DNA of 64,000 nt. Origin: Mariniflexile gromovii. GTDB lineage: Bacteria > Bacteroidota > Bacteroidia > Flavobacteriales > Flavobacteriaceae. Shown in pieces: positions 1-64,000 of this stretch (position 1 is the first letter of the stretch; each line of letters opens with the position of its first letter). The DNA lies in contig NZ_JAGJCB010000004.1 of the NCBI RefSeq assembly GCF_017814435.1, positions 62,001 to 126,000 of the forward strand, in the 5' to 3' direction. The position numbers and the translations under genes were made by a program. The notes under the pieces were generated by a model. That model did no database searches and was not told where the DNA came from. It worked only from the letters and a program-made list of their open reading frames with translations.

Positions 1-158
1 CCATCGTTCAATATATCAATGGCCCGAATACTTAACAACGAATCCTCTAAAATGGTTTCAATCTCTACGTTGGAAAAATTACGTGGTGGTAACGTTTTCT
101 TTTTTCCACAGGAAATAAAAAAAACAATGGTTATCAAGATGACGGAAATCTGTTTCAT
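1..158 (-). CDS. Lipoprotein, 5' part only (cut by window edge)
   Basis: An open frame starts at ATG 158 and runs off the left edge after 52 codons. The N-terminus is a short hydrophobic signal ending in a lipobox (FISC, Cys17) followed by a lysine-rich stretch, so the product should be a lipid-anchored envelope protein. The remaining visible residues (around NFSNVEIETI and SIRAIDIL) resemble the start of flavobacterial YCF48/BNR-repeat lipoproteins, but this is from memory and tentative. It lies 78 bases beyond the second SCO-like gene on the same strand and could be the tail of that operon. Confidence 0.6.
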   Translation of the reverse strand, partial: MKQISVILITIVFFISCGKKKTLPPRNFSNVEIETILEDSLLSIRAIDILND

Positions 159-236
159 AAATTAAAAATTTCCTTAAAAGTAGAAAAGCTCTGTGGATTT
201 CAATCTAGTAATTCTACAAAACCACACAAAATAAAA

Positions 237-869
237 TCAATGCTCTTGTTTTAGAATGTCTATATGGCGCTTTAAACGCTCCACATCCAATTCAATAGTG
301 CCATTATAAACCCCACGTATATATCCTTTTTTATCTACCAAAATAAAGTTTTCGGTATGGATAAAATTGCTTTCATCTTGAGTTTTAATAAAATCTTCAT
401 CGGCAAAATAGCCATTTCTTGCTATTTTATAAATCGCGTCCTTATCGCCCGTTACCAAGTGCCATTTGTTACTTATAACATTATGTTCTTTGGCATAGGT
501 GTTCAATACAGAAACGAAATCTTTCCAAGGCATTACGGTATGCGATAACAGCATGATTTCTGTATCCTTTAAATAGGTTTCTTGAAGGCTGCCCATATTT
601 TTTGTAAGCTTAGGGCAAATACCAGGGCATGTGGTGAAGAAAAAATCGGCTATATAAATTTTACCTTCAAATGTTTTATTGGTAATGGTTGTTCCGTTTT
701 GGTCCACAAATGAAAATTCAGGAATTTTATGTGTACCATGATCCCACTCTGGTGTAAAATCTTGACTATTGAAATAGGGCAACTTTGAAACTGAGGAGGC
801 TTCGCTGGGTTTTTCTTTACAGTTGAAAAAGACCAAAGAAACTACTATTAAAAATACTGATTTTTTCAT
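237..869 (-). CDS. SCO family protein (SCO1/SenC), lipoprotein, module copy 2
   Basis: 210 residues. A lipoprotein signal (FFNC, Cys17) is followed by a thioredoxin-like SCO domain. The copper/redox motif CPGIC gives Cys81 and Cys85, and the distal ligand candidate is His171 in the FIHTENF segment, so the three SCO metal ligands are all present. SCO proteins deliver copper to cytochrome oxidase CuA sites or act as thiol-disulfide reductases; the visible oxidase in this window is cbb3-type, which lacks CuA, so another client is likely. It is the last gene of a YHYH-MORN-SCO module and roughly half identical to the SCO at 2395-3090 by eye. The gap to the upstream MORN gene is 51 bases. Confidence 0.9.
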   Translation of the reverse strand: MKKSVFLIVVSLVFFNCKEKPSEASSVSKLPYFNSQDFTPEWDHGTHKIPEFSFVDQNGTTITNKTFEGKIYIADFFFTTCPGICPKLTKNMGSLQETYLKDTEIMLLSHTVMPWKDFVSVLNTYAKEHNVISNKWHLVTGDKDAIYKIARNGYFADEDFIKTQDESNFIHTENFILVDKKGYIRGVYNGTIELDVERLKRHIDILKQEH

Positions 870-920
870 TTTTATGATTTACACATGAAGCCCTAAATGC
901 ATCAGAACAACCAAAAGTAG

Positions 921-1490
921 TTATTTAACTTCGTCCTCGCCAACGGTAACGGTGTAGCATTTCTTTAAACCAATCAGTCCAAACCGTTCGCCATTTACAA
1001 CTTCATAGTTTGCTTTAATGGTGCCATCTTCTTTCCACAAACGCTGACTGCCAACTTCCATTCCTTCCTTATAATTAAAATCCCTGAAAAGCTGACCTGT
1101 TTTATACCATTCTTTCACACTACCATCAAAAGCACCTTGATTATTAAAATGATATTCAAATTTTGGTTTTCCGCTTTCCCACCACGCTTTATGCACTCCT
1201 ATTTTAACCCCATTCGCATAAAAGCGTTCACTGGCTAAACGGCCATTTTCAAACCATTGTTTTTCTGAACCCTGTTTTTTTCCATCACGATAAAACATTT
1301 CAGATTTTAATTTTTCTTTTGAATAATATGAAACCAATCGTCCTGAAAATGGTTGATCCTGATACATTAAAACACCATTTTCAAGCATTAAATTTTTATT
1401 GGAAGCCTCCATAGTAATTGTTTGATTAGCGTTATTGCAGGCTACAAAAAACAAAATCGAAACTACAATATGTAACCCACCAAACTTCAA
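921..1490 (-). CDS. MORN-repeat (YwqK-like) lipoprotein, module copy 2
   Basis: 189 residues. A lipoprotein signal ends at Cys18 (FVAC), followed by about five MORN_2-type repeats between residues 45 and 170, recognised by recurring G-x-W-Y-x-N/T-G-x-L blocks. The start is TTG at 1490, abutting the TAG stop of the upstream YHYH gene. No in-frame ATG precedes the lipobox, so the TTG is needed to keep the signal peptide. Such proteins are often auto-named YwqK family antitoxin, but no toxin gene is nearby and the export signal argues against that role. Function unknown; the repeats suggest a surface or protein-binding role. Confidence 0.8.
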   Translation of the reverse strand: MKFGGLHIVVSILFFVACNNANQTITMEASNKNLMLENGVLMYQDQPFSGRLVSYYSKEKLKSEMFYRDGKKQGSEKQWFENGRLASERFYANGVKIGVHKAWWESGKPKFEYHFNNQGAFDGSVKEWYKTGQLFRDFNYKEGMEVGSQRLWKEDGTIKANYEVVNGERFGLIGLKKCYTVTVGEDEVK

Positions 1491-2252
1491 CTATCGTGAT
1501 ATATTGCCTGGTGTTCCAAAAAAGCCATTTCCGTTAATATAGGGGTCGTCAGCAGTTACGTGGTAATGGTAAATACCGTTGGGAAAATCTGCCGTAACAC
1601 CAACATGTCCGTGGTAAGCATCTAAATCTGCCGAAGTGAGGATGACACCATTTTCTTTAGGTCCGTAAACAGGAAACCCATCGGCCAAAAGCCCTAAAAA
1701 AGCATCTTCACCAAATTGGCCAGTAAGATATGTTGGCTGTAGGTGATAATGGTACATATCAAAACCTGTGGGATGCCCCAACCATTGGTCGAACGAATTG
1801 ATTTCATTCGTTAAAGGTTGGTCTGGTCCTGCATATTGATTAAAAAACACGACGCCATTTCTGGAAATCCCAATAGGCCCTAACGGAGTTGCTTGATGAT
1901 TGGTAGCTTCTTTTGGATTTAATGTTATTGTAAAAACCACATTTTGCGAAGCAATTTCATTGGGGTTTTTTCTCCAATTGGGGTTGGTACCGTTATAAGC
2001 TTCGTATAATGGATTGTTTGTTGCGTAATACGGACTCGTGTGGTTTGGCAAATCCTGTGTTGTAAAAGTTACTGTATTTCCATTTACTGCATAAGACAAG
2101 CCTGTTCCGCTAAATTTAGAAAGGATGGAACTTATATTGTAATTGGTTGGTTCTGCCTCATCATTGTCTTTGGAATCGTCATTACTAGAACAAGCTACAA
2201 AAATTACAATAGCAATTATAGGAAGCATTAGTAAGTGTTTGGCGTTTTTCAT
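1491..2252 (-). CDS. YHYH-domain lipoprotein, module copy 2
   Basis: 253 residues with a lipoprotein signal (FVAC, Cys21) and an acidic linker. The YHYH signature occurs twice, at residues 167-170 and 228-231, with a conserved DGFPVYGP stretch at 191-198 between them. The paired His/Tyr clusters look like a metal-binding or catalytic site, but the family's biochemistry is, to my knowledge, unknown. It starts the second YHYH-MORN-SCO module. It lies after a strong terminator (2331-2360), so it should have its own promoter; only a degenerate version of the ECF motif is visible upstream. Confidence 0.85.
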   Translation of the reverse strand: MKNAKHLLMLPIIAIVIFVACSSNDDSKDNDEAEPTNYNISSILSKFSGTGLSYAVNGNTVTFTTQDLPNHTSPYYATNNPLYEAYNGTNPNWRKNPNEIASQNVVFTITLNPKEATNHQATPLGPIGISRNGVVFFNQYAGPDQPLTNEINSFDQWLGHPTGFDMYHYHLQPTYLTGQFGEDAFLGLLADGFPVYGPKENGVILTSADLDAYHGHVGVTADFPNGIYHYHVTADDPYINGNGFFGTPGNISR

Positions 2253-2330
2253 TTTTTTTGGTTTAACATTTAGACTAATTTACATTAAAAAGGTTTAAAT
2301 AATTTACGTTCAAAAAAGTTTTAAAAACAT

Positions 2331-2360
2331 AAAGGCTTTGCAATTAAACACAAAGCCTTT
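2331..2360 (-). terminator. Hairpin between the two YHYH-MORN-SCO modules
   Basis: A perfect 10-bp stem (AAAGGCTTTG / CAAAGCCTTT) with a 10-base loop, followed on the minus strand by ATGTTTTTAAAAC. It lies about 35 bases past the stop of the first-copy SCO gene and should end that transcript, separating the two module copies. Confidence 0.75.
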
Positions 2361-2394
2361 AAAAACAGAAATCAATTTAACAAAATGCTACCAA

Positions 2395-3090
2395 TCAGAT
2401 TTCTTTCTTTAGTGCTTTTAAATCTGTAACCAATTGCGCCAACGAAGCCCTATTTAAACCATTATAAATCCCTCTTATATGTTTGTTTTTATCTATTAGC
2501 AAGAAGTTTTCTGAATGTAAAAAATCATTAATATCTTTTGGAGTTCCTAAATCATTTTCAACAAAGTATTGGTTTCTTCCCAGATTATAAATTTGTGTTT
2601 TATCTCCAGTAACCAAATGCCATTTATTGTCTATAACCCCATTCATTTTAGCATATTGTTTCAGCACCGGAACCGAATCTAATGTTGGCGTAACGGAGTG
2701 CGATAAAAACAAAACCTCGTCATCATTAATAAATTCTTCTTGAAGTTTAAACATATTGCTCGTCATTTGCGGACAAATACCAGGACAACTGGCAAAAAAG
2801 AAATCGGCTACATAAATTTTATCTTCAAAGTTTTTTTGAGTAATTGTATCTCCTAATTGATTGACTAATTCAAAATCTGGAATTTTATGAAATCCTTTTT
2901 CTTCTTTGCTATTTGGCCTTAACCAATGGGGCGTGAAAGATTCATCATTATAATATGGCAAATACTCTACCCTGCTGGTTTCTTCTACGTTAATGGATTC
3001 CTTTTTTACTTCTTTTTTGCATCCAACAACGCCTATTATTAATAAAGCAAAAACCCAATAATTTCTTCTAATCTTTAATAACTTTTTCAT
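2395..3090 (-). CDS. SCO family protein (SCO1/SenC), lipoprotein, module copy 1
   Basis: 231 residues. A lipoprotein signal (VVGC, Cys24) precedes a thioredoxin-like domain with CPGIC (Cys102, Cys106) and a distal His192 in FLHSENF, matching the SCO copper site. Its start lies 23 bases inside the 3' end of the MORN gene, so the two are translationally coupled. Together with the copy at 237-869 it forms a diverged pair: the core KIPDF...DKIYVADFFF...CPGIC...NKWHLVTGDK is shared, while linkers and C-termini differ. It probably handles copper or disulfides in the periplasm for its YHYH/MORN neighbours, by context only. Confidence 0.9.
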   Translation of the reverse strand: MKKLLKIRRNYWVFALLIIGVVGCKKEVKKESINVEETSRVEYLPYYNDESFTPHWLRPNSKEEKGFHKIPDFELVNQLGDTITQKNFEDKIYVADFFFASCPGICPQMTSNMFKLQEEFINDDEVLFLSHSVTPTLDSVPVLKQYAKMNGVIDNKWHLVTGDKTQIYNLGRNQYFVENDLGTPKDINDFLHSENFLLIDKNKHIRGIYNGLNRASLAQLVTDLKALKKEI

Positions 3091-3697
3091 TTTCTAACTG
3101 ATAACATAAATTAGACCGGAGCAAACCAAAAACACGACCATTTTTAGCTTCATAATTAACATATAACGTTCCGTTTTTTAACCAAGCTTGTTGCATCCCA
3201 ACTTCGTTTCCATCAACCAAATGCCTTAGTTTTGATAATTGTCCGTTATCATACCATTGCTTTTCAACACCTTGTTTTACTCCATTTTCATAAGTGGATT
3301 CTTCTGATAATTCACCATTTTCCCAAAAACTTTTATAAATCCCAACCAGATTGTTTTGGTTGTAATAACACTGTACCCTAAGCACTCCAAGTTCCGACCA
3401 TCGTTTGGCTATACCTTGGCGTTTTCCGTTTAAAAAACCTAACTTTTCTTGTAAAACACCGTTGTTATAAAATTTTAATGAGTACCCATTAAAAGGTTTA
3501 CTTTTATAATACCATGTTCCTTCTATTTGATTTAAAACCAACTGGCTTTTAGCAACAACAGTGGTATCTATAATTACAGATTGGTTTTGTTCTTCAACCT
3601 CTTGATTATCTGCAAAGGCATCTTTAGAAGCTTGTTTACAACCAGACAAACAAACCACTAGTAATAAGAAAGAAAATGGTATTATCAAATTTTTCAT
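3068..3697 (-). CDS. MORN-repeat (YwqK-like) lipoprotein, module copy 1
   Basis: 209 residues, with a lipoprotein signal ending at LSGC and about five MORN_2-type repeats from roughly residue 55 to 190 (blocks such as W-x-x-G-x-L-x-x-x-x-x-Y/H). The start codon overlaps the upstream YHYH stop by one base (TAATG), and the 3' end overlaps the SCO gene by 23 bases, so all three genes are tightly coupled. It is homologous to the protein at 921-1490, including the C-terminal (V/A)NYE..NG.(R/E)FGL block. No function is known; the auto-annotation term antitoxin is not supported by context. Confidence 0.8.
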   Translation of the reverse strand: MKNLIIPFSFLLLVVCLSGCKQASKDAFADNQEVEEQNQSVIIDTTVVAKSQLVLNQIEGTWYYKSKPFNGYSLKFYNNGVLQEKLGFLNGKRQGIAKRWSELGVLRVQCYYNQNNLVGIYKSFWENGELSEESTYENGVKQGVEKQWYDNGQLSKLRHLVDGNEVGMQQAWLKNGTLYVNYEAKNGRVFGLLRSNLCYQLENEKVIKD

Positions 3698-4437
3698 TAG
3701 TAACCTCTATACGGACCCGCAAAAGCAATATAAGATCCCGTTGTAGAATATATTTCGTTAATAATGTGGTAATGGTACTCTGCTTCTCCATTAGTATATT
3801 GTGTGGTAGACGTGTGCCCTCCAGATGCATCTAAATCAGTTGGATATGTTCCTGTTGAAGTACATTTACGTCCATAAAGAAATACACCATCCTTTAATAT
3901 GCCCACCAAATTTGAGTCATCGTCGGTAAACGCTTTTGGCTCTAAATGATAATGATAAACACCAGGACCAATGTGAGCCCCCGTCCAATCTAAACTGGCT
4001 GCTGCTTGATTTAATGCGCCATTCCCTTCTTGATCGTTAAAAATAGATGCCCCACTTACCGCGATACCAATAGTGTTTAACTGGGTAGAAACAGTGCTTC
4101 CTGATAAATTTGGAGTTGCATCAACCGTCATGGTTACCGCATTATTGTTACTCGACATAATACTTGGTGTCGTCTCCACATCTGGCTCTTCCATATACAG
4201 GCTGTTACCAACACCCCAATAAACCGTTTTATGATTTGGCAAACCGGTAGTTTCTATAACTACGTTTGAACCGCTTAAATAAATGGTTACCGCATCTGTA
4301 TTAAATGCTGCATATGCTGCGTGAAGCTCTGTTACTACTTCTTCATCTTCTTCGGTAGCAGAACTTTCACTGGAACAAGCAATAAAAACCAAAAGCAATA
4401 AACTTGCAATAATGGATAACTTTAATAGACTTTTCAT
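3697..4437 (-). CDS. YHYH-domain lipoprotein, module copy 1
   Basis: 246 residues, with a lipoprotein signal (FIAC, Cys21) and an acidic linker. YHYH occurs twice (161-164 and 221-224), with DGVFLYGR at 183-190 in the place of DGFPVYGP of the second copy. It opens the first YHYH-MORN-SCO operon. The putative ECF promoter at 4464-4490 ends 27 bases before the ATG, so expression is likely controlled by the sigma factor at 9700-10278. Divergence from the second copy is high outside the YHYH and PNH motifs, suggesting an old duplication with specialisation. Metal binding is an inference from the histidines. Confidence 0.85.
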   Translation of the reverse strand: MKSLLKLSIIASLLLLVFIACSSESSATEEDEEVVTELHAAYAAFNTDAVTIYLSGSNVVIETTGLPNHKTVYWGVGNSLYMEEPDVETTPSIMSSNNNAVTMTVDATPNLSGSTVSTQLNTIGIAVSGASIFNDQEGNGALNQAAASLDWTGAHIGPGVYHYHLEPKAFTDDDSNLVGILKDGVFLYGRKCTSTGTYPTDLDASGGHTSTTQYTNGEAEYHYHIINEIYSTTGSYIAFAGPYRGY

Positions 4438-4463
4438 TTTTTAACTTTTTGTATTATGATTCT

Positions 4464-4490
4464 TTAGATGCTCTTTGAAACAAAAACTTG
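4464..4490 (-). promoter_or_regulatory. ECF-type promoter, site A (upstream of YHYH copy 1)
   Basis: On the minus strand the site reads CAAGTTTTT, 10 bases, GCATCTAA, reproducing sites B, C and D with identical spacing. The GCATCTAA block is 27 bases upstream of the YHYH start codon, as expected for a -10 element. Confidence 0.75.
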
Positions 4491-4507
4491 TGCTTCTGTA
4501 TTAAAAA

Positions 4508-4801
4508 TTATTCCTTTTTTGGTTTTTTTGATGGTTTCGGTGCTTTTTCCAATTCTTCTTTTGTTAAAAATCCATCTTCATTAGCATCAATTTTTTTAAA
4601 ATCATCTTTCAAAGGTCCTTTTACTTCCTTCAAGGATAATTTACCATCTTTATTGGCATCCATTTCCTTTAAAAGTTCTTCAATAGTAGGGCGCTGTGGT
4701 TTTTGCTGATTTTTATCAGAAGATTGTGCATTAGTTGTGATAGTGAATAAGCATGTTATTATTCCTAAAATAATTCCTGTTTTTAATGTGCTACGTTTCA
4801 T
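4508..4801 (-). CDS. Small secreted EF-hand protein
   Basis: 97 residues with a Sec signal peptide (cleavage probably near TTNA-QS, residue 25). It has two canonical 12-residue EF-hand loops at 48-59 (DANKDGKLSLKE) and 72-83 (DANEDGFLTKEE), each with Asp/Asn at positions 1, 3 and 5 and Glu at 12, so both should bind calcium. The tail is Lys/Pro-rich. It has its own copy of the ECF promoter (site B, 26 bases upstream) and lies between the CotH operon and the first YHYH module. EF-hand proteins of this kind could be calcium sensors or substrates of the CotH kinase; that link is context only. Confidence 0.85.
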   Translation of the reverse strand: MKRSTLKTGIILGIITCLFTITTNAQSSDKNQQKPQRPTIEELLKEMDANKDGKLSLKEVKGPLKDDFKKIDANEDGFLTKEELEKAPKPSKKPKKE

Positions 4802-4826
4802 AATTTTAAATTAATGTTATGAAGGT

Positions 4827-4853
4827 TTAGATGCTATCTGTTTTAAAAACTTG
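4827..4853 (-). promoter_or_regulatory. ECF-type promoter, site B (upstream of EF-hand gene)
   Basis: Minus strand: CAAGTTTTT, 10 bases, GCATCTAA, 26 bases upstream of the EF-hand ATG. Exact match to the shared motif of sites A, C and D. Confidence 0.75.
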
Positions 4854-4878
4854 TAGCGTATTTTGTTAAATAAATGCC

Positions 4879-4903
4879 AAAAAAAGACCCTAGAAACTAG
4901 GGC
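4879..4903 (-). terminator. Terminator of the VTC-DUF4956-DUF2490-CotH operon
   Basis: Minus-strand stem CCCTAG / CTAGGG with a TTT loop, followed by TCTTTTTTT. It lies about 50 bases beyond the CotH stop and just before the site B promoter region. Confidence 0.75.
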
Positions 4904-4954
4904 CTTCATTACACCATTAGTTTACACTAATAGTCATCAACAAATATGATCAAA

Positions 4955-6367
4955 TTATTTCAAGTAAGTACTTACAGCAGAAGCTCTTGAACTTGCATGT
5001 GTTTTTAAAGTACTTATAGCCAATTGAAAATCTGAGCTGGATTCTAAAAATGTATATCCGGATTTTTCGGTAGTAGCATAGGGTTCAATTAATGCTGCAT
5101 AAGTGGTATATAGCGCTTGAATTGTACTGGTATTAAATGGTCCATCTATAACCTCTTGTAAATAAGCATCGTATTTAGCTTTATAAACCGCATCATTATA
5201 TATATATCCAATTAAGGGCCAGCTAGATGCACTTAAACCCGAAAAGTTTAACGCCAAAGCACCTCCCTGTTTACCTGTTTGTAATGCTTCATTATTATCC
5301 CAAGGTATCCATGTTAACTTATTTGTAGCTGGATCGTTATATAGAAAATAGTTATGCGTCATTCTACCATAAGTATCCCAATTTTGAATGATTGTGTTTA
5401 CCGCTAAATATTTTAAATACTTGTCGGTATCAAAAATAGCATCTAAGTTAGAGCGCCAAGTAGCAGCATCCGATGTTCTTGTTGAAGCATTAATAACCGA
5501 CAACAATCTACTAACATCTGAAAAATCGGCCTCATCTTCATTGTTTTGTTTTTCATATTGACTTTCATTATAAGTACCTGATGCAAACGAAGCCGCCGTA
5601 CCATCTGGCTGATACAAATTACCATCACCATTTGTAAACTGGGTTTCAATGACGGTATCATCAACTTCCTCAACTAAGGTGTATAACCCAAAATATGTTG
5701 GACCATCACCATAATCTACATAAAGTGTATAAAAAGCTGTGTGCGAAACGGCCAACCCTGCATTTTTAAATACATCGGCAGCTACTTTTTCACGCAACAT
5801 AGATTCATCATCAAAATTATTTTTAAGGCTTAATTTTTTAAACCCATAAAAACGTTGGTTTTTAATTTGCGGATAATCGTCTTCATATTCATCAAAATCC
5901 ATTTTAAATGCCAGTTTCATAATGCCACTTTTCCAGGTACTGGACAAACTGGAATTCCCTTTAAAACGTACACCAACTTTATACCATTGTTTTCCGTTAT
6001 AATAAACATCTGCAGGTACAAAAATGGGGTTTTCATCTGAAAAATTATTGCTTCCTCCTCTACCAAAAGTTCCATATAACGACGTCATGTTTGATAACAT
6101 AGCTGCCCAATTTTCTTTTGAAATAACAAAATCAAACCGTTTTACTGCCATATCTTCAAAGACTTCATCAAAATTTGGTTCTGCATCATTGCTATGAGTT
6201 TCGGTGGTCCAATCGGTAGGCACAAAATCTGTATCTTCTATAACGACTTCGCTAGTAGTATCATCTTCCTCATTCACTAATTCTTTAGTTGAGCAACCTA
6301 TAATTACATAGGCATTTATAAACACAATACTTAATAGTAGTGCTAATTTTAAAATTGTTTTTTTCAT
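4955..6367 (-). CDS. CotH kinase family lipoprotein
   Basis: 470 residues. A lipoprotein signal (IIGC, Cys25) and acidic linker lead into a CotH domain from about residue 70 to 400. Typical CotH blocks are visible: FDFVISKENW, the GIMKLAFKMDF strand with the candidate ATP Lys, LSLKNNFDDESMLREKVA, LVEEVDD, and the metal-binding TWIPWDNNEAL. CotH proteins are atypical protein kinases, first described in Bacillus spore coats, and they often neighbour VTC-domain and DUF4956 genes. Here the gene is last in such an operon, 2 bases after the DUF2490 gene. The lipoprotein signal places the kinase outside the cytoplasm, so the phosphate donor and substrate are open questions. Confidence 0.88.
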   Translation of the reverse strand: MKKTILKLALLLSIVFINAYVIIGCSTKELVNEEDDTTSEVVIEDTDFVPTDWTTETHSNDAEPNFDEVFEDMAVKRFDFVISKENWAAMLSNMTSLYGTFGRGGSNNFSDENPIFVPADVYYNGKQWYKVGVRFKGNSSLSSTWKSGIMKLAFKMDFDEYEDDYPQIKNQRFYGFKKLSLKNNFDDESMLREKVAADVFKNAGLAVSHTAFYTLYVDYGDGPTYFGLYTLVEEVDDTVIETQFTNGDGNLYQPDGTAASFASGTYNESQYEKQNNEDEADFSDVSRLLSVINASTRTSDAATWRSNLDAIFDTDKYLKYLAVNTIIQNWDTYGRMTHNYFLYNDPATNKLTWIPWDNNEALQTGKQGGALALNFSGLSASSWPLIGYIYNDAVYKAKYDAYLQEVIDGPFNTSTIQALYTTYAALIEPYATTEKSGYTFLESSSDFQLAISTLKTHASSRASAVSTYLK

Positions 6368-6369
6368 AG

Positions 6370-7089
6370 TTATTTGTTTTTAATGGTGTATTTATAGGAT
6401 AATCCGATGATGTTTGTAGTTTCTGGCAAATCGACATTTAGCTCTTTCTCGAAGCGATAGTACAAACTTATTTTACCGTATTTTTTCATATCGTAATCGG
6501 TTCCAAAGGTTAATCGGTATTTATCGAAACCGCCATCTTCTCCTTTTTCGAAATGATTAAAAATTTCGGCTGAAAATTGCGGGTCGAGTTTCCAGTTTTT
6601 AATGTTGTATTCTACATCTGTTTTAAAACGAAGGTGCTGATTGGCATAATCGCCATCTGCAACAGAAACGGATAAATCGTTTTTATTTTGGTACCTCAAG
6701 CGGTAATCCAGTTTAAAATCGTTGATTTTGTGTTTGTAACTGGCATCGAATTGAAACCTAAAATGATTTTCGTATCCTTGAATATTGCCTTCGGTATCGT
6801 TTTGCCTAATAAATCGCGCCCCTGCACTAAGACTGAAATTTTTATTAACCGAATACTCCGTTTGTAGTTCCGTAAAATATTCATCTACTAATGATAAGTT
6901 TTCTTTTAACCTAAGCTGTTCTGCCAATTCAAAACTCCATTTTTTGTTAAGTTTATATTCAATTGAAACCGTGCTCCAAGCATTTAAATTCTTCGAATTG
7001 CTCGTTTGGGCATTTATATTCATTGGAAAAACTACACTTAGTAGCAATATGAATAAACAGAATGGCTTAATGTTTACTATCTTTTTCAT
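6370..7089 (-). CDS. DUF2490-like outer-membrane beta-barrel protein
   Basis: 239 residues with a Sec signal peptide ending near INA-QT (residue 27). The rest consists of alternating amphipathic beta strands rich in Tyr, Phe and Lys (WSFELAEQLRL, FRFQFDASYK, FKLDYRLRYQNK, KISLYYRFEKEL) and ends in a strand with aromatic residues, typical of small outer-membrane barrels of the DUF2490 type. It lies 9 bases after DUF4956 and 2 bases before CotH, so it is co-translated with the putative kinase. It might export or anchor the product of the VTC/CotH system; no family function is known. Confidence 0.75.
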   Translation of the reverse strand: MKKIVNIKPFCLFILLLSVVFPMNINAQTSNSKNLNAWSTVSIEYKLNKKWSFELAEQLRLKENLSLVDEYFTELQTEYSVNKNFSLSAGARFIRQNDTEGNIQGYENHFRFQFDASYKHKINDFKLDYRLRYQNKNDLSVSVADGDYANQHLRFKTDVEYNIKNWKLDPQFSAEIFNHFEKGEDGGFDKYRLTFGTDYDMKKYGKISLYYRFEKELNVDLPETTNIIGLSYKYTIKNK

Positions 7090-7098
7090 AATTAAATA

Positions 7099-7716
7099 CT
7101 AATTTGTGATTTCTTGATTTCCATTAAAATAAAAAATAGTAATGTTAGCCGTGTCTCTTAAAAAATTGACCTCACCAACAGTTATTCGGTTTATTATTAA
7201 ACCGGTTCTGTTTTCCAAATCACTCTTTAATATGGCATAGTTTTCGGGCTTAATGTTTTCTATGTTTTCATAAATAATAGATTTGGATTCTTCTTGTTTT
7301 AAAGACCAATACCTTTCTATTAGTACAAGAACTACCACGATGATGGTGTTGAATCCAAATATTTCGGCGTAGCTCATTTTTTTATTAGCCAAAGCGTTTA
7401 TTACAGAAATACCAATAACCACGAATAAATAGGTAACTTCTTTTTGAGAAATGGCATCTGTTCTATACCTAAGGATACCAAAAATGGCAAATAAACCGAG
7501 CGCCATCCCTAGGTCCATTTCAAACTTTTTAAGCGCAAAACACAAAAAGAATACGATAAGACTGATTAGGTAATAGGTAAAAACAAAATCTTTTCGTTTT
7601 GAAAATGGGTAATATATAAACCGGATGATTATAGTTAAGAATGTCATGTTGATAAAAAGCCTGACCATCATTTTATAAAAATCATCATTGAAGATTGGGA
7701 TATCCAAAAATTCCAT
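7099..7716 (-). CDS. DUF4956 membrane protein
   Basis: 205 residues with about four transmembrane helices in the first 140 residues. The central conserved signature GLFAIFGILRYRTD (about 88-101) followed by QKEVTYLFVVIGISVINAL marks DUF4956. The C-terminal 60 residues are soluble and mixed alpha/beta. DUF4956 is recurrently encoded next to VTC-domain and CotH proteins in many phyla. A role as membrane partner or channel for the VTC polymerase product is an inference. It follows the VTC gene by 13 bases. Confidence 0.88.
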   Translation of the reverse strand: MEFLDIPIFNDDFYKMMVRLFINMTFLTIIIRFIYYPFSKRKDFVFTYYLISLIVFFLCFALKKFEMDLGMALGLFAIFGILRYRTDAISQKEVTYLFVVIGISVINALANKKMSYAEIFGFNTIIVVVLVLIERYWSLKQEESKSIIYENIENIKPENYAILKSDLENRTGLIINRITVGEVNFLRDTANITIFYFNGNQEITN

Positions 7717-7729
7717 AGGGCAAATTGTG

Positions 7730-8488
7730 TTAAGCAGTTATTTTATTAATTTTTATTAGTTTTTCTTTAAAGCGGTTGTATTTTAAGTTATCGTAAATAC
7801 TAATCATCCCAATGCAATATTTACTGATGCTATAAGGATTGATTTGTTTTGATTTTAATTCTTGAACTATGGGCGAGTTTCTGTTAAAGCGTTCTTGCTT
7901 CAATTCAATAATTACCAAATTATTATAGGTTTTAAACAAATCGTTTTTTTTAAAGGATAGGTTCAAATCTATGGTCAATCGTTCTTTATCGGTTTTATTT
8001 ACCAAGGTAACTCTGTTGAATTGGTTCCAAATAATGGGCTCTAAATCAAAAGTTTCTTGGGTAGTTTTTTTAATAAATGCTCTCGACGCTTCTAAAAGAT
8101 TGGTTTGAAAATTGGGCATGGCTGTTCTGGTTTTAGTGGTATTACCTTTACCGTCTTTCTGCTTTATTTCAAGAAAACAAATATTAGATTCTACATATTT
8201 TCGTATCCTAATTTTTGTTCTATTGTTTTTTCCGTTATGGTGGTCTTTGTAAAACTTATGCTCGGGCGTATCAAAATACAATGAGGAATACGTACTTATT
8301 CTATTCCCGTTTATTTCAACAACTTTATAGGCATCTTCAACACGCTTTAAAACCGACACCAAATCTTTTTCATGAATTACAAACTTGGTATCTGTGCGCT
8401 TCATCAACTTCACATCATCCATTTCTTCCAAAGTAATGGGCAAAAAGTTTTGTATTTCTTTTTCTAATTTATTCGATATTTCATACAT
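7730..8488 (-). CDS. VTC-domain (polyphosphate polymerase-like) protein
   Basis: 252 residues forming a single VTC tunnel domain. Visible motifs are KRTDTKFVI (residues 30-38), YFDTPEHKFYKDHHNGKNNRTKIRIRKY (basic strand lining the tunnel), FLEIKQKDGKG with the EIK Glu/Lys pair, and the late IELKQERF strand. Yeast Vtc4 uses this fold to make polyphosphate from ATP; bacterial stand-alone VTC proteins are less studied. There is no SPX domain. It is the first gene of the operon with DUF4956, DUF2490 and CotH, with ECF promoter C 55 bases upstream of the start. Confidence 0.88.
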   Translation of the reverse strand: MYEISNKLEKEIQNFLPITLEEMDDVKLMKRTDTKFVIHEKDLVSVLKRVEDAYKVVEINGNRISTYSSLYFDTPEHKFYKDHHNGKNNRTKIRIRKYVESNICFLEIKQKDGKGNTTKTRTAMPNFQTNLLEASRAFIKKTTQETFDLEPIIWNQFNRVTLVNKTDKERLTIDLNLSFKKNDLFKTYNNLVIIELKQERFNRNSPIVQELKSKQINPYSISKYCIGMISIYDNLKYNRFKEKLIKINKITA

Positions 8489-8542
8489 GAGTCCATCTTT
8501 ATTAATTAAACACGTGGTACGTTTTTTTCTAATGTTTAATAA

Positions 8543-8569
8543 TTAGATGCCTTTTGTTTTAAAAACTTG
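8543..8569 (-). promoter_or_regulatory. ECF-type promoter, site C (upstream of VTC operon)
   Basis: Minus strand: CAAGTTTTT, 10 bases, GCATCTAA, ending 55 bases before the VTC start codon. It shares an additional AAAACA after the first block with site B. The rest of the 275-base intergenic region is AT-rich and without other recognisable signals apart from the terminator at 8704-8739. Confidence 0.75.
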
Positions 8570-8703
8570 TGTTATTTTAATATTAAATTTACATTACCAT
8601 TTTAACGCACTATTTTTCAATTATTTACTTCTAAAAAAATTCATGAAACTTCTTGTTTTTTTTCTGTTTTAAACATTTAAAAGCCATAAAGAAACATACA
8701 AAG

Positions 8704-8739
8704 CAAAAAAAAACCTGTCAAACAAATTTGCTTAACAGG
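8704..8739 (-). terminator. Terminator of the anti-sigma/sensor operon
   Basis: On the minus strand CCTGT...ACAGG forms the base of a long stem, with an inner TAAGCAAA/TTTGTTTG part that pairs with two G-U wobbles. It is followed by nine Ts. It lies about 25 bases after the stop of the Spy-like gene. Confidence 0.75.
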
Positions 8740-8763
8740 ATTTTCTTCTAATTTGATAATAAA

Positions 8764-9327
8764 TTATTCCGGTCTTGGTGGAGGCCCACCTTCTGGCATA
8801 TTTTCTGGTGGAGGTCCTCCTTGAGGCCTTCCATCTCGTGGCGGTGGACCACCGTTACCTGGTCTTTTGCCGTTAGGCCCTCTGCGCAATGCATCGCGTA
8901 CTATTTGTTCAAAACGTTGCTTTTGCTCTTCGGTGCATATATTACGAATTGCCCTTAAGTGATCAAACATCAACCTTTCATGGACCATTTCCTTTTCTCC
9001 CATTAAGTTCAAAATAGAATCCACTTCAGCTTCAGCAACATGGTCTTTTATTATCAACCTACCCAATTGGTCTTTAAAAACTTTTGTTTCTTCGTTAGAT
9101 GCAACCATCCGCTCATGATGCTCCTTGTCTATTTTTTCAAATTGCTTCATCTGTTCATCATCAAACTTCAAAGCCTTTACTATAAACTCCGATGGACCTC
9201 CGTTTCCGCTCCCCTTTACCAAATTATTGCTTTTGGCAGTAGTAGGACTCAAATAATTGTATAGAAAGAAGCCATTTACCGCCACCAAAAAAACAAGTAA
9301 TATATATAAGATTAAATTATTCTTCAT
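8764..9327 (-). CDS. Spy/CnrX-like periplasmic metal or stress sensor
   Basis: 187 residues. One N-terminal membrane anchor (about 5-25) precedes an all-helical periplasmic domain (about 45-148) of the CpxP/Spy/ZraP type, ending in the LTxxQ-like CTEEQKQRFEQI. Candidate metal ligands are His70, His71 and Met74 on one helix and Met114, His116, Met120 and His123 on another, reminiscent of CnrX. The C-terminal 38 residues are a Pro/Gly/Arg-rich tail (repeats of GGPPP). It follows the small membrane protein by 5 bases and lies in the sigma locus. By analogy with CnrYXH it would bind the anti-sigma factor and control its hold on the sigma factor; the signal is unknown. Confidence 0.8.
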   Translation of the reverse strand: MKNNLILYILLVFLVAVNGFFLYNYLSPTTAKSNNLVKGSGNGGPSEFIVKALKFDDEQMKQFEKIDKEHHERMVASNEETKVFKDQLGRLIIKDHVAEAEVDSILNLMGEKEMVHERLMFDHLRAIRNICTEEQKQRFEQIVRDALRRGPNGKRPGNGGPPPRDGRPQGGPPPENMPEGGPPPRPE

Positions 9328-9332
9328 GCGTC

Positions 9333-9650
9333 TTATTTTAAATTCAGTATTGTATCGTCCGAACTTGAAGTAAGTCCGTAAGTTTCAGCAAACGCATCAA
9401 CATTTGTTATGTATTGGTTCGAATTGTATTGTCTAAAAGCCAAAACGTTTAAAACAATAAAACAAACCAATGTTGCCAATTGCAATTTAGGCGTAAACCA
9501 ACCCCAAGCCACTGCAACCTCTTCCTTTTCCGCAAACAAACGTTGCATGGTTTTATCCTTAAAAAAAGGAGATACATTCACGTTTTCAATAGCATCCATA
9601 GACGCAAAAGTGTCATCTATTTTCTTTTGAATGTTGTTATTTGTTTCCAT
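9333..9650 (-). CDS. Small single-TM protein, probable anti-sigma factor
   Basis: 105 residues from ATG 9650. About 50 cytoplasmic residues precede one transmembrane helix (around 57-74, LQLATLVCFIVLNVLAF) and a short periplasmic tail. No sequence family is recognised. Size, topology and position directly after an ECF sigma gene and before a CnrX-like sensor fit a CnrY-like anti-sigma factor. An upstream in-frame ATG at 9680 would add ten residues (MHLKK...), but it lies inside the promoter motif at 9671-9697, so the 9650 start, 21 bases below the GCATCTAA box, is preferred. Confidence 0.7.
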   Translation of the reverse strand: METNNNIQKKIDDTFASMDAIENVNVSPFFKDKTMQRLFAEKEEVAVAWGWFTPKLQLATLVCFIVLNVLAFRQYNSNQYITNVDAFAETYGLTSSSDDTILNLK

Positions 9651-9670
9651 TTTCTTTGTGTTATACTTTT

Positions 9671-9697
9671 TTAGATGCAATACTTATTAAAAACTTG
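9671..9697 (-). promoter_or_regulatory. ECF-type promoter, site D (upstream of anti-sigma/sensor operon)
   Basis: Minus strand: CAAGTTTTT, 10 bases, GCATCTAA, lying between the sigma stop codon and the anti-sigma start. It makes the anti-sigma/sensor pair a likely target of the sigma factor, a negative feedback loop, while the sigma gene itself lies outside. Confidence 0.75.
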
Positions 9698-9699
9698 CG

Positions 9700-10278
9700 T
9701 TAAACTTCACTTTTAAAAAAATCGCCCAATAAATCCTGTAAATTCTTCTTTGCCCTAAACATTAGCGACTCTACCGATGAAACACTTTTTTCGGTAATCT
9801 CGCTCACCTCTTCATAGCTTTTACCATCTACTTTGCAAAGCGTAAAAACCACCTTTTGCGCTTCAGGCAATGCATTAATGGCCTTAAACAAAGTTTCACT
9901 TTTCTCTTTGTTTTCCAATAAAATACCTGGGTGGTTCATTTCAGTAAAGTAGGCCGTTTTATCAAAAGGCACATTATTTCCCGTAATACTTTGTAAAAAA
10001 CCAAAACGCTTTTTCGTGCTTTTTTTTCTAATAAACTCCAAACATTTGTTGGTTGTAATTCTGTAAATCCATGTAGAAAGCTTCGAATTTCCTTTAAATT
10101 TTCCAATCGAATTAAACACCTCCACAAAAACCTCCTGGGCAATATCTTCGGCATCCTCCCTATTCGGCACAAACGACATACAAGTAGCAAACACCTTTTG
10201 CTGATAATCATCAATCAATTTCCCATAAGCCTTTTGGCTATGGTTTCGCAACTCGGTTATAAACTCGTTTTCTGTCAA
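9700..10278 (-). CDS. ECF-type RNA polymerase sigma factor
   Basis: 192 residues. Region 2 (about 10-85) contains the core-binding DAEDIAQEVFVEVF and the -10-reading STWIYRITTNKCLEFIRKK segment. Region 4 (about 125-185) carries the helix-turn-helix SYEEVSEITEKSVSSVESLMFRAKKNLQ that reads the -35 box. The likely targets are the four CAAGTTTTT-N10-GCATCTAA promoters at 4464, 4827, 8543 and 9671. No copy of the motif precedes the sigma gene, so it may be expressed from a housekeeping promoter and held inactive by the protein at 9333-9650. A 99-bp intergenic repeat lies upstream, and rsmB-like diverges beyond it. Confidence 0.92.
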   Translation of the reverse strand: MTENEFITELRNHSQKAYGKLIDDYQQKVFATCMSFVPNREDAEDIAQEVFVEVFNSIGKFKGNSKLSTWIYRITTNKCLEFIRKKSTKKRFGFLQSITGNNVPFDKTAYFTEMNHPGILLENKEKSETLFKAINALPEAQKVVFTLCKVDGKSYEEVSEITEKSVSSVESLMFRAKKNLQDLLGDFFKSEV

Positions 10279-10341
10279 TCACATTCAATTTACTACAAAC
10301 CTACTTAATTTTAAAAACAATTCACAAGCTTTTAAATTTTT

Positions 10342-10440
10342 ATGGCATTACCCGCCAAAAAGCGGGTCGGGTTTTTCTCTGCAAGTCCTCGCTCCTACGT
10401 CGCTGTGGGCTTTCCGCTGCAACCCCTAATGCAACACATC
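10342..10440. repeat. Interspersed intergenic repeat, copy 1
   Basis: A GC-richer island in AT-rich surroundings. Read on the minus strand it has GCATTAGGGGTTGCAGCGG, then GACGTAGGAGCGAGG and CCCGACCC, with a CCCGC/GCGGG hairpin at 10351-10366. The landmarks GCATTAGGG, GACG(T/C)AGGAGCGAG and CCCGACC recur in the same order at 47896-47986, so this looks like a dispersed non-coding element. No open frame. Confidence 0.6.
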
Positions 10441-10536
10441 AGCCAAAATAAAGCCTTCATAAAGAACATCTCTATCATCTAAAATCATTCAAATTTCAAT
10501 AAAACAAAAACATTCGTGAATTCGTAGCAATTAACG

Positions 10537-10544
10537 TAACTTTG
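10537..10544 (+). promoter_or_regulatory. Putative -7 box for the RsmB-like gene
   Basis: TAACTTTG matches the Bacteroidota TAnnTTTG box and lies 19 bases before the start codon. No clear TTG -33 element is seen. Confidence 0.5.
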
Positions 10545-10562
10545 CAAACTTATTTATAGAAC

Positions 10563-11777
10563 ATGCGATTACACAGAAATTTATGCTTTTCGGTTATTGA
10601 TGGTTTAACCTTAATATTTAACGAAGGAAATTATGCCGATAAAGTCATTCAACAATTATTAAAACGAGATAAACGTTGGGGCGCACGCGACCGTGCTTTT
10701 GTTGCCGAAACCACCTACGACATAGTACGCTGGAAACGTTTATATGCCGAAATAGCCGAAGTTAAAGAACCGTTCGATAGAGATAATTTATGGCGCATGT
10801 TTGCTGTTTGGGCTACCCTAAAAGGCATTAAACTACCCGATTGGACCTATTTTGAAAACACCCCAACCCGTAAAATAAAAGGACGTTTTGATGAGCTTTC
10901 AAAAATCAGAAAATTCAAAGAATCCATTCCAGATTGGTTGGACGAATTGGGCGAAAAAGAATTAGGCAAAGACATCTGGACCAAAGAAATGGCAGCCTTA
11001 AACGAACAAGCCGATGTTATTTTAAGAGTCAACACCCTTAAAACAACGAAAGAAAAATTACAAGCCGAATTATTCGATTTAGATATAGAAACTGATTATT
11101 TACCCGATTACCCCAATGCCTTAAAACTAAAGGAACGCTCCAACGTGTTTACCACCGAAGCCTTTCAAAACGGTTTTTTTGAAGTTCAAGATGCATCCTC
11201 ACAATTAGTTGCCGAGTTTTTAAACGTAAAACCAGGTATGCGCGTGGTAGATACTTGTGCTGGTGCAGGCGGAAAAACATTGCACATAGCTTCCTTAATG
11301 GAAAATAAAGGGCAAATTATAGCCATGGATATTTACGCCAACAAACTCCATGAATTAAAACGTCGCGCTAAACGAAACGGCGCCCATAACATTGAGCCAC
11401 GTGCTATAGAATCTACAAAAGTCATTAAAAAATTATATGATAAAGCCGACCGCGTTTTAATTGATGCGCCGTGTTCTGGTTTAGGCGTATTACGCAGAAA
11501 CCCAGATGCCAAATGGAAATTGCAACCCGAGTTTATAGACAAGATTAAAGTGACCCAACAGGAAATTTTACAACAATATTCCAGAATGGTAAAAGTAGGC
11601 GGACAATTGGTGTATGCAACCTGTTCGGTATTACCATCTGAAAACCAACAGCAAGTTGATAAATTCTTAACATCGGAAGCTGGAAAAAACTTTACATTTG
11701 TAAAAGACAACAAAGTTTTAGCCCATAAATCTGGATTCGACGGATTTTACATGGCACTTTTAGAACGCAAAAATTAG
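10563..11777 (+). CDS. RsmB/NOP family RNA (cytosine-5) methyltransferase
   Basis: 404 residues. The N-terminal RNA-binding part (about 15-170) is followed by a SAM-binding Rossmann domain with VVDTCAGAGGKTLHIASLM, the acceptor motif IDAPCSGLGVLRRNPD (Pro-Cys) and the second cysteine in LVYATCSVLPSEN, the two-cysteine arrangement of m5C RNA methyltransferases. The likely role is methylation of 16S rRNA or tRNA in the cytoplasm. A -7 box lies 19 bases upstream. The secreted endonuclease gene follows after 5 bases, probably only by proximity. Confidence 0.9.
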   Translation: MRLHRNLCFSVIDGLTLIFNEGNYADKVIQQLLKRDKRWGARDRAFVAETTYDIVRWKRLYAEIAEVKEPFDRDNLWRMFAVWATLKGIKLPDWTYFENTPTRKIKGRFDELSKIRKFKESIPDWLDELGEKELGKDIWTKEMAALNEQADVILRVNTLKTTKEKLQAELFDLDIETDYLPDYPNALKLKERSNVFTTEAFQNGFFEVQDASSQLVAEFLNVKPGMRVVDTCAGAGGKTLHIASLMENKGQIIAMDIYANKLHELKRRAKRNGAHNIEPRAIESTKVIKKLYDKADRVLIDAPCSGLGVLRRNPDAKWKLQPEFIDKIKVTQQEILQQYSRMVKVGGQLVYATCSVLPSENQQQVDKFLTSEAGKNFTFVKDNKVLAHKSGFDGFYMALLERKN

Positions 11778-11782
11778 TTTCC

Positions 11783-12862
11783 ATGAAGCAACTCTACTTT
11801 CTATTTTTTACTTCAATTGCTTTTGCACAACTTACGCCTCCTGCCAACTTACAGAGTTATTACAGTGGCATAGATTTTAATAAAACTGGCACAAATCTTT
11901 TTGATGATTTAGCCGTTACAACCGCATCCAAACACACCAATTACATAAGTTATTCTGATGTATGGGAAGCTGATAAAATTACGGATGAAGACCCTGCAAA
12001 CAGCAACAATGTTCTATTAATATATGGCTATAATGATAATGATGGAAATTACATTACAGACCGCTCAAGAAGCAAAACTTTAAACGGTGGCACCCAAGGT
12101 ACTGATTGGAATAGAGAACACACATTTCCAAATTCTTTAGCTTCGCCCAAACTAGAAGATAGTGGAACAAATGTTCCTCCTTATGCCGATGCTCATAATT
12201 TAAGACCTTCGGATGTGAGAATGAACAATAACAGAGGTAATTTACTATTCGCTTCAGGAAGTGGTAATGCTGGGAATGTATCGGGAAACTGGTATCCTGG
12301 CGACGAATGGAAAGGCGATGTGGCCAGAATTATTATGTATATGTACTTAAGATACGGAACACAATGCAAGCCATCTTATACCGCAGTAGGCACAACTAAT
12401 TCTGTTGACTCTAATATGATTAATTTATTGTTGCAATGGAATGCGGAAGACCAAGTTTCCACTATTGAAGATAACAGAAACACATATCATGGCAATGCAT
12501 CTAATACTTATGGCCAAGGCAACAGAAATCCTTTTATTGATAATCCATACTTAGCTACAGTTATTTGGGGAGGAACGGTTGCACAAAATAGGTGGAACTC
12601 CTTATCAACAAACAATAGGGAGGCTATCAATTTTTCAATATACCCAAACCCTACCAAAGAAAACGTGTTTAAAATCACTTTAAGCAATCATACTACCAAC
12701 TTAAACCTTGAAATTTTCAATGTTTTAGGAAAATCAGTCTTAAAGCAAAAATTAAGCAATAACACTTCTGAAATTAACATCGGCACTCTTAAAAAAGGCA
12801 TTTATTTAGTCAGGCTAAATTCAGATAAAGGGAGCATTACCAAAAAGCTTATAAAACAATAA
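11783..12862 (+). CDS. Secreted endonuclease I family nuclease with T9SS sorting domain
   Basis: 359 residues. A signal peptide (to about AFA-QL, residue 16) precedes an endonuclease I (EndA/NucM) domain around 25-265 with the catalytic block WNREHTFPNS and the metal site DAHNLRPSDVRMNNNRGN. The last 75 residues are a Por secretion C-terminal domain: FSIYPNPTKENVF at its start and GIYLVRLNSDKGSITKKLIKQ-type strands at the end, so the enzyme should be exported by the type IX system and released or surface-bound. It probably degrades environmental DNA for nutrient use. A strong terminator follows. Confidence 0.9.
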   Translation: MKQLYFLFFTSIAFAQLTPPANLQSYYSGIDFNKTGTNLFDDLAVTTASKHTNYISYSDVWEADKITDEDPANSNNVLLIYGYNDNDGNYITDRSRSKTLNGGTQGTDWNREHTFPNSLASPKLEDSGTNVPPYADAHNLRPSDVRMNNNRGNLLFASGSGNAGNVSGNWYPGDEWKGDVARIIMYMYLRYGTQCKPSYTAVGTTNSVDSNMINLLLQWNAEDQVSTIEDNRNTYHGNASNTYGQGNRNPFIDNPYLATVIWGGTVAQNRWNSLSTNNREAINFSIYPNPTKENVFKITLSNHTTNLNLEIFNVLGKSVLKQKLSNNTSEINIGTLKKGIYLVRLNSDKGSITKKLIKQ

Positions 12863-12868
12863 TTAAAG

Positions 12869-12895
12869 AGCGACTTTTATGAGTCGCTTTTTTTA
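12869..12895 (+). terminator. Rho-independent terminator after endonuclease I
   Basis: Perfect 7-bp stem AGCGACT / AGTCGCT with a 6-base loop and a run of eight Ts (88-95), beginning seven bases after the stop codon. Confidence 0.85.
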
Positions 12896-12964
12896 TGTTT
12901 AAAACCTAGTGAATAACTAAACATTTTCATGGCATTAATTACATGGAATTACGCCGAAAAAAAG

Positions 12965-12972
12965 TAAATTTG
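12965..12972 (+). promoter_or_regulatory. Putative -7 box for purL
   Basis: TAAATTTG, a TAnnTTTG match 34 bases upstream of the purL ATG. Confidence 0.5.
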
Positions 12973-13005
12973 CACTTTCTTTAAACACACACAAATCAAT
13001 ATATA

Positions 13006-16000
13006 ATGATTCATTTCTTTGGAAACGTAACCAGCAAGGTATTTGCTGTTCAAACAACAAAAGAATTATCAACTGAAACCATCGCTAAATTAACGTGGTT
13101 ATTTGGCAACCAGCCTAAAATAGAACAAGCATCACTCGATGCTTTTTTTGTTGGTCCGCGTGCTGCCATGATAACTCCTTGGAGTACCAATGCGGTTGAA
13201 ATTACCCAAAACATGGGCATTTCAGACATCATCCGTATTGAAGAATTCCAAGCGGTTTCTGAGGATTTCAAGGGTTTCGACCCAATGATTTCTGAAAAAT
13301 TCAAAGGATTAAACCAAGAATCATTCACCATCAATATCAAACCAGAACCCATACTTAATATTGAAGATATCGCCGCTTACAACCAAAAAGAAGGCTTATC
13401 ATTAAGTGATGAAGAAGTAGCGTATTTAGAAGGCGTTGCCAAAAAAATTGGTCGTCCGTTAACCGATTCTGAAGTGTTTGGCTTTTCACAAGTGAATTCA
13501 GAACACTGTCGCCATAAAATTTTTAACGGCACTTTCGTCATCGACGGCGAAGAAAAACCAACCTCGCTTTTCAAATTAATTAGAAAAACTTCTGAAACAC
13601 ATCCGAACAGTATTGTTTCAGCATATAAAGATAATGTGGCTTTTGTTGAAGGCCCAAAAGTGGAGCAGTTTGCTCCAAAAACCGCCGACAAACCCGATTT
13701 CTACGAAACCAAAGATTTTGAGTCGGTTATTTCATTAAAAGCTGAAACCCATAATTTCCCAACAACCGTAGAGCCTTTTAATGGTGCTGCAACTGGTTCG
13801 GGAGGTGAAATTCGTGATAGACTTGCAGGCGGAAAAGGATCGCTTCCATTAGCAGGAACCGCGGTGTACATGACCTCGTATTCTCGCTTAGAAGAAAACC
13901 GTCCTTGGGAAAAAGCGTTTCCAGAACGCAAATGGTTGTACCAAACGCCTATGGATATTTTAATTAAGGCTTCAAATGGTGCATCGGACTTTGGAAACAA
14001 ATTCGGGCAGCCACTTATTTGCGGTTCGGTTTTAACCTTTGAACATGAAGAAGATGCCAGAAAACTTGGTTTCGATAAAGTGATCATGCAAGCTGGAGGT
14101 ATTGGTTATGGTAAAAAAGACCAAGCTTTAAAAGATAAACCACAAACTGGCGATAAAATTGTTATTCTTGGTGGCGAAAACTACCGTATTGGTATGGGTG
14201 GTGCAGCAGTTTCTAGTGCCGATACCGGTGAATTTGCTTCAGGTATCGAACTGAATGCCGTACAACGCTCCAACCCAGAAATGCAAAAGCGTGCTGCCAA
14301 TGCTATTCGTGGTATGGTTGAAAGCGACAAAAACTATATTGTTTCTATTCACGATCATGGTGCTGGAGGTCATTTAAATTGTTTATCGGAATTGGTGGAA
14401 GATACTGGTGGAAAAATAGATTTAGATGCTTTGCCTGTTGGCGACCCTACCCTTTCTGATAAAGAAATTATTGGTAACGAATCACAAGAACGTATGGGCT
14501 TGGTGATTGACAAAGAGCATATCGATATCTTACAACGTATTGCAGAACGTGAACGTTCCCCTATGTACACGGTTGGGGATGTGACAGGTAATGATCGTTT
14601 TACGTTTGAATCTAAAACCAACGGCCATAAACCGATGGATTTAGCGATGGAAGATATGTTTGGAAGTTCTCCAAAAACCATCATGACCGATAAAACCATT
14701 AAAAGAAATTATAAAGATTTAAGCTATAATTCCGATAAATTCCACGACTATTTAGAACAAGTTTTACAACTGGAAGCCGTAGCATGTAAAGACTGGTTAA
14801 CTAATAAAGTAGACCGTTGTGTAGGTGGAAAAGTAGCCAAACAACAATGTGCTGGTCCATTACAATTACCACTAAACAATGTGGGTGTGATGGCGCTTGA
14901 TTATAAAGGAAAAGAAGGAATTGCAACGTCTATTGGGCACTCGCCTATTTCAGGATTGATCAACCCGGTGGCGGGAAGCAGAAATGCCATTACCGAAGCA
15001 TTAACAAACATTATTTGGGCACCTTTAAAAGATGAATTAAAATCGGTTTCACTTTCGGCAAACTGGATGTGGCCTTGTAAAAATGAAGGTGAAGATGCCC
15101 GTTTATATGAAGCGGTTAAAGCGGTTTCAGAATTTGCCATCGATTTAGGCATTAATGTTCCAACTGGGAAAGATTCGCTTTCTATGAAGCAAAAATATCC
15201 TGATGGCGATGTATTATCTCCTGGAACGGTAATCATTTCAGCAGCAGGAAACTGTAATGACATTAGCAATGTTGTAGAGCCTGTTTTTCAAAAAAATGCA
15301 GGTAGCATTTACTACATCAACATGTCTAAAGACGATTTTAAATTAGGAGGAAGTTCTTTTGCCCAAGTGTTGAACAAAATAGGAAACGATGCACCTACCG
15401 TAAAAAGTGCTGGGTATGTAAAAACCGTTTTCAACACGATTCAAAAACTAATAAAAGAAAAACAAATAGTTGCAGGACATGATGTGGCTTCGGGTGGATT
15501 AATTACTACGCTTTTAGAACTTTGTTTTGCGGATACAAATTTAGGTGCTGACTTAGACCTTTCTGCGTTAGTTGAAAAAGATTCTGTGAAACTTTTATTT
15601 TCCGAAAATGCTGGTATTGTAATTCAATCGAAAGACGTGTCTATCGAAGCCATTTTATCTGAAGCAAATATTGAATTTTTCAACATAGGAAACGTTGCCA
15701 ATAGCGATGTGTTAAGCATCATTAACGGCACAGATGTTTTCACTCTAACTGTTTCTCGCTTACGCGATGTTTGGTATAAAACCTCTTTCCTTTTAGACCA
15801 AAAACAAACTGCTAATAATTTAGCTGAAGCGCGTTTCAACAACTATAAAAATCAGCCATTAGAATACACATTCCCTAGTCATTTTACAGGAAAGTTACCT
15901 GAAACACCCTTAAAAAGACCTAAAGCAGCTATTCTTCGCGAAAAAGGAAGTAATTCCGAGCGTGAAATGGCAAACGCCATGTATTTAGCAGGTTTTGATG

Positions 16001-16659
16001 TGAAAGATGTACACATGACCGATTTAATTTCGGGCCGTGAAACCTTAGAAGACATTCAGTTTTTAGGCGCTGTTGGAGGTTTTAGTAATTCTGATGTACT
16101 TGGTTCTGCAAAAGGTTGGGCAGGTGCTATTAAATACAACGAAAAAGCCAATAAAGTGATTCAGGATTTCTTCAAAAGAGAAGACACGTTATCGGTTGGA
16201 ATTTGTAATGGCTGCCAATTGTGGATGGAGTTAGAGCTTATCAACCCAGAGCACGATGTTCATGGCAAAATGGTTCATAATGATTCGCATAAACATGAAA
16301 GTTCATTCACTTCAGTGAAAATTCAAAAGAACAACTCAGTCATGCTTTCAACACTTGAAGGCGCTACTTTAGGCGTTTGGATTTCGCATGGTGAAGGTAA
16401 ATTTAACTTGCCTAAGTCTGAAAACGAATATAATATTGTTGCTAAATATGGTTATGCAGAATATCCTCATAACCCAAATGGTTCCGATTTTAACACCGCT
16501 ATGATGTGTGATAAAACAGGGCGTCATTTAGTAACCATGCCGCATATTGAGCGTTCTACGTTCCAATGGAATTGGGCAAATTACCCAGAACACAGAAACG
16601 ACGAAGTATCGCCTTGGTTAGAAGCATTTGTGAATGCTAGACTTTGGTTAGAAAAATAA
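13006..16659 (+). CDS. purL: Phosphoribosylformylglycinamidine synthase (single-chain)
   Basis: 1217 residues, the large fused form (the E. coli enzyme is slightly longer). It converts FGAR to FGAM with ATP and glutamine in purine synthesis. In order: an N-terminal PurS-like part, the ATP-binding synthase halves (with the SLKAETHNFPTTVEPFNGAATG motif, HDHGAGGH and GKDSLSMKQ), and a C-terminal class I glutaminase domain from about residue 965, with the nucleophile Cys in SVGICNGCQLWMEL and the late His in PHIERSTFQW. It stands alone, with a -7 box upstream and a strong terminator downstream. Confidence 0.97.
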   Translation: MIHFFGNVTSKVFAVQTTKELSTETIAKLTWLFGNQPKIEQASLDAFFVGPRAAMITPWSTNAVEITQNMGISDIIRIEEFQAVSEDFKGFDPMISEKFKGLNQESFTINIKPEPILNIEDIAAYNQKEGLSLSDEEVAYLEGVAKKIGRPLTDSEVFGFSQVNSEHCRHKIFNGTFVIDGEEKPTSLFKLIRKTSETHPNSIVSAYKDNVAFVEGPKVEQFAPKTADKPDFYETKDFESVISLKAETHNFPTTVEPFNGAATGSGGEIRDRLAGGKGSLPLAGTAVYMTSYSRLEENRPWEKAFPERKWLYQTPMDILIKASNGASDFGNKFGQPLICGSVLTFEHEEDARKLGFDKVIMQAGGIGYGKKDQALKDKPQTGDKIVILGGENYRIGMGGAAVSSADTGEFASGIELNAVQRSNPEMQKRAANAIRGMVESDKNYIVSIHDHGAGGHLNCLSELVEDTGGKIDLDALPVGDPTLSDKEIIGNESQERMGLVIDKEHIDILQRIAERERSPMYTVGDVTGNDRFTFESKTNGHKPMDLAMEDMFGSSPKTIMTDKTIKRNYKDLSYNSDKFHDYLEQVLQLEAVACKDWLTNKVDRCVGGKVAKQQCAGPLQLPLNNVGVMALDYKGKEGIATSIGHSPISGLINPVAGSRNAITEALTNIIWAPLKDELKSVSLSANWMWPCKNEGEDARLYEAVKAVSEFAIDLGINVPTGKDSLSMKQKYPDGDVLSPGTVIISAAGNCNDISNVVEPVFQKNAGSIYYINMSKDDFKLGGSSFAQVLNKIGNDAPTVKSAGYVKTVFNTIQKLIKEKQIVAGHDVASGGLITTLLELCFADTNLGADLDLSALVEKDSVKLLFSENAGIVIQSKDVSIEAILSEANIEFFNIGNVANSDVLSIINGTDVFTLTVSRLRDVWYKTSFLLDQKQTANNLAEARFNNYKNQPLEYTFPSHFTGKLPETPLKRPKAAILREKGSNSEREMANAMYLAGFDVKDVHMTDLISGRETLEDIQFLGAVGGFSNSDVLGSAKGWAGAIKYNEKANKVIQDFFKREDTLSVGICNGCQLWMELELINPEHDVHGKMVHNDSHKHESSFTSVKIQKNNSVMLSTLEGATLGVWISHGEGKFNLPKSENEYNIVAKYGYAEYPHNPNGSDFNTAMMCDKTGRHLVTMPHIERSTFQWNWANYPEHRNDEVSPWLEAFVNARLWLEK

Positions 16660-16683
16660 TAAGAATTTATTCACGTAATCATT

Positions 16684-16718
16684 AAAAAAGCTTTTACTTT
16701 AGTAAGAGCTTTTTTTGT
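16684..16718 (+). terminator. Rho-independent terminator after purL
   Basis: A stem of about 15 bp, AAAAAAGCTTTTACT pairing with AGTAAGAGCTTTTTT (one wobble) around a TT turn, ending in a T run. Confidence 0.85.
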
Positions 16719-16736
16719 TTAATATAATTACTGAAA

Positions 16737-18137
16737 ATGAAGAACTTTTTTTTAATCAACCTATTTCTTATTCCTATTTGTCTTTTTTCTCAAGATGATG
16801 AAGATGTTATAAAACGTGTGTTTTTTAAGGATAGTGTCCTTGCTATGGAACGATGGTATGGCAACGATAAAAAGTTAGACAGCCTTAAAACCTACTACAA
16901 ATCGGGTGAATTAAATGAAGAATTTCACTATATAAACGGATTTTATGATGGAATGTCCTATAAGTTTAATAAAAAGGGAGAAAAACTAACCAGTTGGAAA
17001 TTTAACAAAGGCAAATTAATTGAACGCATTGACCACATAATAGAATTCAATAAAAAAAATGAAGAAAAAGTAAAAAAAGCACATAGCGATTTAAAAATTT
17101 TAAATGAAAAACTTTTACAGAAGCCCAACGATTTTAAATCCATTTTCACTAGAGCCAACATAAGAGCATATTTAGGAGACAACACGCTGGCGTTAAATGA
17201 TTTTAAAAAAATAGAAAAGACGATTTTAAAAATTTCAAAAACCAAAAAAGTTCCTGAAAAAATGTTGGGAAACATTTACGACAACCTTGCTTCAATTTAT
17301 GAAGGTTATGAAATGGAAAATTACTGTATTCAATATAAGTTTAAAGCCTTAAAAGCATCTCCTAAAGAAAGTAGATTATATCATAACCTTGGTGGATACC
17401 TTGTAAGCGTCAAGTCTTATAGACTGGGTATAGAGTATTTAAACAAAGCTATCGAAATGGTTCCCAATCACTCATTTGCAAATTGGGTTTTAGCAATGGC
17501 TTATACCGATTTAGGAAATTACGAAAAAGCTATGAACCACATAAACATTGCTTTTAAAAACGAAGCAAGCCTTTATAAAAATGGCAAAGGTACCGCCGAA
17601 AGAGACCTATGGACAACTAGAGGGTTTTTATATCATAAATTAGGAGAAACCAACAAAGGGATAACAGACTTAGAAGAGGCTCTAAATATAAACAAAGACA
17701 ATTCCTTTGCCTTAAGAAATCTAGGCGTTGTTTATTATGATTTAGGTAATTACACCAAGGCATGTGAACTGCTGCAAAAGGCAAAAACTCTTGGTTACGA
17801 AAAAACATATGATAGAGATGATTTGCAAGCTTATTTAGATTTTTCTTGTGATTTTGTAGCTACAGAAACCAAATCTAAAACCGAATTTGTTAAAAGCACA
17901 AGTCTGATAAATAAGTCTTTCGTGTACCCAAACCCAACTAAAGATATTGTAAATATTAAAAATTTGAGTTTCGAAACTTATAATTATGCCATATTTGACC
18001 ATACAGGAAAATTGCTAGCAGAAGGCAATTCTAACAAAGAAAAAACAATTAGTGTTCATAATTTACCTATAGGTGTTTACATTTTGAAAGTATATGATAC
18101 GGTTGCTATTGAAACCTTCAGAATCATAAAAGAATAA
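16737..18137 (+). CDS. Secreted TPR protein with MORN-like N-terminus and T9SS sorting domain
   Basis: 466 residues. The signal peptide ends near CLFSQ. Residues 45-95 hold MORN-like YYKSGELNEEFHYINGFYDG repeats, 110-375 hold about six TPR units (for example ESRLYHNLGGYLVSVKSYRLGIEYLNKAIEMVP), and the last 75 residues are a Por sorting domain starting FVYPNPTKDIVNIKN and ending GVYILKVYDTVAIETFRIIKE. The product is probably surface-exposed and protein-binding. The MORN-TPR-T9SS combination is uncommon in my experience. No enzymatic motif is seen. Confidence 0.8.
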   Translation: MKNFFLINLFLIPICLFSQDDEDVIKRVFFKDSVLAMERWYGNDKKLDSLKTYYKSGELNEEFHYINGFYDGMSYKFNKKGEKLTSWKFNKGKLIERIDHIIEFNKKNEEKVKKAHSDLKILNEKLLQKPNDFKSIFTRANIRAYLGDNTLALNDFKKIEKTILKISKTKKVPEKMLGNIYDNLASIYEGYEMENYCIQYKFKALKASPKESRLYHNLGGYLVSVKSYRLGIEYLNKAIEMVPNHSFANWVLAMAYTDLGNYEKAMNHINIAFKNEASLYKNGKGTAERDLWTTRGFLYHKLGETNKGITDLEEALNINKDNSFALRNLGVVYYDLGNYTKACELLQKAKTLGYEKTYDRDDLQAYLDFSCDFVATETKSKTEFVKSTSLINKSFVYPNPTKDIVNIKNLSFETYNYAIFDHTGKLLAEGNSNKEKTISVHNLPIGVYILKVYDTVAIETFRIIKE

Positions 18138-18191
18138 CATTCAGCAATATATTCTACGAATTTCATTAATTTTACTTCCCTTTTTTAACAA

Positions 18192-18221
18192 TTTGAAAAT
18201 CTTATTTATTTTCATACTTTG
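18192..18221 (+). promoter_or_regulatory. Putative promoter of the acyl-CoA ligase gene
   Basis: A TTTG at 18192 and a TACTTTG near-match to the -7 box at 18215 are separated by 19 bases, with the start codon 26 bases further on. Confidence 0.4.
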
Positions 18222-18247
18222 CATAACAAGAAATCTCCAAAGAAACG

Positions 18248-20017
18248 ATGGCAAATATTACTAGAATTTTTGACTTTCCTTATCATCAATTAAGCACTTA
18301 TAATTTAGATAAGGCATTCACCACAAAATATAATGGTGAGTGGAAATCAATTTCAACTCAAGAATTCATAAATCAAGCTAACGCCATCAGCCGAGGTTTG
18401 CTGCGTTTAGGAGTTAAACCTAACGACAAAATTGCCGTTATTTCTTCATCCAACAGAACAGAATGGAACATTCTAGATATAGGCGTGTTACAAACAGGCG
18501 CTCAAAATGTACCTATATATCCTACTATTGCTTCTGAAGATTATGAGTACATCCTAAACCATTCCGAATCCATTTATTGTTTCGTTTCCGATGTTGAAGT
18601 TCTTGAAAAACTGAACAACATCAAAAGTAAAACCAAGCTAAAAAACGTTTATACTTTTGATGCTATTGAAGGAGAAAATCATTGGATAGATGTTTTAAAT
18701 TTAGGCGAAGACACTAGCAATCAAAGTGATGTTGAGGCAAGAAAGGAAGCCGTAAAAGCCTCCGATTTAGCTACCCTAATCTATACTTCTGGAACTACAG
18801 GAAAGCCAAAAGGCGTGATGCTTTCACATAACAATTTAGTATCAAATGTTATTGATAGCGAAAAACGCGTTCCATTCGTTAAAGGAAAATCCAAAGCGCT
18901 TAGCTTCCTTCCTGTTTGCCATGTTTTTGAACGCATGATTCTTTACTTATATATGTATTGTGGCGTTGAAATTTATTTTGCCGAGTCTATCGAAAAAATG
19001 AGTGATAATTTAAAAGAAGTGTGCCCTACAGTTATGACGGCTGTTCCCCGACTTTACGAAAAAGTTTACGACAAAATTGTTGCCAAAGGAACCGATTTAA
19101 CAGGCATTAAAAAAATGTTATTCTTTTGGGCTTTAGACTTAGGTTTGAAATTTGAACCTTACGGAAAAAATGGCTGGTGGTACGAGTTCCAATTAAAAAT
19201 AGCAAGAAAACTAATTTTCAGTAAATGGCAAGAAGGCTTAGGTGGCAATTTAGAAATTATGGTTTCTGGTAGCGCAGCCCTTCAAACAAGGTTAACCCGC
19301 GTTTTTGCTGCCGCCAAATTACCCATTATGGAAGGTTATGGACTTACAGAAACATCGCCAGTAATTTCGGTAAACGATATGCGAAACGGTGGGTTTAGAG
19401 TAGGCACCGTTGGAAAAATAATTGATAACGTTGAAGTTAAAATTGCCGAAGATGGCGAAATACTAGTAAAAGGACCTAACGTGATGCTAGGTTATTTCAA
19501 AGATCCAGAAAAAACAGCTGAAGTGATGACTGGCGATTATTTCCATACAGGTGATATTGGAGAATTTGATGCCGATGGCTTTTTAAAAATAACCGACCGT
19601 AAAAAGGAAATGTTCAAAACGTCTGGCGGAAAATATGTAGCACCTGCACTCATTGAAAATCAATTTAAACAATCGCGTTTTATAGAACAAATTATGGTTA
19701 TTGGCGAAGGCGAAAAAATGCCGGCCGCATTAATTCAACTTAATTTTGATTTTGTTAAAGAATGGGCAAAAAAACATCAAATAACATTTAAAGATACCAA
19801 CGATCTTATTTCAAACCCAAAATTAATAGAGCGCATTCAAAGTGAAATTGACCATGCGAATAAAAATTTCGGCCATTGGGAACAAATCAAAAAGTTTGAA
19901 ATAACCCCAGATGTTTGGTCTATTGATGCAGGACATTTAACACCTACCATGAAATTAAAACGAAAAGTGATAAAGGAAATCTATTCAAATCTTATTGAAA
20001 AGATTTATAGATCTTAA
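18248..20017 (+). CDS. Long-chain fatty acid-CoA ligase (AMP-forming)
   Basis: 589 residues of the AMP-binding superfamily. The P-loop-like motif LIYTSGTTGKPKGVMLSHNNL (about 177-197), the GYGLTETSPVIS adenine-binding motif and the DRKKEMFKTSGGKYVAP hinge/C-terminal core are intact. It activates long-chain fatty acids to acyl-CoA, feeding the fadN-fadA-fadE set that follows. It is separated from the MarR gene by about 100 bases containing a promoter and palindrome, so it is probably its own transcript but the same pathway. Confidence 0.93.
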   Translation: MANITRIFDFPYHQLSTYNLDKAFTTKYNGEWKSISTQEFINQANAISRGLLRLGVKPNDKIAVISSSNRTEWNILDIGVLQTGAQNVPIYPTIASEDYEYILNHSESIYCFVSDVEVLEKLNNIKSKTKLKNVYTFDAIEGENHWIDVLNLGEDTSNQSDVEARKEAVKASDLATLIYTSGTTGKPKGVMLSHNNLVSNVIDSEKRVPFVKGKSKALSFLPVCHVFERMILYLYMYCGVEIYFAESIEKMSDNLKEVCPTVMTAVPRLYEKVYDKIVAKGTDLTGIKKMLFFWALDLGLKFEPYGKNGWWYEFQLKIARKLIFSKWQEGLGGNLEIMVSGSAALQTRLTRVFAAAKLPIMEGYGLTETSPVISVNDMRNGGFRVGTVGKIIDNVEVKIAEDGEILVKGPNVMLGYFKDPEKTAEVMTGDYFHTGDIGEFDADGFLKITDRKKEMFKTSGGKYVAPALIENQFKQSRFIEQIMVIGEGEKMPAALIQLNFDFVKEWAKKHQITFKDTNDLISNPKLIERIQSEIDHANKNFGHWEQIKKFEITPDVWSIDAGHLTPTMKLKRKVIKEIYSNLIEKIYRS

Positions 20018-20064
20018 CGAAACGTTCTAATTAACATTAAAACAAATTAAATTTTTCTTAATAT

Positions 20065-20097
20065 ATTATGCGTGCATAATATATTTTCATATATTTG
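20065..20097 (+). promoter_or_regulatory. Palindromic operator candidate plus -7 box upstream of MarR
   Basis: ATTATGCGTGCATAAT at 20065-20080 is an inverted repeat with 7-base arms. Ten bases later TATATTTG at 20090-20097 fits the TAnnTTTG box. A palindrome lodged between the -33 and -7 regions of a MarR gene is a typical autoregulatory operator and could repress the fad operon. Confidence 0.55.
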
Positions 20098-20116
20098 GAC
20101 TAACTACCAAACAACT

Positions 20117-20563
20117 ATGAAAGAAAGAACTATTGATTATATATTAAGAACCACATGGCTTGCTGTTCAAAAAATGTATAATGAAGAAGCTGCTAAATTT
20201 GAAAGCACTATGGCTACTGGCTTTACACTATTAAGTATAGACCCAGAAAAAGGCACACCATCAACAGCTTTAGGCCCTAAAATGGGTATGGAAGCAACCA
20301 GCTTATCTCGGATTTTAAAAACAATGGAAGCAAAAGGGTTGATTGAACGCCACCCAAATCCGGAAGATGGCAGAGGTGTTATCATTCGTCTTACTGAATT
20401 TGGACGTCAAAAAAGAGCCAATTCTAAAGAAAAAGTACTGATTTTTAATGAAACCATTAGAAAAAACATTTCCGAAGAAAAATTAAATCATTTCTATGAG
20501 GTTTCAGATTTAATAAGCGATATGATTTCCAACAAAAAAATTTACGATCAAAACGATAAGTAA
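20117..20563 (+). CDS. MarR family transcriptional regulator
   Basis: 148 residues from ATG 20117. The winged helix-turn-helix is centred on ALGPKMGMEATSLSRILKTMEAKGLIERHPNPEDGRGVIIRLTEFG (about 50-95), with the usual dimerisation helices at both ends. A GTG at 20072 would extend the frame by 15 residues, but it lies inside the palindrome and upstream of the -7 box, so it is rejected. Six bases separate it from fadN, so it heads the beta-oxidation operon and probably senses an acyl-CoA or fatty acid. Confidence 0.88.
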   Translation: MKERTIDYILRTTWLAVQKMYNEEAAKFESTMATGFTLLSIDPEKGTPSTALGPKMGMEATSLSRILKTMEAKGLIERHPNPEDGRGVIIRLTEFGRQKRANSKEKVLIFNETIRKNISEEKLNHFYEVSDLISDMISNKKIYDQNDK

Positions 20564-20569
20564 TCTAAA

Positions 20570-22963
20570 ATGAGCAAACGAAGAATTAAAAAAGTAGCCA
20601 TTATTGGTTCAGGAATTATGGGAAGCGGTATTGCATGTCATTTCGCAAATATTGGCGTAGACGTGCTGTTGCTTGACATTGTTCCAAGAGAATTAAACGA
20701 TGCAGAAAAAGCGAAAGGCTTAACACTAGACGATAAAATAGTAAGAAACCGATTGGTAAATGATGCTTTAGCGACCTCATTAAAATCGAAGCCCTCTCCT
20801 ATTTATCATCCAGATTTTGCTAAACGCATCACTACAGGTAATTTAGAAGATGATATTGCTAAAGTTAAAGATGTAGATTGGATTATGGAGGTTGTTGTTG
20901 AACGCCTAGACATTAAAAAAAGTGTTTTTGAAAAACTAGAAAAACACCGAACCCCTGGTACTTTAATAACTTCAAACACGTCTGGAATTCCCATCCATTT
21001 TATGAGTGAAGGCCGTTCAGAAGATTTTCAAAAACATTTCTGCGGTACACACTTTTTCAATCCGGCACGTTACTTAAAATTATTCGAAATTATTCCTGGT
21101 CCTAAAACATCACAAGAAGTTTTAGACTTTTTAAATGGTTATGGTGAACAATTCTTAGGAAAAACCTCGGTTGTTGGTAAAGATACACCTGCGTTCATTG
21201 GAAACCGCATTGGTATTTTTGGCATTCAAAGTTTATTCCACCAAGTAAAATCTTTAGGCTTAACGGTTGAAGAAATAGATAAATTAACGGGTCCGGTGAT
21301 TGGACGACCAAAATCGGCTACCTTTAGAACGGTAGATGTGGTTGGGTTAGATACTTTGGTACATGTTGCCAACGGTATTTATGAAAATTGCCCTAACGAT
21401 GAAGCTCATGAACTTTTTAAACTGCCCGATTTCATCAATAAAATGATGGAAAATAAATGGCTTGGAAGCAAAACAGGACAAGGTTTTTACAAAAAAGAAG
21501 GTAAGGATATTTTAGCTTTAGACTTAAATACTTTAGAATACAAGCCTTCAAAAAAAGCAAATTTTGCTACTTTAGAACTAACAAAAACGGTTGATAAAGT
21601 CATTGATAGATTCAAAATTTTAGTTTCAGGAAAAGATAAAGCTGGCGATTTCTACAGAAAGAACTTTGCTTCCATGTTTGCCTATGTTTCAAATAGAATT
21701 CCTGAAATCACCGACGATTTATACAAAATAGATGATGCTATGAAAGCTGGATTTGGTTGGGAACATGGTCCTTTCCAAATTTGGGATGCTGTTGGTGTAG
21801 AAAAAGGTATCGAAATAATGAAAGCTGAGGGTTTAGAACCTGCGGCTTGGGTTAATGAGATGATAGCTTCAGGAAACACATCATTCTACACCGTAAAAAA
21901 CGGCGCTACTTATTTTTATGATATTCCGAAGAAATCACAAGAAAAAATTCCCGGTCAAGATGCCTTCATTATTTTAGATAATATTAGAAAATCTAAAGAA
22001 GTTTTCAAAAATACAGGCGTTGTTGTAGAAGATTTGGGCGATGGTATTTTAAATTGCGAATTCCAATCTAAAATGAACACCATTGGTGGCGATGTTTTAG
22101 CTGGATTAAATAAAGCTATTGATATTGCTGAAAAAGATTTCGCTGGTTTGGTAATTGGTAACCAAGCAGCAAATTTCTCTGTAGGCGCTAATATTGGTAT
22201 GATTTTCATGATGGCTGTGGAACAAGAATATGATGAATTGAATGCCGCCATCAAATATTTCCAAGATACTATGATGCGTATGCGTTATTCAGCTATTCCA
22301 ACGGTTTCTGCGCCACATGGCATGACGCTTGGTGGTGGTTGCGAACTATCCATGCATGCCGATAAAGTAGTAGCCGCAGCCGAAACTTATATTGGTTTGG
22401 TAGAATTTGGTGTGGGCGTTATTCCTGGTGGAGGTGGTTCAAAGGAAATGGCTTTACGTGCTTCCGATTCGTTTAAAAAAGGTGATGTTGAATTGAACAC
22501 ACTTCAAGAATACTTCCTAACTATTGGTATGGCAAAAGTAGCAACCTCTGCTTATGAAGCCTTCGATTTGGGTCTGCTTCAAAAAGGAAAAGACATTGTT
22601 GTTGTAAACAAAGACAGACAAATTGCTACCGCAAAAGCCTATGCTAAATTAATGGCGGAAGCTGGATATACACAACCTGTAAAACGTACCGATGTAAAAG
22701 TACTTGGTAAGCAAGCTTTGGGTATGTTTTTAGTAGGAACCGATTCTATGGAAGCTTCAAACTTCATCAGTGAACACGACCATAAAATAGCCAACAAATT
22801 GGCCTATGTAATGGCTGGTGGCGATCTATCTGAACCTACCTTAGTTACCGAACAATATCTATTGGATTTAGAGCGCGAAGCCTTTTTAAGTTTATGTACA
22901 GAACGTAAAACCTTGGAACGCATCCAACACATGTTAAAAACTGGGAAACCTTTAAGAAACTAG
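20570..22963 (+). CDS. fadN: 3-hydroxyacyl-CoA dehydrogenase / enoyl-CoA hydratase (FadN type)
   Basis: 797 residues. The NAD-binding dehydrogenase comes first (VAIIGSGIMGSGIACHFA at about 8-25; SNTSGIPI; HFFNPARYLKLFEIIPG), and the crotonase domain last (about 480-700, with the oxyanion-hole SAPHGMTLGGGCELSMHAD). This order is the reverse of proteobacterial FadB and matches Bacillus FadN. It carries out the hydration and oxidation steps of fatty-acid beta-oxidation. The gene order regulator-fadN-fadA-fadE supports the assignment. Confidence 0.93.
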   Translation: MSKRRIKKVAIIGSGIMGSGIACHFANIGVDVLLLDIVPRELNDAEKAKGLTLDDKIVRNRLVNDALATSLKSKPSPIYHPDFAKRITTGNLEDDIAKVKDVDWIMEVVVERLDIKKSVFEKLEKHRTPGTLITSNTSGIPIHFMSEGRSEDFQKHFCGTHFFNPARYLKLFEIIPGPKTSQEVLDFLNGYGEQFLGKTSVVGKDTPAFIGNRIGIFGIQSLFHQVKSLGLTVEEIDKLTGPVIGRPKSATFRTVDVVGLDTLVHVANGIYENCPNDEAHELFKLPDFINKMMENKWLGSKTGQGFYKKEGKDILALDLNTLEYKPSKKANFATLELTKTVDKVIDRFKILVSGKDKAGDFYRKNFASMFAYVSNRIPEITDDLYKIDDAMKAGFGWEHGPFQIWDAVGVEKGIEIMKAEGLEPAAWVNEMIASGNTSFYTVKNGATYFYDIPKKSQEKIPGQDAFIILDNIRKSKEVFKNTGVVVEDLGDGILNCEFQSKMNTIGGDVLAGLNKAIDIAEKDFAGLVIGNQAANFSVGANIGMIFMMAVEQEYDELNAAIKYFQDTMMRMRYSAIPTVSAPHGMTLGGGCELSMHADKVVAAAETYIGLVEFGVGVIPGGGGSKEMALRASDSFKKGDVELNTLQEYFLTIGMAKVATSAYEAFDLGLLQKGKDIVVVNKDRQIATAKAYAKLMAEAGYTQPVKRTDVKVLGKQALGMFLVGTDSMEASNFISEHDHKIANKLAYVMAGGDLSEPTLVTEQYLLDLEREAFLSLCTERKTLERIQHMLKTGKPLRN

Positions 22964-23080
22964 AAAAAAGAATAAAGAGAAAAGAAAAGAGAGACTAATA
23001 GAAAATTCGGAAACAGATTTGAAAATCTTCTTTCTCTATTCCATTTTCTTGATTCTCGTTTTCAAAATAAAAATAAAACT

Positions 23081-24271
23081 ATGAAAACCGCATATATAGT
23101 AAAAGCATACAGAACCGCTGTTGGTAAAGCACCAAAAGGTGTCTTTCGTTTTAAACGTGCCGATGAATTGGGTGCGGAAACCATCCAACACATGATGAAG
23201 GAATTACCAAATCTAGATGTAAAACGCATTGACGATGTTATTGTGGGTAATGCCATGCCAGAAGGTGCTCAAGGCTTAAACATGGCACGATTTATCTCAT
23301 TAATTGGATTAAATAGTGTAGATGTTCCAGGGGTTACCGTAAACCGCTTTTGTTCTTCAGGTATTGAAACCATTGCTATTGCAGCTGCTAAAATACAATC
23401 AGGTATGGCCGATTGTATTATTGCTGGTGGCTCAGAAAGTATGAGTTCGGTACCTATGACGGGGTTTAAACCTGAATTGAATTACGACACCGTTAAAGCG
23501 GGTCATGAAGACTATTATTGGGGCATGGGAAATACGGCCGAAGCTGTTGCCAACAAATTTAATGTGTCGCGCGAAGACCAAGATGAATTTGCTTATAATT
23601 CACATATGAAAGCCTTAAAAGCACTCGCTGAAGATAGATTTCAAGACCAAATTGTACCTATTAAAGTAGATCAGGTTTATATTGATGACAACGAAAAAAA
23701 AGCAACAAAATCTTACACCGTTACCAAAGACGAAGGGCCTCGTGCTGGAACCAGTTTAGAAGCCTTGGCAAAATTAAGACCAGTATTCGCCGCTGGTGGC
23801 AGTGTAACCGCTGGAAACTCATCGCAAATGAGTGATGGCGCTGCTTTTGTAATGGTGATGAGTGAAGATATGGTAAAAGAATTAAACTTAGAGCCTATTG
23901 CGCGATTGGTAAATTATGCAGCAGCAGGCGTAGAACCAAGGTTTATGGGCATTGGTCCTGTAAAAGCCATTCCAAAAGCATTACAATTAGCAGGTTTAAA
24001 TCAATCGGATTTAGAATTAATAGAACTTAACGAAGCGTTTGCTTCACAGTCATTAGCTGTAATAAGGGAATTAAACCTCAACCCCGAGCTTGTAAACGTA
24101 AATGGTGGCGCTATTGCTTTAGGGCATCCACTAGGTTGTACTGGTGCAAAACTATCGGTTCAATTATTTGATGAAATGCGCAAACGTAACATGACGGGTA
24201 AATATGGTGCCGTTACCATGTGCGTAGGTACCGGTCAAGGTGCTTGTGGAATTTTTGAATTTTTAAATTAA
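23081..24271 (+). CDS. fadA: Acetyl-CoA C-acyltransferase (3-ketoacyl-CoA thiolase)
   Basis: 396 residues of the thiolase family. The acyl-accepting Cys lies in [16 protein letters not shown] (about Cys90), the catalytic His in [17 protein letters not shown], and the second active-site Cys in [13 protein letters not shown]. It performs the final thiolytic step of beta-oxidation in the cytoplasm. It is preceded by a 117-base purine/pyrimidine-biased spacer after fadN and followed by a repeat element before fadE, so the operon is loosely packed. Confidence 0.94.
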
Positions 24272-24302
24272 AAAGCCCCACCTAACCTCCCCAAAGGAGA
24301 AG
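24271..24302 (+). repeat. Palindromic intergenic repeat (CCTCCCC-AAA family), copy 1
   Basis: AAAAGCCCCACCTAACC followed by TCCCCAAAGGAGAAG, nearly identical to the minus-strand sequence at 34966-34998. It starts at the last base of the fadA stop codon. Short REP-like elements of this kind occur between flavobacterial genes. Confidence 0.7.
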
Positions 24303-24415
24303 AACGATTGAAAACAAAAAAATAAAACAAATACAAAAAATGATTTCAAGTTTCAAATCATGGCTAAAATTATAAGTCTTGATTCCTGATTCTTGAATCT
24401 ATAAATCTAAAAAAT

Positions 24416-26227
24416 ATGGAATCAACAGAAAAAGACATTTTAAGAGGTGGTCAATTCTTGGTTAAAGAAACAAACTGTGAAGATATATTCACGCCTGAAG
24501 ATTTTTCTGAGGAACAATTAATGATGAAAGAGGCCGTCACAGAATTTGTAGACCGAGAAATTTGGCCAAATAAACCACGTTTTGAAGCAAAAGATTATGC
24601 CTTAACGGAATCTTGCATGCGAAAAGCAGGCGAAATGGGTTTTTTAAGCATTTCCGTACCAACGGAGTACGGTGGTATGGGCATGGGCTTTATTGATACC
24701 ATGCTGGTTTGTGATTATATTTCAGGTGCCACAGGGTCGTTCAGCACCGCCTTTGGTGCACATACTGGAATTGGCACCATGCCGATAACATTATATGGTA
24801 CCGAAGAACAAAAACAAAAATATGTACCAAAATTAGCTACAGGCGAATGGTTTGGCTCTTATTGTTTAACTGAACCAAGTGCTGGTAGTGATGCCAACTC
24901 GGGTAAAACCAAAGCCGTTTTATCTGAAGATGGGAAATCATACAAGATTACCGGGCAAAAAATGTGGATTTCAAATGCCGGCTTTTGTAATTTAATGATT
25001 GTTTTCGCTCGTATAGAAGATGATAAAAACATTACAGGTTTTATTGTTGGATACGACAAGAACAACCCAAATGGCATTACCATGGGCGAAGAGGAGCATA
25101 AATTAGGTATTCGTGCCTCTTCAACAAGACAAGTATTTTTTAATGATACCGTAGTGCCTGTTGAAAACATGCTATCAACCAGAGGGAACGGTTTTAAAAT
25201 AGCCATGAATGCACTAAACGTAGGTAGAATCAAATTAGCAGCAGCTTGTTTAGATGCACAGCGTCGTGTGATCACCGAATCGGTAAAATACGCCAATGAG
25301 CGCATTCAATTTAACACCCCAATTGCAAGCTTTGGCGCCATTCGTCAAAAAATAGCTGAAATGGCAACCAACTGTTGGGTAGGTGAAGCCGCCAGTTACC
25401 GTGCAGCAAAAAACATAGAAGACCGCATCATCCTTCGTCAAAACAACGGCAAAGACTCACATCAAGAAGCTGAATTGAAAGGTGTTGAAGAATATGCCAT
25501 TGAATGTTCCATCTTAAAAGTGGCGGTTTCTGAATACATTCAAAAATGTACTGATGAAGGCATACAAATTTTTGGAGGGATGGGGTTCTCTGAAGACACC
25601 CCTATGGAATCGGCTTGGAGAGACGCCCGTATTTCTAGAATTTATGAAGGCACCAACGAAATAAACCGTATGCTAAGTATTGGCATGCTTATTAAAAAAG
25701 CCATGAAAGGCCATGTAGATTTATTGGGTCCTGCAACAGAGGTAGCTAACGAATTAACCGGTATTCCTAATTTTGACGTACAAGATTTTTCAGAATTATT
25801 TTCCGAAGAAAAAAGCATCATTGCCAATCTTAAAAAATTATTCTTAATGGTGGCTGGCGCTGCATTACAGAAATATGGCGAAAAAATTGAACAACAACAG
25901 CAATTAATGCTTGCGGCTTCCGATATTTTAATTCAAATATACATTGCAGAATCTGCTATTTTACGTGCAGAAAAAATGGCGAAAAAACAAGGAGAAGACC
26001 AAGTAAAAGAACAAATTGCCATGGCTAAACTAAACTTATTCCATGCTATTGATGTTATTGAAACCGCTGGAAAACATTCCATTATTTCATTCTCAACGGG
26101 CGACGAGCAACGTATGATGCTTATGGGCTTAAAACGTTACATTAAATATGTAAACATGCCCAACATTATTGAATTAAGAAATATTATAGCTTCAAAAGTT
26201 ATTAAAGAAAATAAGTATTGTTTTTAA
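24416..26227 (+). CDS. fadE: Acyl-CoA dehydrogenase
   Basis: 603 residues: N-terminal helical and beta domains (CLTEPSAGSDANSGKTKA, the FAD/substrate motif; KMWISNAGF), a C-terminal FAD domain (QIFGGMGFSEDTPMESAWRDARISRIYEGTNEINRM, containing the typical YEGTNEI) and an extra C-terminal helical region of about 150 residues as in VLCAD/FadE-type enzymes. It performs the first, FAD-dependent step of beta-oxidation. It ends the fad operon, followed by a bidirectional terminator. Confidence 0.94.
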   Translation: MESTEKDILRGGQFLVKETNCEDIFTPEDFSEEQLMMKEAVTEFVDREIWPNKPRFEAKDYALTESCMRKAGEMGFLSISVPTEYGGMGMGFIDTMLVCDYISGATGSFSTAFGAHTGIGTMPITLYGTEEQKQKYVPKLATGEWFGSYCLTEPSAGSDANSGKTKAVLSEDGKSYKITGQKMWISNAGFCNLMIVFARIEDDKNITGFIVGYDKNNPNGITMGEEEHKLGIRASSTRQVFFNDTVVPVENMLSTRGNGFKIAMNALNVGRIKLAAACLDAQRRVITESVKYANERIQFNTPIASFGAIRQKIAEMATNCWVGEAASYRAAKNIEDRIILRQNNGKDSHQEAELKGVEEYAIECSILKVAVSEYIQKCTDEGIQIFGGMGFSEDTPMESAWRDARISRIYEGTNEINRMLSIGMLIKKAMKGHVDLLGPATEVANELTGIPNFDVQDFSELFSEEKSIIANLKKLFLMVAGAALQKYGEKIEQQQQLMLAASDILIQIYIAESAILRAEKMAKKQGEDQVKEQIAMAKLNLFHAIDVIETAGKHSIISFSTGDEQRMMLMGLKRYIKYVNMPNIIELRNIIASKVIKENKYCF

Positions 26228-26258
26228 GCAATTTGCTTGTAGTGACTAACTCAAATGT

Positions 26259-26290
26259 AAAAACGCTCCAAATATTTGGAGCGTTTTTTA
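26259..26290. terminator. Bidirectional terminator between fadE and the metalloprotease
   Basis: A perfect 30-base palindrome, AAAAACGCTCCAAAT joined to ATTTGGAGCGTTTTT, with T runs in both directions. It lies between convergent genes ending at 26227 and 26318. Confidence 0.88.
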
Positions 26291-26317
26291 TTAGTGAAAT
26301 AAATTAATATTACATCT

Positions 26318-27310
26318 TTAATTATTGAACCAGGAGGACCAATTACTACAATGCCCTGCCAAATCAGATTCGTCAATAGTTGTTTGAATTCCAGAATAAG
26401 CGGCATTCATAACAGCTCTAGGTGAAAAATGTAGCTTTCCAGTTTTTATATTTCTAAAAGCTTTACCAAAATGGCCTTGGCTTAAACCATGACCTGCCTC
26501 ATGTAATGCGATTGTTTCAACATCATAATGATTCCCATCATCCCATGAAAAGTTATCATTGTAATAAATTTCACGCCATGCTACATCATATTTTCCATTA
26601 TTATCGGTATCAATAAGGTTTCCTTCTTCATCAGTAAACACAATGGTATAGGTAACGCCTAAAATAAATTGGGAACCATTTGGAGCTACAAGATCAAAAG
26701 CCCTGGCAGGCAACCACCCCGCATGTAAAACGTCAGCTACGTAGGATTGACTTCCTCCAAAATCTTCCCCAAGAATTTCACCTATTATCCCTGCAATAAA
26801 ACCTGTATCTCTTCCATCATAAGCTATTTCAAACATACCTAAATTAGAACAAATAATGCCATCCCATGTATTCATGGCTCTATCTATAGCGTTATTGCTT
26901 ACAACAACATCCAAATCTAATGAAGGCCTATTGTCATCCACATAATAGGATATGGCATTAGTACCATCTAATGCTAAGCCAGGTACAAAATCCCCTTGTA
27001 GTTGCTTATTGCCACGGTTATTAAAATAAACTATATTTCCCATCTCTTCTGTATCACCTGCCGTAATATATTCAGCCATATATAAAGCGACATTATAACT
27101 TTTAGCCGCCTTAGCAGAGTTTGCAGATTTAGATAAACCATCAATTTTATTTTTAACTTTAATGGTTCTCATAGTGTTTCCTAAGTCCATAAAAATAGGA
27201 TCTTTAGCCTTTAATTTCATATTAGAATCATCAGAAACAAGGTCATTGTTTTCACAAGTAAAGCATACAGCAAACACCGATGCCAGCACAATTGGTTTTA
27301 ATAATTTCAT
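26318..27310 (-). CDS. Secreted zinc metalloprotease (metzincin-like)
   Basis: 330 residues with an N-terminal signal and a possible lipobox (CFTC, about Cys19). The zinc site ETIALHEAGHGLSQGH gives HExxH with a third His five residues on. A candidate Met-turn follows in FSPRAVMNAAYSG. The preceding YNDNFSWDDGNHYDVET block is typical of M57/matrixin-like proteases. A basic, Ala-rich segment after the signal (residues 45-70) could be a propeptide. Probable role is extracellular proteolysis; exact peptidase family not certain. Confidence 0.8.
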   Translation of the reverse strand: MKLLKPIVLASVFAVCFTCENNDLVSDDSNMKLKAKDPIFMDLGNTMRTIKVKNKIDGLSKSANSAKAAKSYNVALYMAEYITAGDTEEMGNIVYFNNRGNKQLQGDFVPGLALDGTNAISYYVDDNRPSLDLDVVVSNNAIDRAMNTWDGIICSNLGMFEIAYDGRDTGFIAGIIGEILGEDFGGSQSYVADVLHAGWLPARAFDLVAPNGSQFILGVTYTIVFTDEEGNLIDTDNNGKYDVAWREIYYNDNFSWDDGNHYDVETIALHEAGHGLSQGHFGKAFRNIKTGKLHFSPRAVMNAAYSGIQTTIDESDLAGHCSNWSSWFNN

Positions 27311-27572
27311 AATTATGATTGGTTTTAATTTGTTAAAACATTGATATATTGCTTCAATTATATCTCTTAGGGAGAGGAGATATTATTTGAATTTCTTGGG
27401 AGAGAAATATGAACCCTTTAAAGTACTCTTATTTCTACATAAATAGAAAAATTCACTTTATACAGCAAAAATTAACGATAAATTACCAATCCCATAGGAA
27501 GTTATATTTAATTTTCTATGTATCTATTTCACAGTGACTTATAATTATTTTCGAGATACTCTTTATTTTTAT

Positions 27573-27580
27573 TAGATTTG
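27573..27580 (+). promoter_or_regulatory. Putative -7 box for the M1 peptidase
   Basis: TAGATTTG fits TAnnTTTG, 15 bases before ATG 27596. Upstream, the 27311-27572 intergenic region otherwise holds only an imperfect inverted repeat (ATATCTC...GAGATAT) at 27357-27385. Confidence 0.5.
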
Positions 27581-27595
27581 ATTAAAATTAAATTA

Positions 27596-29242
27596 ATGAA
27601 ATATCACATATATACTATAATATCTTTTTTATTATTCCCTTTAGTTTATGCTGAAGCTCAAGAATTATTTTCCAGCAAAAACAACTTCACGAGACAAGAC
27701 ACATTAAGAGGCTCCATAACACCAGAGCGCGCTTGGTGGGATTTAACCTATTATCATTTAGACATTACAGTAAATCCTGATGAAAAATATATTTCAGGAA
27801 AAAACACCATTCAATATAAAGTACTTGAAAACAGTTCTGTAATGCAAATTGATTTACAGCCCCCTTTAAAAATCACTAAGGCCATACAAAACAATAAAGA
27901 ATTAGAGATAAAACATGATGGAAATGCGCATTTTATAACCTTAGTAGATGTTCAAAACCAAAACGACATCAATAGTGTCGATGTCTATTACGAGGGGCAT
28001 CCAAAAGAAGCCATAAGAGCCCCTTGGGACGGGGGCATTACCTGGACAAAAGACAAAAATGGCAATCATTTTATCGCATCGTCCTGCCAAGGTTTAGGTG
28101 CCAGTGTTTGGTGGCCATGTAAAGACCACATGTATGATGAAGTGGATAGTATGCTAATTAGCGTGAATGTACCCGACCATTTAACAAACATTTCCAATGG
28201 AAGGCTACGAAGCGTAGAACAAATTGGAGATACCAAAACCTATACATGGATTGTAAAAAACCCAATCAACAATTACGGTGTTAACATCAACATTGGCGAT
28301 TACGTAAATTTCTCTGAGGTGTATGACGGCGAAGGCGGTAATTTAGACATGAATTATTATGTTTTGAGATACAACCTTGAAAAGGCCAAAGAGCATTTTA
28401 AAGATGCCCCAAAAATGATGAAAGCTTTTGAGCATTGGTTTGGTCAATATCCGTTTTACGCCGATAGTTTTAAATTGGTTGAAGTGCCTTATTTAGGGAT
28501 GGAACACCAAAGTTCGGTTACTTACGGCAACCAATACAAAAAAGGTTATTTAGGCAATGATTGGTCAGGTACCGGATGGGGACTAAAGTTTGATTATATT
28601 ATCATCCATGAAGCTGGACATGAGTGGTTTGCGAACAACATCACTTACAAAGACGCAGCCGACATGTGGATTCATGAAGCATTTACATGTTATTCTGAAA
28701 GTTTATTTTTAGATTATTACTATGGAAAAAAAGCTGCTTCAGAATACGTTATTGGACTTAGAAAAAATATTATAAACGACCGACCCATTATTGGCATTTA
28801 CAATGTAAACAAAGAAGGTTCTGGCGATATGTACTTTAAAGGTGCCAACATACTCCACAGTTTAAGACAGCTTATTGAAGATGATGAAAAATGGCGTCAA
28901 ATTTTAAGAGGTTTAAATAGAACCTTTTACCACCAAACCGTTACCACGAAGCAGATTGAAGATTATATTTCAAAAGAAACGGGCATCGATTTAACCGAGT
29001 ATTTCAATCAATATTTAAGAACAATTAAAATACCAACTTTAGAATACAAAATTGAAAACAAAGAGCTAAAGTATAGATGGACCAACATTATTGATAAGTT
29101 CGATATGCCTGTTCAAGTAACCATAAATGGCAAAGAAGAATGGCTGTTCCCAAAAGCCGATTGGAAAACCAAAACTTTAGATACCAAAAACGCGACCTTT
29201 GAAATAGATCCAAATTTCTATATTAATTCTAAAAAACTTTAA
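27596..29242 (+). CDS. M1 family metallopeptidase (aminopeptidase)
   Basis: 548 residues from ATG 27596, giving the signal peptide MKYHIYTIISFLLFP...EAQ. The N-terminal beta domain is followed by the catalytic part with GMEHQS in place of the classical GAMEN motif and the zinc site IIHEAGHEWFANN, with the third ligand Glu in DMWIHEAF 18-19 residues later. It is shorter than full M1 enzymes and lacks the large C-terminal domain, as in bacterial cold-active forms. It trims peptides in the periplasm or outside. A TTG start at 27578 overlaps the -7 box and is rejected. Confidence 0.9.
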   Translation: MKYHIYTIISFLLFPLVYAEAQELFSSKNNFTRQDTLRGSITPERAWWDLTYYHLDITVNPDEKYISGKNTIQYKVLENSSVMQIDLQPPLKITKAIQNNKELEIKHDGNAHFITLVDVQNQNDINSVDVYYEGHPKEAIRAPWDGGITWTKDKNGNHFIASSCQGLGASVWWPCKDHMYDEVDSMLISVNVPDHLTNISNGRLRSVEQIGDTKTYTWIVKNPINNYGVNINIGDYVNFSEVYDGEGGNLDMNYYVLRYNLEKAKEHFKDAPKMMKAFEHWFGQYPFYADSFKLVEVPYLGMEHQSSVTYGNQYKKGYLGNDWSGTGWGLKFDYIIIHEAGHEWFANNITYKDAADMWIHEAFTCYSESLFLDYYYGKKAASEYVIGLRKNIINDRPIIGIYNVNKEGSGDMYFKGANILHSLRQLIEDDEKWRQILRGLNRTFYHQTVTTKQIEDYISKETGIDLTEYFNQYLRTIKIPTLEYKIENKELKYRWTNIIDKFDMPVQVTINGKEEWLFPKADWKTKTLDTKNATFEIDPNFYINSKKL

Positions 29243-29247
29243 TTGGT

Positions 29248-29820
29248 TTGGAATTACCCGAGTTATATTTTAAAACAGATAAAGAATGGCGCGAATGGTT
29301 ACATAAAAACCACAAAACCTACAAAGGCGTTTACCTCATCTTTTATAAAGTAGAACACGAAAACGATTCCATGCGATGGGAAGAAGCCGTTAAAGTAGCC
29401 TTATGCTATGGTTGGATAGATTCAACCGTAAAAAGCTTAGGCAACGGAAAACGCAGGCAATACTTCACACCCAGAAACGAAAAAAGTGTTTGGAGCGCCC
29501 TAAACAAAAAATATTTAGAAGACTTAATTTCTGAAAACCTAATGCACGAAAGTGGTTTGAAAATTATTGAAGTTGCCAAACAAAACGGTAGCTGGGAAGC
29601 TCTGGACGATGTTGAAAACGGCATTATTCCTGAAGATTTACAAACCGAATTTGACAAAAACCCCATAGCTTTTGAAAACTACCAAAACTTTGCGCCCTCC
29701 TACAGAAAAAGCTATTTATATTGGCTTAATCAAGCAAAACGCGAAGCCACCAGAACAAAACGAATTTCAGAAATAGTGAAACTTTGCGCTTTGAATATTA
29801 AAAGCAGAGATAATCAATAA
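29248..29820 (+). CDS. YdeI/OmpD-associated family protein
   Basis: 190 residues from a TTG start. Landmarks are LHKNHKTYKGVYLIFYK, the VKVALCYGWIDSTVK block and FTPRNEKSVWSALNKKY, the core of the YdeI family, with the C-terminal FAPSYRKSYLYWLNQAKREATRTKRI segment. No signal peptide, so cytoplasmic. Annotations such as bacteriocin protection derive from distant relatives and are not supported by anything here. It follows the M1 gene by 5 bases. Confidence 0.8.
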   Translation: MELPELYFKTDKEWREWLHKNHKTYKGVYLIFYKVEHENDSMRWEEAVKVALCYGWIDSTVKSLGNGKRRQYFTPRNEKSVWSALNKKYLEDLISENLMHESGLKIIEVAKQNGSWEALDDVENGIIPEDLQTEFDKNPIAFENYQNFAPSYRKSYLYWLNQAKREATRTKRISEIVKLCALNIKSRDNQ

Positions 29821-29840
29821 ATTGAAAAAAACTCAATCAT

Positions 29841-31121
29841 TTAATGGGTATATATATTTGATTCCATAGATTGCTGGTTGATGGAATTATCAAATATTTT
29901 AAGTATACGTTTAGCTATTCCCGTCCATCCAAAATTTCGACGTGCAAAACGAGCTCCTTCAACCGATAATTCATTACGTAATTTAGGATATAAAAGCGGC
30001 ATGGACAACATCGCACCAAACTCAATAGGCCTATGAGGATCTGCAAACAATGCTTGATTTCCAAAATCTATCAAATCATACAAACCACCATGAACCGTCA
30101 CCACACTAGGCGTACCACATGCCATGGCTTCAATAGCAACCATGCCAAAAGGCTCATAGCGTGATGGCATAGCAAAAATATTGGCCGAACGATACACATT
30201 TGCTAAATCTTCATCTGCAATATAATTTTTCCATTTTATTTTATCCATCACACCTAACTCGCCCGCCAGTGTTTTAAGCTTCTCTATACCTTGCTTGTCT
30301 TGGTCCGAATCCCCTCCAATAGCAGCTACCAAACGTGCTTCGGGGCAAAGTTCCAATACGGTAGGCAAAGATTGTAAAAGCAAATCATAGCCTTTGTTAT
30401 GTGCCATTCGACCCAAAGCTAGAATATCGTTGGGATGTATATCATACTTAGAGCGCACTTTGTCATTTTCTTTGGAAGGCACTGGAAAAAAACGGTTTTC
30501 ATCAATTCCAGGAGGAATCATACCGCAATTTCGAGATAACACATCATATTGCTTTGTAAGCAAATCTACCTGTGGTAATGTGGTAGCAATAACGAAGTTA
30601 CACATTTGATACACAAAATATTCTTTTCGAATACGTTCTTTAAAACGATATGTTTTTTCCATTTCAACTTCATCCATATCGCTTCCCATGGTATGACGTT
30701 TCCACCAACCAAGTGAATGTGGTGTGTGTACGTGGGATATCCCCAATTCTTCAGCTATTTTCTGTCCTGCCCAACCAGCATCCCAATAATGGGTATATAC
30801 CACATCGTACTTTTTTCGTTCCTTCTTAATAGCCGCTAAACAATTGGTGACGAACTTTTTTAAATGGTCGTGCATATCCTCTTTTCTGATGAATTTTTTT
30901 CCACCAAAAGGAATGCGCCATACACTGTAATTCTCATCAACATGGTCGTATTCTGGCTGATCTTCAAACTGACGAGTCACTAAATCTACATTCTTCCCCA
31001 GTCTGCTAAAACGTTCTGCTAATTCTAAAACATAAACAACCTGTCCTCCTGTATCTGGTTTTCCTAATTCGGCATTGGCACCTACATATCCGTGCAAAGA
31101 GATCATTAAAATCGATTTCAT
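29841..31121 (-). CDS. Glycosyltransferase family 4, sucrose-phosphate-synthase-like
   Basis: 426 residues, a GT-B enzyme. N-terminal HGYVGANAELGKPDTGGQVVYVLELA and the THYWDAGWAG and HTPHSLGWWKR blocks closely resemble the glycosyltransferase part of sucrose-phosphate synthases. The C-terminal nucleotide-sugar site is LALGRMAHNKGYDLLL and the E-x7-E motif EPFGMVAIEAMACG. The regulatory and phosphatase domains of plant SPS are missing. The adjacent upstream gene (16 bases) encodes a sucrose-phosphatase-like domain, so the pair may make a non-reducing disaccharide such as sucrose as a compatible solute. The exact product is inferred. Confidence 0.82.
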   Translation of the reverse strand: MKSILMISLHGYVGANAELGKPDTGGQVVYVLELAERFSRLGKNVDLVTRQFEDQPEYDHVDENYSVWRIPFGGKKFIRKEDMHDHLKKFVTNCLAAIKKERKKYDVVYTHYWDAGWAGQKIAEELGISHVHTPHSLGWWKRHTMGSDMDEVEMEKTYRFKERIRKEYFVYQMCNFVIATTLPQVDLLTKQYDVLSRNCGMIPPGIDENRFFPVPSKENDKVRSKYDIHPNDILALGRMAHNKGYDLLLQSLPTVLELCPEARLVAAIGGDSDQDKQGIEKLKTLAGELGVMDKIKWKNYIADEDLANVYRSANIFAMPSRYEPFGMVAIEAMACGTPSVVTVHGGLYDLIDFGNQALFADPHRPIEFGAMLSMPLLYPKLRNELSVEGARFARRNFGWTGIAKRILKIFDNSINQQSMESNIYTH

Positions 31122-31137
31122 AGTTTATAAATTTTAG

Positions 31138-33216
31138 TTAATTATTAATTATTTTTAAATGGTGACAAGCAGAAATGTATTGAGCTGCAGACCAAGCTTG
31201 GTAGGCTTTACCCATGGCCCTTCCTGTGGTACCATGCGCCCACTCTGTAAACTCCCACTCTTCAGTAATGCCCTCTTTGTTAATTAAAGCAAGTTTGTGC
31301 AACTCTGAAATTGCCATTTCTTTCAAACCCAGTTTGTTGATAAACTTCACCCAAAAACCACCTACAAAAGGCCAAATACCACCATTATGATAGTGATTAG
31401 GCAAGTTTAAAAGGTTTACGGTATAATAAGGTCTCCAATCTGGATCTCCGGGAGACACTACGGGATAGACATTTGACACCGGAAACGGATCGTTAACCCC
31501 AACCCCTAACATAAAACGAAATGTTTGATGTGCTTTTTCAGCATCTATGGTACCGTGCAAAAAGGCTAAAATATTTCCGAAGACATCACAACGCCAACTA
31601 AAATCGAACGGGGTAATTTGCGCTATTAAATAGGTAGTATCTCCCAAGGCAAGTTGTCGTTCAGCAAATGAAGCCGGTGAATATGGTTTTGGTTTTGTAG
31701 AAGGCCAAAAATTATCAACAATTTCCTTTTTAATTACTTGAGACCATCTAATATATTCTCCTGCTTGCTCATAATCTCCCAACATTTCCAACATACGCCC
31801 AAAGCAAACATTGGCGCGGTACCAAAGGATTTCGTCATATAGAATGTTATAACTTCTACCAAACAAGTCAGTCCAATCGCCCGCTTCAGGTATTTCCAAC
31901 AAAGCATCGTTATTACTATCATGAGCTCCAAGCCATCGCATGGTTTCTTTTATGTTGGCAATATGGTCTCTAAGAAATTCAATATCCTTAGTTACATTCA
32001 CATACTCATAAAAGGCAATAACTACCCAAATACCACTATCTATGGAACAGATACCCCCTACTCCTGAGTAATCGGGCACATTATCTTTTATACGAACGTT
32101 TGAAGGAATTTGTCCGTTACGAGAAATATGTTCAAATAAGGTTAAAAGTGTTTGACGTTGGCATTGATGAATTTCTTCATCATGAATAAGAGGCAACGAG
32201 CCAATAACCGTTATGGCACCGTCCCTTGCCCATACACTGTGATAGTTTTCATCGGTTCCATTAGGTATATTATCTTTAATAGAACAAGCTGAAAAACCCA
32301 GTGGTGTAATATTCTTTCTTATGGCTTCAATGGCCTTTTCATAACCTTCTTTAATTAAGGCTATCTTTTCACCTTCATCCTCAGTTGCTATATTATTTAG
32401 TTCTTGCTTAATAAAAAAGTCGTCTTTATGGTCTTTCTCATTGTTAACCAAAGCACCAGTTGGCAATATGCCATAATAAATAAGGCCTTCAACAACGCCA
32501 TCTCCATTTACACCCTCGGCATGGTATACTTGCCTATGCTTCGTAAATTTGTATAACTCTTCATGTGCATTGGCAACAACAATTCCTCTTACACCATCCA
32601 ACCCAAACATGGCGGAATCGTTTCCACTATCTCCTGCCACTAAAACTTGGTTGGTGTTTAAATCGAGCTTCTTTAGTAGCCATTGCAAAGCATTGCCTTT
32701 GTTTGCCCACTTGGGAAGAATATCCAAAAATTTATCGCCCGAATATACCACGTTAATATACATATTGGCATTGGCAAAATCTTGTTCAATATTTGCTATA
32801 TGCTCTGAAGTGGCATCGTGAAAAAAATAACTTCGTTTGTAGGAGTGCTGAAATTTTGAAGGCTGTTCGTTTATAGGGTGGTTGCTATTGTGTATGATGT
32901 TTTCAACGGACTGAATATCCCAACCATCATCAAGTACCTCATTAAACTCTTTTACGATACATTTATTATTATAATCATAAATATGGGTACCAACCCCTGA
33001 AATAATATAATCTGGCTCTGGCAGAACACCTCTTTTAATGAGGCTCAAAACATCATCAATCAATCTGCCTGTATTGTAAGTGAGCAATACTTTAGAATCT
33101 GTTTTGTACTTATTCCAAGTTTTGGTAAAACTTCCTTTTAGTGTATTAAAATCGATGAGTGTGTTGTCTATATCAAAAGATAAAAGTTTGATATTATTCT
33201 CTTTGCTTATATCCAT
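31138..33216 (-). CDS. HAD-IIB sucrose-phosphatase-like / glycoside hydrolase fusion
   Basis: 692 residues. Residues 5-255 are a HAD-IIB phosphatase with nucleophile motif SFDIDNTLIDF (Asp15, Asp17) and VLVAGDSGNDSAMF, most like sucrose-6-phosphate phosphatases. From about 290 to 690 is an (alpha/alpha)6-type glycosidase with SVWARDGAITVIG, GICSIDSGIWVVIAFYEY and EIPEAGDWTDLFGRSYNILYDEILWYRA, resembling GH100 invertases or amylo-1,6-glucosidases. One protein would therefore both dephosphorylate a sugar phosphate and hydrolyse a glycoside. It is co-transcribed with the GT4 gene. Catalytic acid residues were not assigned. Confidence 0.78.
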   Translation of the reverse strand: MDISKENNIKLLSFDIDNTLIDFNTLKGSFTKTWNKYKTDSKVLLTYNTGRLIDDVLSLIKRGVLPEPDYIISGVGTHIYDYNNKCIVKEFNEVLDDGWDIQSVENIIHNSNHPINEQPSKFQHSYKRSYFFHDATSEHIANIEQDFANANMYINVVYSGDKFLDILPKWANKGNALQWLLKKLDLNTNQVLVAGDSGNDSAMFGLDGVRGIVVANAHEELYKFTKHRQVYHAEGVNGDGVVEGLIYYGILPTGALVNNEKDHKDDFFIKQELNNIATEDEGEKIALIKEGYEKAIEAIRKNITPLGFSACSIKDNIPNGTDENYHSVWARDGAITVIGSLPLIHDEEIHQCQRQTLLTLFEHISRNGQIPSNVRIKDNVPDYSGVGGICSIDSGIWVVIAFYEYVNVTKDIEFLRDHIANIKETMRWLGAHDSNNDALLEIPEAGDWTDLFGRSYNILYDEILWYRANVCFGRMLEMLGDYEQAGEYIRWSQVIKKEIVDNFWPSTKPKPYSPASFAERQLALGDTTYLIAQITPFDFSWRCDVFGNILAFLHGTIDAEKAHQTFRFMLGVGVNDPFPVSNVYPVVSPGDPDWRPYYTVNLLNLPNHYHNGGIWPFVGGFWVKFINKLGLKEMAISELHKLALINKEGITEEWEFTEWAHGTTGRAMGKAYQAWSAAQYISACHHLKIINN

Positions 33217-33433
33217 ATTTTAAAATGCAATTGTTTAGATTTTACTTTATAAATAGTTAGAAAAACTACTTGAGACCTTAATATAAGGAAAATTAAAGAC
33301 TTGCACTGTCTCAATCCATTAAGAAATGGACTGTAAAAATATTTTTGATATAAAAGGAATATATCTAGCTCACATTAACAATTTCGAAATTATATAAACT
33401 TAAATTTACAATATGAAAACTTACAAAAAACGC

Positions 33434-34894
33434 TTAAATACCGCTTATAAAATTACCATAAGGGTCTTTAAATTGAATGCCTTCTGTAAAACGATGTTTG
33501 CTTAACTGCTTAAATTCCACTAATGCCCAAAGCACAAATTCTTTGATGAAATAACTATCTTCTTTTGATAATTTTGGTTGGTATTTAGCCAATAAATCAT
33601 CTAGAGGTGAAATGGCATCCAATTGGCTTCTATATTCTTTATCACGAAAATCGTCCAACAATTCAAAACCATCTTGCTGATTAAAAAACCATGAAACAAT
33701 ATCATCATAAGGAGTTTCCTCGTCCTGCTTTTTTAATTTTTCAATTTTCGGAAAAAACTCTTCAAATAAACTTTTAACAGCTTCACCTATTAAGTTGTAT
33801 GCAACCATGGCAGCACCTTCTTGTTCTCCCTCATAAACCAACTCTAATTTTCCTGTTATAGATGGGATGACACCAACAAAATCACTCAATCGAACCGTTG
33901 TTTTTTCATCGCCCGATTTTAAAGCACGACGCTCTGCAGTGCTTAATAAATTTTCTAATGCCGTTATACTTAAACGGGCACTAACACCACTTTTAGCATC
34001 TATATATTCGCTTTCCCGTGCTTCAAACACTATTTGCTCCAATAAATCGCGTGCCAAATCCGGAACGGTAACCAAGTCTTTTTGTGCTTCCACAACTTTA
34101 GCCTCCTGTTCCGTAATTAAACGAGCCGTTTCAATATCGGCAGGATAATGTGTTAAAATTTGAGAACCAATCCGGTCTTTTAATGGGGTTACAATACTGC
34201 CTCGGTTGGTATAATCTTCAGGGTTTGCGGTAAATAAAAACTGAATGTCCAATGGCAACCTCAACTTAAATCCTCTAATTTGAATATCGCCTTCCTGCAA
34301 AATATTGAATAATGCCACTTGAATTCTTGCTTGTAAATCGGGCAACTCATTAATGACGAAGATGCATCGATTGGCTCGTGGAATCATTCCATAGTGAATA
34401 ACACGATCATCGGCATAACTCAGTTTTAAATTGGCTGCTTTTATAGGATCTACATCTCCAATAATATCGGCAACCGTTACATCGGGTGTGGCTAGTTTTT
34501 CAGCAAAACGTTCACTTCTATGCATCCATGCAATAGGTGTATCATCACCTTTATCTTTAATTAATTCTTTGGCATATCTTGATATGGGCTGAAAAGGATC
34601 GTCATTAATTTCAGAACCTTCAACATAGGGAATGTATTCATCCAATAAATTTAACATCAAACGGGCCAAACGTGTTTTAGCTTGCCCACGTAAACCCAAC
34701 AAGTTTATATTATGCCTAGATAGAATGGCACGTTCCAATTCGGGGATTACGGTATTTTCATATCCATGCACGCCCTCAAAAGTGGTTTCTTTGTTTTTTA
34801 GTTTTTGAATCAAATTATCTCGTAATTCATCTTTTATGGATTTAGATTGATAACCTGATTTTTTTAATTCTCTTAGTGTTTTTATGTTTTTCAT
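33434..34894 (-). CDS. MoxR/BchI-like AAA ATPase
   Basis: 486 residues from ATG 34894. Walker A-like LLGLRGQAKTRLARLML, Walker B with the INELPDL sensor, LFTANPEDYTNRGSIVTPLKDRIGSQ and the late SARLSITALENLLSTAERRAL block mark a magnesium-chelatase/MoxR type ATPase. A longer frame from 34918 starts inside a palindromic repeat and is rejected. The VWA-domain gene lies 101 bases upstream on the same strand; such pairs act together, the ATPase remodelling targets and the VWA protein recruiting them. Targets here are unknown. Confidence 0.88.
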   Translation of the reverse strand: MKNIKTLRELKKSGYQSKSIKDELRDNLIQKLKNKETTFEGVHGYENTVIPELERAILSRHNINLLGLRGQAKTRLARLMLNLLDEYIPYVEGSEINDDPFQPISRYAKELIKDKGDDTPIAWMHRSERFAEKLATPDVTVADIIGDVDPIKAANLKLSYADDRVIHYGMIPRANRCIFVINELPDLQARIQVALFNILQEGDIQIRGFKLRLPLDIQFLFTANPEDYTNRGSIVTPLKDRIGSQILTHYPADIETARLITEQEAKVVEAQKDLVTVPDLARDLLEQIVFEARESEYIDAKSGVSARLSITALENLLSTAERRALKSGDEKTTVRLSDFVGVIPSITGKLELVYEGEQEGAAMVAYNLIGEAVKSLFEEFFPKIEKLKKQDEETPYDDIVSWFFNQQDGFELLDDFRDKEYRSQLDAISPLDDLLAKYQPKLSKEDSYFIKEFVLWALVEFKQLSKHRFTEGIQFKDPYGNFISGI

Positions 34895-34908
34895 ATGCCT
34901 CTCCCTAA

Positions 34909-34927
34909 CCCTCTCCAAAGGAGAGGG
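34909..34927. repeat. Palindromic intergenic repeat (CCCTCTCC-AAA-GGAGAGGG)
   Basis: Perfect 8-bp stem CCCTCTCC / GGAGAGGG around AAA, between the ATPase start and the VWA stop. Same design as the neighbouring CCTCCCC element but a different arm sequence. Confidence 0.7.
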
Positions 34928-34965
34928 AACTGTTGTAGGGTATTTTATTATTGATTTTTTTTATT

Positions 34966-34998
34966 CCTCCCCTTTGGGGAGGTTAGGTGGGGCTTTTA
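34966..34998 (-). repeat. Palindromic intergenic repeat (CCTCCCC-AAA family), copy 2
   Basis: Perfect 7-bp stem CCTCCCC / GGGGAGG around TTT, continuing into GTTAGGTGGGGCTTTT. On the minus strand it repeats the element at 24271-24302 with only a couple of differences. Its end overlaps the stop codon of the VWA gene, as copy 1 overlaps the fadA stop. Confidence 0.75.
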
Positions 34999-36126
34999 TC
35001 CCCTAATTCTCTTCTTCCTATTGGTTTCATAATCTTCAAAAATCATTTCGCCTAAACCTTTAAGCCCTGTATAAAATGCTTTTCCTTGATTGGCATAAGT
35101 AAACTCTCTTACAAACTGCATTAAATAAGGGTCTTGCGCTATCATAAATGTGGTAATGGGAATGTGCAAACGCCTTGCTTGTTGCGCCATCATATAACAT
35201 TTGTTCACAATATGCCTATCCAAACCATTACTGTTTTTATAATATTCGCCATTTGACAAACGCAAACAACTGGGTTTTCCATCGGTAATCATAAAAATTT
35301 GCTTGTTGGTGTTTCGCTTTCTTCTAAGTAAATCCATTGCCAATTGAAGTCCTGCCACCGTATTAGTGTGATAGGGACCTACCTTTAAATAGGGTAAATC
35401 TTTAATTTCAATTTGCCATGCATCATTACCAAAAACCAGAATATCCAATGTATCTTTTGGGTAGCGCGTGGTAATTAATTCGGCTAAAGCCATGGCTACT
35501 TTTTTTGCCGGTGTTATTCTATCTTCACCATAAAGAATCATACTATGGCTAATATCAATCATAAGCACCGTACTCATTTGCGATTTGTGAAGGGTTTCTT
35601 CAACTACCAAATCACTTTCAGACAAAGTAAAATCTGCGATACCATGGTTTATTTGGGCATTTTTTAAACTTTCGGTCATAGACACTTTATCCAAGGCATC
35701 ACCAAATTGATAGTTTCTAAAATCTCCCGTATGCTCATCGCCTATACCTGGACTTTTACTTTTATGATTGCCTTGACCACTGCGCTTTATATTTCCAAAA
35801 ATTTGGTCTAAAGCTTGTTGCCGAATGGCTCTTTCGGTTTTTGCAGTAATGGCCATACCACCACTATTACCATCGGGGTCAATTTCTTCTCGTATATAGC
35901 CTTTCTTTTTAAGGTCTTCAATAAAATCATCAATGGTATACTCTGGCGTGGTAAGTTTATATTCCTTATCCAATTCCCGTAACCAATCAATGGCTTCATC
36001 AAAATCGCCAGAGGTATGCGTAATAAGCTCTTTAAATATGTCGAAAAGTTTGTCGAACGGAGACTGTTCTGGTGCTTCGTATTTCTTGAAAATAAAACCT
36101 TTTCTGGATGTGGGATATTTTGTCAT
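34996..36126 (-). CDS. VWA-domain protein, partner of the MoxR-like ATPase
   Basis: 376 residues. An N-terminal helical region (1-180) with a basic NIKRSGQGNHKSKSPG linker precedes a von Willebrand A domain with the MIDAS motif MIDISHSM (DxSxS) near residue 190 and TDGKPS near 275, completing the metal site. No signal peptide or membrane segment, so cytoplasmic. It precedes the MoxR-like ATPase in one operon. Function of the pair is unknown; MoxR-VWA systems typically assist enzyme maturation or stress responses. Confidence 0.85.
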   Translation of the reverse strand: MTKYPTSRKGFIFKKYEAPEQSPFDKLFDIFKELITHTSGDFDEAIDWLRELDKEYKLTTPEYTIDDFIEDLKKKGYIREEIDPDGNSGGMAITAKTERAIRQQALDQIFGNIKRSGQGNHKSKSPGIGDEHTGDFRNYQFGDALDKVSMTESLKNAQINHGIADFTLSESDLVVEETLHKSQMSTVLMIDISHSMILYGEDRITPAKKVAMALAELITTRYPKDTLDILVFGNDAWQIEIKDLPYLKVGPYHTNTVAGLQLAMDLLRRKRNTNKQIFMITDGKPSCLRLSNGEYYKNSNGLDRHIVNKCYMMAQQARRLHIPITTFMIAQDPYLMQFVREFTYANQGKAFYTGLKGLGEMIFEDYETNRKKRIRG

Positions 36127-36214
36127 AGCCGTATAAAAATACTATTTTTTTATACAAGTGAGACAGGATGGTTATTAGATTTATCTATACTTTAACACGA
36201 ATTGTCTATTACAA

Positions 36215-36898
36215 TTATTCAATACGTTTTAAGCCTTCTAAGTTTTCAATTCTTATTTTTTTACCAACCATAGAAATTAATCCATCTTTTTTAAATTGTG
36301 ATAATACTCGAATGGCAGACTCGGTAGCAGTACCAACAATATTCGCAAAATCTTCACGAGATAGCAATATACTCAACGTTTTATCTGGGTTTACACCAAA
36401 ACTATCATGAATGTAAATTAAGGTTTCTGCTAAACGTTGTCGAACGGATTTTTGAGCCATATTCACAATAATATCATCGGCTTCTCTTAAATTATGAGCC
36501 ATTTCTTTTAAAACATCAAATGAAAATTTCGGATTGGTTTGCAGATCGTTAATTATTTCGTTTTTAGGAATAAAGCATACTTTCATATCTATTAACGCTA
36601 CAGCTTGTAAATTGGAAACCTCATCTGAAACCATAGAACGGTAGCCTAATAAATCGCCTTTAACTACAATTTTAACAATTTGATCTTTTCCGTTTGCGCT
36701 TAATTTGGACAACTTACAAATACCCTCCTTTATACAGTATACACCATTTATGGTTTCGCCTTCGTCAAAAATAACATCGCCTTTTTTAATATTCATAGAA
36801 GTTTTACAACTGGAAATACGCATTAACTCATCTTTCGTTAAAGACTTTAGCGAATTAAATTGTTTAATAATACATTGTTCACACTTACTCATATTCAA
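36215..36898 (-). CDS. Crp/Fnr family transcriptional regulator
   Basis: 227 residues. The cyclic-nucleotide-like sensor domain (about 20-140) is followed by a dimer helix and a winged HTH with REDFANIVGTATESAIRVLSQFKKDGLI (about 178-205), whose Glu-Ser...Arg pattern resembles the FNR recognition helix. Cysteines at 6, 9 (CEQC), 31, 55 and 61 could hold an Fe-S cluster, making it a possible oxygen sensor. It lies beside a universal stress protein gene carrying an FNR-like site and upstream of the cbb3 cluster, so it is a prime candidate for binding the four ATGA-N6-TCAT sites. Confidence 0.87.
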   Translation of the reverse strand: MNMSKCEQCIIKQFNSLKSLTKDELMRISSCKTSMNIKKGDVIFDEGETINGVYCIKEGICKLSKLSANGKDQIVKIVVKGDLLGYRSMVSDEVSNLQAVALIDMKVCFIPKNEIINDLQTNPKFSFDVLKEMAHNLREADDIIVNMAQKSVRQRLAETLIYIHDSFGVNPDKTLSILLSREDFANIVGTATESAIRVLSQFKKDGLISMVGKKIRIENLEGLKRIE

Positions 36899-36904
36899 TA
36901 TTTA

Positions 36905-37744
36905 TTAATGCAATACTAGAAATGGAATATTTTTATAATAATTCAAATCCTTTAATGTAGGATGAAATAAAATACGTTGAAAATAATTTAGGTTTTTAGC
37001 AAGCATGGTTATTAAATGAATATCTTTTTCATCAACAAATTGTTGTACAGCATTTTCGATATGATTATTAATTAAAAAATTAAAACTATGCTTATAGTTT
37101 GTAAAATAATCGGATAAATATTCTTTGTTTTTTTGCTGGTCTTCATTAAGGTCCACCCTTTTTTTATTAACATGCAATACATTAATGGCCGCATCATTTA
37201 CTTCAAGAATATCCAGAATAGGCTGTAGGGTTTCTGGGTGGTAAAAAATTGAAAAATCGGTGGGGAACGCAATTTTTTTTGGCTCTATATATTTAGCGTT
37301 TTCTGGAACCACCAAAGTAGCGCATTTCACTTTTGTAATCACATTTCCCGCATTGCTTCCTATGGCTATTTTCTTTAATCCAGAAGTACCTTTGGTGCCC
37401 ATCACAATAAAATGGATATTGTTCAATACAACCTGTTCCCTTATGGAATCGATAATATAATTACTATCTGAAATGGTAAAGAATTTATGATTGTTTTTTT
37501 TTGGAAAAGTATCATGAATTCGTTTTACGGTATCTTGCAGCAATTTTTTTACTGGTATTGATAAGGTTTCTGAAGCACTACCCGAATATTGAACAAAAGC
37601 TTTTTCTTTACTTACTAAGGTTCCACTCGTATTAACGTGTAGCAAATAAAAATTACATGACGATTTACTAAAAAAGTGCAATGCATACGCTATGGCATTC
37701 CACGCATTTTCAGAAAAATCTATGGGTATTAAAATGTTTTTCAT
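36905..37744 (-). CDS. Universal stress protein, tandem UspA domains
   Basis: 279 residues. A complete first UspA domain (IPIDFSENAWNAIAYALHF at the start; GTKGTSGLKKIAIGSNAGNVITKVKCATLVVP with the G-2x-G-9x-G(S/T) ATP motif at about 117-148) is followed by a degenerate second domain (FPTDFSIFYH...). It may bind ATP. Its promoter carries an ATGA-N6-TCAT palindrome exactly 36.5 bp from the -7 box, so it is probably induced at low oxygen. It ends 6 bases before the Crp/Fnr gene and is likely co-transcribed with it, giving possible autoregulation. Confidence 0.9.
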   Translation of the reverse strand: MKNILIPIDFSENAWNAIAYALHFFSKSSCNFYLLHVNTSGTLVSKEKAFVQYSGSASETLSIPVKKLLQDTVKRIHDTFPKKNNHKFFTISDSNYIIDSIREQVVLNNIHFIVMGTKGTSGLKKIAIGSNAGNVITKVKCATLVVPENAKYIEPKKIAFPTDFSIFYHPETLQPILDILEVNDAAINVLHVNKKRVDLNEDQQKNKEYLSDYFTNYKHSFNFLINNHIENAVQQFVDEKDIHLITMLAKNLNYFQRILFHPTLKDLNYYKNIPFLVLH

Positions 37745-37763
37745 GCTTTGTTACTTCAAAAAA

Positions 37764-37807
37764 CAAAAGTATAAGCATGATTACTAACGAAATATGACCA
37801 AAATCAT
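37764..37807 (-). promoter_or_regulatory. FNR-like promoter of the universal stress protein gene
   Basis: ATGACCAAAATCAT (plus strand) at 37794-37807 has the ATGA-N6-TCAT form. On the minus strand TACTTTTG, a TAnnTTTG box, ends at 37764. Centre to box end is 36.5 bp, identical to the ccoI, ccoS and hemN promoters, placing the activator near -41.5. Confidence 0.72.
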
Positions 37808-37830
37808 AATTCGCCATTGTTTTATTAAAA

Positions 37831-38883
37831 TCAGTTTATTTGTTGAAGTTTATCAATATCAAGAATTTTAATATTTCTGCCTTCAATCTCAATAAGCCCT
37901 AAATCTTTAAAACTTGAGAGTGTTCTTATTAAGCTTTCTAATGCAATTCCTGCAACACTTGCTAAATCGTTTCTAGAAATTTTAATGGCATCTTCAGGAT
38001 TCCGATTCATTTTTTCAGCAAATTTTAAGATGGTAGATGCTGTTTTTTTCTTTACAGAACTGTATGCCATTTCCAGCAATTGTCCCTTTACAATACTAAG
38101 GTCTTCAGTTAATAATTGTATGAGCTCCAAAGTTACCTTATGGTTACTATTAAGCACATTTGTTAACTCATTTTTAGAAAGGGCAATTAATTTTGAATCT
38201 TGTATGGCCGTTGCTGTTTCTTGATAAGGTGTGTTTTGGGTGAATGAGGTATAACCAAATAAATCGTCTTCCTTATAAAGTGCCGTTGTTAAATCCTTCC
38301 CTTGTTCATCCAGCTTATGGCATTTTATTAAACCGCTAGCTATTAAATAAATGTTGTTGGAATGTTGTCCTTCTTCATAAACCACATCGCCTTTACTAAA
38401 AGAAATTTCATTGCCATTATCATCAAAAAAATTCTTTAGATCATTAAGGTTTCTAAGTTCTTCGGTTTCATCTACACTTGTAGTTTCAAAAACCTCTTTT
38501 CTTTCATTTAATATTGCCGCTTTTGCTAATCTGCTTTCAATGGCACTTATTAATTCTTCTTCTTCAAATGGCTTTGTAATATAATCATCGGCACCTAAAT
38601 CCATGCCTTTTCTAACATCCTTACGTTCGGTTTTTGCTGATAAAAATATAAAAGGAATGTGTTGTGTTTCATCATTTTTTGATAGGGCCTCTAAAACGCC
38701 ATAACCATCTAGCTCGGGCATCATTATATCGCAAACAACTATATCTGGCAAGCTTGTTTTAGCTATTTCTAACCCCGCTTTTCCATGAGGCGCGGTAGTA
38801 ACATGGTAATTTGATAGTTCTAATAATTCTGCTGTATTTTCCCTTAAAATAACATCATCTTCTATCAATAATATTTTTTTCAT
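37831..38883 (-). CDS. Response regulator fused to a Crp/Fnr-type regulator
   Basis: 350 residues. An N-terminal receiver (1-120: acidic EDD, phospho-acceptor Asp in DIVVCDIMMPELDG, Lys in ITKPF) is joined by a linker to a cNMP-type domain (about 150-265, GDVVYEEGQHSNNIYLIASGLIKCHK) and a winged HTH (about 285-345, SRNDLASVAGIALESLIRTLSSF). The HTH resembles that of the Crp/Fnr protein at 36215 and may read the same palindrome. It overlaps the histidine kinase gene by 4 bases, forming a two-component pair that could replace FixJ. Confidence 0.9.
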   Translation of the reverse strand: MKKILLIEDDVILRENTAELLELSNYHVTTAPHGKAGLEIAKTSLPDIVVCDIMMPELDGYGVLEALSKNDETQHIPFIFLSAKTERKDVRKGMDLGADDYITKPFEEEELISAIESRLAKAAILNERKEVFETTSVDETEELRNLNDLKNFFDDNGNEISFSKGDVVYEEGQHSNNIYLIASGLIKCHKLDEQGKDLTTALYKEDDLFGYTSFTQNTPYQETATAIQDSKLIALSKNELTNVLNSNHKVTLELIQLLTEDLSIVKGQLLEMAYSSVKKKTASTILKFAEKMNRNPEDAIKISRNDLASVAGIALESLIRTLSSFKDLGLIEIEGRNIKILDIDKLQQIN

Positions 38884-40124
38884 GCTTTTGCTTTATTGGG
38901 TATTGTAAATGTAAATATACTTCCTTTATTTTCCTCACTTTCAAAGGTTATAAAACCTCCTAAATTTTCCAAATGGCTTTTAACAATATTCAGCCCAATA
39001 CCTGTTCCTTGTGTAAGTAGCGCATTTTCAGCCCTAAAGTAGCGATTAAATATCATTTTTTGATCTTTCTTAGGAACACCAATACCATTGTCCTTTATTC
39101 TAAAAGTAGTTTGTTTTTCGTCTTGGTTTATTTGAATATCTACCAAGGTGTTTTCAGATGAATACTTGATAGCGTTATGTACCAAATTAGACAATGCCAA
39201 TTCTACAATTTTCTCATCTTGGTATAAGGAGTATTCATCTATATTCTCTGGATAATTTATTATTTGCCCTTCTTTTAAAAGCATATTAGCATTATAAACC
39301 ACTTCGTTTACCACCTTACTAACCTTAAAATTGCTGAACTTATAGTTAATTTTACCTGTTTCTAATTTTTCAATAGATAAAAAATCGTTTAAAATATTAT
39401 TTAAGTAATGTACTTTATCTGTAATAGTTTTAACGTGTTTATCACGTTTTTCCTGCTGTTCTGCTAATTTGTATTTACCTAATAACATGGCCGAAGTTAA
39501 AATACCACTTAAAGGCGTTTTAAATTCATGACTCACCAACGACAAAAATTTTGTTTTTAATTCATTGAGTTCTTTTTCCTTTTTAAGGGCGTTTTTTGTT
39601 TTATTTTGAGCCTCAATACGTTTTTTAATCTCGGTATCACGTTCTAGGTTTACTGTTTTTAATGCTTCAACCGTATTACTTAATTCCTTGGTTCTTTCTT
39701 CTACACGCTTTTCTAATATGGAATTGAGTTGCTGTAACTGAAACTCTTGCTCGTTTCGAACAGAAATATCTATAACCAAGGCCATTATAAAGGTTTCACC
39801 ATTAATTTCCAACGGATTCAAACCAGCTTCCACTGGAAATGTGCTTCCATCTTTGCGCGCGCCATACAAATCGCGCCCATGGCCCATGCGCCTACTTTCC
39901 TTTTGTTTCATAAAACCCTTAACATGAGCACTGTGATTGGGTTTATATTTTTGGGGAATTAGAATATTTAGATCTTGATTAATTAACTCAACCTTATCGT
40001 AACCAAACATGCGCTCTGCAGAAGCATTTGCAGCAATAATTTTTTGCTGCGCATTTACTACTATAACACCTTCTGAAACGGCTTCAAATAGTATATTAAA
40101 AGTTTCTTTATCATTTTGAAGCAT
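38880..40124 (-). CDS. PAS-domain sensor histidine kinase, FixL-like
   Basis: 414 residues, no transmembrane segment. One PAS domain (5-125), a coiled coil (125-190), HisKA with FLSLVSHEFKTPLSG, and HATPase_c with the NLVHNAIKYSS, DNGIGVP and GTGIGLNIVKSH boxes. The PAS segment IPQKYKPNHSAHVKGF...RRMGHGRDLYGARKDGSTFP is similar to FixL, and His64 aligns with the FixL haem ligand. That block also occurs in non-haem PAS domains, so haem binding is a hypothesis. It diverges from ccoI, and the response regulator follows with a 4-base overlap. Confidence 0.88.
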   Translation of the reverse strand: MLQNDKETFNILFEAVSEGVIVVNAQQKIIAANASAERMFGYDKVELINQDLNILIPQKYKPNHSAHVKGFMKQKESRRMGHGRDLYGARKDGSTFPVEAGLNPLEINGETFIMALVIDISVRNEQEFQLQQLNSILEKRVEERTKELSNTVEALKTVNLERDTEIKKRIEAQNKTKNALKKEKELNELKTKFLSLVSHEFKTPLSGILTSAMLLGKYKLAEQQEKRDKHVKTITDKVHYLNNILNDFLSIEKLETGKINYKFSNFKVSKVVNEVVYNANMLLKEGQIINYPENIDEYSLYQDEKIVELALSNLVHNAIKYSSENTLVDIQINQDEKQTTFRIKDNGIGVPKKDQKMIFNRYFRAENALLTQGTGIGLNIVKSHLENLGGFITFESEENKGSIFTFTIPNKAKA

Positions 40125-40262
40125 TACAATACAAGCTTTATTAAACTATTAAATAGCATTAAACATTACCCTAGTTGGTGTTGGAAAAAATTATGCGCAT
40201 TACAACATTTAAAAACCATACTTCCATAACACCAAAATCTGAAGTGCCGTAAAAATAGAGAA

Positions 40263-40309
40263 AATATGACTAATATCATATTTAAAAAGAGCATCAATTT
40301 AAACCTTTG
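40263..40309 (+). promoter_or_regulatory. FNR-like promoter of ccoI
   Basis: AATATGACTAATATCATATT at 40263-40282 extends the ATGA-N6-TCAT palindrome to 7-base arms. AACCTTTG at 40302-40309 is a one-mismatch -7 box whose end is 36.5 bp from the palindrome centre, as at the other three sites. Confidence 0.72.
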
Positions 40310-40336
40310 CAGCAGGTATAATTGAGCAAATAATAA

Positions 40337-42712
40337 ATGAGCAAAGAAACATGTTTTCATTGTGGTTTAGATGCAACGACATCTAAAATCAACTTCGACG
40401 ATAAATTATTTTGTTGTAATGGCTGTAAAACTGTTTACGAAATTTTTTCAGTAAACGATTTAACTTGCTACTACGATTTACAAACCGCCCCTGGTGCCAC
40501 TCCAAAAGACATAGAGGGCAAATACAACTTCTTGGAAAACTCTAAAATAATAGAACAACTTTTAGAGTTTAATGATGGAAACACGCAAATCATTACGCTT
40601 TATATTCCGCATATCCATTGCAGTTCTTGTATTTGGATTTTAGAAAACCTCAACAAATTAAACCCATCAATAAGTGCATCCATTGTAAATTTTGGCAAAA
40701 AAACAGTTCGGGTAACTTTTAACGCCGAAACACTATCATTAAAAAATTTAGTAACCCTTTTAAGTAGCATTGGTTACGAACCATTTATAAGTTTGGATGA
40801 TTATAGCGTTGGCAAAAAACATATAGACAGATCGCTTATTTACAAATTAGGCATTGCAGGTTTTGCATTTGGAAATGTGATGTTTTTATCGTTTCCGGAA
40901 TATTTTGAAGTAGGCGAATTTTGGCTGGAACAATTCAAACCTCTTTTTAGGTGGCTCATGTTTGCATTTTCTGTGCCCGTGGTTTTTTATTCGTCTCAAG
41001 ATTATTTTATTTCCGCATTTAAAGGGCTTCGTTCTAAAATTTTAAATATTGATGTACCCATTGCTTTAGGGGTCTCCGTATTATTTATTAGAAGCACTTT
41101 TGAAATTATTACCGATAAGGGTTCTGGTTTTTTTGACAGCCTCACCGGACTTATTTTCTTCTTACTTCTTGGGAAATTTTTTCAGCAGAAAACCTACTCT
41201 TTTTTATCGTTTGAACGCGATTACAAATCGTATTTCCCTATTGGAATAACCAAAATCACTTCCGAAGACAAAGAAGAATCCATACAGGTTTATGATATTG
41301 AAAAGGGCGACCGACTTTTAATTAGAAATGAAGAATTGATTCCTGTTGATTGCATTTTAATAAAAGGAAATGCACGCATTGATTACAGTTTTGTTACAGG
41401 TGAATCCAAAACTGTTTCAAAACAATCTGGCGATAAATTATTTGCTGGAGGAAAACAAGTAAATGGCACGATTGAAGTAGATGTTTTAAAATCGGTTGAG
41501 CAAAGTTACCTAACCCAACTTTGGAGCAATGATGTGTTTAAAAAAGACAAATCTCTGGCTTTCACAAACATTACCAATCAAATAAGCAAACGTTTCACCA
41601 TAAGCATTTTAGCCATTGCCATATTAGCAACTACATTTTGGTTGATAACAGATGCAAGTAAAGCCATGAATGTTTTTACATCGGTTCTTATCATAGCCTG
41701 CCCCTGTGCCCTAGCTTTAGCTGCACCTTTTACTTTTGGCAATGTATTACACATTTTAGGAAAGAAAAAATTCTATTTAAAAAACGCTTCGGTTATTGAA
41801 CAATTAGCAAAAGCAAACACCATCATTTTTGATAAAACAGGAACTATTACCGCCAATAAAGAAACCACGATAGATTATGAAGGCCTTCAACTTTCCAAAG
41901 AAGAGGAAGCTTTATTAAAAAGCACATTGCGTGGTTCTAACCACCCTTTAAGTCGTTCATTATACAATTTATTGAACGAACAAGACATTGTAACCCTAGA
42001 TGCTTTTGAAGAACATTTAGGCAAGGGTATTGAAGCTACTTATAACCAAAACCATATAAAAGTGGGGTCTGCTCCTTTTGTAGGTTACACTACAGAATCT
42101 ACATTACTAAATACAGCGGTTCATGTGAGTACCAACAAACAATACAAAGGTAAATTCACTTTTTACAATGCGTACCGTAAAGGGCTTTCTTCATTATTTA
42201 ATGAATTAAAAAAAGATTATGACTTAGTTATCCTTTCGGGTGACAATGAAGGTGAAAAAGACAATTTAACCAAATTGCTCCCTACAAAAACCAAGTTACT
42301 ATTTCATCAGAAGCCAGAGGACAAATTGGAATACATACGGTACCACCAAACAGAAGGCGCCAATATATTGATGATTGGCGATGGACTTAACGACGCTGGT
42401 GCCTTGGCGCAAAGCAATGTTGGCATCGCTATTTCAGAAAATGTGAATGTATTTTCACCCGCTTGTGATGCTATTCTGGACGCTTCAAAATTCAACCAAT
42501 TGTTCAACTATATAAAAGTTTCAAAAGCAGCCATCAAAATTATTAAATGGAGTTTTTTACTCTCATTTATGTACAACTGCATTGGGCTTTATTTTGCTGT
42601 CACGGGGCAACTATTGCCTGTGGTAGCTGCTATTTTAATGCCTTTAAGTTCCATTAGTATTGTGGTTTTTACAACCCTGGCTACAAATATGGTTGGGAGA
42701 AAATTAGAATAA
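40337..42712 (+). CDS. ccoI: Heavy-metal P-type ATPase for cbb3 assembly (CcoI/FixI)
   Basis: 791 residues. An N-terminal Cys-rich segment (CFHCGLD...CCNGCKTVYEIF), typical of the CcoI subfamily, precedes an HMA domain (HIHCSSCIWILENL), eight transmembrane helices with the copper motif ACPCALALAAPF, the phosphorylation site DKTGTIT and the hinge GDGLNDAGALAQS. It exports or supplies copper for the CuB site of cbb3 oxidase. It starts the oxidase cluster, with an FNR-like promoter upstream; ccoS follows from its own promoter. Confidence 0.94.
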   Translation: MSKETCFHCGLDATTSKINFDDKLFCCNGCKTVYEIFSVNDLTCYYDLQTAPGATPKDIEGKYNFLENSKIIEQLLEFNDGNTQIITLYIPHIHCSSCIWILENLNKLNPSISASIVNFGKKTVRVTFNAETLSLKNLVTLLSSIGYEPFISLDDYSVGKKHIDRSLIYKLGIAGFAFGNVMFLSFPEYFEVGEFWLEQFKPLFRWLMFAFSVPVVFYSSQDYFISAFKGLRSKILNIDVPIALGVSVLFIRSTFEIITDKGSGFFDSLTGLIFFLLLGKFFQQKTYSFLSFERDYKSYFPIGITKITSEDKEESIQVYDIEKGDRLLIRNEELIPVDCILIKGNARIDYSFVTGESKTVSKQSGDKLFAGGKQVNGTIEVDVLKSVEQSYLTQLWSNDVFKKDKSLAFTNITNQISKRFTISILAIAILATTFWLITDASKAMNVFTSVLIIACPCALALAAPFTFGNVLHILGKKKFYLKNASVIEQLAKANTIIFDKTGTITANKETTIDYEGLQLSKEEEALLKSTLRGSNHPLSRSLYNLLNEQDIVTLDAFEEHLGKGIEATYNQNHIKVGSAPFVGYTTESTLLNTAVHVSTNKQYKGKFTFYNAYRKGLSSLFNELKKDYDLVILSGDNEGEKDNLTKLLPTKTKLLFHQKPEDKLEYIRYHQTEGANILMIGDGLNDAGALAQSNVGIAISENVNVFSPACDAILDASKFNQLFNYIKVSKAAIKIIKWSFLLSFMYNCIGLYFAVTGQLLPVVAAILMPLSSISIVVFTTLATNMVGRKLE

Positions 42713-42721
42713 AAGAGAAAC

Positions 42722-42765
42722 ATGACGAATGTCATATTTTAAGAAATACGATGAAAGTAATTTTG
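42722..42765 (+). promoter_or_regulatory. FNR-like promoter of the ccoS-ccoNOQP operon
   Basis: ATGACGAATGTCAT at 42722-42735 (perfect 5-base arms, ATGAC/GTCAT). TAATTTTG at 42758-42765 is a full TAnnTTTG match ending 36.5 bp from the palindrome centre. Confidence 0.78.
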
Positions 42766-42785
42766 AACCATAACTTCAAATAGGT

Positions 42786-42974
42786 ATGAGTGTTATTTAT
42801 GTTTTGTTAGCTGTAAGCGTAACGGTCGCTATTGTCTTTTTTATTGCCTTCATTTTGGCCGTAAAAAACGGGCAATATGATGATAGTTATACGCCATCCA
42901 TAAGAATGCTTTTTGAAGATGAACTCGTTAAAGAAAAATCAAAAAAAATAGATACTAACCAATTAAAAGATTAA
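42786..42974 (+). CDS. ccoS: cbb3-type oxidase assembly protein CcoS
   Basis: 62 residues: one N-terminal transmembrane helix (VIYVLLAVSVTVAIVFFIAFILAV), then GQYDDSYTPSIRMLFEDE, the typical CcoS tail with D-D-x-x-x-P. CcoS is needed for inserting haem b and CuB into CcoN. It lies between ccoI and ccoNO, 11 bases before the latter. Confidence 0.9.
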   Translation: MSVIYVLLAVSVTVAIVFFIAFILAVKNGQYDDSYTPSIRMLFEDELVKEKSKKIDTNQLKD

Positions 42975-42985
42975 CAATTACAATT

Positions 42986-45181
42986 ATGGAGATGCAACAA
43001 TTTCATTACGATAATAAAATCGTTACAAAATTCATCTATGCTACAATAGCTTTTGGAGTTGTAGGTATGTCGGTAGGCTTACTATTGGCATTTATGTTTT
43101 TATTTCCAAACTTAACAGATGGCATTTCATGGTTAAGTTTTGGGCGTTTAAGGCCCTTACACACCAATGCCGTAATTTTTGCATTTGTGGGAAATGCCAT
43201 GTTTGCAGGTATTTACTACTCGCTTCAACGGTTACTTAAAGCACGTATGGCAAGCGACCTTTTAAGCAACATCAACTTTTGGGGCTGGCAATTAATTATT
43301 GTTGCTGCGGCCATAACGCTTCCTTTAGGGTACACATCATCTAAAGAATATGCCGAATTGGAATGGCCCATTGATATCGCCATTGCATTAATTTGGGTCG
43401 TTTTTGGCATTAACATGATTTGGACTATTTTAAAAAGAAGACAACGCCATTTATATGTTGCCATTTGGTTTTACATTGCCACTTTTGTAACGGTAGCTGT
43501 ACTTCATATTTTTAATAGTTTAGAACTTCCCGTAAGTAGTTTTAAAAGTTATTCGGTTTATGCTGGCGTGCAAGATGCCTTAGTACAATGGTGGTATGGC
43601 CACAATGCGGTAGCATTCTTTTTAACCACGCCTTTTTTAGGGTTGATGTATTATTTTGTACCCAAAGCGGCTAACAGACCTGTATATTCCTACAGACTTT
43701 CTATTGTTCACTTTTGGTCGTTAATATTCATATATATTTGGGCAGGTCCCCATCACTTATTATATACTGCATTACCAGAATGGGCTCAAAATTTAGGTGT
43801 TGCTTTTTCTGTGATGCTATTAATGCCTTCTTGGGGAGGTATGATAAACGGATTGTTAACACTTCGTGGTGCCTGGGATAAAGTACGTACAGATCCTGTT
43901 TTAAAATTTATGGTCGTAGCCATTACAGGTTATGGTATGGCAACTTTTGAAGGCCCCATGCTTTCACTTAAAAATGTAAATGCCATTGCCCACTTTACCG
44001 ATTGGATTGTTGCACACGTACACGTTGGTGCATTGGCTTGGAATGGCTTTTTAGCCTTCGGCGTTATTTATTACTTAGTACCTAGATTATTCAAAACCAA
44101 ATTATATTCTATAGGGTTGGCTAATCTTCATTTCTGGATTGGCACTTTAGGCATCATTATGTATGCCTTACCATTATATGTTGCTGGGTTTACCCAAGCA
44201 AGTATGTGGAAACAATTCAACCCTGACGGCACCCTAACTTACGGTAACTTTTTAGAAACCGTTACCGAAATTATGCCTATGTACTGGATGCGTGCTATTG
44301 GCGGTACCCTTTATTTAACCGGTATGCTTATTTTAGTTTACAACATTGCCGTTACTATTAAAAACGGAAGTAAAGTTGAAGACGAATTGGCCGAAGCACC
44401 TGCCCTAGAACGTGTTTCTAAAAAACGTACTGCTGGTGAAGGATGGCACTCTTGGTTAGAACGCAAACCAATCCAATTAACCATTGGGGCAACTATTGCC
44501 ATTTTAATTGGTGGTATTATCCAAATTGTACCAACAATTATGGTAAAATCGAACATCCCAACCATAGCAAGTGTAAAACCATACACCCCTTTAGAATTGG
44601 AAGGTCGAGATATTTATATTCGTGAAGGTTGTGTGGGCTGTCATTCACAAATGATCCGTCCTTTTAGAAGTGAAGTGGAACGCTATGGTGAATACTCAAA
44701 AGCCGGTGAATATGTTTACGACCATCCATTCCTTTGGGGAAGTAAACGCACAGGACCAGATTTACATAGAGTTGGCAGTAAATATTCTGATAATTGGCAT
44801 TTTAACCATATGTACGATCCGCAAAGTACCTCATCAGGTTCTATCATGCCGCGTTACCCTTGGTTAATCAATGATGAATTGGACAAATCGGATACCGAAG
44901 CCAAAATGAAAGCCATGGTAACATTAGGTGTACCATATTCAGATGAAGAAATTGCTAACGCCCAAGAAAGCATGTTGGCTCAAGGAACACAAATAGAGCA
45001 AAATCTGTATGCTGACCCAGATTTTGTAACTTCTTATGAAGCGGACAAAAAATATGCAGCAGAAAATGGTGACCCTTTTATAGAAATGAAAAATCGTGAA
45101 ATAGTAGCCGTTATTGCCTATTTACAACGATTAGGAACAGATATTCATGTAAAAGAAGAACAAAAACAAACCTCAAAATAA
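42986..45181 (+). CDS. ccoN: cbb3-type cytochrome c oxidase, fused subunits I and II (CcoNO)
   Basis: 731 residues. The first 480 or so are the 12-helix CcoN haem-copper subunit, with His ligands visible in LRPLHTNAVIFAFVG, WWYGHNAVAFFLT, GPHHLLYTALPEW and HFTDWIVAHVHVGALAWNG. After a linker and one more helix comes the CcoO part with a single haem c site GCVGCHSQMIRPF and the distal Met segment GSIMPRYPWL. N and O are separate genes in proteobacteria; the fusion is usual in Bacteroidota. It reduces oxygen with high affinity at the inner membrane. Confidence 0.96.
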   Translation: MEMQQFHYDNKIVTKFIYATIAFGVVGMSVGLLLAFMFLFPNLTDGISWLSFGRLRPLHTNAVIFAFVGNAMFAGIYYSLQRLLKARMASDLLSNINFWGWQLIIVAAAITLPLGYTSSKEYAELEWPIDIAIALIWVVFGINMIWTILKRRQRHLYVAIWFYIATFVTVAVLHIFNSLELPVSSFKSYSVYAGVQDALVQWWYGHNAVAFFLTTPFLGLMYYFVPKAANRPVYSYRLSIVHFWSLIFIYIWAGPHHLLYTALPEWAQNLGVAFSVMLLMPSWGGMINGLLTLRGAWDKVRTDPVLKFMVVAITGYGMATFEGPMLSLKNVNAIAHFTDWIVAHVHVGALAWNGFLAFGVIYYLVPRLFKTKLYSIGLANLHFWIGTLGIIMYALPLYVAGFTQASMWKQFNPDGTLTYGNFLETVTEIMPMYWMRAIGGTLYLTGMLILVYNIAVTIKNGSKVEDELAEAPALERVSKKRTAGEGWHSWLERKPIQLTIGATIAILIGGIIQIVPTIMVKSNIPTIASVKPYTPLELEGRDIYIREGCVGCHSQMIRPFRSEVERYGEYSKAGEYVYDHPFLWGSKRTGPDLHRVGSKYSDNWHFNHMYDPQSTSSGSIMPRYPWLINDELDKSDTEAKMKAMVTLGVPYSDEEIANAQESMLAQGTQIEQNLYADPDFVTSYEADKKYAAENGDPFIEMKNREIVAVIAYLQRLGTDIHVKEEQKQTSK

Positions 45182-45188
45182 AAGTACT

Positions 45189-45374
45189 ATGTTAAAATTT
45201 GTAAAAGGCTATATGGATAGTATTGATGGTATCGAAATTTTCCCCATCATTTCCTTGCTTATATTTTTCACATTTTTTGTTGGTCTTTTTTATTGGGTAT
45301 ATACCGCAAAAAAAGAGTATATAAAATCTGTTAGCAATTTGCCATTAGACAACCAAAACGACGAAATATTATGA
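45189..45374 (+). CDS. ccoQ: CcoQ-like small oxidase subunit
   Basis: 61 residues with one transmembrane helix (about 16-38, IFPIISLLIFFTFFVGLFYWVY), followed by a charged segment. The Y/F-W-V-Y-T-A-K-K-E-Y end of the helix is typical of CcoQ. It lies 7 bases after ccoNO. Its TGA stop overlaps the ATG of a 30-codon open frame. Confidence 0.82.
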   Translation: MLKFVKGYMDSIDGIEIFPIISLLIFFTFFVGLFYWVYTAKKEYIKSVSNLPLDNQNDEIL

Positions 45375-45463
45375 AACTAACTAATCAAAAAAAAAATTCA
45401 TTTCTAAATGTTATTGGAGGTTGCATTTGTCTATTAAAAAACAATAAAAAAAGTATCAAATGA
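45371..45463 (+). CDS. Possible 30-residue microprotein between ccoQ and ccoP
   Basis: ATG 45371 overlaps the ccoQ stop (ATGA), and its own TGA (45461-45463) overlaps the ccoP ATG (also ATGA). The frame is intact for 30 codons. It encodes a basic peptide with a short hydrophobic core (FLNVIGGCICLL) flanked by lysines. An ATGA junction at both ends would couple translation from ccoQ through to ccoP across an otherwise 85-base gap. AT-rich sequence can produce such a frame by chance, and I recognise no homologue. Confidence 0.35.
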   Translation: MKLTNQKKNSFLNVIGGCICLLKNNKKSIK

Positions 45464-46353
45464 GAAATTTAATTCCATCTTGGGTAAGAGTGCCCCTTAT
45501 ATTCTTCATCATTTTCGGAGTTGTAGAATACGTAATTGATTCAGGCAATAAACCAGCATTTGTAGAATATCCTGCAGTTTTACTCTTTTTATTATTAGTG
45601 CTACTTATATTAATTGCCATTGAAGCTATCATTGGCGCATTAGAAAATGTGATGCTTCATAGACTAGATGAAGAAGCAAAAGCACGTTTTTTAGCTGAAA
45701 AAGAAAGTAGCATCAAATTTACTTGGTTAAGCAACATCTATAAAAAACTTTTAGGCCAAAAACCTATGGAAGTTGAAAGTGAAATTATTTTAGACCATAA
45801 CTATGATGGTATAAAAGAATTAGACAACGACCTACCACCTTGGTGGAAATATGGGTTTTACATATCCATTGTATTTGGTGCGGTTTATTTGTTAAGATAC
45901 CACGTGTTTCAAGGCCAAAATCAATATGATGAATTGGACACGGAATTAGCCGAGGCAAAAACCGCTATTGAAACTTACAAAAAAACAGCTAAAGATTTGG
46001 TTGATGCCAACACGGTAACATTACTAACCGATGCATCCGATTTAAGTGCTGGTAAAGCCACATTTGAAACCAACTGTGTAGCCTGCCATATGGCCGATGG
46101 TGGCGGTGGTATTGGACCAAACTTAACCGACGACCATTGGATTTTAGGTGGTGGCATAAAAAATGTGTTCCATACAATTTCTGAAGGCGGACGCTCCGGC
46201 AAAGGGATGATTGCTTGGAAAGCACAACTAAAACCAGCACAAATTGCACAAGTAGCAAGCTACGTGTTAAGCTTACAAGGCACTACACCTGCAAATCCAA
46301 AAGCTCCTGAAGGTGATGTTTGGGTTGAAGAAGCAGCTTCTGAAGCTAAATAA
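45460..46353 (+). CDS. ccoP: cbb3-type cytochrome c oxidase subunit III, single-haem CcoP
   Basis: 297 residues: two N-terminal transmembrane helices (about 9-65 region), the CcoP N-terminal domain with a further helix at WWKYGFYISIVFGAVYLL, then one cytochrome c domain with CVACHMADGGGGIGPNLTDDHW (His/Met type; candidate Met in GKGMIAWK). Only one CxxCH is present, whereas proteobacterial CcoP has two, so electron entry uses a shorter haem chain. It is the final structural subunit of the operon; ccoG follows after 51 bases. Confidence 0.93.
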   Translation: MRNLIPSWVRVPLIFFIIFGVVEYVIDSGNKPAFVEYPAVLLFLLLVLLILIAIEAIIGALENVMLHRLDEEAKARFLAEKESSIKFTWLSNIYKKLLGQKPMEVESEIILDHNYDGIKELDNDLPPWWKYGFYISIVFGAVYLLRYHVFQGQNQYDELDTELAEAKTAIETYKKTAKDLVDANTVTLLTDASDLSAGKATFETNCVACHMADGGGGIGPNLTDDHWILGGGIKNVFHTISEGGRSGKGMIAWKAQLKPAQIAQVASYVLSLQGTTPANPKAPEGDVWVEEAASEAK

Positions 46354-46357
46354 CATA

Positions 46358-46392
46358 AAGATCTACAAGGTTTTAAAAAACTGACAGGTCTA
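46358..46392. repeat. Imperfect inverted repeat between ccoP and ccoG
   Basis: AGATCTACAAGG, an AT spacer, then CTGACAGGTCT form a degenerate palindrome resembling ACCTGTCAGGT-type intergenic elements of flavobacteria. Only one copy is seen in this window. Confidence 0.4.
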
Positions 46393-46404
46393 AACAAAAA
46401 CAAA

Positions 46405-47829
46405 ATGGAAACCCCAGGAAACGAAATATTTAGAGACAGCATTGGCACGGTTACCAAAGACGGTAAACGCGCTTGGGTATTTCCTAAAAAACCAAGTGGC
46501 AAGCTCTATACATACAGAAAATTTGTAAGCTACTTTTTATTGGCGTTTTTAATTTTGGCTCCATTTGTTAAAATAAATGGAAACCAGTTTTTATTATTTA
46601 ATGTACTGGAACGCCGTTTTAATATTTTTGGGTTTCCGTTTTGGCCACAAGATTTTTACCTGTTTGTAATCTCCATGCTTATTGGGGTTATTTTTATTGC
46701 GCTATTTACGGTTGCTTTTGGACGTATTTTCTGTGGGTGGATTTGTCCGCAAACCATTTTTATGGAAATGGTTTTTAGACGCATAGAATATTGGATTGAA
46801 GGCGACAGAGGCAAACAAATGCGTTTAGCAAAACAACCTTGGAATGCTGAAAAAATTAGAAAAAAAGGCTTAAAATTAATAGTCTTTTTACTTATATCAT
46901 TTCTTATCGCCAATGTGTTTTTAGCCTATTTAATAGGGAGCGATAAACTGTTACAATTTGTTATTGATGGTCCATTAAATCATATAAGCAACTTTATTTC
47001 ATTGTTGATTTTTACGGCTGTTTTTTATTTTGTTTTTGCTTGGTTTAGAGAACAAGTTTGCATCATTGCGTGTCCTTATGGGCGCTTACAAGGTGCTTTA
47101 TTGGATACTAAATCGATTGTGGTGGCTTACGACCATAAACGTGGTGAAGCCAAAAATGGCAGAAAGAAGTTTAGAAAAGACGAAGACAGAAAAGTTTTGG
47201 GATATGGTGATTGTATTGATTGTTTTCAATGTGTAAACGTTTGCCCAACAGGTATTGATATTAGAAACGGTACACAACTGGAATGTGTAAATTGTACCGC
47301 TTGTATAGATGAATGCGACCACATCATGGAAAGCATTAATTTACCAAAAGGTTTAATTAGATACGCAAGCGAAGAAAATATTGAAAACAAAACACCTTTT
47401 AAACTTACTGCTAGAATGAAAGGTTATATAGCTGTTTTAGTCATTTTAACGGGGTTACTTACAGGCATGCTTTTTTTAAGGAATGATGTAGAAGCGACCA
47501 TATTAAGACTACCTGGGCAACTGTATGAACATAAAGAAAACAACATTATAAGTAACGTTTACACTTTTAAGCTGGTAAACAAAACAACTGAAGATATTGA
47601 GGATGTTAGCTTTAAGTTAATGTCGCACAAAGGAACCTTAAAATTGGTTGCTACTAGTGATAGTTTTGTGGTACCTAGCCAAGGAATATCGAAAGGGACT
47701 TTGTTTATTGAAATTAACAATGCAGCTTTAACCGGTGACAGAAACAAAATAAAAATTGGCATTTATAAAGGTGATAAACTTATTGAAACAGCTACGGCTA
47801 ACTTTTTAGGCCCGAGGAGTTATAGATAG
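46405..47829 (+). CDS. ccoG: cbb3 assembly ferredoxin-like protein CcoG (RdxA/FixG)
   Basis: 474 residues. Four to five transmembrane helices include the conserved GRIFCGWICPQTIFMEMVFRRIEYWIEGD. Two 4Fe-4S sites follow at CIDCFQCVNVCPTGID and CVNCTACIDECD, and a C-terminal periplasmic Ig-like domain (FixG_C) ends the protein. CcoG is a cupric reductase that supplies Cu(I) for cbb3 oxidase. It follows ccoP and precedes the FixH-like gene, separated from the latter by a 223-base gap with repeats. Confidence 0.94.
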   Translation: METPGNEIFRDSIGTVTKDGKRAWVFPKKPSGKLYTYRKFVSYFLLAFLILAPFVKINGNQFLLFNVLERRFNIFGFPFWPQDFYLFVISMLIGVIFIALFTVAFGRIFCGWICPQTIFMEMVFRRIEYWIEGDRGKQMRLAKQPWNAEKIRKKGLKLIVFLLISFLIANVFLAYLIGSDKLLQFVIDGPLNHISNFISLLIFTAVFYFVFAWFREQVCIIACPYGRLQGALLDTKSIVVAYDHKRGEAKNGRKKFRKDEDRKVLGYGDCIDCFQCVNVCPTGIDIRNGTQLECVNCTACIDECDHIMESINLPKGLIRYASEENIENKTPFKLTARMKGYIAVLVILTGLLTGMLFLRNDVEATILRLPGQLYEHKENNIISNVYTFKLVNKTTEDIEDVSFKLMSHKGTLKLVATSDSFVVPSQGISKGTLFIEINNAALTGDRNKIKIGIYKGDKLIETATANFLGPRSYR

Positions 47830-47895
47830 TTTTTAGTCGCAGTCGCAGTAAACAGTGCTTACTCTTGCTGTGATAAAATGACTTTGGCTGATAAG

Positions 47896-47986
47896 GTGCA
47901 TTAGGGATTGAACGGCATGTTTGAGCTCCCGACGCAGGAGGAGCGAGTAGTGAAAGCCCGACCTGAGGTAACGAAGGGAATGCCAG
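47896..47986. repeat. Interspersed intergenic repeat, copy 2
   Basis: Plus strand: GTGCATTAGGGATTGAACGG, then GACGCAGGAGGAGCGAG, then CCCGACCTGAGG. These landmarks appear in the same order in the minus strand of 10342-10440. The element is GC-rich relative to its surroundings and has no open frame. It fills most of the 223-base gap between ccoG and the FixH-like gene. Confidence 0.55.
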
Positions 47987-48017
47987 AATTGTTTGAAATG
48001 AAAAGTAAATTAATAAG

Positions 48018-48037
48018 ATTCCCTCCTTCGAGAGAAT
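48018..48037. repeat. ATTCCCTC hairpin repeat, copy 1
   Basis: ATTCCCTC-CTTC-GAGAGAAT, an 8-bp stem with one mismatch, inside AAGATTCCCTCC..., 16 bases before the FixH-like ATG. A perfect copy lies upstream of ddl at 55488-55507. Confidence 0.65.
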
Positions 48038-48052
48038 GAAAAAAATTATAAG

Positions 48053-48499
48053 ATGAAAATAAATTGGGGAACCGGAATTGTTTTAGCGTTTATAGGCTTT
48101 ATAAGCTTTATTATGTACTTTGTTATTACCATGAACGTGGATAAAAAACTGGAACATGATTTGGTTACTGAAGATTATTATGCTGAAGAATTAATGTACC
48201 AAGCGGATATTAACAAACTTGAAAACGCTAATAAATTAAGTGAAAACATTCGCTATGAACGTACTGATGAAGGCTTATTGATTGTGTTTCCCAGTAATTT
48301 GGATTTTAATAAAATAAGCGGCAATGTGTTCCTATATAGACCATCTAACAAACAATTGGACTTTGAAACCAAAATTTCATTGTCTGAACTCCATTTGCTC
48401 ATACCTGACAAACGTTTGGTAGATGGTCGTTGGAACATAAAAATTGATTGGCAATACAACAATGTGCCTTATTTATACAAAGAAACTATAAATTATTAA
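48053..48499 (+). CDS. FixH family protein (cbb3 assembly)
   Basis: 148 residues: an N-terminal transmembrane helix (GIVLAFIGFISFIMYFVITMNV), then a periplasmic beta-sandwich. The block KLEHDLVTEDYYAEELMYQADINKLENA is the usual FixH motif. FixH works with FixG/FixI in assembling cbb3 oxidase; its exact step is unknown. The next gene starts 2 bases after its stop. Confidence 0.86.
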   Translation: MKINWGTGIVLAFIGFISFIMYFVITMNVDKKLEHDLVTEDYYAEELMYQADINKLENANKLSENIRYERTDEGLLIVFPSNLDFNKISGNVFLYRPSNKQLDFETKISLSELHLLIPDKRLVDGRWNIKIDWQYNNVPYLYKETINY

Positions 48500-48501
48500 T
48501 C

Positions 48502-49203
48502 ATGCTAATTTCGGCATTTGTTTTAGGGCTACTGGGGAGTTTTCACTGTGTTGGCATGTGTGGGCCTATTGCTTTTATGCTTCCTGTAGATAGGACCAAT
48601 GTTTACAAAAAAGCATCTCAAATTGCCATGTACCACGCAGGCAGACTGCTAGCATACAGCATTATTGGGTTGGTATTCGGACTTATTGGAAAAAGCTTAT
48701 TCCTTTTTGGTTTTCAGCAGCAGCTTTCCATAGTTATTGGCGTTTTAATGATTTTGCTTGTTATTATTCCGCAACATAAATTAAACAAATACAATGCCTC
48801 CAGACCTATTTATAAGCTTATAGGCAAGGTTAAATCTGCTTTGGGCGCCGCTTTAAAGAAAAAAACAGCCGACACTTTTTTAACTATTGGATTCCTTAAT
48901 GGTTTTTTGCCATGTGGTTTAGTTTATATGGCGGTTTTTGCTGCAATTGCAGCAGGAAATGCTTTAAACGGCAGTTTATATATGACGGTTTTTGGGTTGG
49001 GCACCGTGCCTTTAATGACTACCGCTATTTATTTATCAAATTTTTTAAAAGGCAATGCCAGGCAAAAAATACAAAAAGCAATTCCTGTTTTTGTAATAAT
49101 TATTGGTGTTTTATTTATTCTTCGCGGGTTAGGTTTAGGGATTCCTTATGTTTCTCCTGCTCCTATTACAGATCTAGTTACAAACCAAATAAACTGCCAT
49201 TAA
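48502..49203 (+). CDS. Sulfite exporter TauE/SafE family protein (cbb3-associated)
   Basis: 233 residues from ATG 48502, with six to seven transmembrane helices. N-terminal GLLGSFHCVGMCGPIAFMLP and the later GFLNGFLPCGLVYMAVF, each with cysteines facing the membrane, are typical of the TauE/DsbD-like branch that accompanies ccoGH in Bacteroidota and may move copper or reducing power. A TTG extension from 48448 overlapping FixH is rejected because it adds residues before the first helix. It ends the cbb3 cluster. Confidence 0.85.
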   Translation: MLISAFVLGLLGSFHCVGMCGPIAFMLPVDRTNVYKKASQIAMYHAGRLLAYSIIGLVFGLIGKSLFLFGFQQQLSIVIGVLMILLVIIPQHKLNKYNASRPIYKLIGKVKSALGAALKKKTADTFLTIGFLNGFLPCGLVYMAVFAAIAAGNALNGSLYMTVFGLGTVPLMTTAIYLSNFLKGNARQKIQKAIPVFVIIIGVLFILRGLGLGIPYVSPAPITDLVTNQINCH

Positions 49204-49211
49204 ACAAAAAA

Positions 49212-49240
49212 AGTAGTTGGAATTCCCAACTACTCTTTTA
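49212..49240. terminator. Terminator at the end of the cbb3 cluster
   Basis: Perfect 9-bp stem AGTAGTTGG / CCAACTACT with a 5-base loop, followed by CTTTTATT and preceded by an A run, so it may act in both directions between the convergent TauE-like and universal stress genes. Confidence 0.82.
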
Positions 49241-49270
49241 TTAAAAAATCATTCAGTAACCTAAGGCTCC

Positions 49271-50104
49271 TTAAATTTTAAATGTAATTACAGGTAAGTT
49301 TGCGTGGTTCGCAACATCTTCACCTATGCTACCTTCAAAAAAGTGTGCTAACCCCTTTTTGCCATGAGTTGGTATGGCAATAATATCTGCTCCCACTTTT
49401 AGTGCAAAATTTATAACACCAGTCTCAACAGAATAATCGGAAACGTAATGAACGGTGTCCATTTTATCAAGATTTCTTTCTGCTTTAGTGAAAAAATTAA
49501 CAACAATTTTTTCAATCTCTACAGAACTTTTAAAGCGTTCGTTAGGTAAGTTCACATAAACCATATACATTTTAGAATTGATTTTCTCGAACATTTTAAC
49601 CGCTTTCTTATATGATTTAATTGATTCTTCTGAAAAATCGCAAGCAAAGACCACGGTTTCAAAATTAATACCCTTTAACTCATTTTTCACCACCAATACT
49701 GGAACTTCAGAGTTTCTAACCACACGTTCTGTGTTTGAACCTACAAAAATTTCCATAATGCCACTAGCACCATGCGAACCCATTATTATCAAATCGGCAT
49801 CATGCTTTTCTGCCACATCATTCACCTCGCTAAACACTTTAAAGTGTTTAATAATGGGTGTTACCTTCACGCCTTTTAAATAATCCTTTTGAAGAAATTT
49901 TTCAAACTTTTGTTCTGCCAATTTATAGAAAAAAACAGCTTGTTCGGTTTGAAATCCTTCTGAAGCCGTTAGCATCACATCGGTCATTTCCAACATGTGC
50001 AATGCTAAAATTTCAGAATTAAATTTTGTTGCAAATTTAGCCGCAGCTTTAAGTGCAAATTCAGAATGTTCTGAAAAATCTATGGGAACAATTATTTTTT
50101 TCAT
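49271..50104 (-). CDS. Universal stress protein, tandem UspA domains
   Basis: 277 residues. Domain 1 begins IVPIDFSEHSEFALKAAAKFA and ends with the ATP motif GSHGASGIMEIFVGSNTERVVRNSEVPVLVV. Domain 2 (about 145-277) ends with the comparable THGKKGLAHFFEGSIGEDVANHANLPVITF, so both halves retain nucleotide-binding glycines. It starts 16 bases after hemN and shares its FNR-like promoter, so it is probably induced under low oxygen. Confidence 0.9.
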   Translation of the reverse strand: MKKIIVPIDFSEHSEFALKAAAKFATKFNSEILALHMLEMTDVMLTASEGFQTEQAVFFYKLAEQKFEKFLQKDYLKGVKVTPIIKHFKVFSEVNDVAEKHDADLIIMGSHGASGIMEIFVGSNTERVVRNSEVPVLVVKNELKGINFETVVFACDFSEESIKSYKKAVKMFEKINSKMYMVYVNLPNERFKSSVEIEKIVVNFFTKAERNLDKMDTVHYVSDYSVETGVINFALKVGADIIAIPTHGKKGLAHFFEGSIGEDVANHANLPVITFKI

Positions 50105-50120
50105 AATCTTTATTTTTATG

Positions 50121-51485
50121 TTAAACAGTCATTGAAAACAACTGTGTATCAGGTTGTTTTCGTTGTAATAATAAATCGAAAGCCATACAAATGTTCCGCA
50201 CAAATGGCTGACCTTTTTTTGTAACCTGAATGGTATTTGAACTAATATTTAGTAAGCCATCGTTTTCCATTTCTTTTAATTTAATAAGAACTTGAGGCAG
50301 TTCATTAAAATAATGCAAGTTACTAGACCAAGTTGTTTTGAATTGGCACATCAAGTTAAGAATATGTTTTCTAATAATTAAATCTTCTTCATTTAAAATA
50401 TGACCTCTATAAACGGGAATAATATCATCTTTCAATAAATTGTAATATTCCTCAATGCCTTTTACGTTTTGCGAAAAACCATACCAACTATCGCTTATTG
50501 ATGATACACCCAACCCAATCATAGCTTGGGTTTTTGATGCGGTATACCCCATAAAATTCCGATGTAAATTACCATGTTGCATCGATTTGTAAAGTGAATC
50601 GGTTTGCAGCGCAAAATGATCCATTCCTATTTCATGGTAACCCACTTCTGCTAGCAAAGTTTTCCCTAGTTCGTATTGCTGCCTTTTTAATTCCGCCGAA
50701 GGCAAATCGGCATCACTAAATCCACGTTGCCCGTTTCCTTTTATCCATGGTACATGGGCATAACTGTAAAATGCTAATCTATCAGGCAATAATTGCTTCG
50801 TATTTAAAATAGTTTGCTTTACATGTTCCAATGTTTGAAAAGGCAACCCAAAAATAATATCGTGTCCAACAGAAGTATACCCAATTTCACGAGCCATTTC
50901 CGTAGCACGTTTTACGTTTTCAAAAGGTTGAATTCTGTGAATGGCCTTTTGTACGGTTTCGTTGTAATCCTGCACACCGTAACTTACACGCCTAAAGCCA
51001 ACATCATATAAAGCTTGCAAATGTTCTTTGGTGGTATTGTTTGGATGACCTTCAAAACTAAATTCATAATTTTCAGCAAGTTTAGAAGTGCTTAAAATAC
51101 CATTAATGAGCGTTTTTAAATTATCAGGACTAAAAAAAGTGGGAGTACCACCTCCTAAATGCAATTCCTTAATAAAAGGTTTTTCTTCAAGCAAATCTAA
51201 ATACAAATTCCATTCTTTTAAAACAGCATTTATATATGGCGATTCTACACTATGCTGCTTGGTAATACGTTTATTGCAACCACAAAAAGTACATAAACTT
51301 TCGCAAAAAGGCAGATGAATATATAAGCTTATACCTTCCTTTAAATGGCTCTCGTTAAACGATTTTTTCAATGATGCTTTCCACGCTTTTAGCGAAAACG
51401 AAGCATCATCCCAATACGGCACCGTTGGGTAACTGGTGTAACGTGGACCCGCAATATTATATTTATTGAGTAATGAATTATACAT
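50121..51485 (-). CDS. hemN: Oxygen-independent coproporphyrinogen III dehydrogenase
   Basis: 454 residues from ATG 51485. Radical SAM cluster motif CESLCTFCGC (CxxxCxxC) near residue 60, the HLGGGTPTFF glycine motif, and the C-terminal HemN domain. It makes protoporphyrinogen IX in haem synthesis without oxygen. An ATG at 51494 is also possible, but the FNR-like promoter predicts transcription from about 51497, so 51485 leaves a more reasonable leader, and GPRYTSYP begins at the usual distance. Operon with the following universal stress gene. Confidence 0.95.
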   Translation of the reverse strand: MYNSLLNKYNIAGPRYTSYPTVPYWDDASFSLKAWKASLKKSFNESHLKEGISLYIHLPFCESLCTFCGCNKRITKQHSVESPYINAVLKEWNLYLDLLEEKPFIKELHLGGGTPTFFSPDNLKTLINGILSTSKLAENYEFSFEGHPNNTTKEHLQALYDVGFRRVSYGVQDYNETVQKAIHRIQPFENVKRATEMAREIGYTSVGHDIIFGLPFQTLEHVKQTILNTKQLLPDRLAFYSYAHVPWIKGNGQRGFSDADLPSAELKRQQYELGKTLLAEVGYHEIGMDHFALQTDSLYKSMQHGNLHRNFMGYTASKTQAMIGLGVSSISDSWYGFSQNVKGIEEYYNLLKDDIIPVYRGHILNEEDLIIRKHILNLMCQFKTTWSSNLHYFNELPQVLIKLKEMENDGLLNISSNTIQVTKKGQPFVRNICMAFDLLLQRKQPDTQLFSMTV

Positions 51486-51501
51486 ACCTAACATTATAGT
51501 C

Positions 51502-51545
51502 CAAAATTAATGCATATGAGTTCAAAATAATATGATATAAGTCAT
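51502..51545 (-). promoter_or_regulatory. FNR-like promoter of hemN
   Basis: ATGATATAAGTCAT (plus strand) at 51532-51545. Minus-strand TAATTTTG occupies 51509-51502. Palindrome centre to box end is 36.5 bp, the same as at ccoI, ccoS and usp. Confidence 0.78.
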
Positions 51546-51607
51546 AATCAAATTTGCTATTGTTTTATTATTACAGTAATTTTAAATAAAATTAAAACAC
51601 ATTAAAA

Positions 51608-52177
51608 ATGAAAAAAATAAGTTTACTAGCAATGGTTTTACTAATGGGGTTCACCTCATGTAAAAAAGTTAAAAAAGATACCGAAACTACAGATACAGAA
51701 GTAATTGAAACGGAAGTTGTGGCTCCAAAAACACTTACCGTAGAACTAACACCTAAAAGCGATAGCAGCGTAAGTGGCAATGTTGTCTTTACTGAAGAAA
51801 ATGGCACAGTAAACATGGTGGCAACCATTAAAGGACTGGAACCTGGTGAACATGCTATCCATATTCATGAATCGTCTGATTGTTCTTCACCTGACGGAAA
51901 ATCTACCGGTGGGCACTGGAACCCTACAAACCAACCTCATGGTAAATGGGATGCTGAAACAGGCTATCATAAAGGTGACATTGGAAATTTAACTGCCGAT
52001 GAAAACGGAGACGCAAGCATTTCTATGTCTACAGATGAATGGTGCATTGGTTGTGGTGACGAAACAAAAGATATTATTGGCAAGGGCATTATTGTACATG
52101 CTGGTGTTGACGATTTTAAAACCCAACCTACTGGCGATGCTGGTGGGCGCATAAGCTGCGGCGGTATCATTCAATAA
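51608..52177 (+). CDS. sodC: Cu/Zn superoxide dismutase lipoprotein
   Basis: 189 residues. Lipoprotein signal (GFTSC, Cys18), an acidic Glu/Thr linker, then the SodC beta-barrel: HAIHIHESSDCSSPDGKSTGGHWNP supplies copper and zinc ligands and one disulfide Cys, GYHKGDIGNL a further zinc ligand, IIVHAGVDDF the last copper His, and GGRISCGGI the second disulfide Cys. It removes superoxide at the envelope. Two extra cysteines in DEWCIGCGD are unusual additions in the loop. An ECF sigma/anti-sigma pair follows after a terminator. Confidence 0.93.
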   Translation: MKKISLLAMVLLMGFTSCKKVKKDTETTDTEVIETEVVAPKTLTVELTPKSDSSVSGNVVFTEENGTVNMVATIKGLEPGEHAIHIHESSDCSSPDGKSTGGHWNPTNQPHGKWDAETGYHKGDIGNLTADENGDASISMSTDEWCIGCGDETKDIIGKGIIVHAGVDDFKTQPTGDAGGRISCGGIIQ

Positions 52178-52202
52178 AACAGAAAGCAAAATAATTCTTT
52201 AC

Positions 52203-52235
52203 AAAAGCTACTTTAAAACAGTAGCTTTTATCTTT
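52203..52235 (+). terminator. Rho-independent terminator after sodC
   Basis: Perfect 10-bp stem AAAAGCTACT / AGTAGCTTTT with a 7-base loop and a downstream T-rich tail. Confidence 0.85.
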
Positions 52236-52269
52236 TTAATTCATTACTTTCGGAAACTTATACCCCTGT

Positions 52270-52800
52270 ATGCACTTAGAACTTCTAATAGAAAAATTTA
52301 AACAGAAAGACGAAAAGGCTTTTGAAACGTTGTACAACATGTATAGCGAAAGCATGCAAGGTGTTATATACAATATTGTTCGAGATGCAGATATAGCTGA
52401 AGAAGTTATGCAAGATGTTTTTATAAAAGCATGGCATAATGCCAGCACCTATTCAGCTGAAAAAGGACGTTTTTTTACATGGATTTTAAATATTGCCAGA
52501 AATGCAGCGATTGATAAAACCCGTTCAAAATCCTTTAAAAACTCAAAACAAAACCTTGATGCTACTTTTTTCGTAGATATACTTGAAACCAATGAAAGCT
52601 TAGATAATAAAACCGATTCCATTGGTATTGCAAAATTTGTGGGCAAGCTTGCAAAAAAATGTATAGAAGTTATTGAACTATTATACTTTAAAGGCTACAC
52701 ACAAACTGAAGCTTCTGAAGCACTTGATATGCCTATTGGCACTATTAAAACAAGAAACAGAAACTGCATACAAGAATTAAGAAACATGGTATTAAAATAA
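52270..52800 (+). CDS. ECF-type RNA polymerase sigma factor
   Basis: 176 residues. Region 2 includes DADIAEEVMQDVFIKAWHNASTYSAEKGRFFTWILNIARNAAIDKTRS, and region 4 the HTH GYTQTEASEALDMPIGTIKTRNRNCIQELRNM. It groups with SigK-type ECF factors judging by its RskA-like partner. The anti-sigma gene begins 2 bases after its stop. None of the CAAGTTTTT-N10-GCATCTAA sites lie near it, so its regulon is presumably separate from that of the sigma at 9700. Confidence 0.93.
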   Translation: MHLELLIEKFKQKDEKAFETLYNMYSESMQGVIYNIVRDADIAEEVMQDVFIKAWHNASTYSAEKGRFFTWILNIARNAAIDKTRSKSFKNSKQNLDATFFVDILETNESLDNKTDSIGIAKFVGKLAKKCIEVIELLYFKGYTQTEASEALDMPIGTIKTRNRNCIQELRNMVLK

Positions 52801-52802
52801 AT

Positions 52803-53597
52803 ATGGATATTAAAGCATACATAGAATCTGGAATTTTAGAGCTATACGTAGCGGGTTCACTTTCTGAAAAAGAAAACAAGGAAGTGTACGAGCTTATGCA
52901 ACAACATCCTGAAATTTTACAAGAAGTTTTAAACATTGAAGCTGCCATAATTAAACTTACAGCAGCAGCATCTAACAACAAAAAAACAGACTCGTTACAA
53001 GCTATAAAAAACAAATTAGGTTTCAATAACGATGATGCCAAAGTTATCTCCATAACCAAACCTAAATACAATTGGATTACTTATACAGGGTGGGCTGCAT
53101 CTATTATTTTAGCCGTTGGGTTATTTTATACTTCAACTGAAAATAATCAACTAAAAGAAGAGATACAAATATCAGAAACCCAACAATCTTTATTGGAAAC
53201 CCAAATAGCCAATTCTAAAAACAGTTTGGAAGAAGCCAATACCTTAATAAGTGTTTTACGTGACGACAACATTACCAAAGTTCCTTTAGCGGGACAAGGC
53301 AATTTTGCTAGTACTTATGCTAAAGTTTATTGGGATAAAAATACGCAACGCATTTTCTTAGATGCACAAGGTTTACCCGATCCGCCAGAAGGAAAGGTGT
53401 ACCAAGTATGGTCGTTAAAACTAAGTCCTTTAACCCCTACAAGCTTAGGAACTATTGATAATTTCACTACTGATAACAACAAGATTTTTGAAATTATAAA
53501 TACCAACGAAAGTGAAGCTTTTGGTATTACTTTAGAACCTGCAGGTGGTAGTAAAACACCAACAATGGAACAACTTTATACGCTTGGGGTAGTATAA
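52803..53597 (+). CDS. Anti-sigma factor, RskA-like
   Basis: 264 residues. The N-terminal 90 residues contain an anti-sigma domain (YIESGILELYVAGSLSEKENKEVYELM), then a transmembrane helix (about 98-115, AASIILAVGLFYTS), a coiled coil, and an RskA C-terminal periplasmic domain (VYWDKNTQRIFLDAQGLPDPPEGKVYQVWSLKL...FGITLEPAGGSKTPT). It lacks the HxxxCxxC zinc motif. It should hold the upstream sigma factor at the membrane until a periplasmic signal releases it. Confidence 0.9.
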   Translation: MDIKAYIESGILELYVAGSLSEKENKEVYELMQQHPEILQEVLNIEAAIIKLTAAASNNKKTDSLQAIKNKLGFNNDDAKVISITKPKYNWITYTGWAASIILAVGLFYTSTENNQLKEEIQISETQQSLLETQIANSKNSLEEANTLISVLRDDNITKVPLAGQGNFASTYAKVYWDKNTQRIFLDAQGLPDPPEGKVYQVWSLKLSPLTPTSLGTIDNFTTDNNKIFEIINTNESEAFGITLEPAGGSKTPTMEQLYTLGVV

Positions 53598-53644
53598 AGT
53601 CTTTTCTAAAAAAACAATAAAATCAGCTAAATTAAACAGAAGAT

Positions 53645-54688
53645 TTATTCTACAGCGCCTTGGTGTTTCGAATAAGTACGCCATTTTTCAATACACTCTA
53701 CCATATCATCTGGAATGGGCGTATCAAAACTCATAAACTTACCGGTTTTTGGATGCACAAAACCCAATGTTTTTGCATGTAGCGCTTGCCTAGGTAATAC
53801 CTTAAAACAATTATCTACAAATTGTTTGTACTTCGTAAAGGTGGTACCTTTTAACACTTTTTCGCCACCATAACGCTCATCATTAAACAACGTATGCCCA
53901 ATATGTTTCATATGAACACGTATTTGGTGTGTACGCCCAGTTTCAAGTTTACAGGACACTAAGGTTACATACCCCAAGCGTTCCAAAACTTTGTAATGTG
54001 TTACGGCTGGTTTTCCTTTATCGGCTTCATCACCAAGATATACTGTGTTTTGTAAACGGTTTTTTGGGTGACGACCAATATTACCTTCAACCGTACCTTC
54101 TTCCTCTTCTATATTCCCCCAAACAATGGCTACATATTCACGCTCGCTTGTTTTTTCAGCAAATTGAAGCGACAAATGTGTCATGGCCTGTTCGGTTTTT
54201 GCAATAACCAAAAGTCCGCTCGTATCTTTATCTATTCTATGCACCAAACCAGGACGCTCGCTGGAGTTGTTCGGTAAATTTTCAAATCTATAAATCAATG
54301 CATTGATGAGCGTTCCCGAATAATTTCCATGCCCCGGATGCACCACCATACCAGCTGGTTTGTTTACCACCAACAATTCATCATCCTCATAAACAATATC
54401 AAGCGGAATATCTTCACCTACCAACAAGTTTTCATGTGGTGGATGCGTAAATAAAACACGTATTTTATCAAATGGTTTTACTTTATAGTTTGATTTTACA
54501 GGAGTTCCATTTACAAAAATGCTTCCGTTTTTGGCAGCTGCCTGAATTTTGTTTCGTGTTGCATTTTCAACAAAATTCATTAAATATTTATCTATTCGAA
54601 GTGGATTTTGACCTTTATCTACGGTAAACGCATGATGTTCATACAAATCACTTTCATCATCAATAAAATCGGGGGTATAATCTTCCAT
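53645..54688 (-). CDS. RluA family pseudouridine synthase
   Basis: 347 residues. An N-terminal S4 domain (LRIDKYLMNFVENATRNKIQAAAKNGSIFVNG) precedes the catalytic domain with the Asp in GLVHRIDKDTSGLLVIAKT and ETGRTHQIRVHMKHIGHTLFNDERYG. It most resembles RluD-type enzymes that modify 23S rRNA. The PASTA-protein gene lies immediately upstream on the same strand (40-base gap), a pairing common in Bacteroidota. Confidence 0.92.
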   Translation of the reverse strand: MEDYTPDFIDDESDLYEHHAFTVDKGQNPLRIDKYLMNFVENATRNKIQAAAKNGSIFVNGTPVKSNYKVKPFDKIRVLFTHPPHENLLVGEDIPLDIVYEDDELLVVNKPAGMVVHPGHGNYSGTLINALIYRFENLPNNSSERPGLVHRIDKDTSGLLVIAKTEQAMTHLSLQFAEKTSEREYVAIVWGNIEEEEGTVEGNIGRHPKNRLQNTVYLGDEADKGKPAVTHYKVLERLGYVTLVSCKLETGRTHQIRVHMKHIGHTLFNDERYGGEKVLKGTTFTKYKQFVDNCFKVLPRQALHAKTLGFVHPKTGKFMSFDTPIPDDMVECIEKWRTYSKHQGAVE

Positions 54689-54728
54689 TGGAATTTATTA
54701 ACCGTGGTAAACCACAGCAAGTATTATT

Positions 54729-55364
54729 TTAAAAATTTAAATCGGAAGATGGATTACTATCATCAGATTCGTTTTCCGGCACACTATCACCTTCAACATT
54801 GGCTTCACCTCCAGGCCTGTTTCCATTTCCAAGCACCAAATCAATAACAGTAGTTTTTGGTAATTTATCGCCTTGTTTTATACTTTTTCCTTTATAGGTC
54901 ATATCTAAAACCAAATCTTTAGCAATATTATTAACATAAGTAAGTTTACCCACTTTAAAACCAACCGCTTCCAATGTTGGTTTAGCTTGCCTAAAAGTAC
55001 GTTCTCTTAAATCGGGAACGGTAGTTTTTCTAAACCCAGAAGGATTTACGGTAATATAAATTTTACGGTCTTCTTTTACTTTAGCTCCCGCTTTTGGCGA
55101 TTGATCTATTACTGAAAATTTCGGATAATCAGGATTGTAATTTGCCGAATCTTGAACTTGCATTTCAAGATTATTCTCGTCCAACTCTATAGAGGCAACG
55201 CTTAGGGATTTCCCTTTTAAATCGGGCACAGTTTGAAATTCACCATGGTTTGTTGTAAAATTCAACCATCTTAACATCACAAAACACAACACCACTACGG
55301 CACCAATTGCTAATAATAATTGCTTTAAAAATACTTTACTGGTTAGAAATTTAATAACGCTCAT
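54729..55364 (-). CDS. PASTA-domain membrane protein without kinase domain
   Basis: 211 residues. One transmembrane helix (about 14-32), then two to three PASTA units (QTVPDLKGKSLSVASIELDENNLEM; TVPDLRERTFRQAKPTLEAVGFKVG) and an acidic, disordered C-terminus rich in Asn, Glu and Ser. PASTA domains bind peptidoglycan fragments in Firmicutes kinases; here no kinase is attached. It lies divergently next to ddl, a peptidoglycan-precursor gene, which fits a cell-wall role. Confidence 0.87.
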   Translation of the reverse strand: MSVIKFLTSKVFLKQLLLAIGAVVVLCFVMLRWLNFTTNHGEFQTVPDLKGKSLSVASIELDENNLEMQVQDSANYNPDYPKFSVIDQSPKAGAKVKEDRKIYITVNPSGFRKTTVPDLRERTFRQAKPTLEAVGFKVGKLTYVNNIAKDLVLDMTYKGKSIKQGDKLPKTTVIDLVLGNGNRPGGEANVEGDSVPENESDDSNPSSDLNF

Positions 55365-55487
55365 GTATAAAATTTTCGATTAGGCAAATATATAAAAACA
55401 GAACTGTTTTTTCTTTTGCAATTTAAGTGATATTTTAGCTTAACTAATAATAGATACGTTTTATTGTAGTTTTTAGACTTATAAAAG

Positions 55488-55507
55488 ATTCCCTCCTTCG
55501 AGGGAAT
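55488..55507. repeat. ATTCCCTC hairpin repeat, copy 2
   Basis: ATTCCCTC-CTTC-GAGGGAAT, a perfect 8-bp stem with a CTTC loop, 16 bases before the ddl ATG. It repeats 48018-48037, including the distance to the following start codon. Confidence 0.7.
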
Positions 55508-55523
55508 GACAAAAATATAATAC

Positions 55524-56501
55524 ATGAAAAAAAATATTGCTATCATCATGGGAGGTTATTCAAGCGAATACCAAATCTCATTAAAAAGTGGTCAAGTGGT
55601 TTATGAAACTTTAGATGCTTCAAAATACAACGCTTACAGAATTCATATTTTCAAAGAAAAATGGGTGTATGTTGATAGCAACAACACTGAATTCCCTGTG
55701 GATAAAAATGATTTTTCGGTAACTGTAAACAACTCAAAAATAACTTTTGATTGTGTATTTAATGCCATACATGGTTCGCCCGGAGAAGACGGATTTATGC
55801 AAGCTTATTTTAAATTGATTGACATGCCACAAACCAGTTGCGATATGTATCAAGCGGGTTTAACCTTTAATAAACGTGATTGTTTAAGCGTTTTAAAACC
55901 CTATGGCATAAAAACTGCCGAATCATTTTATATAAATTTAGGCGACACCATTAACGAGGATGCCATTGTTGCCAAAGTAGGTTTGCCCTGTTTTGTGAAG
56001 GCTAATAAAGCGGGCAGTAGTTTTGGCGTAACAAAAGTTCACAAGAAGGAAGACATAAAAAACGCCATTGAAGTGGCTTTTAAAGAAGATGATGAAATTA
56101 TTGTGGAATCGTTTTTAGATGGCACCGAAGTATCTGTAGGCGTTATAAATTTTAAGGGCAAAACCAAAGTATTGCCCATTACCGAAATTGTAAGCGAAAA
56201 CGATTTTTTTGATTACGAAGCTAAATATTTAGGAAAATCGCAAGAAATAACCCCTGCCCGTTTAACCAAAGATGAAGAAACCAAAGTAACTGCCATTGCC
56301 AAAAAAGTGTACGAAGTTTTAAAAATGAAAGGTTTTAGCCGAAGCGAATATATTTTTAAAAATGGCGAACCGCATTTATTGGAAGTAAACACCGTACCTG
56401 GATTAACCCTAGCCAGCATTTTACCCCAACAAGCTAAGGCCGCAGGTATTACTTTAGTTGAACTATTTGATAATGCTATTGAAGAAGCTTTAAAAAATTA
56501 A
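55524..56501 (+). CDS. ddl: D-alanine-D-alanine ligase
   Basis: 325 residues of the ATP-grasp fold. NIAIIMGGYSSEYQISLKSG at the start, the AIHGSPGEDGFMQAYF loop, KANKAGSSFGVTKV, and the metal/substrate motif EVNTVPGLTLASILPQQ at the end. It makes D-Ala-D-Ala for peptidoglycan. It diverges from the PASTA gene. Confidence 0.95.
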   Translation: MKKNIAIIMGGYSSEYQISLKSGQVVYETLDASKYNAYRIHIFKEKWVYVDSNNTEFPVDKNDFSVTVNNSKITFDCVFNAIHGSPGEDGFMQAYFKLIDMPQTSCDMYQAGLTFNKRDCLSVLKPYGIKTAESFYINLGDTINEDAIVAKVGLPCFVKANKAGSSFGVTKVHKKEDIKNAIEVAFKEDDEIIVESFLDGTEVSVGVINFKGKTKVLPITEIVSENDFFDYEAKYLGKSQEITPARLTKDEETKVTAIAKKVYEVLKMKGFSRSEYIFKNGEPHLLEVNTVPGLTLASILPQQAKAAGITLVELFDNAIEEALKN

Positions 56502-56625
56502 ATAATTATTATTGATTATATTTGATTGTTACCTGTAATTTCGGAACTCATTCAACAGGAAAAACTGAATTGAAAATGGTGGATTTTACTAAAAGAGATT
56601 AATAAAAAAATTAAAAAGTGCAATA

Positions 56626-56940
56626 ATGGAAGTGAAATTTGATTTAGTCAGAATTGGCAAAATCCGTAGAGATTATGCAATTGAAAATGTCTTAAAACAA
56701 AATGTTGACTCATTAAAAAATAAAATTCGATTTTTATTAAAAAACGATAATTGTTTCAATAAATACAATAGAGTTGATATGGTAATGATTATTCCTGGAA
56801 AAGGTGAAAGTATTAAAATTGCTTTACAAGATATAACAGACTTTCACATTAGAAAAAAATTAAAAGAAAATGTTCCTGATTCAATTTACATGGGAAAATA
56901 CTCCGCGATTTTGGACAATATCAACAATCGAATTTTTTAA
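56626..56940 (+). CDS. Small hypothetical protein
   Basis: 104 residues, not recognised. Lysine- and asparagine-rich and strongly charged, with mixed alpha/beta prediction; no signal peptide or membrane segment. Segments VDMVMIIPGKGESIKIALQDI and the C-terminal PDSIYMGKYSAILDNINNRIF carry no motif known to me. It lies 124 bases after ddl and 29 bases before coaD, and its codon use looks more AT-rich than theirs, so recent acquisition is possible. The intact frame and spacing make it a plausible real gene. Confidence 0.6.
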   Translation: MEVKFDLVRIGKIRRDYAIENVLKQNVDSLKNKIRFLLKNDNCFNKYNRVDMVMIIPGKGESIKIALQDITDFHIRKKLKENVPDSIYMGKYSAILDNINNRIF

Positions 56941-56969
56941 AAGAATAAAAAAACTGAGCAAAAAAATAA

Positions 56970-57425
56970 ATGAAACGAGCCATCTTCCCAGGGTCTTTTG
57001 ACCCTATAACTTTAGGGCATTACGATATTATCAAACGTGGTGTGACGCTTTTTGATGAAGTCGTTGTGGCCATTGGTGTGAACTCCGATAAAAAATACAT
57101 GTTTTCTTTAGAAGAACGAAAAGCGTTTATAGAAGAAGCCTTTGCCGACGAGTCGAAAGTAAAAGTAGTAACCTATAAAGGGTTGACGGTTGACTTTTGC
57201 AAAGAAATTGACGCTAAATTTATTTTACGCGGGTTACGCAATCCTGCCGATTTTGAGTTTGAAAAAGCCATTGCTCATGCCAATAGACGCTTAGCTACTA
57301 TTGAAACGGTATTTTTATTAACCGCAGCAAAAACATCGTACATATCCTCTTCCATAGTACGCGATGTTATTAAAAACAATGGCGATTATACCAAGTTTGT
57401 ACCAGATAGTGTACGGGTGAAATAG
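56970..57425 (+). CDS. coaD: Pantetheine-phosphate adenylyltransferase
   Basis: 151 residues, a nucleotidyltransferase with the PGSFDPITLGHYDII (T/HxGH) motif at residues 6-20 and the SYISSSIVRD (ISSTxVR-like) block near 125-135. It transfers AMP to 4'-phosphopantetheine in coenzyme A synthesis. Convergent with the SulP gene; a repeat-rich 133-base gap lies between. Confidence 0.95.
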   Translation: MKRAIFPGSFDPITLGHYDIIKRGVTLFDEVVVAIGVNSDKKYMFSLEERKAFIEEAFADESKVKVVTYKGLTVDFCKEIDAKFILRGLRNPADFEFEKAIAHANRRLATIETVFLLTAAKTSYISSSIVRDVIKNNGDYTKFVPDSVRVK

Positions 57426-57430
57426 ATTTC

Positions 57431-57557
57431 TTTTAGACTTCTTAGACCTTTTAGATTTTTAGACTACTTAGATTTTAGACAAAAGTATTCAGTTCAAGCT
57501 TCTAAAAGTCTAACGTTCTAACGTTCTAACGTTCTAAAGATCTAATCTTCTAACCAA
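57431..57557. repeat. Repeat-rich convergent intergenic region
   Basis: The left half contains reiterated TTAGAC/TTTAGA units and the right half TCTAA units, including three perfect tandem copies of CTAACGTT at 57510-57533. The two halves are roughly inverted complements (TTTTAGACTTCTTAGA against TTCTAAAAGTCTAA) and could form a long imperfect hairpin ending both convergent transcripts. Confidence 0.6.
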
Positions 57558-57558
57558 T

Positions 57559-59223
57559 CTAAAACTTATATTCCGATAAAGACTTTGGAAATTTCTCTGG
57601 GTTTTCGGCTAAATAATAACGTGGATCATCTACAGCTTCAACAATAACTTCCCTGAATTTCGGACTTGCCTTATACAGCAACACTTTACAGTCTTCACTT
57701 AAATGTTTTAGCTTAATGGACTTCCCTTCGGCTTCATATTTATTCACCAAATTAAAAATAGCTTCCAATGCGGAATGGTCGCTAATACGCGATTCTACAA
57801 AATCTATCTCAACATGGTCAGGATCATTTTTTACATCAAACTTTTCATTAAAAGCTTGAATAGATCCAAAAAACAAAGGTCCCCAAATTTCATAGATCTT
57901 CGTTTTTCCATCTTCAGAAACACGCTTTCTGGCCCTAATTTTTTTGGCATTTTCCCAAGCAAAAACCAATGCCGAAATAATAACACCTACAAATACAGCA
58001 ATGGCTAAATCGTAAATTACGGTAACTGCCGATACTGTAATCAATACAAAAGCATCAGCCATTGGTATTTTTCTAAGAATTCTAAAACTAGACCATGCAA
58101 ATGTTTCTATCACCATCATAAACATCACCCCTATTAAAGCGGCAATAGGCACTTGTTCAATGTATTTATCGGTAAACAAAATAAAGGTAAGTAGTGTAAC
58201 CGCCATCATAATTCCAGACAGCCTCCCTCGGCCACCCGCATTAATATTGATAACCGTTTGCCCAATCATACCACAACCTCCTGTGCCACCAAACAAACCA
58301 CTTACTATATTTCCTGCGCCTTGGGCAACACATTCTCGGTTACCGTTTCCTCTGGTTTCAGTTAATTCATCTACCAAATTCATGGTCATTAGGGATTCAA
58401 TCAATCCCACCGATGCTGCTAAAAAAGCATATGGCAAGATAAATTTTAAGGTATCTAAATTAAACGGTAAATATTGCCAAAGTTCTAAATTAGGTTTTGG
58501 AAACTCACCTTTTAATCCGCTTCCGCCACCTTCAACAATATAAGAACCTACGGTACTAACATCCAAACCTCCAAACACCACAATACCTGTAGTTATTAGA
58601 ATAGCTGTTAATGCCGCTGGAATTTTGGTTGTTATTTTAGGCAATAACCAAATAACACCCATAGTAAACAAAACCAATCCAAGCATTAAATACAATTCGG
58701 AGCCTTGCATGGGAATGTTGATGTATTCCTTAACACCATCAGCTGAAATTTCAAGTTCCTTATGTGAAAACATACGTACTTGAGCTAGAAAAATAACGAT
58801 GGCCAACCCGTTTACAAACCCCATCATTACAGAGTGTGGAATAAGCCTAACAAAACGTCCTAATTTGAATAAACCTGCACTTATTTGAAACACGCCCATT
58901 AGTATAACAGCTGCCAACAAATAGAAATATCCCATATTTTCAACAGGCGTATCGAACTGCATGCCTTTGGCATGACCTTCTGAAATTAAATGCACAAAAA
59001 TAACGGCAACAGCACCAGCTGCCCCGGAAATCAAACCAGGTCTTCCTCCAAAAATAGCGGTAATCAAACCGATGATAAAAGCCCCTGAAAGCGCCACTAA
59101 AGGATCTATTTGAGCCACAAAAGCAAATGCAACTACTTCAGGAATCATAGCTAACGATGTTGTTATACCTGCCAACACATCATCTTTAGCATTTGGTATT
59201 ATCTTCCTTACAAATTCTGTCAT
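57559..59223 (-). CDS. SulP family anion transporter with STAS domain
   Basis: 554 residues. About 12 transmembrane segments: the first block DVLAGITTSLAMIPEVVAFAFVAQIDP, and the signature GGTGGCGMIGQTVININAGGRGRLSGI. A C-terminal STAS domain (about 440-545) contains DHVEIDFVESRISDHSALEAI. These proteins move sulfate, bicarbonate or other anions; the substrate cannot be told from sequence alone. Single gene, convergent to coaD. Confidence 0.9.
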   Translation of the reverse strand: MTEFVRKIIPNAKDDVLAGITTSLAMIPEVVAFAFVAQIDPLVALSGAFIIGLITAIFGGRPGLISGAAGAVAVIFVHLISEGHAKGMQFDTPVENMGYFYLLAAVILMGVFQISAGLFKLGRFVRLIPHSVMMGFVNGLAIVIFLAQVRMFSHKELEISADGVKEYINIPMQGSELYLMLGLVLFTMGVIWLLPKITTKIPAALTAILITTGIVVFGGLDVSTVGSYIVEGGGSGLKGEFPKPNLELWQYLPFNLDTLKFILPYAFLAASVGLIESLMTMNLVDELTETRGNGNRECVAQGAGNIVSGLFGGTGGCGMIGQTVININAGGRGRLSGIMMAVTLLTFILFTDKYIEQVPIAALIGVMFMMVIETFAWSSFRILRKIPMADAFVLITVSAVTVIYDLAIAVFVGVIISALVFAWENAKKIRARKRVSEDGKTKIYEIWGPLFFGSIQAFNEKFDVKNDPDHVEIDFVESRISDHSALEAIFNLVNKYEAEGKSIKLKHLSEDCKVLLYKASPKFREVIVEAVDDPRYYLAENPEKFPKSLSEYKF

Positions 59224-59329
59224 GGTTGTTTTTTTAAAGGACGAAATTACTACTAATAAATAAGTATATCCAACAGAAACCTATATTTAACCGTAGAATT
59301 TAACTAAAACGTTTGAGTAGTTAAAGGTT

Positions 59330-59701
59330 TTAGAATTCCAAAGAATTTAACCATAATAAAGCTTCATCTCTTTTTTGAAACAAGTTAATCTTCCAACAAT
59401 TGTTTTCGTTAAGATTCATTAAAGTTTCTGTAGACATCATACCTCCTACTGATGAAACAATAACGGCAGCGGCCTTAACCTTTTTTAAACTAATTATTGC
59501 TTTTTGTGCTGGGAAAGTATATGAATAAGAATTCTTCTTATTAATCAACAACAATGTAGGTTCTGCTAAATTGCTAAGTATAAAATCATGGTATTCATCT
59601 ACCATAATCTCATCCATTTCTACACCATCGTTAACTATAACTTCAGCTAAATTTTCTTTAATAATATTTATTACCCCAAATGATAAATTATAATTTTTCA
59701 T
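59330..59701 (-). CDS. Small SpoIIAA-like/STAS-type hypothetical protein
   Basis: 123 residues, soluble. The pattern of a short antiparallel start, a TLLLINKKNSYSYTFPAQKAI strand-helix unit and AAAVIVSSVGGMMSTETL followed by an amphipathic end with RDEALLWLNSLE resembles the SpoIIAA-like domain found in flavobacteria. This is a fold guess. It lies between NUDIX and SulP on the same strand, with its own 106- and 115-base flanks. Confidence 0.6.
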   Translation of the reverse strand: MKNYNLSFGVINIIKENLAEVIVNDGVEMDEIMVDEYHDFILSNLAEPTLLLINKKNSYSYTFPAQKAIISLKKVKAAAVIVSSVGGMMSTETLMNLNENNCWKINLFQKRDEALLWLNSLEF

Positions 59702-59816
59702 GTAATTTTATTTTAATTCTGAGAGATTAAAAAAATTACAACAACTTCTAAATGTTATTTTAATAGCAATTTATAAATGAGGGATTTTATTATTATTTTG
59801 CTTTATTATAGATTAA

Positions 59817-60398
59817 TCAAATTAAAATTTTAATGTTGGCATATGAATTTTCAAGTGCTCCAGATATTTGCTCATCGTTTAACCATTCTACTTTAGTGAT
59901 ACCTTCTTCTTCTTGAGCGTATAAAACCCCTGCAAAGCTTGTTCGCATTTCAAACCAATAGGTCACCTTAATTCTATGGTTTCCGTTGCGTTTAAAAATA
60001 TGGTAAGTGGTTTCTAAAGGTTTTGTTATTTCCAACCCTGCAACACCGGTTTCTTCCATAACTTCTCGTAAAGCAGTTCTTTCAATGCTTTCAGAGCCTT
60101 CTATTTTTCCTTTAGGCAAATCCCATTTATCATTTCGGTATATAAACAAAATCTCATTATTATCATTATACACTTTACCTCCACCAGCAACTACATTTGG
60201 TAATTTTTTCAAAAACTTTTTAAGTAGTTTTTCGCCATTTTTATGAATAAGGCGTACTTCTTCTAATTTTGTAGTATTAAGCTCTTTTATAACTTTTCCT
60301 ATATTTACCGTATCCAATAAATAGTTTTTAAAGTTAGTTTCCTGCTCAACAACTGTTGTTAAAATTATAGGTTTATCGCCAACAAAAACTTTGTACAT
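59817..60398 (-). CDS. NUDIX hydrolase
   Basis: 193 residues. After a 75-residue N-terminal extension (VFVGDKPIILTTVVEQETNF...) the NUDIX box GKIEGSESIERTALREVMEETG matches G-x5-E-x7-REx2EExG. It hydrolyses a nucleoside diphosphate derivative; the substrate is unknown. It diverges from pyrE with a 131-base gap. Confidence 0.9.
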   Translation of the reverse strand: MYKVFVGDKPIILTTVVEQETNFKNYLLDTVNIGKVIKELNTTKLEEVRLIHKNGEKLLKKFLKKLPNVVAGGGKVYNDNNEILFIYRNDKWDLPKGKIEGSESIERTALREVMEETGVAGLEITKPLETTYHIFKRNGNHRIKVTYWFEMRTSFAGVLYAQEEEGITKVEWLNDEQISGALENSYANIKILI

Positions 60399-60495
60399 GC
60401 CTTACTTTAATAATTACACTTTGGTAAAAATATCATTTTTAGGCACAAAGTTGGCATTGTTGAAAAAAATATTTTTTATTCAATGTCTGTCCAAC

Positions 60496-60524
60496 TTGAA
60501 AAACTAAATTTATGTTTATTTTTG
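60496..60524 (+). promoter_or_regulatory. Putative pyrE promoter
   Basis: TTG at 60496-60498, an 18-base spacer, and TATTTTTG at 60517-60524 match the Bacteroidota -33/-7 pattern. Transcription would start about at 60529, immediately before ATG 60530, so the mRNA may be nearly leaderless. Confidence 0.6.
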
Positions 60525-60529
60525 CTTCT

Positions 60530-61174
60530 ATGATTTTTGATAAAGACACCGCTAGAAAAACTGCTGAAGTTTTGTTGCAAGTAAATGCTATAAAACTTAG
60601 CCCTAAAGCCCCTTTTACTTGGGCTTCTGGATGGAAATCGCCAATTTATTGCGATAATCGCATTGTATTGTCCTTTCCTCCTATTCGAAATTACATTCGT
60701 GAAACCATGTCTAAACAAATTGAAAAGCAATACGGCAAACCCGATGTTATTGCTGGTGTTGCCACAGGCGCGATAGGTATTGGCATGTTGGTTGCCGAAT
60801 ATATGGGATTGCCTTTTATTTACGTGAGACCTGATGCTAAAGGACATGGTAGAAAAAACCAAATTGAAGGTTTTATAGAATCTGGGCAAAACGTAGTGGT
60901 TGTTGAAGATTTAATAAGTACAGGTGGCAGCAGTTTAAATGCTGTAAAAGCTTTAAAAGAAGCACACATAAATGTAAAAGGCATGATTGCTATTTTTACT
61001 TATGGGTTTGATATTTCAATTAAAAATTTTGAAAATGAAAACATTAAACTACAAACTTTAAGTGATTACAATAGCTTATTGGAACAAGCGCTTAAAACAA
61101 ATTATATCTCTGAAAAAGAATTAAAAACTTTACAGGAGTGGAATACCAACCCTAGTGAATGGAACGCTATTTGA
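60530..61174 (+). CDS. pyrE: Orotate phosphoribosyltransferase
   Basis: 214 residues from ATG 60530. PRPP-binding motif VVVVEDLISTGGSSLNAV (about 123-140), and PDVIAGVATGAIGIG preceding it, are typical of PyrE. It forms OMP from orotate and PRPP in pyrimidine synthesis. The ATG at 60512 lies upstream of the -7 box and is not used if the promoter call is right. An SRPBCC gene follows. Confidence 0.95.
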   Translation: MIFDKDTARKTAEVLLQVNAIKLSPKAPFTWASGWKSPIYCDNRIVLSFPPIRNYIRETMSKQIEKQYGKPDVIAGVATGAIGIGMLVAEYMGLPFIYVRPDAKGHGRKNQIEGFIESGQNVVVVEDLISTGGSSLNAVKALKEAHINVKGMIAIFTYGFDISIKNFENENIKLQTLSDYNSLLEQALKTNYISEKELKTLQEWNTNPSEWNAI

Positions 61175-61205
61175 TATAAAAAGCATATTGCTTAGTTGTT
61201 GAGTC

Positions 61206-61228
61206 GTTTAGTTGGCTAACAATTAAAC
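61206..61228. repeat. Inverted repeat between pyrE and the SRPBCC gene
   Basis: GTTTAGTTG-GCTAA-CAATTAAAC, a 9-bp stem with one mismatch. It could be a weak terminator or a relic of an intergenic repeat; there is no T run. Confidence 0.4.
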
Positions 61229-61256
61229 AACTTAACGTATAACAACAAACAATAAA

Positions 61257-61652
61257 ATGAATTTAGAATCTCCAAAAATAAACGTTAGCAAATCACCTGA
61301 AGCCGTATTTGATTTTTTAGCTGATGTTAAAAATTTCAAATCATTAATGCCCGAAAACATTAGCAAGTTTGAAGTTTTAAGCGAAGACACTTTTGTATTT
61401 GCTTTAAAAGGTATGCCGGAAATCGTTTTAAAAAAGAAAGAAGTAGTACCGCCTAATAAAATAATTTTAGGCGCCGCTGGAGGAAAAATAGACTTTTCAC
61501 TTATTGGCAATATCACTAAAATAGATGAAGCTACCAGCGAAGTACAATTGCAATTTTCGGGCGACTTTAACCCGATGATGGCTATGATGATAAAAGGCCC
61601 AATCAGCAAATTCATTGAAACACTTGCTACAAGTATCCCAAAAGCAATTTAA
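61257..61652 (+). CDS. SRPBCC family protein
   Basis: 131 residues, a START/Bet v1-like fold: N-terminal strand ESPKINVSKSPEAVFDFLADVKNFKSLMP, curved sheet strands, and C-terminal helix PISKFIETLATSIPKAI. It is soluble and probably binds a hydrophobic ligand; the role is unknown. Its 3' end overlaps the convergent birA gene by 4 bases. It follows pyrE by 82 bases on the same strand. Confidence 0.82.
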   Translation: MNLESPKINVSKSPEAVFDFLADVKNFKSLMPENISKFEVLSEDTFVFALKGMPEIVLKKKEVVPPNKIILGAAGGKIDFSLIGNITKIDEATSEVQLQFSGDFNPMMAMMIKGPISKFIETLATSIPKAI

Positions 61653-62380
61653 TATAAAAGCGTAACGGTTTTTAAATCGAATTCTTTAATTATATCATCT
61701 TCAAGCAATATTTGTAGGTTTCCATAATCTGAAACGCCTTTTATAATACCAGAAAACATCAAACCTTCAGCATCTTGAAATGTTGAAGGTTTATTTTTTC
61801 TAAAAAGAGATGCTTCATATTTTTCTTTAAGCACATCTAAGTGTCCCCTTTTTAAAATATTGAAATAATGCTTTAAGTTTTTGATGATAACGATGGTTAC
61901 TTCATCCAGATCAAAAACACGTCCAGAAATCAGTCTTAATGATGATGCCTTGGGTAAATTATCAAATTCTAATTGGTTAACATTAAGCCCCATTCCAATA
62001 ATAGAACTCGAAAACTTATTTTGTTTAAACACATTTTCAATTAAAATGCCACAGATTTTCTTGTTTTCTGACAAAATGTCGTTAGGCCATTTTACGCTCA
62101 ATTTCGGGATAGAAAAAGATTTTAAAGTTTTTAATAATGCTAAAGAAATGACCATACTTATGTAAAAAGGGTCTTCTATATTATATTGAAAAATATCTTT
62201 ATACACACTGAATGTAAGGTTTTTAGACGCTTCAGAGTCCCAAACCGTCCCCATTTGCCCTCTACCATTTGTTTGCAATTTGGTAACTACAGCCGTATAA
62301 TCGGCAACCTGTTCATTTACAGAAAGTCTCTTTAAATAACTATTTGTAGAATCGGTGGCATCAAGTTTGATTATATGCAT
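61649..62380 (-). CDS. birA: Biotin-[acetyl-CoA carboxylase] ligase
   Basis: 243 residues, a BPL/LPL catalytic domain without the N-terminal HTH of E. coli BirA. Motifs: DATDSTNSYLKR, TNGRGQMGTVWDSEASKNLTFSV (biotin-binding), VKWPNDILSENKKICGILIEN. A C-terminal SH3-like domain is reduced but present (about 195-243). It attaches biotin to carboxylase carrier proteins. Divergent from rsfS. Confidence 0.93.
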   Translation of the reverse strand: MHIIKLDATDSTNSYLKRLSVNEQVADYTAVVTKLQTNGRGQMGTVWDSEASKNLTFSVYKDIFQYNIEDPFYISMVISLALLKTLKSFSIPKLSVKWPNDILSENKKICGILIENVFKQNKFSSSIIGMGLNVNQLEFDNLPKASSLRLISGRVFDLDEVTIVIIKNLKHYFNILKRGHLDVLKEKYEASLFRKNKPSTFQDAEGLMFSGIIKGVSDYGNLQILLEDDIIKEFDLKTVTLLY

Positions 62381-62446
62381 GGAATAGTTATTATTAGTAT
62401 CTGAAATCTTATGATAATTTTAAACCATAAAGAACTAAAAAAATAA

Positions 62447-62454
62447 TAACTTTG
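62447..62454 (+). promoter_or_regulatory. Putative -7 box for rsfS/ftsH
   Basis: TAACTTTG, a TAnnTTTG match 20 bases upstream of the rsfS ATG. Confidence 0.5.
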
Positions 62455-62474
62455 CAAAAATTTAAAAAATTTTA

Positions 62475-62846
62475 ATGGCGAAAGAAAACATAAGTGCAGA
62501 CCAATTAATATCAGTTATAATTAGTGGCATTGAAGACGTAAAAGGAAAAGAAATAAATATTCTTGATTTAAGAGAAATTGAAAATACTGTTTGCGATTAT
62601 TTTATAATTTGCGAAGGAACTTCAAACACGCAAGTTAACGCTATTGTTAATTCTGTTCAGAAAAAAGTAAGCAAAGAACTTAAAGATCACCCTTGGCACG
62701 TAGAAGGCATGGATAATGCCGAATGGGTGCTTATGGATTATGTGAACATCGTTGTACATGTATTCCAAAAACAGATAAGACAATATTACGATATTGAAAG
62801 TCTTTGGGGCGATGCAAAAACAACAGTTATACAAACTAGTTACTAA
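62475..62846 (+). CDS. rsfS: Ribosomal silencing factor RsfS
   Basis: 123 residues. DUF143/Iojap domain with LREIENTVCDYFIICEGTSNTQVNAI, WHVEGMDNAEWVLMDYVNIVVHVF and the final RQYYDIESLWGDA, all typical. It binds L14 (uL14) and blocks subunit joining when nutrients are short. ftsH begins 9 bases after its stop, so they are co-transcribed. Confidence 0.95.
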   Translation: MAKENISADQLISVIISGIEDVKGKEINILDLREIENTVCDYFIICEGTSNTQVNAIVNSVQKKVSKELKDHPWHVEGMDNAEWVLMDYVNIVVHVFQKQIRQYYDIESLWGDAKTTVIQTSY

Positions 62847-62855
62847 AAATTTAGG

Positions 62856-64000
62856 ATGGCAAACGATAAAAAAAACATAAATGAAAACAAACCAAAATTC
62901 AGTCCTTACTGGATTTACGGTATTTTAATAGCCCTATTTTTAGGGTTTCAATTGTTTAGCAGCAGTACATCTCAAGATGGAAGCGCTACAACCCCTTCGC
63001 AATTTTTTAAATATTTAGAAGATGGTGATGTAGCAAAGGTTGATATTATAAAAAACACACGTGTTGCTAAGGTTTATTTAACTTCTGAAGCTGAGGCCAA
63101 AGAAATTCATAAAAAATCAAAACCAACATCATTTCTTCCTTCGGCTACAGAGTTACCTAATTATAAATTTGAATTTGGCGATCTTCAAAATTTTGAAAAC
63201 CAATTAAATGAAGTTGCCAAAGATTTACCGAACAAACCTATTATAAAATTTGACACGGAAACCGATAATTGGGGCAACCTTTTAATGAGCATTCTGCCAT
63301 TTATTTTACTTATTGGTGTTTGGATTTTCATCATGAGACGTATGTCTGGTGGTGCTGGCGGTGGTGCCGGTGGTCAAATTTTCAACATAGGAAAATCGAA
63401 AGCAAAACTTTTTGATCAAAATACAGAAGTAAAAACAACGTTTAAAGATGTTGCTGGTTTAGAAGGTGCCAAAGAAGAAGTACAAGAAATTGTAGATTTC
63501 TTAAAATTCCCTGAAAAATACACGTCTTTAGGAGGAAAAATACCAAAAGGGGCCTTACTTGTAGGCCCTCCAGGAACAGGTAAAACCTTATTAGCAAGAG
63601 CCGTTGCTGGTGAAGCTAAAGTGCCTTTTTTCTCTTTGTCTGGTTCAGATTTCGTGGAGATGTTTGTAGGTGTAGGTGCATCTCGTGTTCGAGATTTGTT
63701 CAAACAAGCTAAAGAGAAATCACCTTCAATTATCTTTATTGATGAAATTGATGCGATTGGACGTGCTAGAGGAAAAAATGCTATGTCTGGAAGTAATGAC
63801 GAACGCGAAAACACATTAAATCAATTACTTACAGAAATGGATGGCTTCGGTACAAACACAAATGTTATTGTACTTGCTGCAACCAACAGAGCCGATATTT
63901 TAGATACCGCTTTAATGCGTGCTGGACGTTTTGACAGACAAATTTATGTTGATTTACCAGACGTTCGTGAACGTCAAGAAATTTTTGAAGTGCATTTAAG
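62856..64000 (+). CDS. ftsH: ATP-dependent zinc metalloprotease FtsH, 5' part (cut by window edge)
   Basis: 381 codons are visible from ATG 62856. A first transmembrane helix (about 19-34), a periplasmic domain, a second helix ([15 protein letters not shown], near 148-162) and a Gly-rich linker lead into the AAA domain with Walker [12 protein letters not shown], Walker [12 protein letters not shown], and the pore loop [15 protein letters not shown]. The SRH region (RALRPGRFDR-like [10 protein letters not shown]) is also visible. The HEAGH zinc site lies beyond the window. It degrades misfolded and short-lived membrane proteins. Confidence 0.96.

Follow-up and report, generated by a model that had tools for sequence, protein, structure and literature searches.

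The window (the whole stretch of 64,000 nucleotides of Mariniflexile gromovii DNA that was analysed) was found to carry four copies of a two-block motif, CAAGTTTTT-N10-GCATCTAA, on its minus strand, which very probably serve as promoters for the ECF sigma factor encoded beside them (9700..10278). From the sequence comparisons it appears highly probable to us that this sigma factor reads all four motifs, is held by an anti-sigma factor together with an LTXXQ protein, and is freed by an envelope signal. The account is supported by comparative evidence, which is not proof as regards start sites and sigma dependence. The regulon apparently joins YHYH-MORN-SCO1 genes to those for CotH, VTC, DUF4956 and EF-hand proteins.

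The four sites (4464..4490, 4827..4853, 8543..8569 and 9671..9697) lie where a sequence-only reading had placed them, and a check of the sequence found both blocks to be identical in all four, with a variable spacer of 10 bases. As that reading had proposed, they head the YHYH, EF-hand, VTC-CotH and anti-sigma/sensor units, with 26, 25, 54 and 20 bases, respectively, intervening before the start codon; the range of 21–55 given earlier fits the measured 20–54, counted one base differently. In a scan of the whole 4.28 Mb genome, which the reading had called for, the exact motif was matched at these four sites only, all of them intergenic, and no match was obtained with the reversed pattern. No copy arose in 100 dinucleotide shuffles. 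The 27-mer first described is real but slightly short, as the consensus of 91 sites (with up to one mismatch) from 41 related loci extends further (aRCRCAAGTTTTT-N10-GCATCTAAA). A PWM built from these 91 sites detected only the same four in the window (scores 28.2–40.1; next best 8.1), with no motif before the sigma gene itself. A fifth, weaker site was found in the genome outside the window locus (two mismatches, PWM 23.3). At three mismatches a loose search of the genome gave 71 matches compared with 37 for the reversed control, so that matches at this level are unusable one by one.

The scan of related genomes, also suggested by the reading, covered 397 Flavobacteriaceae, of which 48 encode a close ortholog of the 9700..10278 sigma factor and 349 do not. 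The exact motif was present in 34 of the 48 and in none of the 349 (Fisher p = 2.7e-38, a value which overstates independence because the genomes are related), with a total of 56 sites compared with one match for the reversed control. With up to one mismatch the motif was present in 47 of the 48 genomes and in 32 of the 349; single one-mismatch matches are weak, because the reversed control at one mismatch matches a similar number (about 30 of the 397). The one sigma-plus genome without such a match (G396) carries a degenerate site in front of YHYH (PWM 28.8). In a genome of the same genus (G002) the close sigma ortholog, the motif and YHYH are all absent together; YHYH genes are also found in 79 of the 349 sigma-minus genomes.

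Spacing was strict in the 41 named ortholog loci, with 100 matches at one spacing and no more than two at each of the other gaps from 5 to 30. Scattering in coding sequence, which had been named as evidence against a regulon, was not seen: the four own sites and all 91 ortholog-locus sites lie outside genes, which rules out the motif as a coding-sequence feature. A chance origin of the exact motif is ruled out by the shuffles, the own-genome count and the cross-genome distribution. At one mismatch or less the motif heads the anti-sigma gene in 33 of the 41 loci, as it does in the window, in agreement with the negative feedback that had been proposed. It heads YHYH in 20, the EF-hand gene in 11 and the sigma gene in 15 loci; in the window nothing ties the sigma gene to the motif. 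Where the YHYH/EF operon is inverted (L119, L131, L135 and L136), the motif is on the operon's own strand. Among 39 more distant loci, 12 have AAGTT and TCTAA/TCAAA with this same spacing immediately in front of a sigma, anti-sigma or YHYH gene.

All features of the system lie on the minus strand. The presumed reader of the motif is a protein of 192 aa with matches to Sigma70_r2 (4.2e-18) and Sigma70_r4_2 (9.4e-16); regions 2 and 4 only, in about 190 aa, identify it as an ECF sigma factor, confirming what had been placed at the upstream end, and its best solved relative is E. coli sigma-E (6.9e-25). The motif at 9671..9697 (-35-like block 9689–9697, -10-like block 9671–9678; PWM 40.1) precedes the ATG of a presumed anti-sigma factor of 105 aa (9333..9650), a role suggested by its position next to the sigma gene and by one TM-like segment with a conserved Asn68 (N68 in 62 of 64 sequences); no match to it was found in Pfam, NCBIfam or PDB. 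A membrane-anchored periplasmic LTXXQ protein of Spy/CpxP/CnrX type, presumed to be a sensor or co-regulator, is encoded at 8764..9327 (LTXXQ 4.5e-8), and the unit ends with a terminator-like stem-loop (8714..8739; 11 pairs and a T tract). Sigma, single-TM presumed anti-sigma and LTXXQ protein are encoded together as a conserved triad, with the LTXXQ gene after sigma in 79 of 80 loci. A further LTXXQ protein is encoded in some far loci (L148). Genes of the nos type were suspected beside the triad in L119, but the sequences read otherwise.

The motif at 8543..8569 (PWM 33.7; ATG at 8488) heads an operon for a VTC-domain (polyphosphate-polymerase-like) protein (7730..8488; PF09359, 2.6e-35), a DUF4956 membrane protein with four TM-like segments (7099..7716; PF16316, 1.4e-52), a DUF2490 protein whose N terminus is hydrophobic (6370..7089; PF10677, 1.4e-26) and a lipoprotein-like CotH-kinase-family protein whose hydrophobic N terminus is followed by Cys (4955..6367; PF08757, 2.7e-69). 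Next, the motif at 4827..4853 (PWM 28.2; ATG at 4801) precedes the gene of a small protein with a signal-like N terminus and two EF-hand loops, at 48 and 72 (4508..4801; EF-hand_5, 3.8e-12). The motif at 4464..4490 (PWM 35.0; ATG at 4437) heads copies b of a YHYH-domain protein (3697..4437; PF14240, 3.7e-9), a MORN_2 repeat protein (3068..3697; PF07661, 3.9e-12) and a SCO1/SenC protein (2395..3090; PF02630, 1.9e-23; CPGIC, i.e., CxxxC, and a later His), followed by a terminator-like stem-loop (2330..2361; 13 pairs and a T-rich tail). Behind this stem lies copy a of the YHYH-MORN-SCO1 module (237..2252, by Pfam), before which the PWM scan of the window found no motif; copy-a type YHYH genes of two relatives (L088, L089) have the motif in front. 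The model of YHYH has a mean pLDDT of 74.8 (48–66 for the other four models) and no useful PDB match, and therefore no fold is claimed.

Nine exact copies of the motif were found far from the sigma gene in related genomes, all of them intergenic, heading genes for YHYH (4), CotH, MauG (in G110) or further proteins of exported type, Porph_ging and CHU_C (2). The genes behind trans copies are often of the same types as those behind the window copies which, together with the co-occurrence of motif and sigma ortholog, supports one coordinately controlled system. The regulon extends beyond the window locus. Fourteen one-mismatch trans sites were examined, of which three lie in coding sequence (L097, L248, L249) and four head genes without an evident link (L234, L237, L239, L240). 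The two-mismatch site of the own genome, a candidate, precedes the gene of a Gly-rich exported protein that is 50% identical to the product encoded behind a one-mismatch site in G361; this gene, far from the window locus, is probably a further member of the regulon. The motif can be seen as a promoter code readable in silico. With it, proteins whose roles are mostly unknown (YHYH, MORN_2, DUF4956, DUF2490, CotH, VTC and EF-hand) could be assigned to a single response in many Flavobacteriaceae.

In the proposed mechanism, the small single-TM anti-sigma would hold the sigma factor when there is no signal, probably as part of a complex in the inner membrane that includes the periplasmic, TM-anchored LTXXQ protein. 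Conserved Asn residues in the TM segments of the LTXXQ protein (79 of 80 sequences) and of the anti-sigma suggest that the two make contact in the membrane. A signal at the envelope, be it metal, redox or misfolded protein, would alter the LTXXQ protein and free the sigma factor. The free sigma factor would then transcribe the genes of the anti-sigma and sensor that control it, which amounts to negative feedback, as well as the VTC-DUF4956-DUF2490-CotH, EF-hand and YHYH-MORN-SCO1 units and probably the distant gene that encodes the Gly-rich exported protein.

Alternatively, the two blocks might form an operator to which a DNA-binding regulator attaches, with the sigma gene nearby by coincidence; their separation of about two helical turns would be compatible with a dimeric regulator. 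However, the blocks are not inverted copies and point in one direction, 20–54 bases upstream of starts. Sigma-E type promoters have about 22 bases between block starts, and the block distance found here fits such ECF -35/-10 geometry. As expected of an ECF promoter, the motif has two directional blocks at a fixed distance, upstream of starts and outside genes, and its exact form follows the sigma ortholog over the 397 genomes; on these features an operator is very improbable. Within the preferred account of a sigma-read regulon, the LTXXQ protein may be solely an effector chaperone like Spy and not a sensor, with the anti-sigma being released by proteolysis or sensing directly. Its profile matches Spy best by sequence (2.6e-6, compared with 0.0012 for NccX and 0.013 for CnrX), the co-transcribed protein of Phocaeicola vulgatus is read as a Spy chaperone in PMC13114119, and the further LTXXQ protein of some far loci is in keeping with such a role. 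The TM-like N terminus, the place of the gene after sigma and the paired TM Asn residues argue for a sensor, as do the structural matches of its AlphaFold model (mean pLDDT 83.4): CnrX fills Foldseek ranks 1–11, weakly (best E 2.6e-3), and aligns with Z 11.6 (rmsd 2.4, 105 aligned), where an unrelated chain reaches Z 10.5. A chaperone without a sensing role is possible, if somewhat doubtful.

It can also be proposed, with a similar degree of caution, that the regulon is a copper/oxidative envelope response, which would narrow the preferred account and not compete with it. The LTXXQ protein would sense Cu or Cu-damaged proteins, YHYH, SCO1, MauG and MbnP would serve Cu handling or redox repair, with CotH, VTC and EF-hand proteins acting as a surface layer. 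Consistent with this, the SCO1 proteins retain CPGIC and the later His, a distant triad operon (L091) encodes MbnP-MauG-YHYH, MbnP and MauG occur in 6 of 39 distant named loci, and an exact trans motif heads the MauG gene of G110. In addition, close LTXXQ sequences have H70 (42 of 42) and C131 (38 of 42), and the nearest structure to the model is the metal sensor CnrX. The metal ligands of CnrX, among them H42, H46, E63 and H119, were placed by a +4 offset from near-gapless alignment ranges (the HMMER alignments covered Spy and VirG-like only). With the ligand M123 (PMC7689651, in part), the positions correspond to S46, V50, D67, H123 and I127 of the window protein. Three of the five (H42, H46, M123) are not conserved. 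Of 80 LTXXQ sequences, 41 have His where CnrX has H119 and 4 have Met where it has M123, and the commonest residues at the first two positions do not include His; metal sensing by this protein is therefore unproven. The LTXXQ fold is moreover common to the chaperones Spy and CpxP, no efflux pump, RND type included, was found by Pfam among the motif-headed genes of the window or at the trans targets scanned, EF-hand, CotH and VTC proteins have no evident copper role, and the cited part of PMC3621798 reports no data at that time tying close MbnP homologues to copper. A wider proposal is unlikely to hold in full, namely a phylum-wide triad family with TM-Asn coupling, whose promoter code is the same in Bacteroidales and Flavobacteriaceae while its targets are swapped, and which in Flavobacteriaceae runs a copper- or redox-linked envelope programme, with YHYH proteins as exported metal enzymes and CotH, VTC and EF-hand proteins making a phosphate- or calcium-rich surface.

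No paper on this regulon was found in the literature searched, the nearest (PMC13114119) being on CirY/CirZ/Spy of Phocaeicola vulgatus, the closest described system. Sequence orthology aside, this system, also from Bacteroidota, has the same gene order of ECF sigma, anti-sigma and a Spy-like protein, and when the anti-sigma gene cirZ is deleted, cirY, spy and two genes downstream are induced. It differs in that the regulon reported for it is a small one, of peptidoglycan-type hydrolase genes, and the cited part of PMC13114119 mentions no YHYH, SCO1, CotH, VTC or EF-hand genes and no promoter motif. If orthology holds, the present system may link the CirYZ envelope response of gut Bacteroidales to a widespread marine one. 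CnrYXH of Cupriavidus metallidurans also combines an ECF sigma, a membrane anti-sigma and a membrane-anchored periplasmic sensor whose fold may be the same (PMC7689651, in part), whereas the window has the order sigma, anti-sigma, sensor, H70 and C131 as candidate ligands, and targets which, so far as scanned, include no efflux pump. CpxP and Spy of E. coli share the LTXXQ family and fold, but the window protein has a TM anchor and goes with an ECF sigma instead of the CpxA/BaeS kinases; the CpxP/CpxAR case of PMC2912261, as far as cited, was not relevant.

In the cited part of PMC3621798, MbnI/MbnR of methanotrophs is an ECF system near an MbnP-MauG pair (MbnP/MbnH), as in the distant loci L091 and L140, but it has a FecIR-type anti-sigma with a TonB transporter, and neither gene of that pair is present at the window locus. 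An ECF-like motif, SM6, in the promoter map of F. psychrophilum was set aside, as its -10 box carries CGT and it is linked to type IX secretion (PMC9723704, in part), as were LTXXQ and ECF sigma genes of Prevotella intermedia, both up in biofilm, whose locus tags are far apart (PMC2633007, in part). Only 6% of the ECFs of Bacteroidetes come with a class I anti-sigma (PMC7406223, in part). Gram-positive pel loci, in the portion of PMC7112168 cited here, bring together the CotH, polyphosphate polymerase and DUF4956 families as well, whereas the window operon is without pel genes and adds DUF2490 and the ECF motif.

The four minus-strand copies of the putative ECF promoter motif at 4464-9697 were found exactly as the sequence-only reading had given them, and they are the only exact copies in the Mariniflexile gromovii genome (G000; 52 contigs, 4.28 Mb), in which a reversed-pattern control gave zero exact matches. 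At up to three mismatches, 71 motif matches were obtained compared with 37 for the reversed control, so individual loose matches are not trustworthy. A scan of the window with a matrix (PWM) derived from 91 related sites returned just these four sites, with scores of 28.2-40.1 and a next best of 8.1. The units that they head are anti-sigma with LTXXQ, VTC-DUF4956-DUF2490-CotH, EF-hand and YHYH-MORN_2-SCO1. Two of these units are each closed by a terminator-like stem on the same (minus) strand, at 8739-8714 and 2361-2330; stems of this type number 10 in the scanned region where 7.7 would be expected, which leaves any single stem no more than suggestive. Behind the stem at 2361-2330 lies a second YHYH-MORN-SCO1 module (237-2252), for which the PWM scan of the window gave no motif; nor does a motif precede the sigma gene (9700-10278, minus) in the window.

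The two modules stand in tandem (237-4437), with YHYH proteins just 29% identical, and successive modules also occur in loci L125 and L128, so they look like two old subtypes. The SCO1 gene is followed by a 350-aa BNR/YCF48-like exported-type protein (window 1-158, minus; L093:15107-16159), relatives of which occur in 23 of 80 named loci. At the opposite end of the sigma locus, near a ~610-aa ORF, a second ECF sigma (~30% identical) sits with two small genes of ~140-170 aa (L093:13458-14962; on G000:C34, to the immediate left of the window), an arrangement present in 6 of 7 mapped relatives (L084-L086 and L088-L090 besides L093).

The motif was found to accompany the sigma factor across genomes. 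A close sigma ortholog (≥74% identity) is present in eight of 60 relatives, own genome counted, and the motif at ≤1 mismatch occurs in those eight and in G008, where the copy lies partly within the end of a long ORF. With a cut-off of E ≤ 1e-60, 48 of 397 Flavobacteriaceae genomes have an ortholog. The exact motif (56 sites vs. one control match in the 397) occurs in 34 genomes, all within the 48, and in none of the 349 others. With one mismatch it occurs in 47 of the 48 compared with 32 of the 349, the reversed control matching ~30 genomes; in the exception, G396, the YHYH gene is preceded by a site that scores 28.8 with the PWM. Fisher tests, in which kinship of the genomes is ignored, gave 2.7e-38 (exact motif) and 1.8e-38. 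YHYH genes are likewise present in 46 of the 48 (absent from G112 and G294) vs. 79 of the 349 (p 6e-24). In G002, of the same genus, no sigma ortholog, motif or YHYH was found.

In 41 close named loci, CAAGTT/ATCTAA gave 100 matches with 15 bases between the two, and none of the remaining gaps between 5 and 30 gave more than two. The 91 motif sites at ≤1 mismatch in these loci yield the consensus aRCRCAAGTTTTT-N10-GCATCTAAA, from which the window site at 4827-4853 differs in having T instead of C two bases ahead of CAAG. Scattering through coding sequence, which the sequence-only reading had named as refuting its claim, was not seen among these sites: none of the 91 falls in an ORF that is labelled or at least 120 aa long. 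Eighty-seven lie ≤300 bases from a gene start, followed by anti-sigma (33), YHYH (22, in 20 loci), sigma (15), EF-hand (11), CotH (2), unlabelled (2), BNR-type (1) and Cthe_2159 (1) genes; the other four are >300 bases off or without a labelled gene. L124 and L126 have no site at ≤1 mismatch, and both carry degenerate ones (PWM 21-30). In 39 more distant loci, 13 matches to AAGTT-N16-TCTAA compare with 0-3 at other gaps. When TCTAA or TCAAA was permitted, the pair stands directly before sigma, anti-sigma or YHYH in 12 of the 39, and several additional pairs fall within genes. The -10 is GTCTAA or GTCAAA, not GCATCTAA, in Bacteroidales and Chitinophagaceae-type loci (L174, L172, L152, L159), which suggests that the promoter code may have drifted together with the sigma factor.

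Forty-seven of the 56 exact sites are ≤6 kb from the sigma gene. The nine trans sites were all inspected and all are intergenic, preceding YHYH (G361, G003, G374, G073), CHU_C protein (G374, G200), CotH-LTD (G195), di-haem MauG (G110) and Porph_ging (G357) genes; the G361 YHYH and G200 CHU_C protein were named from likeness to counterparts, not Pfam. One-mismatch trans sites number at least 14. Among the matches listed, 14 were inspected: three are within coding sequence (L097, L248, L249), five precede CotH, EF-hand, VTC or YHYH (L096, L235, L238, L244 and L247, the last target named by likeness to L246), four precede genes without evident link (L234, L237, L239, L240), and one each precedes a CHU_C protein (L232) and a Gly-rich exported-type protein (L233). 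A protein 50% identical to this last one is encoded in the own genome, 45 bases downstream of a two-mismatch site (PWM 23.3, higher than the lowest training score, 21.8); the four other two-mismatch sites of that genome score 3.6-9.5. The gene for this Gly-rich protein is a predicted fifth target.

The sigma gene is followed by an LTXXQ protein, the presumed sensor, in 79 of 80 named loci. The presumed anti-sigma was recognised in 63, and several of the others have an unlabelled ORF of ~90-145 aa in its place. A TM-helix Asn is conserved in both (sensor 79/80, anti-sigma 62/64), from which we infer that they touch inside the membrane. In Phocaeicola vulgatus, CirY/CirZ/Spy has the same gene order and anti-sigma deletion leads to derepression (PMC13114119), which makes the triad one of an already described kind. 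Neither the regulon of flavobacteria nor the promoter code that it uses turned up in the literature searched, subscription papers being mostly beyond its reach.

As to the signal, the leading guess, though a tentative one, is an envelope response linked to metal or redox, and general envelope protein stress is the alternative. A profile of the sensor matches Spy (2.6e-6), NccX (0.0012) and CnrX (0.013). The structure nearest its AlphaFold model is CnrX (Z 11.6 over 105 residues); unrelated helical chains reach 10.5, so this match is suggestive but not safe. By the offset of that structural alignment, the sensor does not retain CnrX ligands H42, H46 and M123; residues at the E63 position vary, and 41 of 80 triad sensors have His at the H119 position. 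Conserved in the sensor are H70 (42/42 close sequences, 61/80 overall) and C131 (38/42, 73/80). On the target side, a prediction in PMC7824862 makes the YHYH domain a metal-dependent hydrolase that binds Zn, and an alignment of 38 sequences has invariant H155, H162, H164, D150, D183 and D203; CPGIC is retained in SCO1 copies. CotH, polyphosphate polymerase and DUF4956 likewise occur together beside Gram-positive pel loci (PMC7112168). The YHYH region of L122:12786-13589 (Kordia MAG) is split into several short ORFs (74, 105 and 68 aa), so that either the gene is broken or the assembly is at fault.

Targets of the triad differ with distance, with MbnP-MauG-YHYH in L091, MbnP and MauG in 6 of 39 distant named loci, and LTXXQ with DUF2202 in L148. 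Sigma relatives were found in 83 of 247 genomes from other families of the phylum (E ≤ 1e-35).
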